In this document: one piece after another, positions 1 to 25,754 of the stretch
Layout: every line of letters starts with the position of its first letter
Position numbering within the stretch: position 1 is the first letter of the stretch
Virus record (IMG/VR): IMGVR_UViG_3300030101_000961
Coordinates: 1-25,754 of that record
DNA from: a virus
Strand: one strand, 5' to 3'
DNA: 25,754 bases
The notes under the pieces: generated by a model
Told to the model about the DNA's origin: nothing
The model's database searches: none
Seen by the model: the letters and a program-made list of their open reading frames with translations, nothing else
Made by a program: the position numbers and the translations under genes

Positions 1-234
1 ATTAAAGTTAATTATATAGAATATATCTACTCTTATCCAAAGAGTTTTTCTAAAAAGAAGAGAGTGAAGACATTTAAGACAACTAAACCAGATTTACAGG
101 ATAATTTAAACAAGGCTTTCTTTGACTCGTTAGAAGGTCTTGTTTATGAACAAGATCAAAATATTGTTGAAATAAATAGAATGAGTAAGTTTTATGGAGA
201 AACAGATCAGATCAGAGTAGAATTTGAATATTAA
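1..234 (+). CDS. RusA-like Holliday junction resolvase (5' end missing)
   Basis: The window opens inside this gene; reading frame 1 is open from base 1 to the TAA at 232-234, giving 77 C-terminal residues. The stretch 'TTKPDLQDNLNKAF', followed by 'FDSLEGLVYEQDQNIVEI', matches the RusA signature (P-D-x-D-N-x-x-K, then D-A-L, then V-Y-x-D-D-x-Q-I). RusA-family enzymes are Mg-dependent dimeric endonucleases that cut four-way DNA junctions and in phages help resolve branched replication or packaging intermediates. There is one oddity: an extra residue lies between the first Asp and the D-N pair ('DLQDN' where 'DLDN' is usual), and the later acidic pair reads 'EQD', so the metal-binding set may be shifted. 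It is followed after 3 bases by a small gene of the same operon. The fold assignment is fairly secure; activity is inference. Confidence 0.75.
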   Translation: MKVNYIEYIYSYPKSFSKKKRVKTFKTTKPDLQDNLNKAFFDSLEGLVYEQDQNIVEINRMSKFYGETDQIRVEFEY

Positions 235-237
235 ATT

Positions 238-384
238 ATGAATATACAATTAGAATTTATAAAAGGTTTTATGCTTGGCATTGATTATGTTGAAGATATA
301 GAAATACAAGAATATCAAACCACAGCAGATTTATTTAGAATTAGTTTAGGAATAGTATTTATACATTTCTTTTTTATTAAATGA
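238..384 (+). CDS. Hypothetical 48-aa protein
   Basis: A short gene starts at an ATG three bases after the RusA-like stop. Its TGA overlaps the next start as ATGA at 381-384, so it is probably translationally coupled within the operon. The product has an acidic middle ('GIDYVEDIEIQEY') and a hydrophobic, aromatic C-terminus ('ISLGIVFIHFFFIK') that could form a short membrane-associated or buried helix. I do not recognise a function. Tight packing between two well-supported genes is the main reason to believe it is real. Confidence 0.6.
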   Translation: MNIQLEFIKGFMLGIDYVEDIEIQEYQTTADLFRISLGIVFIHFFFIK

Positions 385-959
385 TAGAGCTATTGTCAAA
401 ATATCACAAACTATGGATCTCTATGGGTATATCTATGGGTATACCTAAATATTTGGTAGATGATATAGTCCAAGATATGTACTTAAGGTTAAATAAATAT
501 ATTAAAGATCCTGATAAGATAATGTATAAAGAAAACGATATAAATAAATTTTACGTTTATATAACAATAAAAAATTTATATAACGATTATCTTAAACAAA
601 AAAATAAACATAGAACCTTGAACATAGACGATATAGAAGTTTCTTATGAAATAGTTGAACCCAGTACGCAACTACAGTTAGAAAACGAACTCAAGAAGCA
701 AAAAGCAGAAGAGACTATGATAGAAAATATAAAGAAAGAAGTAGAAAGCTGGGATAGATGGTATGATCAAAAACTATTTAAAATTTATTACGAGACAGAT
801 ATTAGTATGCGTAAGCTATCTGCTGATACTAATATCAGTGTTACATCTATATTTAATAGCTGTAAGAATTATAAGCAGATAATTAACACAAAGTTTGCTG
901 AAGATTTCCAGGATTATATAAATGGTGATTTTCACTTAATTAAAATAAATAAAAAATGA
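381..959 (+). CDS. Sigma-70-like RNA polymerase sigma factor homologue
   Basis: This 192-aa protein shows the layout of a small two-domain sigma factor. Residues about 25-65 ('YLVDDIVQDMYLRLNKYI') look like region 2 (the D-D-I-V-Q-D/E-x-Y-L-R-L helix that contacts core polymerase and the -10 region). A charged linker (about 80-120) follows, then residues about 131-168 look like a region-4 helix-turn-helix ('KLFKIYYETDISMRKLSADT' onward). Proteins of this kind occur in flavobacterial phages and may redirect host polymerase to phage promoters; that role here is inference. The gene overlaps its neighbours by 4 bases at each end (ATGA type). A tandem 12-bp duplication at 420-443 repeats the residues SMGI. 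A different HTH regulator is the main alternative. Confidence 0.6.
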   Translation: MIELLSKYHKLWISMGISMGIPKYLVDDIVQDMYLRLNKYIKDPDKIMYKENDINKFYVYITIKNLYNDYLKQKNKHRTLNIDDIEVSYEIVEPSTQLQLENELKKQKAEETMIENIKKEVESWDRWYDQKLFKIYYETDISMRKLSADTNISVTSIFNSCKNYKQIINTKFAEDFQDYINGDFHLIKINKK

Positions 960-1387
960 GTAAGATACCTCCAAAACCTAACGATAAAAGAACCAAAAGA
1001 TATAAAGATTGGGTTGCTAAATATGAAAAGCAATCTGATGGACTTGGTGATACTGTAGAAAAGATTACAAAAGCTACAGGAATAAAAGCAGCAGTTGACG
1101 GTGTATTTGATGCACTAGGAAAAGACTGTGGATGTGATGAACGTAAAAGAGTTTTAAATGTAATGTTTCCTTATAATAAACCTAACTGTTTATCTGAAGG
1201 TCAATACAAATACTTAGATGATTTTTTTGCAGCAAAAACAAACACTATTACTGCTGCACAACAAAAAGATTTATTAAACATATATAATTATGTATTTAAT
1301 GTAAATGACGCACCAACAGGATGTGGTTCTTGTTTTAACGATAAACTCACAAGATTAAAAAAAGTATTTGATAAATACAATGATTGA
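956..1387 (+). CDS. Hypothetical Cys-containing protein, 143 aa
   Basis: The start ATG overlaps the sigma-like gene's stop (ATGA). The N-terminus is basic and proline-rich ('MSKIPPKPNDKRTKRYKDW'). A middle segment carries 'DCGCDERKRVLNVMFPYNKPNC' features (Cys-Gly-Cys, then Cys about 20 residues on), and the C-terminal part carries 'CGSC'. Five cysteines in CxC and CxxC settings suggest metal binding or a disulfide, but this is inference. I recall similar 'CGCD.RK..LN..FP' proteins near terminase genes in flavobacterial phages, with no known function. It ends 8 bases past the next gene's ATG. Confidence 0.7.
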   Translation: MSKIPPKPNDKRTKRYKDWVAKYEKQSDGLGDTVEKITKATGIKAAVDGVFDALGKDCGCDERKRVLNVMFPYNKPNCLSEGQYKYLDDFFAAKTNTITAAQQKDLLNIYNYVFNVNDAPTGCGSCFNDKLTRLKKVFDKYND

Positions 1388-1760
1388 AATTGATCTATTT
1401 AATTATCTAAAAGAAAACGTTTACCCAGACTTAGTTATGAGTCTTAGTCCTATTAGTAGATGGGATTGTTATAGTCCTAAGACACATCATAGGATAGAGC
1501 TTAAATGTAGAAAGACACACTACGAGGAACTTGTTATAGAGAAGTCTAAGTTTGCTGCGTTATTAGATAAGGCAATAGAAAATTTTGATGTACCAATATA
1601 TATAAACTCAACACCAAAAGGTATTTATAGATGGAATCTATTCTTTCAAAACCCTCATTGGTTTAAAAAAGATCTACCTAAAACAACAGATTTTGGTAAT
1701 AACATTAAGATAACAAAAGAAATAGCAATGTTACCTGTTGTAGGAGCAGAGATACTATGA
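1380..1760 (+). CDS. Putative PD-(D/E)XK-type nuclease-like protein, 126 aa
   Basis: I place the start at the ATG at 1380; a TTG twelve bases upstream would add only four residues and is less likely. Residues 29 (Asp, in 'SRWDCYSP') and 40-42 (E-L-K, in 'HHRIELKCRKTHYEEL') are spaced like the D...(D/E)xK active site of the PD-(D/E)XK superfamily, with flanking sequence predicted to form strands. The length suits a minimal nuclease core. The neighbours are DNA-metabolism genes (RusA-like resolvase, DUF3799-like nuclease), which fits. It overlaps both neighbours. Only the motif supports the nuclease call; the protein could equally be a non-catalytic relative or an unrelated conserved phage protein. 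Confidence 0.5.
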   Translation: MIEIDLFNYLKENVYPDLVMSLSPISRWDCYSPKTHHRIELKCRKTHYEELVIEKSKFAALLDKAIENFDVPIYINSTPKGIYRWNLFFQNPHWFKKDLPKTTDFGNNIKITKEIAMLPVVGAEIL

Positions 1761-2086
1761 GTGTTGATATATTAATAATGGATATAATTATGGCACAACA
1801 AGAAGATAAACACAAACAACGAAAAGAAATGCCAGTTTATACTGGTGTAATTAAATATTTTCCTAATGCACTTAAATACGTAAGTAAAGTAAGTTTAGCA
1901 GGTAACAATCAACATCATCCTGATAAAGACTTACACTGGGATAAAAGTAAAAGTACAGATCATTTAGACGCACTTACAAGACATCTAATTGATGCTGATA
2001 AAATAGATGATGATGGATTACTTCATCTGGGAAAAGTAGCTTGGAGAGCTTTAGCAGCTTTAGAAGATAAATTAGAAAACATATAA
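1757..2086 (+). CDS. DUF5664 / dATP-dGTP diphosphohydrolase-like protein
   Basis: The 109-aa product matches my memory of the DUF5664 family (PF18909, named 'dATP/dGTP diphosphohydrolase, N-terminal'). The matching parts are a K-Y-F/G-x-N-A segment, 'LHWDK', 'DHLDALTRHLIDADKIDDD' (about residues 68-86), 'GLLHLGK', and an Ala-rich final helix. In family members the His and acidic residues sit on an all-alpha MazG-like scaffold that binds metal and nucleotide; phages use such enzymes to shape dNTP pools. ATG at 1757 makes an ATGA overlap with the previous gene; in-frame ATGs at 1778 and 1790 are possible alternatives, and 1790 removes a hydrophobic leader unlike the family. Enzyme activity and substrate are inference. 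Confidence 0.6.
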   Translation: MSVDILIMDIIMAQQEDKHKQRKEMPVYTGVIKYFPNALKYVSKVSLAGNNQHHPDKDLHWDKSKSTDHLDALTRHLIDADKIDDDGLLHLGKVAWRALAALEDKLENI

Positions 2087-2087
2087 A

Positions 2088-2228
2088 ATGCCAATACCAA
2101 AACCCAAACCAACAGAGACACAAAAAGAATACATACAAAGATGTATGTCTGATAATACAATGGTTAGTGAATATAGATCAACTGATCAAAGATATGCTGT
2201 TTGCATAAATAAATATAGAGATAGATAG
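2088..2228 (+). CDS. Small 46-aa conserved phage protein (MPIPKPK...YIQRCM type)
   Basis: The gene starts one base after the DUF5664-like stop. The product begins 'MPIPKPKPTETQKEYIQRCM' and continues through 'TDQRYAVCINKY'. This arrangement (Pro-Lys-rich start, a helix with RCM, then Q-R-x-A-V-C-x-x-x-Y/W) is one I recall as a small module in many phages. It occurs either alone or fused to the ends of head proteins such as portal, MuF-like or prohead protease proteins. Its function is unknown. Two Cys residues at fixed positions may pair or bind metal. The motif resemblance makes the gene credible despite its length. Confidence 0.65.
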   Translation: MPIPKPKPTETQKEYIQRCMSDNTMVSEYRSTDQRYAVCINKYRDR

Positions 2229-2229
2229 G

Positions 2230-2256
2230 ATGTTTATTAAATGTTTATTATATTTG
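2230..2256 (+). promoter_or_regulatory. Bacteroidetes-type promoter with tandem 10-bp repeat
   Basis: TATATTTG at 2249-2256 matches the Bacteroidetes -7 consensus TAnnTTTG exactly. A clear TTG/TTTG -33 box is not present at the usual distance. Instead the 10-mer ATGTTTATTA occurs twice, at 2230-2239 and 2241-2250, one helical turn apart and overlapping the -7 box, as an operator or activator site might. The downstream ATG at 2261 lies about where transcription would begin, so the mRNA may be leaderless. Confidence 0.5.
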
Positions 2257-2260
2257 CAGT

Positions 2261-3037
2261 ATGATTAGATTATTAGACGGTAAAGAGTGGGATGAAAAAG
2301 ATCTCATTGATAGAATGGATGATGATACTTTTTACTATGGATATTTAGGTGAAACTTGTTTGTCATCAAGTTCGGTAAAAAGTCTTTATGAGTCTCCTGT
2401 TAAATATAGAAAGTATCTAACTATGGATAATAATAATGTACCAGCTTTAAGGGAAGGTAGATTGTTTCATATGTTGGTACTTGAACAGGAAAAGGTTGCT
2501 GATAGATACCATTTTGTTGATGCAAGTTCAAGAAACACAAATAAATATAAAGATGCTAAATTAGATAATCCAGGAGTTGAAGTAATGCTTACTAAAGAAT
2601 TAAATCAATTACTTTATCTAGTTAAGTGTTTAGAATCTAATTATGAAGCAAGTGAATTGCTTAGAAACGGTATTGCTGAAGTTCCAAGTATTGGAGAAAT
2701 AAATGATTTTCCGTTTCGAGGGAAAGCAGATTATGTTAAGAAGGATAGATTGGTAGATGTAAAAACTACTGGTGATATAAATTCTTGGGTCTATAGTGCA
2801 AAAAATAAATGGCACTATGATATGCAGGCTTCAATTTATACGGAGCTTTTTTCAATACAAAACTTTACATTTTTAGTTATAGATAAGAACAGTGGTGAGA
2901 TTGGTGTTTATGACTGTAGCAAAGAATCTTTACAGAAAGGCAAAAAGAAAGTAGAGATTGCTTGTGACAATTATAGAAAATACTTTCACGAGAAGACTTT
3001 GAATGTAAATGAGTACACTAGAAAAGGCTACATATAA
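2261..3037 (+). CDS. PD-(D/E)XK exonuclease-like protein (DUF3799 / RecB-type nuclease)
   Basis: This 258-aa protein has the full motif series of RecB/Cas4/RecE-like nucleases. His70 lies in 'REGRLFHMLVLE', Asp157 in 'FRGKADYVKKD', Asp166-Val-Lys168-Thr-Thr in 'RLVDVKTTGD', and Gln189-x-x-x-Tyr193 in 'YDMQASIYTELF'. The order and spacing fit the DUF3799 (PF12684) family of phage nucleases, which usually degrade one strand of dsDNA ends and work with a recombinase; no recombinase gene is seen in this window. It sits behind its own promoter (2230-2256), so it may start a separate transcription unit running into the terminase genes. The next gene starts 29 bases before its end. The nuclease fold is well supported; exonuclease polarity cannot be read from sequence. 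Confidence 0.82.
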   Translation: MIRLLDGKEWDEKDLIDRMDDDTFYYGYLGETCLSSSSVKSLYESPVKYRKYLTMDNNNVPALREGRLFHMLVLEQEKVADRYHFVDASSRNTNKYKDAKLDNPGVEVMLTKELNQLLYLVKCLESNYEASELLRNGIAEVPSIGEINDFPFRGKADYVKKDRLVDVKTTGDINSWVYSAKNKWHYDMQASIYTELFSIQNFTFLVIDKNSGEIGVYDCSKESLQKGKKKVEIACDNYRKYFHEKTLNVNEYTRKGYI

Positions 3038-3251
3038 AGATCAGATTGATAAAAGTTATTACCTAACTTTAAGAGATTTACTTATGGGTGTAACTTATGA
3101 AGAGTTGATAGAAGATATGTATGAGTTTGAAAGAAAAGAAATGTATGAATTTTGTGCTGGAATAAAAAATGCACTTGAATATGCAACAACAAAAACATAC
3201 AGACAAATAAAATTTGAATTAGATAACTATGAAAGCAAAGTCGAATATTAG
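3009..3251 (+). CDS. Hypothetical acidic 80-aa protein
   Basis: The start ATG is inside the end of the nuclease gene (29-base overlap), and the gene ends 23 bases inside the DnaA-like gene. The product is helical by composition, rich in Glu, Tyr and Leu ('LRDLLMGVTYEELIEDMYEFERKEM'), with no recognisable motif. The nested position between two convincing genes supports translation. I cannot name a function; a small accessory to the nuclease or the DnaA-like protein is only a positional guess. Confidence 0.55.
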   Translation: MSTLEKATYKDQIDKSYYLTLRDLLMGVTYEELIEDMYEFERKEMYEFCAGIKNALEYATTKTYRQIKFELDNYESKVEY

Positions 3252-3642
3252 TGTATGGAGAATCAAAAAGCTTGTAAATAAGTTTTTAGATATTGACATC
3301 ACAAAAAATACAAGAACAAGAGAGTATGTTTATGGAAGATCTATTTATTTTAAATTGTGTAGAGAGTTTACACACGCAACTTTAGAAGAGATAGGTCAGT
3401 CAGTTGGAAGGAATCACGCTTCTGTTATTCACGGTTTGACAGTGTTTGATGTAATGGCTGTATATAAAGATACAGTATTATCTTACTACAAAGACTTAAA
3501 AAATATATTGCTAGATAAAAGTAAAGAGGATCTTAAAAAATATAATGACGAAACTTATTATAAAATTAAGTATGATGAACTTTTGATAGAGTATAGAAAA
3601 TTATTAAGTCAAGTTAGTGAGTATGAAACGCAGGACACCTAA
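3229..3642 (+). CDS. Stand-alone DnaA domain IV-like DNA-binding protein
   Basis: Residues about 30-75 of this 137-aa protein ('TREYVYGRSIYFKLCREFTH', then 'ATLEEIGQSVGRNHASVIHG') match the C-terminal helix-turn-helix of bacterial DnaA. There the motif R-x-x-x-x-Y-L-x-R..T..S..EIG..-GRDHTTVLHA reads DnaA boxes. The AAA+ ATPase domain of real DnaA is absent, so the protein should bind DNA but not load helicase by itself. Residues about 80-137 are a charged, probably coiled-coil tail. Such truncated DnaA-like proteins occur in Bacteroidetes phages and may mark the phage origin, compete with host DnaA, or regulate transcription; which of these applies is not visible here. Confidence 0.75.
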   Translation: MKAKSNISVWRIKKLVNKFLDIDITKNTRTREYVYGRSIYFKLCREFTHATLEEIGQSVGRNHASVIHGLTVFDVMAVYKDTVLSYYKDLKNILLDKSKEDLKKYNDETYYKIKYDELLIEYRKLLSQVSEYETQDT

Positions 3643-3922
3643 ACAAATAGAAGAACATAAAAAGAAATGGCGTTTACCACCTTATGATAATTTGTATAAT
3701 CAATCTGCTGCTAGATGGTGTTTGGAAAGAGGATATAAAATATATCCAGAACCTTTACCAGGTTGTGTAGGAAAATGTGTCAAGTTTAATTTAGTAGTAG
3801 AATATAAAGGTGTAAAGAGGAAAGGTAAGAAGATTTACACTGATAAAGAATGGTCAGACGCAATATGGAGCATATATAATTTTTTATATAATAAAAATGG
3901 GAAGAAAACCAAAACAGTATAA
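3623..3922 (+). CDS. Hypothetical basic 99-aa protein
   Basis: I choose the ATG at 3623 over a GTG two codons upstream. The gene overlaps the DnaA-like gene by 20 bases and the next gene by 26. The product is strongly basic ('MKRRTPKQIEEHKKKWRLPP' at the start, 'NKNGKKTKTV' at the end) with two Cys ('GCVGKC'), and the C-terminal half has a Trp/Tyr-rich helix ('TDKEWSDAIWSIYNFLYNKN'). Nucleic-acid binding is plausible from charge alone. It sits directly upstream of the terminase pair, but I know no family for it. Confidence 0.55.
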   Translation: MKRRTPKQIEEHKKKWRLPPYDNLYNQSAARWCLERGYKIYPEPLPGCVGKCVKFNLVVEYKGVKRKGKKIYTDKEWSDAIWSIYNFLYNKNGKKTKTV

Positions 3923-4292
3923 ATATGTCAAAGAAACTGATGGACGAAGAAACAATAAGCGAAAAGCAGGCGTTAGAAATAAATCTTTTATTAAAGCCAC
4001 ATCTTCTGGTGCTATTAACAATGCCAAAAGAAATAGGACCAGAATACTTGCAACAAATGCTATTGAAAATGAATTTGGAAGCATACAGGAGTTTTGGGCG
4101 TTCATAGCCAAGCAAGCAAGAACTTCACCAAAAGATCGTGATACGATCAGAGAATATGCTTTTGGAAAAGCACCTGATGTTGTAGAGGATAAACAACAAA
4201 AGGTAAACATAAATATCAAAAATCTATTTACTGGCAATCAAGATGACGATAATACTATAGAATTAGACAGTGATGAAGACTCCAGTTCTTAA
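3897..4292 (+). CDS. Probable terminase small subunit
   Basis: This 131-aa protein lies immediately before, and overlaps, the large terminase gene, the usual place for the DNA-recognition subunit of the packaging motor. The N-terminus is very basic ('RRNNKRKAGVRNKSF'). The core 'ATNAIENEFGSIQEFWAFIA' continues into 'KDRDTIREYAFGKAPDVVE', resembling Bacteroidetes phage small terminases in which a W-x-x-L/I-A helix is followed by a Y-x-Y/F-G-K-P-x-E/D turn. The acidic tail (DDDNTIELDSDEDSSS) may contact the large subunit or nucleotide-bound motor. Subunits of this kind form rings that bind the packaging site. The call rests on position plus weak motif match. Confidence 0.65.
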   Translation: MGRKPKQYKYVKETDGRRNNKRKAGVRNKSFIKATSSGAINNAKRNRTRILATNAIENEFGSIQEFWAFIAKQARTSPKDRDTIREYAFGKAPDVVEDKQQKVNINIKNLFTGNQDDDNTIELDSDEDSSS

Positions 4293-5478
4293 TTCTAAAT
4301 ACAATTCTTTTGGTAACGATACAAGATACTTTGTAATAACAGGTGGTAGAGGGAGTGGTAAATCATTTGCTATAACTACATTTTTAGCGTTTCTAACGTT
4401 TGAACAAGGTCATAAGATACTTTTTACTCGTTATACAATGATAAGTGCTGCCAATTCAATTATACCAGAGTTTTTAGAAAAGCTTGAATTATACGATATT
4501 TTAAATCATTTTAGGATTACTAAGGATGAGATCTTAAACATAAGTACTGGTAGCTCAATAATGTTTAAAGGTATTCGTACATCAGCAGGAAATCAAACTG
4601 CTGCACTAAAGTCGATTAGTGGGATAACTACTTGGGTGCTTGATGAAGCAGAAGAGCTTACAAAGGAAGAAGACTTTGATAAAATAGATCAGTCTGTTAG
4701 GGCGAAGAATAAACCTAATAGGGTTATGATGATTTTAAATCCAGCAACAAAAGAACACTGGATATATCAAAGGTTCTTTGCAGGTAAAGGAGTAAATCCT
4801 GGTAGCAATCTATGGAAAGATAATGTTTCATATATACATACAACATTTAAAGACAATATAGAAAACCTATCAGATTCTTTTCTTTTACAGCTAGAAGACA
4901 TAAGAAGAAGAAGACCAGATAAATATAATCACCAAATACTTGGTGGTTGGATGGAAAAAGCAGAAGGTGTTATATTTACTAACTGGACCATAGGAGAGTT
5001 TAATTCAAATGAAGAATATATATTTGGTCAAGACTTTGGATTTTCGGTAGATCCAACTGTACTTATAAAAACTGCAATCAATAAAGATAAGAAAAAAATT
5101 TGGATTAAGACAATGTATTGTAAAGCTGGTATGTCTACAAAAGAGATAGGAGAAAATAATAGAAGATACGCTGGAGAAGATTTAATTATTTGTGATAGTG
5201 CAGAACCAAGACTTATATCAGAGCTTCAAGAATATTGTAATATAAAACCTACTATTAAACGCAGTGGGTCAATATTGACAGGGATTGCTTTGATACAAGA
5301 TTTTGATATGATAGTAGATCCAGGAAGTACAGAGCTTATAAAAGAACTTAACAATTATGTTTGGCACGAAAGAAATACAAGACCTGTTGCAAGATGGGAC
5401 CATCACTTAGATTCACTTCGTTATTGTTTGCAATACTTTTTAGCGAACGCAAACAAAGGTGTTTATGTTATAAGATAA
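4273..5478 (+). CDS. terL: Terminase large subunit (packaging ATPase and nuclease)
   Basis: This is the motor that pumps DNA into the prohead and cuts it. The ATPase domain has Walker A GGRGSGKS at residues 24-31 and Walker B 'TTWVLDEAEE' at 119-128 with the catalytic Glu after Asp. The RNase H-like nuclease domain shows acidic residues in 'FGQDFGFSVDPT' (Asp254), 'IICDSAEP' (Asp308) and 'DHHLDSLRY' (Asp376/Asp380). At 401 aa it is of normal length for the Terminase_3 type. I start at ATG 4273; the GTG directly before it adds one residue. It overlaps the small subunit gene by 20 bases. The usual downstream partner, the portal gene, is not here but 19 kb away at 24889. Confidence 0.95.
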   Translation: MKTPVLNSKYNSFGNDTRYFVITGGRGSGKSFAITTFLAFLTFEQGHKILFTRYTMISAANSIIPEFLEKLELYDILNHFRITKDEILNISTGSSIMFKGIRTSAGNQTAALKSISGITTWVLDEAEELTKEEDFDKIDQSVRAKNKPNRVMMILNPATKEHWIYQRFFAGKGVNPGSNLWKDNVSYIHTTFKDNIENLSDSFLLQLEDIRRRRPDKYNHQILGGWMEKAEGVIFTNWTIGEFNSNEEYIFGQDFGFSVDPTVLIKTAINKDKKKIWIKTMYCKAGMSTKEIGENNRRYAGEDLIICDSAEPRLISELQEYCNIKPTIKRSGSILTGIALIQDFDMIVDPGSTELIKELNNYVWHERNTRPVARWDHHLDSLRYCLQYFLANANKGVYVIR

Positions 5479-5481
5479 TTC

Positions 5482-5684
5482 TTAAACATAGTAGGTACAT
5501 TCTTAAACGCAGTAGGTTTAAAACTTGATCACTATATAAACCCAAGTGAATAAGTAAACAAAGAATACACTAGAAAAAGTAAAAAGGACTCCAAGCCCAA
5601 CAGATTCAAAATACATTCTATTTGGATACTTAGTCATTAAACGCAGTAGGTTATTAAATGATCTAATCATTAAACGCAGTAGGT
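5482..5684 (+). repeat. Direct repeat cluster A (TTAAAC-AT/GC-AGTAGGT, four copies)
   Basis: Four same-direction copies of a 15-bp core lie at 5482-5496 (AT variant), 5503-5517, 5637-5651 and 5670-5684 (all GC variant). The last two are embedded in a perfect 22-bp repeat (5634-5655 and 5667-5688). Start-to-start spacings are 21, 134 and 33 bp; 21 and 33 are near whole helical turns, as for protein-binding iterons or operators. The same core recurs in cluster B at 7517-7604. The copies fall in different reading frames, so they are not a coding repeat. Confidence 0.85.
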
Positions 5685-5827
5685 TATTTACAAACCACCT
5701 CGTCCACCAACTAAAATTTTTAATCATATTTGTTTTTTATAATGCTAATATTTAGATAGTGTTTTATATATTTTTTTATTTTACACTTGGATATTAAAAA
5801 AGATTTTAGTAAAAAGTTTGTCAATTA

Positions 5828-5860
5828 TTTGTTAATTAAATTTATTTTTATATATATTTG
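5828..5860 (+). promoter_or_regulatory. Bacteroidetes-type promoter for the small-gene block
   Basis: TTTG at 5828-5831 is followed after 21 bases by TATATTTG at 5853-5860, matching the Bacteroidetes -33/-7 pattern (TTTG or TTG, 17-23 bases, TAnnTTTG). Transcription should begin near 5867, giving a leader of roughly 20 bases before the ATG at 5886. The segment after the -7 box (GTATAAACA) is nearly the same as at the promoter at 7699-7728. Confidence 0.7.
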
Positions 5861-5885
5861 TATAAACATTTTTAAAACAATTATT

Positions 5886-6053
5886 ATGAAATACATAAAT
5901 TATAAATTTAATAACGAATTAGGAACTGAAACATTAGATTCAGCAGAAACTTTAAGAGAAGCAAATATTCTACTTAGAGAATACGAGATGTCCGATCCAT
6001 TTGGAGATTATTGGATAAGTAACAGAGCTTGTAAAAACTATAAAAATAAATAA
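5886..6053 (+). CDS. Hypothetical 55-aa protein
   Basis: First gene behind the promoter at 5828-5860. The frame is open upstream to a TTG at 5787, but the promoter lies inside that extension, so the ATG at 5886 in a typical 'attATGaaa' context is preferred. The product ('LREANILLREYEMSDPFGDY' in the middle, 'WISNRACKNYKNK' at the end) looks like a small helical protein with a Trp-containing basic tail. No family is recognised. The next gene starts one base after the stop. Confidence 0.65.
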   Translation: MKYINYKFNNELGTETLDSAETLREANILLREYEMSDPFGDYWISNRACKNYKNK

Positions 6054-6054
6054 T

Positions 6055-6198
6055 ATGAAAATAGATATAAGAACAAAACAAACTTTATACATTGAAATTA
6101 ATGATTATGTATATTATATTGATGATAGTACAAATGAACAAATCATTGATGTATGGCACAAAAATTCAGGAGCAACAATAGATAATTTATATAAATAA
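6055..6198 (+). CDS. Hypothetical 47-aa protein
   Basis: The ATG lies one base after the preceding stop, in the tightly packed block. The product has alternating hydrophobic and Tyr residues ('TLYIEINDYVYYIDDSTNEQ', then 'IIDVWHKNSGATIDNLYK') suggesting a small beta-sheet protein, similar in style to the 42-aa product at 6804-6932. No function is known to me. Confidence 0.6.
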   Translation: MKIDIRTKQTLYIEINDYVYYIDDSTNEQIIDVWHKNSGATIDNLYK

Positions 6199-6199
6199 T

Positions 6200-6322
6200 A
6201 TGAAACATTTTTTATACACAAAGCTAGTAAATATGAGAACTCGATTATCATTTGAAAAAGATGATAAGAAAAGATCAGAGCTACAAAAACAAATAATAAG
6301 ATTAGAAAAACAAATATGGTAA
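6200..6322 (+). CDS. Hypothetical basic 40-aa protein
   Basis: It starts one base after the previous stop and ends two bases before the next gene. The product is short and strongly charged, ending in a probable coiled-coil helix ('KKRSELQKQIIRLEKQIW'). Packing and the start context support it; its size makes it uncertain. Function unknown. Confidence 0.5.
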   Translation: MKHFLYTKLVNMRTRLSFEKDDKKRSELQKQIIRLEKQIW

Positions 6323-6324
6323 TT

Positions 6325-6801
6325 ATGAAAACACAAACACAAACACAAAAAGAATTAATAGCAGTATTCGACTTGTACGACTATTACGATGGTGAAACTA
6401 AATATTTTATTGAACACAAAGATCAATTTCTGGAATTAATAGGAGAAGAAAACAAAAATGTTAATGATATAGAGGATTATGATGTAGAAGATTATTTTTA
6501 TAAAAATCATTGGCACGCTGAATGGTATCAGGAAACTTTTGAAGAAGAAATAAAATCTGAATTTAAAAATCATTTAGGTAAAGATGTTTTTATAGATGGT
6601 AGAAATGTTGGTTGGCAAAATTTATCTGGAGAAATATCATTTACTTTAAATGATCCAATGGATATATTTTATGAAATTGCATACACAGAGACAGAATTAA
6701 CTTTTTATTTATGGAAGATTAATAATAATGAATATGAAGTTAAAATGAGTCATCACGATTCACCAACAGGAGAATTTTATGATATAACTATAAAAGATTA
6801 A
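6325..6801 (+). CDS. Hypothetical acidic protein with SHHDSPTGE motif, 158 aa
   Basis: I use the ATG at 6325; an in-frame ATG three codons upstream (6316) lies inside the previous gene. The start is marked by a hexanucleotide run (ACACAA three times) coding for TQTQTQ. The product is acidic and aromatic with segments 'RNVGWQNLSGEISFTLNDP' and 'EVKMSHHDSPTGEFYDI'. I recall the GW-x-N-L-S-G and S-H-H-D-S-P-T-G-E elements from uncharacterised proteins of Bacteroidetes phages and mobile elements. The paired His and Asp could bind metal, but no fold is assigned. It is the largest gene of this block. Confidence 0.75.
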   Translation: MKTQTQTQKELIAVFDLYDYYDGETKYFIEHKDQFLELIGEENKNVNDIEDYDVEDYFYKNHWHAEWYQETFEEEIKSEFKNHLGKDVFIDGRNVGWQNLSGEISFTLNDPMDIFYEIAYTETELTFYLWKINNNEYEVKMSHHDSPTGEFYDITIKD

Positions 6802-6803
6802 TT

Positions 6804-6932
6804 ATGAAATTTATAAATACAATTAATAAAATACTTTATACACTTGAACAGGATAATAAGTATTATATAACAGATCAACAAAGATTTATGAAAAGGATAA
6901 CAGAAAAAAGTTATCACGAACTAAATAAATAA
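6804..6932 (+). CDS. Hypothetical 42-aa protein
   Basis: It follows the 158-aa gene after two bases, with the same 'attATGaaa' start. The product ('KFINTINKILYTLEQDNKYY', then 'ITDQQRFMKRITEKSYHEL') looks like a small strand-turn-helix protein and shares with the 47-aa product at 6055 a 'LYxxExxxxYYIxD' pattern (TLYIEINDYVYYIDD versus ILYTLEQDNKYYITD), hinting at a distant duplication. Function unknown. Confidence 0.6.
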   Translation: MKFINTINKILYTLEQDNKYYITDQQRFMKRITEKSYHELNK

Positions 6933-6936
6933 AACT

Positions 6937-7224
6937 ATGGAAAAAGTAAAACATTGTTCATTAGATTGGACAGGATTAGATGTTCACGCCTGGGTAGAAT
7001 ATCAAATAGAATTAGGAGATCTTAAAACAGATTTTCTAATAAAGGATTATGATAACTTGACTAAAAGTCAAAGAAATACACTATTAAATATGTGTTCAGA
7101 AGCTATTGAATATAGTGAAGATAGTATTATATCTCATATAAACGATTGTATTGCAATTTATGTAAGTGATAACCTTAATTCATTAATTAAAGATTTAATT
7201 AAACATAATATTGTAACTAAATAA
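6937..7224 (+). CDS. Hypothetical acidic 95-aa protein
   Basis: The ATG is preceded by an A/T leader that is repeated exactly before the gene at 7233 (23-base identity, 6921-6943 versus 7217-7239). The product begins 'MEKVKHCSLDWTGLDVHAWV' and continues as a mainly helical acidic protein. A Cys-rich or enzyme motif is not evident. It lies in the middle of the block of small genes, probably transcribed from 5828-5860. Function unknown. Confidence 0.65.
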   Translation: MEKVKHCSLDWTGLDVHAWVEYQIELGDLKTDFLIKDYDNLTKSQRNTLLNMCSEAIEYSEDSIISHINDCIAIYVSDNLNSLIKDLIKHNIVTK

Positions 7225-7232
7225 ATAAAACT

Positions 7233-7403
7233 ATGGAAATAAATAAAATAAATACTTGGGGAGTGTTTGTCGAAAATGATGAACTTGAAACTTATGAAAT
7301 TAAGTTACCACCAAAATTAGCTGAAAAAGTTTGGGACTTTATAGATCAATCTAATAAAAACGATTTGATAGGAAATAATACAAATGGAAATTTAAATTGG
7401 TAA
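7233..7403 (+). CDS. Hypothetical 56-aa protein
   Basis: The leader and first codons repeat those of the preceding gene. The product starts 'MEINKINTWGVFVENDELET' and has a helix 'PPKLAEKVWDFIDQSNKND'; composition suggests a soluble acidic protein. Function unknown. It is separated by four bases from the next gene. Confidence 0.6.
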   Translation: MEINKINTWGVFVENDELETYEIKLPPKLAEKVWDFIDQSNKNDLIGNNTNGNLNW

Positions 7404-7407
7404 AATT

Positions 7408-7539
7408 ATGGAAACAAAATTTAATGTCAGTAAAGAAACATTAACACAAATGATTGAAAACTATGAATACAGAATTGATAGTTTACAAAGGAAGATCAAA
7501 CAATTAGAAGAGATCGTTAAACATTATAGGTTGCCCTAA
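7408..7539 (+). CDS. Hypothetical coiled-coil peptide, 43 aa
   Basis: Last gene of the block. Most of the product is one predicted amphipathic helix with leucine/isoleucine heptads ('YEYRIDSLQRKIKQLEEIVK'), so a small coiled-coil oligomer is likely. Its last eight codons contain a degenerate copy of the direct repeat (7517-7531). This may mean the gene's 3' end was generated by recombination at a repeat, or that a binding site overlaps the gene. Function unknown. Confidence 0.6.
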   Translation: METKFNVSKETLTQMIENYEYRIDSLQRKIKQLEEIVKHYRLP

Positions 7540-7604
7540 ATTCTTAAACATAGTAGGTTAATTCTTAAACATAGTAGGTATAGCAATCATTAAACATAGT
7601 AGGT
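7517..7604 (+). repeat. Direct repeat cluster B (TTAAAC-AT-AGTAGGT)
   Basis: Three exact AT-variant cores lie at 7544-7558, 7565-7579 and 7590-7604, preceded by a degenerate one at 7517-7531 (TATAGG replaces AGTAGG). Start spacings are 27, 21 and 25 bp. The first two exact copies sit in a perfect 20-bp repeat (7539-7558 and 7560-7579). The third lies in the loop of the terminator hairpin at 7578-7620. All copies share the direction of cluster A. Confidence 0.85.
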
Positions 7605-7625
7605 TTTTTGGTTGCTATGCTTTTT
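7578..7625 (+). terminator. Rho-independent terminator with a repeat copy in its loop
   Basis: GTATAGCAA (7578-7586) pairs with TTGCTATGC (7612-7620), nine pairs with one G-U, and is followed by five T. The 25-base loop consists almost entirely of a repeat copy (7590-7604). It would end the transcript of the small-gene block before the promoter at 7699. Confidence 0.65.
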
Positions 7626-7698
7626 CCTGGTCTGTATGAAAAGGATATATTTCACAAAACAATAATAAGAAATAAATTAAAATAATTGACATTTATTG

Positions 7699-7728
7699 TT
7701 GATTAATTAAAAATTATTATTATATTTG
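7699..7728 (+). promoter_or_regulatory. Bacteroidetes-type promoter
   Basis: TTG at 7699-7701, 19 bases, then TATATTTG at 7721-7728: a canonical Bacteroidetes vegetative promoter, just downstream of repeat cluster B and its terminator. It would drive the membrane peptide at 7752 and the gene at 7867. A host-type promoter suggests early expression. Confidence 0.75.
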
Positions 7729-7751
7729 TGTAAACAATTAAATTAATAACT

Positions 7752-7847
7752 ATGAAAAAATTTATACATATTACAGAAAAATATATTACTCCATTTATTT
7801 TAATATTTGGCTTTTTATATTTCTTTTTTCACTTTATAACATTATAA
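7752..7847 (+). CDS. Small single-span membrane peptide, 31 aa
   Basis: The first ATG behind the promoter gives a peptide with a basic start (MKKFIHITEKY) and one hydrophobic segment (residues about 12-31, rich in Phe, Ile, Leu). This is a typical single transmembrane helix with inside-facing positive charge. Phage-encoded peptides of this type can be membrane effectors, superinfection-exclusion factors or holin-like proteins; nothing in the sequence decides between these. The position behind a strong promoter is the main support. Confidence 0.55.
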   Translation: MKKFIHITEKYITPFILIFGFLYFFFHFITL

Positions 7848-7866
7848 ACTAAAAACAAATAACATT

Positions 7867-8514
7867 ATGAAAAATAAAAACATTACAGAAAAACAAAAAG
7901 AACTAATTAAAAAATTTGAGTCAAGATCAATGAATATAAATACATTAGTGTATGATATGTTAACAGAATCAACAGGAACTGATATGTGCGATTCTGGTGG
8001 TGATGATAATAGACATTGGCAAAAGAACCAAAAAAGATCAATGGAAGATTTTATTAATGATGAAATTGAAACCATTGATAAAGATGATGAATGGTATTAC
8101 AGAACAATAAGTTTATTTCATTATTTAACTGATGGGTTGGAAATAGATTCCATTTGCCAGGAATTTAATAACATAAATAAAGATCCTGAGAAATGGGATT
8201 CACATTTATGGGGAGTATGTTACAAAGCATACAAACATTTAAGATATTATTATTCTCCTAAAATACAAGGTGAAATTTACAATTCTTATAATTGGGATAG
8301 TGATTTATCACAGGATATTCAGTACCAATTTTTATATATTGATAATGCTTGTTATGTGCTTATACAAATACATAATGGAGCAGATGTTAGAGGTGGATAT
8401 ACTTCAGCAAAATTATTTAAATGTAAGTATGATCAAACAATTAACATTGATATAATAACTAAAATGGATCAATATGAATTGGAGGAATTATATAGAGATG
8501 ATATACCCTCATAA
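7867..8514 (+). CDS. Hypothetical 215-aa protein
   Basis: It starts 19 bases after the membrane peptide and shares its promoter. The N-terminal half is charged and helical, with 'TGTDMCDSGGDDNRHWQKNQ' at about residues 37-56. The C-terminal half ends in a conserved-looking beta segment 'ACYVLIQIHNGADVRGGYTS' near residues 160-180. I recall the 'HNGADVRGGYT' element from uncharacterised phage and mobile-element proteins but know no function. The gene is followed by two strong terminators, so this is a self-contained two-gene unit between the packaging and virion modules, a place where accessory genes are common. Confidence 0.75.
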   Translation: MKNKNITEKQKELIKKFESRSMNINTLVYDMLTESTGTDMCDSGGDDNRHWQKNQKRSMEDFINDEIETIDKDDEWYYRTISLFHYLTDGLEIDSICQEFNNINKDPEKWDSHLWGVCYKAYKHLRYYYSPKIQGEIYNSYNWDSDLSQDIQYQFLYIDNACYVLIQIHNGADVRGGYTSAKLFKCKYDQTINIDIITKMDQYELEELYRDDIPS

Positions 8515-8582
8515 ACAACACTTAAATAGCATTTAAAATACCTTTTTTCATTAGTTAATAATTAGGTTAATTAGTTTGAAGA

Positions 8583-8608
8583 ACAGCTCAGAAATGGGCT
8601 GTTTTTTT
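8583..8608 (+). terminator. Rho-independent terminator, first of a tandem pair
   Basis: ACAGCTC (8583-8589) pairs with GGGCTGT (8596-8602), seven pairs with one U-G, a 6-base loop and seven T. It ends the two-gene unit at 7752-8514. Confidence 0.85.
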
Positions 8609-8624
8609 ATTGCAATAATTTTAT

Positions 8625-8656
8625 AACTATCTGATAATTACAGGTAGTTTTTTTTT
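8625..8656 (+). terminator. Rho-independent terminator, second of a tandem pair
   Basis: AACTATCTG (8625-8633) pairs with CAGGTAGTT (8641-8649), nine pairs with one wobble, a 7-base loop, and a run of nine T (8648-8656). With the one just upstream it strongly insulates the virion operon from upstream transcription. Confidence 0.85.
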
Positions 8657-8693
8657 GTATATAAAAATCTTTTCTTTTTTCTACTGGTTATTA

Positions 8694-8881
8694 AATGTAA
8701 AACATACTTTACATTGAACTGAATAAGTCAATTCAGATATTAAACGCAAAAAGCAGGTAATTATTGTTGAGTAGATCAAAGCAGAAAAATCAACGCGTTT
8801 TGCATTCTGCTGTAGGTGAGTAGTTCACTTAAGGAAATTCAAGCAGGTATAAAAAAAGCTCTGAAAAAGTAATCAGAGCTT
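8694..8881. other. Hairpin-rich intergenic stretch; candidate structured RNA or origin
   Basis: No gene is seen here. Inverted repeats follow one another: 8694-8701/8708-8715 (8 bp, perfect), 8719-8724/8731-8736 (6 bp), 8767-8770/8776-8779 and 8816-8819/8825-8828. That last pair consists of two 4-bp stems carrying near-identical GTAGA/GTAGT loops. Then come 8781-8786/8805-8810 (enclosing the palindrome AACGCGTT) and 8856-8864/8873-8881 (9 bp, perfect). AAGCAGGTA occurs twice (8751, 8841). The last hairpin has seven A before it and no T run after it, so it reads as a terminator only for the minus strand. Structure in AT-rich DNA can arise by chance, but this density is unlike the rest of the window. 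Confidence 0.45.
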
Positions 8882-8894
8882 AAACTAAACAAAT

Positions 8895-8978
8895 ATGAAA
8901 AATATTATTTACCCATTAAATACAATTATCCTAAATCTCTATATATACATTCAAAGATATAAAATTCTGTTAGAATAA
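8895..8978 (+). CDS. Possible 27-aa peptide
   Basis: The ATG is in the same A/T-rich context (aaatATGaaa) used by the other small genes, and the frame runs 27 codons to TAA. The product ('MKNIIYPLNTIILNLYIYIQ' plus a basic end) is hydrophobic and could be membrane-associated. No promoter is evident directly upstream. It may be spurious. Confidence 0.3.
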   Translation: MKNIIYPLNTIILNLYIYIQRYKILLE

Positions 8979-9052
8979 ATAACCTTATATCTAATTAACT
9001 ATGTTTTTTATTTTTGTTGTATATTACATTAGCAACAATAAAATATATGATA

Positions 9053-9063
9053 GTTATATAAAT
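9053..9063 (+). promoter_or_regulatory. GTTATATAAAT element abutting a virion gene start
   Basis: GTTATATAAAT ends directly at the ATG of the tail chaperone gene. The same element occurs directly before 24527 (24516-24526), and a variant (GTTATTTAATT) before the protease gene at 20262 (20251-20261). TTATATAAAT occurs 14 bases before 21970, and GTTATATAGAA occurs 10 bases before 14169. It may be a late promoter box or a translation-initiation element. Confidence 0.4.
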
Positions 9064-9780
9064 ATGAGTAAAACATTCACCCTAAGCATCCCAAAAGAGT
9101 TATCTGGAATATCTCTTAAACAGTATCAGAAGTATATAAAAACTGTAAAGGTAGAACAAGGTAAAGAACCAACACAAGAAGAAGTAGATTTTGCTAATCT
9201 GAAACTATTAGAATGTTTTTGTGATATAAGTTTAAAACAAGCATACGAATTACCACTGACTGAATTTAGTGGCATCATACATCACATAGCTGAACTATTC
9301 AAAGAGGACACACCATTGCAAAGAACATTTGAGATGACAGACCCAAAAGGTCAAACAGTGAAGTTTGGTTTTATTCCTAAGCTTGATGATATATCTTTAG
9401 GTGAATTTATTGATTTAGATAAATACATATCTGACTGGCAAGAGATGCACAAAGCATTAGCTGTATTATACAGACCAGTTGTATTTGAGAAAAAAGAATT
9501 ATACCTGATAGAGGATTATGATGGGAGCGATAAATACTCTGATGTTATGTTAGACGCACCTGTAAGTGTAGCTTTAGGTGCAACGGTTTTTTTTTACCGT
9601 TTAGGCAGCGAGTTGTCGAAACATATGATGGTTTATTTGGAGAATCAATTGAAGGAGGACTCAACGCTTCAGCAAACTTTGGAGCAAAATGGGGTTGGTA
9701 TCAATCAATTTACGGACTTGCTCAAGGCGACCCAACAAAATTTAAAGACGTTACAAAACTTTCCTTATTTCAATGCTTGA
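9064..9780 (+). CDS. Tail assembly chaperone, short form (G-like)
   Basis: ATG 9064 is chosen; an in-frame ATG at 9001 would add 21 hydrophobic residues with no sense as part of a cytoplasmic protein. The 238-aa product has a helical N-terminal domain and the segment 'PKLDDISLGEFIDLDKYISD', then 'ALAVLYRPV' (about residues 106-140), which I recall from uncharacterised flavobacterial phage proteins next to tail genes. The decisive evidence is downstream: a run of nine T at residues 175-177 opens a -1 frame ending exactly at the next gene. The last 61 codons overlap that second frame and show a shift in leucine codons from TTA/CTT to mostly TTG. Tail chaperones of this kind coat the tape measure during tail assembly and are not kept in the virion. 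Confidence 0.7.
   Translation: MSKTFTLSIPKELSGISLKQYQKYIKTVKVEQGKEPTQEEVDFANLKLLECFCDISLKQAYELPLTEFSGIIHHIAELFKEDTPLQRTFEMTDPKGQTVKFGFIPKLDDISLGEFIDLDKYISDWQEMHKALAVLYRPVVFEKKELYLIEDYDGSDKYSDVMLDAPVSVALGATVFFYRLGSELSKHMMVYLENQLKEDSTLQQTLEQNGVGINQFTDLLKATQQNLKTLQNFPYFNA
9587..9595 (+). promoter_or_regulatory. Programmed -1 ribosomal frameshift site (nine T)
   Basis: The codons GTT TTT TTT TAC form the slippery pattern X XXY YYZ (T TTT TTT), on which both tRNAs can re-pair after a one-base backward slip. After slipping, translation continues with TTA at 9594-9596 in a frame open for 84 codons. No strong downstream stem or pseudoknot was worked out. Confidence 0.7.
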
Positions 9781-9848
9781 CTTGGCTAGAGTTTGAAAAA
9801 GAGAAAAATGAACTAGAAAGAAAAATGATAAAACAAAATACAAAATGA
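9594..9848 (+). CDS. Tail assembly chaperone -1 frameshift extension (GT-like)
   Basis: This frame has no suitable start codon and would be missed by start-to-stop gene callers. Reached by a -1 slip after Phe177 of the 9064 gene, it adds 84 residues, giving a fusion of about 261 aa. Its sequence is protein-like, with segments 'NFGAKWGWYQSIYGLAQGDP', 'TKFKDVTKLSLFQCLTWLEF' and a charged end 'EKEKNELERKMIKQ'. It closely resembles what I recall as the C-terminal part of flavobacterial tail proteins (F-G-x-K-W-G-W-Y/x-Q-S...L-A-x-G-D...V-T-K-L...CL-x-x-L-x-F-E-K-E-K). The TGA (9846-9848) overlaps the next gene's ATG (9845) as ATGA, the junction used by other genes here. In lambda the equivalent GT form links the tape measure to tail tube protein. 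Confidence 0.75.
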   Translation, partial: LPFRQRVVETYDGLFGESIEGGLNASANFGAKWGWYQSIYGLAQGDPTKFKDVTKLSLFQCLTWLEFEKEKNELERKMIKQNTK

Positions 9849-10306
9849 TACAAGTATATTCAATATTAGACAAAATAAAAACTATCATAAGATCTAACGG
9901 TATAACTAAAACAGTAACTACAGGAGATATACTTGAGGTTGATCTAAACAAAACAACTATATTTCCTTTATGTCATATTGTATTTGGCAATGTTACATTT
10001 ACAGATAGAATGGCAACAGCTTCATTACAACTATTATGTTTAGACATAGTAGACTATACAAAAGTAAAACAAACAGAAGATATGATGTTTGGTAATGACA
10101 ACTTACAAGACGTATTGAATACACAATTAGCTGTTATAAATCATTTACAACAAAACTTAAGAAGAGGTGATGCTTACTCGGATAAATTTCAATTAACTAC
10201 TAATGTGACAGCAGAACCAATGTTAGACAAATATGAAAATCAACTTGCTGGTTGGGCAATGACTATTGACATTGAAGTACCTACTAATGAATTATCTATT
10301 TGCTAA
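9845..10306 (+). CDS. Tail-module protein, possibly tail completion/terminator
   Basis: This 153-aa protein starts in the ATGA overlap with the chaperone extension. Features are 'SNGITKTVTTGDILEVDLNK', 'IFPLCHIVFGNVTFTD', 'DVLNTQLAVINHLQQNLRRG' and a C-terminal strand pair 'LAGWAMTIDIEVPTNELSIC'. I recall this family as conserved and unnamed in Bacteroidetes phages, next to HK97-gp10-like genes. The size, alpha/beta character and place suggest a tail terminator or head-tail completion role, but no motif proves this. The stop shares a base with the next start (TAATG). Confidence 0.55.
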   Translation: MIQVYSILDKIKTIIRSNGITKTVTTGDILEVDLNKTTIFPLCHIVFGNVTFTDRMATASLQLLCLDIVDYTKVKQTEDMMFGNDNLQDVLNTQLAVINHLQQNLRRGDAYSDKFQLTTNVTAEPMLDKYENQLAGWAMTIDIEVPTNELSIC

Positions 10307-10782
10307 TGGTCTATACATTTACAGCTGAAGCCTTAAACAGAATACGTAAAAAATTAACTACTGAAATAAAGAATCAGATAGATCAGAAAAAACTTAATGC
10401 AACAAGAAAATTAAGAAATAGTGTCAGAGGTACTGTTTATGCAAGCACAAAAAGTATCACACTAGACATCTTTGCAGCTGATTATTTTGAATCTATAGAA
10501 AAAGGTAGAAAACCTGGCAAAAGACCACCTTATAGTAAAATAGAACAATGGGCAGCTGCCAAAGGTTTACAACCATTAAACAAACAAAACAGCAAAGTCA
10601 AAATGATAAAGTCAATACAAGATGCTATTGCTACAAGAGGTACTATAAAAAGATTTGGGTATCAAGGTGCAAACATAATAGATTTTGTAGATCAAAAATA
10701 TAAAGATGAAATAACACAAGAAATAAAAGAAGGTTATTTAAAAGACTTACAATCAGAAATAAATACAGATGGCAGTAAATAA
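10306..10782 (+). CDS. HK97 gp10-like head-tail connection / tail completion protein
   Basis: The start at ATG 10306 overlaps the previous stop by one base; an upstream TTG is not needed. The hallmark is 'AADYFESIEKGRKPGKRPPY', continuing 'SKIEQWAAAKGL' at about residues 58-88. This is the A-x-Y-x-x-x-x-E-x-G-R-x-P-G-K-x-P-P...I-x-x-W-x-x-x-K-G motif of HK97-gp10/virion-morphogenesis proteins that complete the head-tail joint. The N-terminal third is helical and basic. It is 158 aa, normal for the family. It overlaps the next gene by 14 bases. The family assignment is good; the exact site in the virion is inferred from relatives. Confidence 0.7.
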   Translation: MVYTFTAEALNRIRKKLTTEIKNQIDQKKLNATRKLRNSVRGTVYASTKSITLDIFAADYFESIEKGRKPGKRPPYSKIEQWAAAKGLQPLNKQNSKVKMIKSIQDAIATRGTIKRFGYQGANIIDFVDQKYKDEITQEIKEGYLKDLQSEINTDGSK

Positions 10783-13700
10783 AATAAACAGCAGAAGTCC
10801 TTATTATGTAGTTGGTGCAGGAAGCGAAGTAGTTACTACTTCAGATACTGATACATACCAACTAAAGATAGTACAAGTTAACGCAGATGGTAGTACATCA
10901 GACAGTCCAGGTCAAGGAACTTCTGGTTCTCCTATAACACTTAGAGCTATACCAGTCAACTTTACAAGTTCAGGAACTTATACTTGGACTGGTACTGGTG
11001 CATCAGGTACAACAGCAGATATAAATATAACTGTTACCTTAGGTGGAGGTGTAACAAATCAAGAAGTATCTTATGGATGTAGCACAACAGATTCAGACGG
11101 TAATACAATTACTGCCACTGCATTTGTAGTATCTTGGGCAACAACAACTCAATATTATGCAAGACTCACAATTACTAATGATATAGCACCATCTTTTTCT
11201 TCTGCTGGTTATTCAGGTACTGTAACAAAAGCTTCTGCTATACAAGCATCTCAAACAGTCAATTTACAAAAACTTAAAACAGAAATATTTGAAGTAAAGG
11301 GTAGAGCTGGAGACTCTTACAGTTTTACTATTGCTTTAACAGTTGCTACAGGATATACAGCAAGTCCAACACTTGCAGCTTCTACTGCTAGTTTTAGTGG
11401 TACATTCGGTTCAGCTAACGTAACATTAGCTTCAACACTAACAGGTACATTGGCTTTAAGTGAAACCTATATATTAACGCCAAACGTTACATCTGTAACA
11501 GAAGGGAATACATTTACAATAGACTTGACAACACAAAATATTCCAGATAATACTGCTGTTCCGTTTACAATAACAGGTATATCTGCAAATGATTTAGTAA
11601 GAAACGGTTTGACAGGTTCTTTTCAAGTATATAACAATACTGCACAAGAAGTATTTGAAGCAGTAAAAGATACAACAAGCGAACAACCTTTCGAAACATT
11701 TACACTTACATTAAACGAAATAAGTCCTACAGTTTCTACTTCTGTAAAAATATATGATGAGCAAACATCAGAAACTCCAGATACAGTTTTAGTTTCTCCT
11801 ACAGGAAGAACAGTTGCTACTGTTGCTTGTGCAGATACTGCATCAGTTACAGCTTACTTTGTTTTATTAGATGGTCAATCTGCTCTTGGTAACGGTGTAA
11901 CTTTATTTAGTGACCAATCATTACAGACACCTTATGCAAGTGACGGTAAATATTATAAGATAGGTTCAAACAACAATGGTATAATTGGTGCTGAAGCAGA
12001 TGGAAGAATTAGTGGTTATGTACTTTGTCCTACTATTGTTACATCTTGTAATATAGAAGAATCAAGTAACGTTCCTAATACAGGAGTTGTATCGTCATCA
12101 TTTTCTACAGTGGCTGGACCACAAGGACTAAACCCTTGTGATTTAATTGCTGACACTGAAGTATATTACAATGGTGCTATAACAGAGGGTGCTATACTAT
12201 ATACACAAAGAGCATCTGACAACAATTTATCTTCTCCTTTTGGTGGTACTGATAACTGGTATAAACTTATACTTACTTGTAGTGATGGAACTCCACAAGA
12301 ACACTACGCTTACATTAATAGTTATCCTCCTGGTTATGTATCGTCTATAAAAGTTTGTGGTGGTGATATTTCACCTACAACAACAATTACATCTAGTGCA
12401 AGAGTAACAATAAGTATGTCAACAGTTGACGGTAATAATCAAGGTTTTGCTTTTGTATCACAAAGAGTAAAATTAGTTGCAGTAGCAGAAAATATAACAA
12501 ACCCAACTTACCAATGGACCAAAGGTAGTTCATCAGGTAGTCAATCAAACATAAGTGGTGAAACATCATCTGAACTAATCATCAATGAAGTTGGAGGTGG
12601 TGGTGAAACACAAACAAGTGCTGGTGATGTATTTTATAATTGTAAGGTAAGTGGTACAGGAGTTACAGATTTAACTTCTACCACTGCAAGACAAATAACT
12701 TGGGAAGCTAGACCAAGCTTTACGCTAAGATTTGCTTCAACAGCTTCAGCAAGTAACACTGCTTGTACTTCAGGTACTACTGTAACAATACACGGTGATA
12801 GAAATGCTAAAACTGCTTTTTGTGCTAGTAGCCAATTCTTTGCTAATGCAGATGGAACAGGAGCTTTATCAGCAGGTAGTTATTCAGATAGCACAACAGG
12901 TACAACAGGTTCAGGAGCTGATGGTAATTTTAGATACATCGAGGCAAGTGGTATTGCTGAAGATTGTGTTAATCACGGATGCGCTGGTGAACCTGCAAGT
13001 CAACCAACATCAAGCATACAAAAATTAGCTATTACAAGATGTCCTGACCAAACAAATGCTGGTAGATTAGAAAACATAATATTTACAGATTCAGACCCTG
13101 ATTACTCATTAAACACAGTATTAAGATTTGATGGATTTGGACAAACTGGTGGTGCTGGTTGTTATACTGTAACAAAAGTATTTGCTGATACTGATAATTT
13201 ACCAAGTGGCTTTTTTTCTGTCACACAATCAGACTTACATAGAGCGCAACCTTATGGAACTTGTCAAGAATGTGTTGGTGATATTGAACCAGAAGAAACA
13301 CAAGTAATTGATCCTAATAAATATTATGGTGCATATAGACAATGTGGTAATACTGCTGGTTCTCTGTTTTATGTTGTATCAGATTCAGATTTACCAAATG
13401 TATTTAGAATTGGTGCTAATACACAAAACTGTAGAAGTATAATATTTAAATTACACAATAACGTAGGTGACACAAGTGCGTATAGTCCTGATGCTTCTGT
13501 ATTTGAAGATTTATTTCCTACATCATTTAACGATTGTGCAACTTGTATAGGTGGTGGTTCTGCACCTCCATCAGCAACACTTGCTGGAAAAAGAACATAC
13601 AAACAATGTGATGACGCATCACAAACAATAGTATTTGGTCATACAGATAATTTAACTGCTGCACAATTTCAAGAGCAATATCCAAGTGTTGTATATAATG

Positions 13701-14128
13701 GTGTTTGTTATGAAGATTCTACAACTGCAAGTGTAACATCAACAATAAACATAGACGATTTAGTTAACTTTAGAGATTGTGCTTCTTGTGATGCTTTTGT
13801 TAATCCTCCTCCACCTCCATCAGAAGATAGACCTTCTAATATAAAAGTTATGAGAATATCTACTAGTTCAGCTTCTGATGAGACAACAGCTTGTAATACT
13901 TTAAATACTTATGATTTAAATGTTTATTATGTAGGAGTTTTTGGTGACAATACATATTTATATAGTGATCCTAGTTTAAGTACTTTATATGCACCAACAT
14001 CTGAAACAAACTTTAGAGTAAACGAAAACAGAAACTATTTTAAAATAGGATATTCTGGAGGACCATCAGGTGTTAGACCAGGAGCAGTTTATAACTTTGG
14101 TAGTTGTTCTGGTGTTGATGTGTATTGA
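10769..14128 (+). CDS. Large tail adhesin-like protein with Ig-like and Cys-repeat domains
   Basis: This 1119-aa, Thr/Ser-rich protein is probably a tail fibre or tip adhesin. The start 'MAVNKINSRSPYYV' is one I know from flavobacterial phage tail proteins. Residues about 1-130 look like an Ig-like sandwich. A Calx-beta-like segment follows ('GLTGSFQVYN', 'FETFTLTLN'), then a unit near 350-420 ending 'ADGRISGYVLC', and another Ig-like domain with W/C core near 560-640. Residues about 757-1006 hold three tandem Cys repeats, each starting R/Q-x-C and ending C-x-x-C ('TCQEC', 'DCATC', 'DCASC'). A proline run (NPPPPPSE) leads to a C-terminal unit similar to the 350-420 one. Repeats of this kind usually carry receptor binding; the receptor is unknown. 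Confidence 0.7.
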   Translation: MAVNKINSRSPYYVVGAGSEVVTTSDTDTYQLKIVQVNADGSTSDSPGQGTSGSPITLRAIPVNFTSSGTYTWTGTGASGTTADINITVTLGGGVTNQEVSYGCSTTDSDGNTITATAFVVSWATTTQYYARLTITNDIAPSFSSAGYSGTVTKASAIQASQTVNLQKLKTEIFEVKGRAGDSYSFTIALTVATGYTASPTLAASTASFSGTFGSANVTLASTLTGTLALSETYILTPNVTSVTEGNTFTIDLTTQNIPDNTAVPFTITGISANDLVRNGLTGSFQVYNNTAQEVFEAVKDTTSEQPFETFTLTLNEISPTVSTSVKIYDEQTSETPDTVLVSPTGRTVATVACADTASVTAYFVLLDGQSALGNGVTLFSDQSLQTPYASDGKYYKIGSNNNGIIGAEADGRISGYVLCPTIVTSCNIEESSNVPNTGVVSSSFSTVAGPQGLNPCDLIADTEVYYNGAITEGAILYTQRASDNNLSSPFGGTDNWYKLILTCSDGTPQEHYAYINSYPPGYVSSIKVCGGDISPTTTITSSARVTISMSTVDGNNQGFAFVSQRVKLVAVAENITNPTYQWTKGSSSGSQSNISGETSSELIINEVGGGGETQTSAGDVFYNCKVSGTGVTDLTSTTARQITWEARPSFTLRFASTASASNTACTSGTTVTIHGDRNAKTAFCASSQFFANADGTGALSAGSYSDSTTGTTGSGADGNFRYIEASGIAEDCVNHGCAGEPASQPTSSIQKLAITRCPDQTNAGRLENIIFTDSDPDYSLNTVLRFDGFGQTGGAGCYTVTKVFADTDNLPSGFFSVTQSDLHRAQPYGTCQECVGDIEPEETQVIDPNKYYGAYRQCGNTAGSLFYVVSDSDLPNVFRIGANTQNCRSIIFKLHNNVGDTSAYSPDASVFEDLFPTSFNDCATCIGGGSAPPSATLAGKRTYKQCDDASQTIVFGHTDNLTAAQFQEQYPSVVYNGVCYEDSTTASVTSTINIDDLVNFRDCASCDAFVNPPPPPSEDRPSNIKVMRISTSSASDETTACNTLNTYDLNVYYVGVFGDNTYLYSDPSLSTLYAPTSETNFRVNENRNYFKIGYSGGPSGVRPGAVYNFGSCSGVDVY

Positions 14129-14168
14129 TACTAATTTTATTAATTAAGTTATATAGAAAAAGACATCA

Positions 14169-15239
14169 ATGGCAACACTATCTAGCTCTACTTTAAATTT
14201 ATATTGTTGGACGGGAAGTTTTAGTTCTCAACCTACACAGCCACAATATACGATTACAAAATCTAATCCTGATTCTAACAATACTGTTAGGTTTGAAATA
14301 TCAGAGCTAATACAAGATTATATAACGTTAGTATATGATAATGATTATAATTCTATATCTACAACTTGTTGGTGGTATTATGTAAAAACAAATCAATATA
14401 GTGATCTTGATACACCTTCTTCAACAACGGCTTATGGAATAGCAACAAAAGGCTACACCTATTTTGAAGATGGTCTTAACTCTACGTTGACAACATCTAA
14501 AATGTTTAGCAATAATTATTTATACATACCAGAAAATATACAATATTACATTCCTATATACAAAGGTCCAAACGGAGTAACAAATGTTATATTTTATACG
14601 ATTGATGGTGCAGGTGTAGAATCAGTAGCAGATAGTAAATCCATTACACCTTTATCTGGAGTTCCAGTTACAGAAAATTCAAATGATTATATTGCTTATA
14701 TATCAAGTACAGTTCAAGCAAGTAAAATAGAGTTAGTATCTTCAAACACTTCTGTATCGACATACAGTACAGAAACCTCATCTGCAACAGAAACTATATA
14801 TCCAATATTTACTTGTGAACCTAAATACACTCAAGTAAAAATATCTTTTGTAAATAAATTTGGAGCAGTACAAGATTTATATTTTAACAAGAAGAGAACT
14901 GATAATTTTAACGTAAAAAGAGATAACTTTATTACAAGCACTCTTACATCATCTACAAGTGGTGTTTCATATAATAATTACAATCCTTCAAATATTGTTC
15001 AAGACGTATTGACAACAAAAAGCTTAACACTAAACACAGGATTTTTAAGAGATGAGTATAATGAAACTATGAGACAGTTATTTCAGTCAGAAGATATATG
15101 GATCAGAGATGAAAATAAAACACTGCCTGTTGTTGTAAAAGATTCAAGCTTTACATATAAAACAAGCCTAAACGATAAATTAGTAAACTACACTGTTCAA
15201 TTTGAATTTGCATTTGATGGAATCAACAATATTAGATAA
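14169..15239 (+). CDS. Tail tip / baseplate-type structural protein, 356 aa
   Basis: It starts after a 40-base gap that contains GTTATATAGAA, similar to elements before other virion genes. The product is beta-rich with many Tyr, Ser and Thr. The segment 'VNKFGAVQDLYFNKKRTDNF' resembles the 'N-x-x-G-x-x-Q-D-L/I-x-F-x-K-K' element of Bacteroidetes phage and prophage tail proteins, and 'LTLNTGFLRDEYNETMRQLF' also fits that family. These proteins precede the large hub-like gene in related phages. The role (distal tail or baseplate component) is inferred from that context. The stop overlaps the next ATG by one base (TAATG). Confidence 0.55.
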   Translation: MATLSSSTLNLYCWTGSFSSQPTQPQYTITKSNPDSNNTVRFEISELIQDYITLVYDNDYNSISTTCWWYYVKTNQYSDLDTPSSTTAYGIATKGYTYFEDGLNSTLTTSKMFSNNYLYIPENIQYYIPIYKGPNGVTNVIFYTIDGAGVESVADSKSITPLSGVPVTENSNDYIAYISSTVQASKIELVSSNTSVSTYSTETSSATETIYPIFTCEPKYTQVKISFVNKFGAVQDLYFNKKRTDNFNVKRDNFITSTLTSSTSGVSYNNYNPSNIVQDVLTTKSLTLNTGFLRDEYNETMRQLFQSEDIWIRDENKTLPVVVKDSSFTYKTSLNDKLVNYTVQFEFAFDGINNIR

Positions 15240-18184
15240 TGAATCAAAAGATACAACTCTATATAGAAAATGAACAGGTTGATGTTTTTCAAGATGGTTC
15301 AATAAACATAGTAAGTTCTATAAAAGACTTTAGGTCTCCTGATAAATTGTTTACTGATTTTAGTAGAAATTTTACATTACCTGCAACTGCAAGAAATAAT
15401 AAAGTATTTAAACACTATTATAATTATGATATTTTAGATGGTGGTTTTGACGCAAGAGAAAGTAAATCAGCAAGAATAGAAATAAATGATAGACCTTATA
15501 AAGATGGATATATAACTTTAGATAGTGTTACTCTTAAATATAATAAACCTAGTACCTATAAAATTACTTTTTATGGTGGTCTTAGATTACTAAAAGAATT
15601 GTTTAATAATCTAAAACTAACAGATTTAAATTACTTACAGAGATTTAACATTGATGATACATATTTTGATGGAGGTGGTGAATCTTTTTATCATTACTTA
15701 ACTACACAAAAAGATTATACAGATTCAGATGTTTTTACCATAGGAACAGGAGATGGAGTTACGAAAAGATTTAGAATATTATATAGTCCATATCCACAAC
15801 TAAATACAGATTTTAAATTATTTAATGCAGGAAGTGAAGTATCTACATCTAACTTTTCGTATTCCTATACATCAGGAGATATAATATTCAACACAGCACC
15901 TGCTGCTGGTAATGCAATAACTACAAAGTTATTTTATGAACAACCAATAGTTGTTCCACTAATTTCTACATCAGAAAGATTATATTATTCTAATAACACT
16001 AATTTTTATGGTCAACTATCTGACGGTAATTTATATTATAATGCAAGTGATTATGGAAGCAATACTAACGGTTTAAAGTATGAATATCTTAAACCAGCCA
16101 TTAGAGTACATTTAATTCTTAGAGCAATAGAACAAAAGATAAATAGTGATCCAAACTTAACAAACATAGAATTTTCTAATGATTTCTTAAATGCGACAAA
16201 TAAAAATTATTATGATTTATATATGTGGCTTAATAAAGACAAAAAAGATAATACACAATTTAGTCAAGGAGAAAAAGAATTAACAATTAACACATTCAAC
16301 ATAGTAAGTTCTAGCACATCCTTATATTCAGGTGCTACTGATCCTAATGATATATTATATATAAATTCTGTAAATTCTTCAGGTTTGACAGGTACACAAT
16401 CAGCAGATACAATTATAATTAGAAATGTATCAGCAGCTAATATAGATAACGTAGAATTAAGATTGACAACTACTACTTCTGATAGCACTAACAAATATGG
16501 TTTAAAAATAATAAGAAATGGAGAAATAGTAAAAACATTCCAACCTTCTGCTGGCGTTTCCAAACAGTTTGATTTTAACGTAGAACAAGACGGTGATTAT
16601 CAATTTACTATATTTTCACCTACAGGAATATCAATGACTGGATTTGAAGCAAAGTTTGTAATTAGAGGAGATAGAGACAGTGAAGATTTTAGTGATGTAA
16701 TTATAGGTGGTGGTGCTTTAAATGTAAACAAAAGTCAATTTGATATGAGGTTTAATATGCCTGATATGTCAATAACAGACTTTTTATCTGGATTATTTAA
16801 AATGTTTAATTTAGTCTGTTTTATAGAAGGCACAGAAAATTCATCATATACGACTACACAATCTAATATGAAAAGAATAAGAGTTATGACTTATGATTCT
16901 TATTACGCATCATCTAAATCAGAATTAGATATAACAAACAAAATTGATATATCACAAAGTTCTGTTCATAGAATGTTGCCTTATTCTAAAATAGAATTTA
17001 AATATGAAGATACTGAAGCTATACTTGCAGAGCAACATAAAAGTGCAAATGGTATAGAGTGGGGAGGTGAAAGTTGGTCATACAATGAATCAAGGGGTGA
17101 AAAGAAATATGAAGTCATACCACCTTTTGCACATATGAAATTTGAAAGACTATTAGATGCTGCTGGATCAGCTACAAAAATACAAGTAGGTTATAGTATA
17201 AAAAGAAGCAGTCCAAATAGAAATACTACAGCAAGTGACAAATCTTTTCAAGCAGAAAAATATAATCCACATTTTGGTAAACCCTTGTTGTTTTATCCTC
17301 ATAGAGAAACATCAGGTGAAGCTATACCTTATACATATACAAACTCAAGTAATGTAACTGTTTATTATGGTAACATAACTACATATTATATACCACTAAA
17401 CTCAATAAGTATAGATACTTCTCAATCAAATCATTTTGGAGAAGAAATAGATGAGTATAGAGGAGCTGTTGACGGCACATCAAGTAACGTTAACAATTTA
17501 TTTAATCTATATTATTTAAATTACATTAGACATTTGTTTGATGTTAAATCAAGAATTGTTAAGGTAAAAGCAAATCTTACAAATGCTTTTATATCAAAAT
17601 ATTCTTTGGCAGATAAAATAAGAATATCAGATAAAACTTACAGTATAAATAAAATAGATGTTAATTTACAAAACGGTAAATCTAATTTAGAATTACAAAG
17701 ATATTATAACGTTACATCTTTTTCTTGTCTAAACAATACATTTAATTTAAAAGTAGAAGTAACTTCTGCTGGTAACATATATATATTTGACAACAAATAT
17801 GGTGCTTATCAAATGGGTCAAGGTACTTATGTAATGAATGATGTGCCTTCTGCTCATCCTATTGCTTTTCATAACTTTGGTAAAGAAGATAAATTATCAT
17901 ATACAGGATCAAATTCAGGTGGGTCAAAATCAGGATTAGATGGAAACACTTACACATATTATTATGGTACAGTAACTATAACTGTAGCTGGTGACTTTGG
18001 AACTATAAGTTACGAATGTTATAATCACGGTTATATGGGTGGAGAAAATAATTTAATATACAATGCAGATTGTTTAACAACTGATTCACCAGTAACACCT
18101 CCAGTAACAGGAACGTTAACAGTTGATGCAACAGATATATACGCAGATAGTGGAATCGTAACAGCAGATCAAACAGATGAATAA
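15239..18184 (+). CDS. Large tail tip/hub-like protein with C-terminal cupredoxin-like domain
   Basis: This 981-aa protein begins with a domain I recall from flavobacterial phage tails ('VDVFQDGSINIVSSIKDFRS', 'LFTDFSRNFTLPAT', 'VFKHYYNYDILDGGFDARES'; residues 1-130). Later parts contain a hub-like end 'SLADKIRISDKTYSINKIDV', typical of tail-associated proteins that bind an axis component. Residues about 835-940 differ: 'HPIAFHNFG' and 'YECYNHGYMGG' place His873, Cys927, His930 and Met933 as in type 1 copper cupredoxins (His...Cys-x2-His-x2-Met). Similar domains are widespread in marine phage structural proteins. The C-terminal 40 residues are Thr/Val-rich with TPPVTGTL repeats. Tail location is likely; copper binding is inference. 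Confidence 0.65.
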   Translation: MNQKIQLYIENEQVDVFQDGSINIVSSIKDFRSPDKLFTDFSRNFTLPATARNNKVFKHYYNYDILDGGFDARESKSARIEINDRPYKDGYITLDSVTLKYNKPSTYKITFYGGLRLLKELFNNLKLTDLNYLQRFNIDDTYFDGGGESFYHYLTTQKDYTDSDVFTIGTGDGVTKRFRILYSPYPQLNTDFKLFNAGSEVSTSNFSYSYTSGDIIFNTAPAAGNAITTKLFYEQPIVVPLISTSERLYYSNNTNFYGQLSDGNLYYNASDYGSNTNGLKYEYLKPAIRVHLILRAIEQKINSDPNLTNIEFSNDFLNATNKNYYDLYMWLNKDKKDNTQFSQGEKELTINTFNIVSSSTSLYSGATDPNDILYINSVNSSGLTGTQSADTIIIRNVSAANIDNVELRLTTTTSDSTNKYGLKIIRNGEIVKTFQPSAGVSKQFDFNVEQDGDYQFTIFSPTGISMTGFEAKFVIRGDRDSEDFSDVIIGGGALNVNKSQFDMRFNMPDMSITDFLSGLFKMFNLVCFIEGTENSSYTTTQSNMKRIRVMTYDSYYASSKSELDITNKIDISQSSVHRMLPYSKIEFKYEDTEAILAEQHKSANGIEWGGESWSYNESRGEKKYEVIPPFAHMKFERLLDAAGSATKIQVGYSIKRSSPNRNTTASDKSFQAEKYNPHFGKPLLFYPHRETSGEAIPYTYTNSSNVTVYYGNITTYYIPLNSISIDTSQSNHFGEEIDEYRGAVDGTSSNVNNLFNLYYLNYIRHLFDVKSRIVKVKANLTNAFISKYSLADKIRISDKTYSINKIDVNLQNGKSNLELQRYYNVTSFSCLNNTFNLKVEVTSAGNIYIFDNKYGAYQMGQGTYVMNDVPSAHPIAFHNFGKEDKLSYTGSNSGGSKSGLDGNTYTYYYGTVTITVAGDFGTISYECYNHGYMGGENNLIYNADCLTTDSPVTPPVTGTLTVDATDIYADSGIVTADQTDE

Positions 18185-18330
18185 TGATTAAATTAATAAT
18201 AGAATTACTTAAGACAGATAATTTTTATGGAGTTAATCCTTATATAGATATTGCTAAAGGAAAGTACAAAGCTCCTTTAACAATAACAGAAGCCAAAGAA
18301 GTAATTAAACGCAGATGGTATGGAAGATAA
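18184..18330 (+). CDS. Small 48-aa tail-module protein
   Basis: The ATG overlaps the preceding stop (TAATG) and the gene runs 11 bases into the tape measure gene. The product is 'MIKLIIELLKTDNFYGVNPY' followed by a basic end 'EVIKRRWYGR'. It is tightly placed between hub and tape measure, so it is probably real. Its last codons include a sequence two mismatches from the GC-variant direct repeat (18305-18319), which I take as chance coding similarity. Function unknown. Confidence 0.55.
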   Translation: MIKLIIELLKTDNFYGVNPYIDIAKGKYKAPLTITEAKEVIKRRWYGR

Positions 18331-20227
18331 TAAAAGGATAATATATACTATAGAAATAAACGATCAAGGTAAGATTAAAATAGATAATGTTACTAAAGGT
18401 TTTGAAAAAGCTTCTGGAGCAGTAAAAAAACTCAATCAAGATCTTCTCACTCAAGGTGAGATAATGGAGGATAATGCTAAGAAGAATGAGAATATGATTG
18501 ACAAAACAGGATTAGCAGGTGCTACTCTTGTTGAACTTGGTCGTACTATTTCTGATTCTAACTATGGTCTTCGAGCTATGGCTAACAACATATCTCAATT
18601 ATCCACGTTATTCATTACGCTTATAACAACTTCTGGTGGTCTAACAAAAGGTTTTGGTCAGTTGCTAAAAGTAGCTATGGGACCAGTTGGTTTAATCGTA
18701 GCTTTTCAAGGTATTATAGCATTATTTGAAAGAGCAGATATGCAAGCATCAAAACTTGAGAGATCAACAAATGCTTTAACAGATGCACAAGCTAAGGCAG
18801 GAGTTGAACTTAAAATGTTAAGAAAAGCTATAAATGATGGTACATTTAGTCAAGAAGAACTTGAAACAGTAATCACCAGAGTAAATGATGAATATGATGA
18901 TTTAAATTTACGAGTTGGAGATAATGCAAGGTTAACTGATGATTCTGCTTTAGCTATTGACAATAAAATACTTTCGTTGGAAAAGTTAGCTATTGCAAAT
19001 GCAATTAATACAGAAGCAGAAAAATTATACTCAAAACAATTAGACATTGATTTAAGAAAAGAAAAAGCTTTAGAGGAAGCAAGAATCAAGCAAGGAAATG
19101 ATAGAGTGTTTAGACAGACATCATTTGGAACTACAGTAGCAAGAACAGATGAACAAACTGAAGCAAGAAGACAAAAAAGAATCAAAGCTGTAGAAGATGA
19201 ATTTAATAAAGAACAAGAAAAGCTTGATGAGGAATTTAAAACACTAAGAAAGGTAGCAGATCAAAATGATTACTATACAGAGACATTTGTAAATAATAGT
19301 AAAACAAGAACTAAATCTACAAAAGACGAAGAGAAAGAAAGATTAAAGTTTGCTACAGATGTTGAAGACGCTTTAGCTATAAGTCAACAACAACAATTTG
19401 AACTTGAAAGACAAAGACTTTCCGATCATTATGACGCTTTAATAAAACAAACTAAAGAAAATGGAGATAGTACATTGGCTTTAGAAATAGCAAAATTTTC
19501 TGCTTTAAATCAATTAGATAACGAGGAGTTAGAAAGATTACAGCAAGTCCAAGATAAGAAAGACGCTATAGCAGAAAGAGAAACTTTAAGGGATATAAGA
19601 ATTGCACAGGCTAAAATAAGACTTAAACAGCAAGAGTTAAAAACTGAACAACAAATAGATTTAGCAAGAGTTGGTTTTGCTAAACAAATAGCAGGTATAT
19701 TCAAAAGTATTGCAGGAGAAGGAACAGCTCTTGCAAAAGCAGGTTTAGTTATAGAAAAGGGTGCTGCAATAGCAGATATTATAATAAAAGCACAACAAAG
19801 TATTGCTACACAAACAGCAGCATCATCAGCTTATGCTTTACAAACACAAGCAGCTTACGCTTCATTACCTGTTGCAGGTGTAGGTATAGCTGCAAGTTTA
19901 ATAGCAAAAAATAAAATAGCATTAGCTAAAAATATAGCACAAACTAAAATAGGTGCAGGTTTATCTATAGCTCAAATATTAGCTACATCTTTAGCGTCAA
20001 AAGGATCAGGAATACAAGCACCTTCAGCTGGTACAACACCGACTCCATCAGCACCACAAATACAAGCTCCTGCATTTAATGTAGTAGGTGCTACACAAAC
20101 AAGTCAGTTAGCACAGACAATTGCAGGTGCAGAAGATAGACCTGTAAAAGCATTTGTTGTAGCGTCAGACGTAACAACAGCACAGGAACTTGAACGCAGT
20201 ACGATTGAAGGAGCATCACTTGGATAA
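18320..20227 (+). CDS. Tail tape measure protein
   Basis: The 635-aa product is almost wholly helical: charged coiled coils (residues about 145-460, rich in Glu, Lys, Gln and Arg), a hydrophobic segment near 90-135 ('LSTLFITLIT', 'VAMGPVGLIVAFQGIIALF') and an Ala-rich region near 460-560 that can cross or perturb a membrane. The C-terminus ('PAFNVVGATQTSQLAQTIAG', then 'PVKAFVVASDVTTAQELERS') is the end I recall for Bacteroidetes phage tape measures. Tape measures set tail length at about 0.15 nm per residue, which would give roughly 95 nm, and are ejected ahead of DNA. The length fits a siphovirus. Confidence 0.85.
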   Translation: MEDNKRIIYTIEINDQGKIKIDNVTKGFEKASGAVKKLNQDLLTQGEIMEDNAKKNENMIDKTGLAGATLVELGRTISDSNYGLRAMANNISQLSTLFITLITTSGGLTKGFGQLLKVAMGPVGLIVAFQGIIALFERADMQASKLERSTNALTDAQAKAGVELKMLRKAINDGTFSQEELETVITRVNDEYDDLNLRVGDNARLTDDSALAIDNKILSLEKLAIANAINTEAEKLYSKQLDIDLRKEKALEEARIKQGNDRVFRQTSFGTTVARTDEQTEARRQKRIKAVEDEFNKEQEKLDEEFKTLRKVADQNDYYTETFVNNSKTRTKSTKDEEKERLKFATDVEDALAISQQQQFELERQRLSDHYDALIKQTKENGDSTLALEIAKFSALNQLDNEELERLQQVQDKKDAIAERETLRDIRIAQAKIRLKQQELKTEQQIDLARVGFAKQIAGIFKSIAGEGTALAKAGLVIEKGAAIADIIIKAQQSIATQTAASSAYALQTQAAYASLPVAGVGIAASLIAKNKIALAKNIAQTKIGAGLSIAQILATSLASKGSGIQAPSAGTTPTPSAPQIQAPAFNVVGATQTSQLAQTIAGAEDRPVKAFVVASDVTTAQELERSTIEGASLG

Positions 20228-20261
20228 TGAAACAGAATAAACTCAATAAGGTTATTTAATT

Positions 20262-21773
20262 ATGGAAAAGATTATAGAACTAATCATAGACGATCAAAAT
20301 GAAATTAGTGGTATTCAAGCAATATCAATAGTTGAAAACCCAGCTATAGAAGAAGATTTTATAGCACTTAAAGAACATAAAGAGGTAAGACTTGCAGAGG
20401 TTGATGCAGAGAAAAGAATATTGATGGGTCCTGCTCTTATTCCAAACAAAAAGATATTTAGAAAGGGAGCAGATGATGACCACAATTATTACATATATTT
20501 TTCAGAAGATACTGTAAGAAAAGCATCTGAATTATTCTTTATAAAAAATAAACATCAAAACTCTACATTTGAACATACTTTTGATTTAAAAGATATGTCA
20601 GTTGTAGAATCTTGGCTTATAGAAGATCCAAAGAAAGATAAAGCTGCTGCTTATGGATTTGATCTACCAAAAGGAACTTGGATGGTTTCTATGAAAGTCT
20701 TAAATGATAATGTATGGCAAGCAGTAAAAGAAGGAGAAGTAAAAGGTTTTTCTATAGAAGGATACTTTGCTGATGGACTAGAAAGACCTAAAGAAAGTAT
20801 TAAAGAAGAAATAGACGAACTAAACGCAGAATATGAATTAAGAGAAGTTCTTGCTGCACTAACAGAAGAAGTAGAATTAGAATCTTACGGAGATTATCCA
20901 GAGTCTGCAAAAAACAATGCAATACGAGGTATTAAATATAATAAGGCTGTTAATAATAAATGTGCTACTGCTGTTGGTAAAACAAGAGCAAGACAATTAG
21001 AAAGAGGAGAAAACTTTACATTACCAACTCTTAAACGCATATACTCATTTTTATCTAGGGCAGAAACTTATTATAAAGAAGGAGATAATGAAGCTTGTGG
21101 AACTATATCATATTTATTATGGGGTGGTAAATCTATGTTTAACTGGGTAGAATCTAAACTTAGAGGATTAGATGAGTTATCTGTAGATTTATATTCTGAA
21201 AAAGTAAATGATGATTTTGCAATAATTATGGATAGACTTGCATATGCTTCCAAAGAACAAGCAGAAAAAATAGCAGGAGATATTGGATGTGAAGGCATAC
21301 ACGAACACGAGTTTGAAAATCAGACTTGGTATATGCCTTGTAAGCAACACGCACTTGCAGAAGTTGGACCAAGAGGTGGTATAAGAAAATCACCAAAAGC
21401 ACCAGCATCAGACACACCTAATAGAAACCCTAAAGGTAAGGGTACAGCTAGGGGTACAGCTAAGGGTAAAAGAGGAGCAAAAGTATCTGCAAAAGATAGA
21501 AAGACATTACAGAAAAAAGCTGACGACTTTAACAAAAGATATAAAGAAAAATTAGGTTATGGTGTTACAGTCGGTATGTTAGCTTCGGTCTTCCAAAGAG
21601 GTCTTGGTGCATTTAACAGGAGTAGCTCTCCAAGAGTAAATAGTCCTTCTCAATGGGCATTTGCACGAGTCAATGCGTTTTTGTATTTAGTGAAGAACGG
21701 AAGACCACAAAATGCTAAATACGTTACTGACAACGACATTCTTCCCTCTAAACATCCAAAGTCAAGTAAATGA
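20262..21773 (+). CDS. XkdF-like prohead protease fused to three extra phage modules
   Basis: Residues about 1-170 fit the XkdF-like serine protease family (Peptidase_S78_2). They contain 'ILMGPALIPNKKIFR', 'YYIYFSEDTV', a His at 105 (STFEHTF), 'VVESWLI', 'LPKGTWMVSMKV' and the probable catalytic Ser164 (KGFSIEGYF). Such proteases trim scaffold and capsid during head maturation. Three modules follow. Residues about 205-300 have 'DYPESAKNNAIRGIKYN' and 'LWGGKSMFNWVESKL'. Residues about 330-365 have Cys343, His347, His349, Cys360 and His363 in a likely metal-binding arrangement. Residues about 365-500 have 'EVGPRGGIRKSPKAP', then a DUF5824-like 'VFQRGLGAF...SQWAFARVNAFL'. At 503 aa it is much longer than a bare protease. 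It begins just after a GTTATTTAATT element and precedes the scaffold-like gene. Confidence 0.8.
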   Translation: MEKIIELIIDDQNEISGIQAISIVENPAIEEDFIALKEHKEVRLAEVDAEKRILMGPALIPNKKIFRKGADDDHNYYIYFSEDTVRKASELFFIKNKHQNSTFEHTFDLKDMSVVESWLIEDPKKDKAAAYGFDLPKGTWMVSMKVLNDNVWQAVKEGEVKGFSIEGYFADGLERPKESIKEEIDELNAEYELREVLAALTEEVELESYGDYPESAKNNAIRGIKYNKAVNNKCATAVGKTRARQLERGENFTLPTLKRIYSFLSRAETYYKEGDNEACGTISYLLWGGKSMFNWVESKLRGLDELSVDLYSEKVNDDFAIIMDRLAYASKEQAEKIAGDIGCEGIHEHEFENQTWYMPCKQHALAEVGPRGGIRKSPKAPASDTPNRNPKGKGTARGTAKGKRGAKVSAKDRKTLQKKADDFNKRYKEKLGYGVTVGMLASVFQRGLGAFNRSSSPRVNSPSQWAFARVNAFLYLVKNGRPQNAKYVTDNDILPSKHPKSSK

Positions 21774-21916
21774 AATATAAAAGAAGAAAAAATGCAACTG
21801 TAAGCAAAAGTTCTCCCAGAACTAAAAGCAGAGGTTGTCTTTGTCCTGATGGCAGAACTTACTCTACAAAATGCTGTGACGGTACTTTGGAAGCACAAGG
21901 TATTGGTAAAGTTTAA
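21770..21916 (+). CDS. Small Cys-rich conserved protein, 48 aa
   Basis: The start is an ATGA overlap with the protease gene. After a very basic N-terminus (MKYKRRKNATVSKSSPRTKS) comes 'RGCLCPDGRTYSTKCCDGTL' and 'AQGIGKV'. I recall the C-L-C-x-(D/N)-G-x-x-Y-S-x-x-C-C-D-G-x-L-x-A-Q-G-I-G pattern from many small proteins of flavobacterial phages, always near head genes, with no known role. Four Cys in CxC and CC pairs suggest a disulfide- or metal-stabilised knot. Confidence 0.75.
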   Translation: MKYKRRKNATVSKSSPRTKSRGCLCPDGRTYSTKCCDGTLEAQGIGKV

Positions 21917-21969
21917 AAATACAACAACATATTTTTTATAAGTAATTTATATAAATACATATATAAGTT

Positions 21970-22446
21970 ATGAAAGCAAGTGAAATTGTAACAAAGATCA
22001 AAGACGTTCTTTTATCTACAGCAGAGAAGGAAGAAGAAAACTTCAATGACGTAGAGTTAAAAGAAGAAGCTCCTCAAGCTGAAACTATCGTAGAAGCTAG
22101 TGAGGAAGTTAAGCAAGAAGCTCCTGCACAGGAAGCTGAAGAACTACAAGAAGAAAGCGAAATGAAACATACACCAGATCATAAAGAATATGAAGATGGT
22201 ATGGAGAAGTATGCCACTAAAGAAGAAATGGCAGAGCTTAAATCTATGGTAGAAAAATTAAAAGGAATGGTTGAAGCAAAAGAGGAAGTCAAAGCTGAAG
22301 TACCAGAAGAATTATCTTCTGAAGAACCAGCTGAAGGTATCTCACATTCACCAGAAAACGAAGTTAGTACAAAAATGGGTAACGTTTTTTCTAACAACAA
22401 TCAAAACACTACATACGCTAGAGTTTTACAAAGATTAGCAAAATAA
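21970..22446 (+). CDS. Probable head scaffolding protein
   Basis: This 158-aa protein lies between the protease and capsid genes, the normal place for scaffold. It is extremely acidic and rich in Glu, Ala and Lys with almost no aromatic residues. It begins with a helix ('MKASEIVTKIKDVLLSTAEK'), continues as a low-complexity Glu-Pro-Ala stretch, then a coiled-coil helix ('YATKEEMAELKSMVEKLKGM', about residues 80-105), and ends 'NVFSNNNQNTTYARVLQRLA'. These are typical traits of scaffolds that guide shell assembly and are then cut by the prohead protease. TTATATAAAT lies 14 bases before the start. The call depends on composition and position. Confidence 0.7.
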   Translation: MKASEIVTKIKDVLLSTAEKEEENFNDVELKEEAPQAETIVEASEEVKQEAPAQEAEELQEESEMKHTPDHKEYEDGMEKYATKEEMAELKSMVEKLKGMVEAKEEVKAEVPEELSSEEPAEGISHSPENEVSTKMGNVFSNNNQNTTYARVLQRLAK

Positions 22447-22464
22447 TAATAAATAATAATAAAA

Positions 22465-22875
22465 ATGGCAACAACAATATCAAATGATGTAACTAGGATA
22501 TTTCCTAAAATGGAGACCTTAACGGCAGCTACTACATTAACAGCAGCTGATTCAGGTCGTACATATTTAATTAGTGGTACAGGTTACACTGTAACATTAC
22601 CTGCTCCACACGCAGGATTTAACGTTAAGTTTATCGTAGCAGCAGCTTTTTCAACTGATACTGTAGTACAAACTCCAGCAGATAATAGAGATACTCTAAA
22701 TGGTGGTGTGATTGTAAACGGTGCAATAGTTGAGTCTGATGCAACAGATAGAGTAACATTTGAAGATGATGCAGAAAGCGTTGGAGATTTCATTGAGATT
22801 TCTTCTGATGGTACAAGCTTTTTCTTATTTGGAAATGGTAATGCAGCTTCATCAATAACAGTCGGAGAACTATAA
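22465..22875 (+). CDS. Capsid decoration / head fibre-like protein
   Basis: The 136-aa product is beta-rich and lies directly before the major capsid gene. The segments 'LTAADSGRTYLISGTGYTVT', 'LPAPHAGFNVKFIV' and 'VGDFIEISSDGTSFFLFGNG' match a type of short marine-phage protein I recall next to capsid genes, thought to decorate the capsid or form head fibres. It has no enzyme motif, few charged residues and no Cys. Placement and abundance-like codon use (Ala, Gly and Thr rich, as in the capsid gene) suggest a highly made virion component; decoration itself is inference. Confidence 0.6.
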   Translation: MATTISNDVTRIFPKMETLTAATTLTAADSGRTYLISGTGYTVTLPAPHAGFNVKFIVAAAFSTDTVVQTPADNRDTLNGGVIVNGAIVESDATDRVTFEDDAESVGDFIEISSDGTSFFLFGNGNAASSITVGEL

Positions 22876-22898
22876 TAATAATAATTAATAAATAAAAA

Positions 22899-23822
22899 AT
22901 GGCAACAACAACTAACATAACAACAACCTACGCTGGTGAATTTGCAGGTAAATATGTATCTGCTGCTTTACTATCTGGGAAAACTTTGGCTGAAAACTTA
23001 ATTACTATCAAGCCAAATATTAAATTAAAGGAAGTAATGAAAAAAGTAGCTACAAACGATCTAGTTAAAGACGCAACTTGTGACTTTGATCCTACTTCAA
23101 CATTAACTTTAACTGAAAGAATCTTAACTCCAGAAGAGTTTCAAGTAAACTTACAATTATGTAAGAAAGACTTTAGATCAGACTGGGATGCAGTACAAAT
23201 GGGATTCTCTGCGTATGATAATTTACCTCCATCATTTGCTGACTTTTTAATTGCACACGCATCTGATAAGGTAGCACAGAAAATGGAACAAAACATTTGG
23301 AATGGTACAAACGCTAACGCTGGTGAATTTGATGGATTCAGAACAACTTTATTAGCAGACGCAGATGTAGTTGACGTAGGTGCAGGTGCAGTTACTTCAA
23401 CAAACGTAGTAGCAGAGCTAGGTAAAATTGTAGATGTAATTCCATCAGCTATCTATGGCTCAGAGGATTTATTCATATACGTTTCAAGTAACATTTACAG
23501 AGCTTACGTTAGAGCTTTAGGTGGTTTCGCAAGTAATGTAGGAGCTGCTGGTACTGACAACAAAGGTACACAATGGTTTAACGGTGGTGCTTTAACATAT
23601 GATGGTATCAACGTAGTATTAGCATCAGGTCTTGCTGCTAACACTGCTGTAGCTGCACAAAAATCAAACTTATTCTTTGGTACAGGTTTATTAAACGACC
23701 AAAACGAAGTAAAAGTAATTGATATGGCTGACATTGACGGTAGCCAAAACGTAAGAGTTGTAATGAGATTTACTGCTGGTATACAACACGCTATCGGTAG
23801 TGACATTGTACTATACTCTTAA
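22899..23822 (+). CDS. Major capsid protein (HK97-fold type)
   Basis: This 307-aa protein is the best capsid candidate. It lies between scaffold/decoration genes and a terminator, has a size typical of an HK97-fold shell protein, is rich in Ala, Thr, Asp and Val, and its pattern 'TPEEFQVNLQLCKKDFRSDW', then 'FLIAHASDKVAQKMEQNIWN' and 'VSSNIYRAYVRALGGFASN', matches Bacteroidetes phage major capsid proteins I recall. The sequence ends with 'VRVVMRFTAGIQHAIGSDIV', the conserved strand that closes the fold in many such proteins. Whether an N-terminal piece is removed by the protease cannot be seen. A terminator follows 20 bases after the stop. Confidence 0.85.
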   Translation: MATTTNITTTYAGEFAGKYVSAALLSGKTLAENLITIKPNIKLKEVMKKVATNDLVKDATCDFDPTSTLTLTERILTPEEFQVNLQLCKKDFRSDWDAVQMGFSAYDNLPPSFADFLIAHASDKVAQKMEQNIWNGTNANAGEFDGFRTTLLADADVVDVGAGAVTSTNVVAELGKIVDVIPSAIYGSEDLFIYVSSNIYRAYVRALGGFASNVGAAGTDNKGTQWFNGGALTYDGINVVLASGLAANTAVAAQKSNLFFGTGLLNDQNEVKVIDMADIDGSQNVRVVMRFTAGIQHAIGSDIVLYS

Positions 23823-23841
23823 TAAATAAAATTGTATAACT

Positions 23842-23880
23842 AAAAAAAAGGTGGGCGATAATTTTCACCTACCTTTTTTT
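23842..23880 (+). terminator. Strong terminator after the major capsid gene
   Basis: GGTGGG (23850-23855) pairs with CCTACC (23868-23873), one wobble, extended outward by eight A (23842-23849) against seven T (23874-23880). The A/T arms make it potentially bidirectional. It lies only 14 bases before the tail tube gene. Confidence 0.85.
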
Positions 23881-23894
23881 ATAAAAATTAAGAT

Positions 23895-24443
23895 ATGGCT
23901 TGTGATTTAACAATAGGAAGAAAAGAACCTTGTAAAGATGTCGTTGGTGGTATTAGAGCTGTCTACTTCTTAAATTATGGTGTAATAACTGCTGCTTTTG
24001 ATAGCACAGATACAGACGTAGTTGAAGATTTAGGTACAGTAACTGCTTTCGAGTACGAAGTCAAAGGTAATTCATCTTTCGAACAAACAATAACAGCTTC
24101 AAGAGAGAACGGAACAGCTTTCTTTGAGCAAACACTAAACTTAACTCTACATAAACTAACAGTACAAGATCATAAAGAGTTAAAATTATTGACATATGGA
24201 AGACCTCACGTTGTAGTACAAGACTATAACGATAATGCTTTTATTATGGGATTAGAACACGGAGCTGACGTAAGTGGTGGTACTATAGTTACAGGTGCAG
24301 CAATGGGTGATATGAGTGGTTATACTTTAACTTTAACTGCTCAAGAAGTATTACCTGCAAACTTCCTTGAAGGTGCAACAGCAGCAAATCCTTTTGCTGG
24401 TATGACTAACACGGTAACAATTACTCAAGGTACAAACTCTTAA
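23895..24443 (+). CDS. Major tail tube protein
   Basis: The 182-aa product begins 'MACDLTIGRKEPCKDVVGGI' and has 'FEQTITASRENGTAFFEQTL', 'FIMGLEHGADVSGGTIVTGA' and 'GDMSGYTLTLTAQEVLPANF'. I recall this combination, especially RENGT...F-x-E-Q and G-D-L/M-S/N-G-Y-T-L-T, from tail tube proteins of Bacteroidetes siphoviruses, which stack as hexameric rings to form the tube around the tape measure. Length suits a tube protein. It sits alone between two terminators (23842-23880 and 24465-24494), as suits a product needed in many copies per virion. No sheath gene lies beside it, which argues against a contractile tail. Confidence 0.75.
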   Translation: MACDLTIGRKEPCKDVVGGIRAVYFLNYGVITAAFDSTDTDVVEDLGTVTAFEYEVKGNSSFEQTITASRENGTAFFEQTLNLTLHKLTVQDHKELKLLTYGRPHVVVQDYNDNAFIMGLEHGADVSGGTIVTGAAMGDMSGYTLTLTAQEVLPANFLEGATAANPFAGMTNTVTITQGTNS

Positions 24444-24464
24444 ACACAGTTAGTTCTAAGATAT

Positions 24465-24494
24465 AAAAGAGGGCATTTTGTCCTCTTTTTTTTT
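24465..24494 (+). terminator. Rho-independent terminator after the tail tube gene
   Basis: AAAAGAGG (24465-24472) pairs with CCTCTTTT (24482-24489), eight perfect pairs, a 9-base loop that can pair further at its base, and a run of nine T (24486-24494). Confidence 0.88.
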
Positions 24495-24526
24495 GAACAA
24501 TAATAGACTTAATAGGTTATATAAAT

Positions 24527-24892
24527 ATGATTACATTATCACCGACAACTAGTTCACAAACAATAAGTATAATACCTAGAGCATATACGGTAGCTTCTGA
24601 CCTATCTATGGTAATTATAGAGGATGGTACAAGAAAGACACAAACAATAACAGGAATTACATCAAGTCTATCTACTAACGGTAATTTTTTGCAAATGTCT
24701 ATTGCATTTACTATTTTAACAGCAGAAAACAGTTATTCTTATGAGCTAAAGCAAGGTACAACTCTATTACACAGAGGTAAAGCATATTGTACTTCACAAA
24801 CTGATAATACAACAGATCATACACTAAATAGTAATAAATATGATCAATATGCAGACCCAACTGAAGTTGACCAAAAATATATAATAATATGA
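24527..24892 (+). CDS. Hypothetical virion-module protein, 121 aa
   Basis: It starts directly after GGTTATATAAAT and ends in an ATGA overlap with the portal gene. The product is beta-rich; 'NSYSYELKQGTTLLHRGKAYC' features (Y-E-L...L-x-x-R-G-K-x-x-C-T-S/D-Q, residues about 75-95) recall a small unnamed family found just before portal or head genes in Bacteroidetes phages. No enzyme motif is visible. Function unknown; a virion or head-assembly role is inferred from the neighbours. Confidence 0.65.
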   Translation: MITLSPTTSSQTISIIPRAYTVASDLSMVIIEDGTRKTQTITGITSSLSTNGNFLQMSIAFTILTAENSYSYELKQGTTLLHRGKAYCTSQTDNTTDHTLNSNKYDQYADPTEVDQKYIII

Positions 24893-25754
24893 CAAAAGTA
24901 AAAGTAATAAACCTAGCAGGTTATGAAGTTCCAAGTATTAAAGAATCTACAAGACACAATTGGGTAGAGTATGGAGATGATAATAATTATTTTGGTGAAC
25001 TAATAGAAAGATATTTAGGTAGTCCAACAAACTCAAGATGTGTAAATGGTATATCTGATTTAATTTATGGTAGAGGATTAAACGCAACAGATTCAGAAAC
25101 AAATGCTGTTCAGTTTGGTCAAATGCAAGAAATATTAAGAGATAAAGATGTAAGAAAAATTGTAAGTGATATAAAATTACTTGGTCAAGCAGCAATACAA
25201 GTTATTTACAATAAAGGCAAAACAAGGATTATGTCTTTAAGACACTTTCCAACTGAAACTCTTAGAGCAGAAAAAGCAAAAAATGGAAAAATAGAAGCTT
25301 TTTACTATCATCCAAAATGGGATGAACTTAAACCTTCTGACAAACCAAAAAGAATACCTGCTTATAAATTTGGTAAAAGAAACGATACTGTTGAAATATA
25401 TTGTGTAAAACCATATAAAGCTGGTTTTTATTATTACTCTCCTGTTGATTATCAAGGTTGTTTACAATATTGTAGCTTAGAAGAAGAAGTATCTAATTAT
25501 CATATAAGTAATATTAAGAATGGTCTGCAACCATCTATGTTACTTAATTTTAACAATGGTATTCCTGGTGATGAAGCACAAGAAATAATAGAAAGAAAAA
25601 TATATGATAAATTTAGTGGGTCATCTAATGCAGGTAGGTTTATTTTAGCATTCAACGAAAATGCAGAAGCTCAAGCATCTGTAGATCCAATTAATTTACC
25701 AGATGCACACGCACAATATGAGTTTTTAGCTAAAGAATCAAGAGAAAAGATTAT
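24889..25754 (+). CDS. Portal protein (3' end beyond window)
   Basis: The ATG overlaps the previous stop (ATGA); 288 codons lie in the window and the gene runs off the end. The N-terminus 'RHNWVEYGDDNNYFGELIER' and 'SPTNSRCVNGISDLIYGRGL' is the pattern of Bacteroidetes phage portals, where W-V-x-x-G-D-D-N-x-Y/F-x-x-x-L precedes the first helix and 'S..N.......I.D.IYG.G' follows. Further on 'VSDIKLLGQAAIQVIYNK' and 'MSLRHFPTETLRAEK' fit the wing/stem regions. Portals form the dodecameric vertex through which the terminase pumps DNA. Finding it downstream of capsid and tail tube, far from the terminase, is unusual. Confidence 0.82.
   Translation, partial: MTKVKVINLAGYEVPSIKESTRHNWVEYGDDNNYFGELIERYLGSPTNSRCVNGISDLIYGRGLNATDSETNAVQFGQMQEILRDKDVRKIVSDIKLLGQAAIQVIYNKGKTRIMSLRHFPTETLRAEKAKNGKIEAFYYHPKWDELKPSDKPKRIPAYKFGKRNDTVEIYCVKPYKAGFYYYSPVDYQGCLQYCSLEEEVSNYHISNIKNGLQPSMLLNFNNGIPGDEAQEIIERKIYDKFSGSSNAGRFILAFNENAEAQASVDPINLPDAHAQYEFLAKESREKI

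Follow-up and report, generated by a model that had tools for sequence, protein, structure and literature searches.

In a virus record of 25.7 kb, a gene of the tail module carries a run of nine T at which two overlapping reading frames meet. Both frames are under selection, the run is invariant in being at least nine T long wherever the two frames occur together, and the domain encoded by the second frame has homologues within proteins made from a single ORF. From these features we infer that one gene would give rise to two proteins with their first 177 residues in common. Most transcripts would be translated in the zero frame to a protein of 238 aa; in a fraction, a one-base slip at the nine T would lead into 84 codons of the -1 frame and produce a fusion of 261 aa (177 + 84). 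That a slip occurs at the T run is, on the comparative evidence set out below, almost certain. The fuller account, in which RNA polymerase would make the slip and the products would be a tail assembly chaperone pair of the G/GT type, is favoured to a modest degree.

The window, which is the whole stretch of 25,754 nucleotides analysed, encodes the zero-frame ORF on the plus strand at 9064..9780, a putative G-like short product that matches phrog_32199 (E 3.3e-15). An in-frame ATG is also present at 9001, and in relatives the zero frame starts near the position of 9064. The slip site occupies 9587..9595 of the same strand and is read in the zero frame as GTT TTT TTT TAC, with GTT at 9586; this frame ends at TGA 9778-9780. 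The -1 frame is open from 9543 to 9845 and stops at TGA 9846-9848. Its tail, the predicted C-terminal domain of the fusion, covers 9594..9848 (+), that is 84 codons and the TGA, and past the slip reads LPFRQRVV...NFGAKWGWYQSIYGLAQGDP..., with the conserved consensus ..FGxKWGWYqSiYaLAxGDxxxFexiTKLxxHxCLtxLxFEKEKNELE... The zero-frame extension of 61 codons lies over this tail and makes 9595..9780 (+) a double-coded region. The tail stop overlaps the ATG at 9845 of the next gene as ATGA, an overlap type kept in many relatives. The sequence-only reading from which the analysis started had placed the T run, both frames, their stops and the ATGA overlap, and every one of these coordinates agrees with the sequence. 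It had also described the leucine codons past the slip as mostly TTG; a rise is indeed seen, from 1 of 20 before the slip to 5 of 10 after it, although this amounts to only half. An Rfam search of the window gave no match. The T run is flanked in this clade as AACGGT(T7)ACCGTT (9582-9601), a possible hairpin with a T loop; a hairpin as an essential element was rejected, since most other lineages lack the AACGGT and ACCGTT flanks. Further T9 runs occur in the window, one at 8648-8656, upstream of the slip gene and outside the larger listed ORFs, and one at 24486 within a terminator-like element at 24465-24494 (a hairpin of 11 pairs with T9) that separates the putative major tail gene from its downstream neighbour. 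The latter run is also found in a relative (G401, position 20341).

Among annotated phages, relatives of the zero frame were limited to the Nonlabens phages P12024S and P12024L, at 28% identity; the -1 tail used alone as query led to the same place in these phages and in the matching -1 phase, at only E = 6. A scan of viral contigs yielded 74 relatives and further scans added more. When an alignment of the tail was used, the -1 frame was found encoded in more than 589 viral contigs (80 of these were kept), so that the arrangement is not a rare one. A scan of genome contigs gave no match with a single protein as query and six with an alignment. Bacterial matches include Flagellimonas, Galbibacter, Winogradskyella, and others, and are probably prophages or phage contigs. 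Altogether, 269 phage and prophage loci with both domains were counted, falling into 53 clusters at less than 70% identity and 21 at less than 50%; since similarity searches gathered these relatives and they have ancestors in common, the loci are not independent events, and the number of clusters gives a fairer picture. A search of open-licence papers found no earlier report of this slip-gene family.

The T run is the most constant feature of these loci. It measures T9 in 223, T10 in 45, and T12 in one of the 269, the tail always lies in the -1 frame, and neither T7 or T8 nor an in-frame version of the site occurs in any of them. At least nine T are present in all 53 clusters and in all 21 of the more divergent ones, and the -1 frame remains open for 81-90 codons after the run. 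The run occupies all three codon phases: phase 1 in most loci (GTT TTT TTT TAC), phase 0 in L079 (TTT TTT TTT CTG) and L269 (TTT TTT TTT GCT), and phase 2 in L171 and L173 (GGT TTT TTT TTG). A T lost from one flank is regained on the other, and the length never falls below nine. Given the amino acids and codon usage, the probability of such a run averages about 0.23 per lineage, and the joint log10 probability over the 53 clusters is about -35 when the clusters are treated as independent; the nine-T slip arrangement is far beyond chance. Only one other run of at least nine T was counted across 743 kb of ORFs; it lies upstream of a gene in L095, in what is likely a non-coding 5' extension. Loci without the pair are cut at the site, belong to single-ORF relatives, or, in the case of L074, carry a deletion. 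This deletion (3380-3440 of L074) spans the T run and unlinks the tail domain from the first frame, and may be real or an assembly artefact.

Selection on both frames was examined in pairs of related sequences. Before the slip, divergence at the three codon positions is 0.107/0.067/0.325, the pattern of zero-frame coding; in the part encoding only the tail it is 0.081/0.22/0.081, with its peak at the third position of the -1 frame, and in the overlap 0.105/0.175/0.164. The tail-only part has a dN/dS of 0.175, indicating purifying selection on the -1 tail. Synonymous divergence is 0.50 before the slip, 0.37 in the tail-only part, and 0.25 and 0.21 in the overlap, a reduction that the sequence-only reading had proposed to look for. 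Past the slip, the zero frame is open for 57.6 codons, compared with 11.7 expected when tails are recoded with random synonymous codons, and it exceeds 95% of its own simulations in 176 of 207 relatives. The zero-frame extension is thus also selected to stay open, leaving some 60 codons double-coded; the reason may lie in the protein sequence that it encodes or in carrying translation as far as the next gene. A deliberate closing of the +1 frame after the run was considered and rejected, as stops there match the expectation from the amino acids. Conservation and selection argue strongly for the hidden -1 frame reached at the nine-T run, as had been suggested; homologues exist, and in none of them is the frame broken.

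Two simpler explanations of the arrangement can be weighed against these data. The -1 ORF could be a gene in its own right, overlapping the first and started independently, as in the annotation of the Nonlabens phages, where a 55-aa ORF in the -1 frame is given as a gene of its own. In the window, this ORF has no ATG, GTG or TTG before 9777, so that its conserved part cannot be started independently and must be reached by slippage; no start of any kind precedes the WGW motif in 130 of 208 unique relatives and no ATG in 202 of 208, and conservation of the tail starts directly at the T run, all of which makes a separate gene highly improbable. Less credible still is a sequencing or assembly error splitting one true ORF, even though T runs are error-prone and the tail domain of relatives is also found in single-ORF proteins. 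The same frame relation recurs in 269 records, whose sources include numerous separate metagenomes, genomes of Flavobacteriia, and two phage isolates; it holds at T9, T10, and T12 alike, and selection keeps the zero frame open beyond the run as well.

Given a slip, RNA polymerase is probably its agent. The enzyme would add one U on the nine-T template, giving a share of mRNAs with ten U, and standard translation of these would read V-F-F-L-P-F. The threshold of transcriptional slippage has been placed at nine A or T (PMC1088944; PMC5009743), and at Tn with n>8 (PMC3711429). Here the run at the frame transition has a minimum of exactly nine, and such runs are avoided in other coding sequence, the L095 case being the only one in the 743 kb. 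A lambda-type translational slip had been assumed at first; the -1 relation of the frames holds, whereas the strict minimum of nine T, kept in three phases as the flanking codons change, fits slippage by RNA polymerase better than by the ribosome. The encoded residues, hydrophobic (V/L/I/F) and Y/W/L, could account for some of the flanking T's. A ribosomal -1 programmed frameshift, in which two Phe-tRNAs slip in tandem on U UUU UUU in the manner of lambda G/GT or of other phage tail genes, would yield the same fusion through the same junction and carries a substantial minority of the weight. Each site has T TTT TTT, of the heptamer form X XXY YYZ, in frame; the G/GT pairs described to date rely on ribosomal slips (PMC5009743), a frameshift of 6-7% has been reported for a phage TAC cluster (PMC3711429), and F. 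johnsoniae possesses the programmed frameshift of prfB (PMC8710568). A ribosomal slip on T TTT TTT needs only seven T, however, yet T7 and T8 occur at 0 of 269 sites. The other in-frame heptamers of these ORFs are nearly all T7 (33 T7 and two T8, besides the L095 case), a comparison biased by the avoidance of runs of nine or more T elsewhere. An SD-like 5-mer lies upstream of the slip site in 16 of 42 cases, compared with about 10% of control windows, but it is patchy, most lineages being without it, and it falls on a conserved Leu-Gly motif. No downstream RNA structure was detected (mean z -0.18 and 0.02), and an alternative slippery heptamer is present in no lineage.

AlphaFold2 models reached a pLDDT of 82 for the zero-frame protein and 70 for the tail, which is all helical. 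A search of PDB sequences with the zero-frame protein returned nothing useful, and neither did a fold search of the PDB. In the viral structure library BFVD, the zero-frame model matched 32 phage proteins at E<=1e-3, none of them with a function in its name. Several BFVD proteins of 226-267 aa (A0A516L5A8, A0A6J5SVK3, A0A6J7WDG4, A0A6J5N0W0, A0A6J5MY57, and A0A6J5N3F3) match the zero-frame model and also show a weak match to the tail model, which points to single-ORF versions of the pair. By sequence, a weaker homologue of the tail domain was also identified in single ORFs of Galbibacter (L169), of another Flavobacteriaceae genome (L172), and of the viral contigs L174 and L175, and its alignment with the L169/L172/L175 set is well supported (hhalign probability 95, E 2.8e-8). 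Gp16 of phage phi46:1 groups with these single-ORF tail-domain proteins and lies at the position of the slip gene. Homology of the N-terminal part to the single-ORF relatives was not supported (hhalign probability 1.9).

The slip gene lies in the same module as the terminase large subunit (TerL), encoded upstream at 4270..5478 (+; Pfam Terminase_3, E 4.9e-32). It is followed by a gene for a protein of 153 aa (9845..10306, +; phrog_30964), perhaps the tail terminator, and by one of 160 aa (10300..10782, +; phrog_29822), perhaps HK97 gp10-like as judged by eye, in a conserved synteny; genes of both types also follow the slip gene in prophages. A probable tape measure protein (TMP) is encoded downstream at 18320..20227 (+); it has no family match in Pfam or PHROG and was recognized by its position and sequence character, its relative order being that of phi46:1 gp21. 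In phi46:1 the order is terminase, gp16, two small genes, two structural genes, and TMP, with four genes between gp16 and TMP. A complete-looking relative of 36 kb carries TerL, the slip gene, phrog_30964-type and phrog_29822-type genes, large tail genes, and a putative TMP, followed by a protease, the capsid, a putative major tail protein, and a probable portal, where the TMP, major tail, and portal labels were given by position and by eye. No other slip-expressed or chaperone candidate was seen in this relative, including the interval between the major tail protein and TMP. Several small genes separate terminase and slip gene in the window (5518-9000), whereas the two are adjacent in the Nonlabens phages and phi46:1. 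At 20262-21773 the window encodes an unusual composite, in which DUF3721 and a less strongly matched DUF5824 come after a prohead protease domain of the XkdF-like kind (Peptidase_S78_2).

Gene order and the slip-expressed pair agree with the name tail assembly chaperone (TAC) proposed from the sequence; family models do not add to it, as the Pfam and NCBIfam TAC models gave no match to the pair, Pfam matches to the -1 tails were one-off and weak, and the PHROG match has no known function. Because gene order is its basis and family models give no match, the chaperone role is one that we infer, and it is likely rather than firm. The pair would most likely be of the G/GT type, the long form being the minor partner with an extra domain. 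In 269 of 269 pairs the second frame lies at -1 with its tail open, so that a shift late in the first ORF would extend the product, as in G/GT; the slip gene is not directly upstream of TMP, which lies about 8.5 kb downstream. Frameshift-made C-terminal extensions occur in some capsid and tail-tube proteins, and the slip pair could instead be another tail or neck component extended in this way. This is the less probable assignment, favoured by the want of any TAC family match and by relatives in which the slip gene directly follows terminase and does not touch TMP. Speaking for a chaperone are the location of the slip gene inside the TerL-to-TMP tail module and the only structural match with a named function, a weak one to the annotated tail assembly chaperone A0A8S5V8Z8 (E 0.16, probability 0.87). 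It is also consistent with a chaperone that, in phi46:1, MS/MS virion notes are given for gp19-gp21 and not for gp16.

Slip-expressed tail chaperone pairs are usually seen as ribosomal, the heptamer varying from case to case. In the present family, a single homopolymer is retained by hundreds of phages, and its minimum length equals the reported threshold of RNA-polymerase slippage. If the proposed mechanism is true, a structural ratio in phage assembly would be fixed by RNA polymerase instead of by the ribosome, and this in hosts where ribosomes rely little on Shine-Dalgarno pairing. The broader proposal concerns a large group of phages, so far undescribed, mostly from aquatic sources and probably infecting flavobacteria. 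That these set the ratio of a tail-assembly protein pair by RNA-polymerase slippage on a conserved run of nine T, in place of ribosomal frameshifting, while some 60 codons are selected in both frames, stands evenly balanced. Annotation can be corrected as well, since the -1 domain is at present either overlooked or listed as a small gene of its own, and about 60 codons are double-coded.

Compared with known systems, the arrangement is closest to lambda gpG/gpGT and its HK97-like relatives, with which it shares a common N-terminus, a -1 shift late in the first ORF, a place in the tail module, and an extended long form, here deduced from DNA alone. It differs in its run of nine or more T, where lambda G/GT slips on a GGGAAAG-type heptamer, in the absence of any detected profile similarity, in its distance of about 8.5 kb from TMP, and in a double-coded region of about 60 codons selected in both frames. 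Runs of nine U/T or A are shared with the transcriptional slippage sites of Shigella mxiE and Thermus thermophilus dnaX. The long product of mxiE arises when one base is added within a U run, which fuses two frames that overlap (PMC1088944). These are cellular or plasmid genes, whereas the present case is a phage tail-module gene found across hundreds of phages, in which slippage is predicted. The Nonlabens phages P12024S and P12024L (P12024S_38/_39) have a homologous zero frame, a -1 tail, and T9 in the same phase, but their zero-frame extension is only 25 codons long and they are annotated with two hypothetical genes and no frameshift. Finally, phi46:1 gp16 and the L169, L172, and L175 proteins share the gene position, with terminase before and two small genes after, and the homologous C-terminal tail domain, but are encoded by a single ORF of about 176-187 aa with no T run and with the middle part apparently missing.
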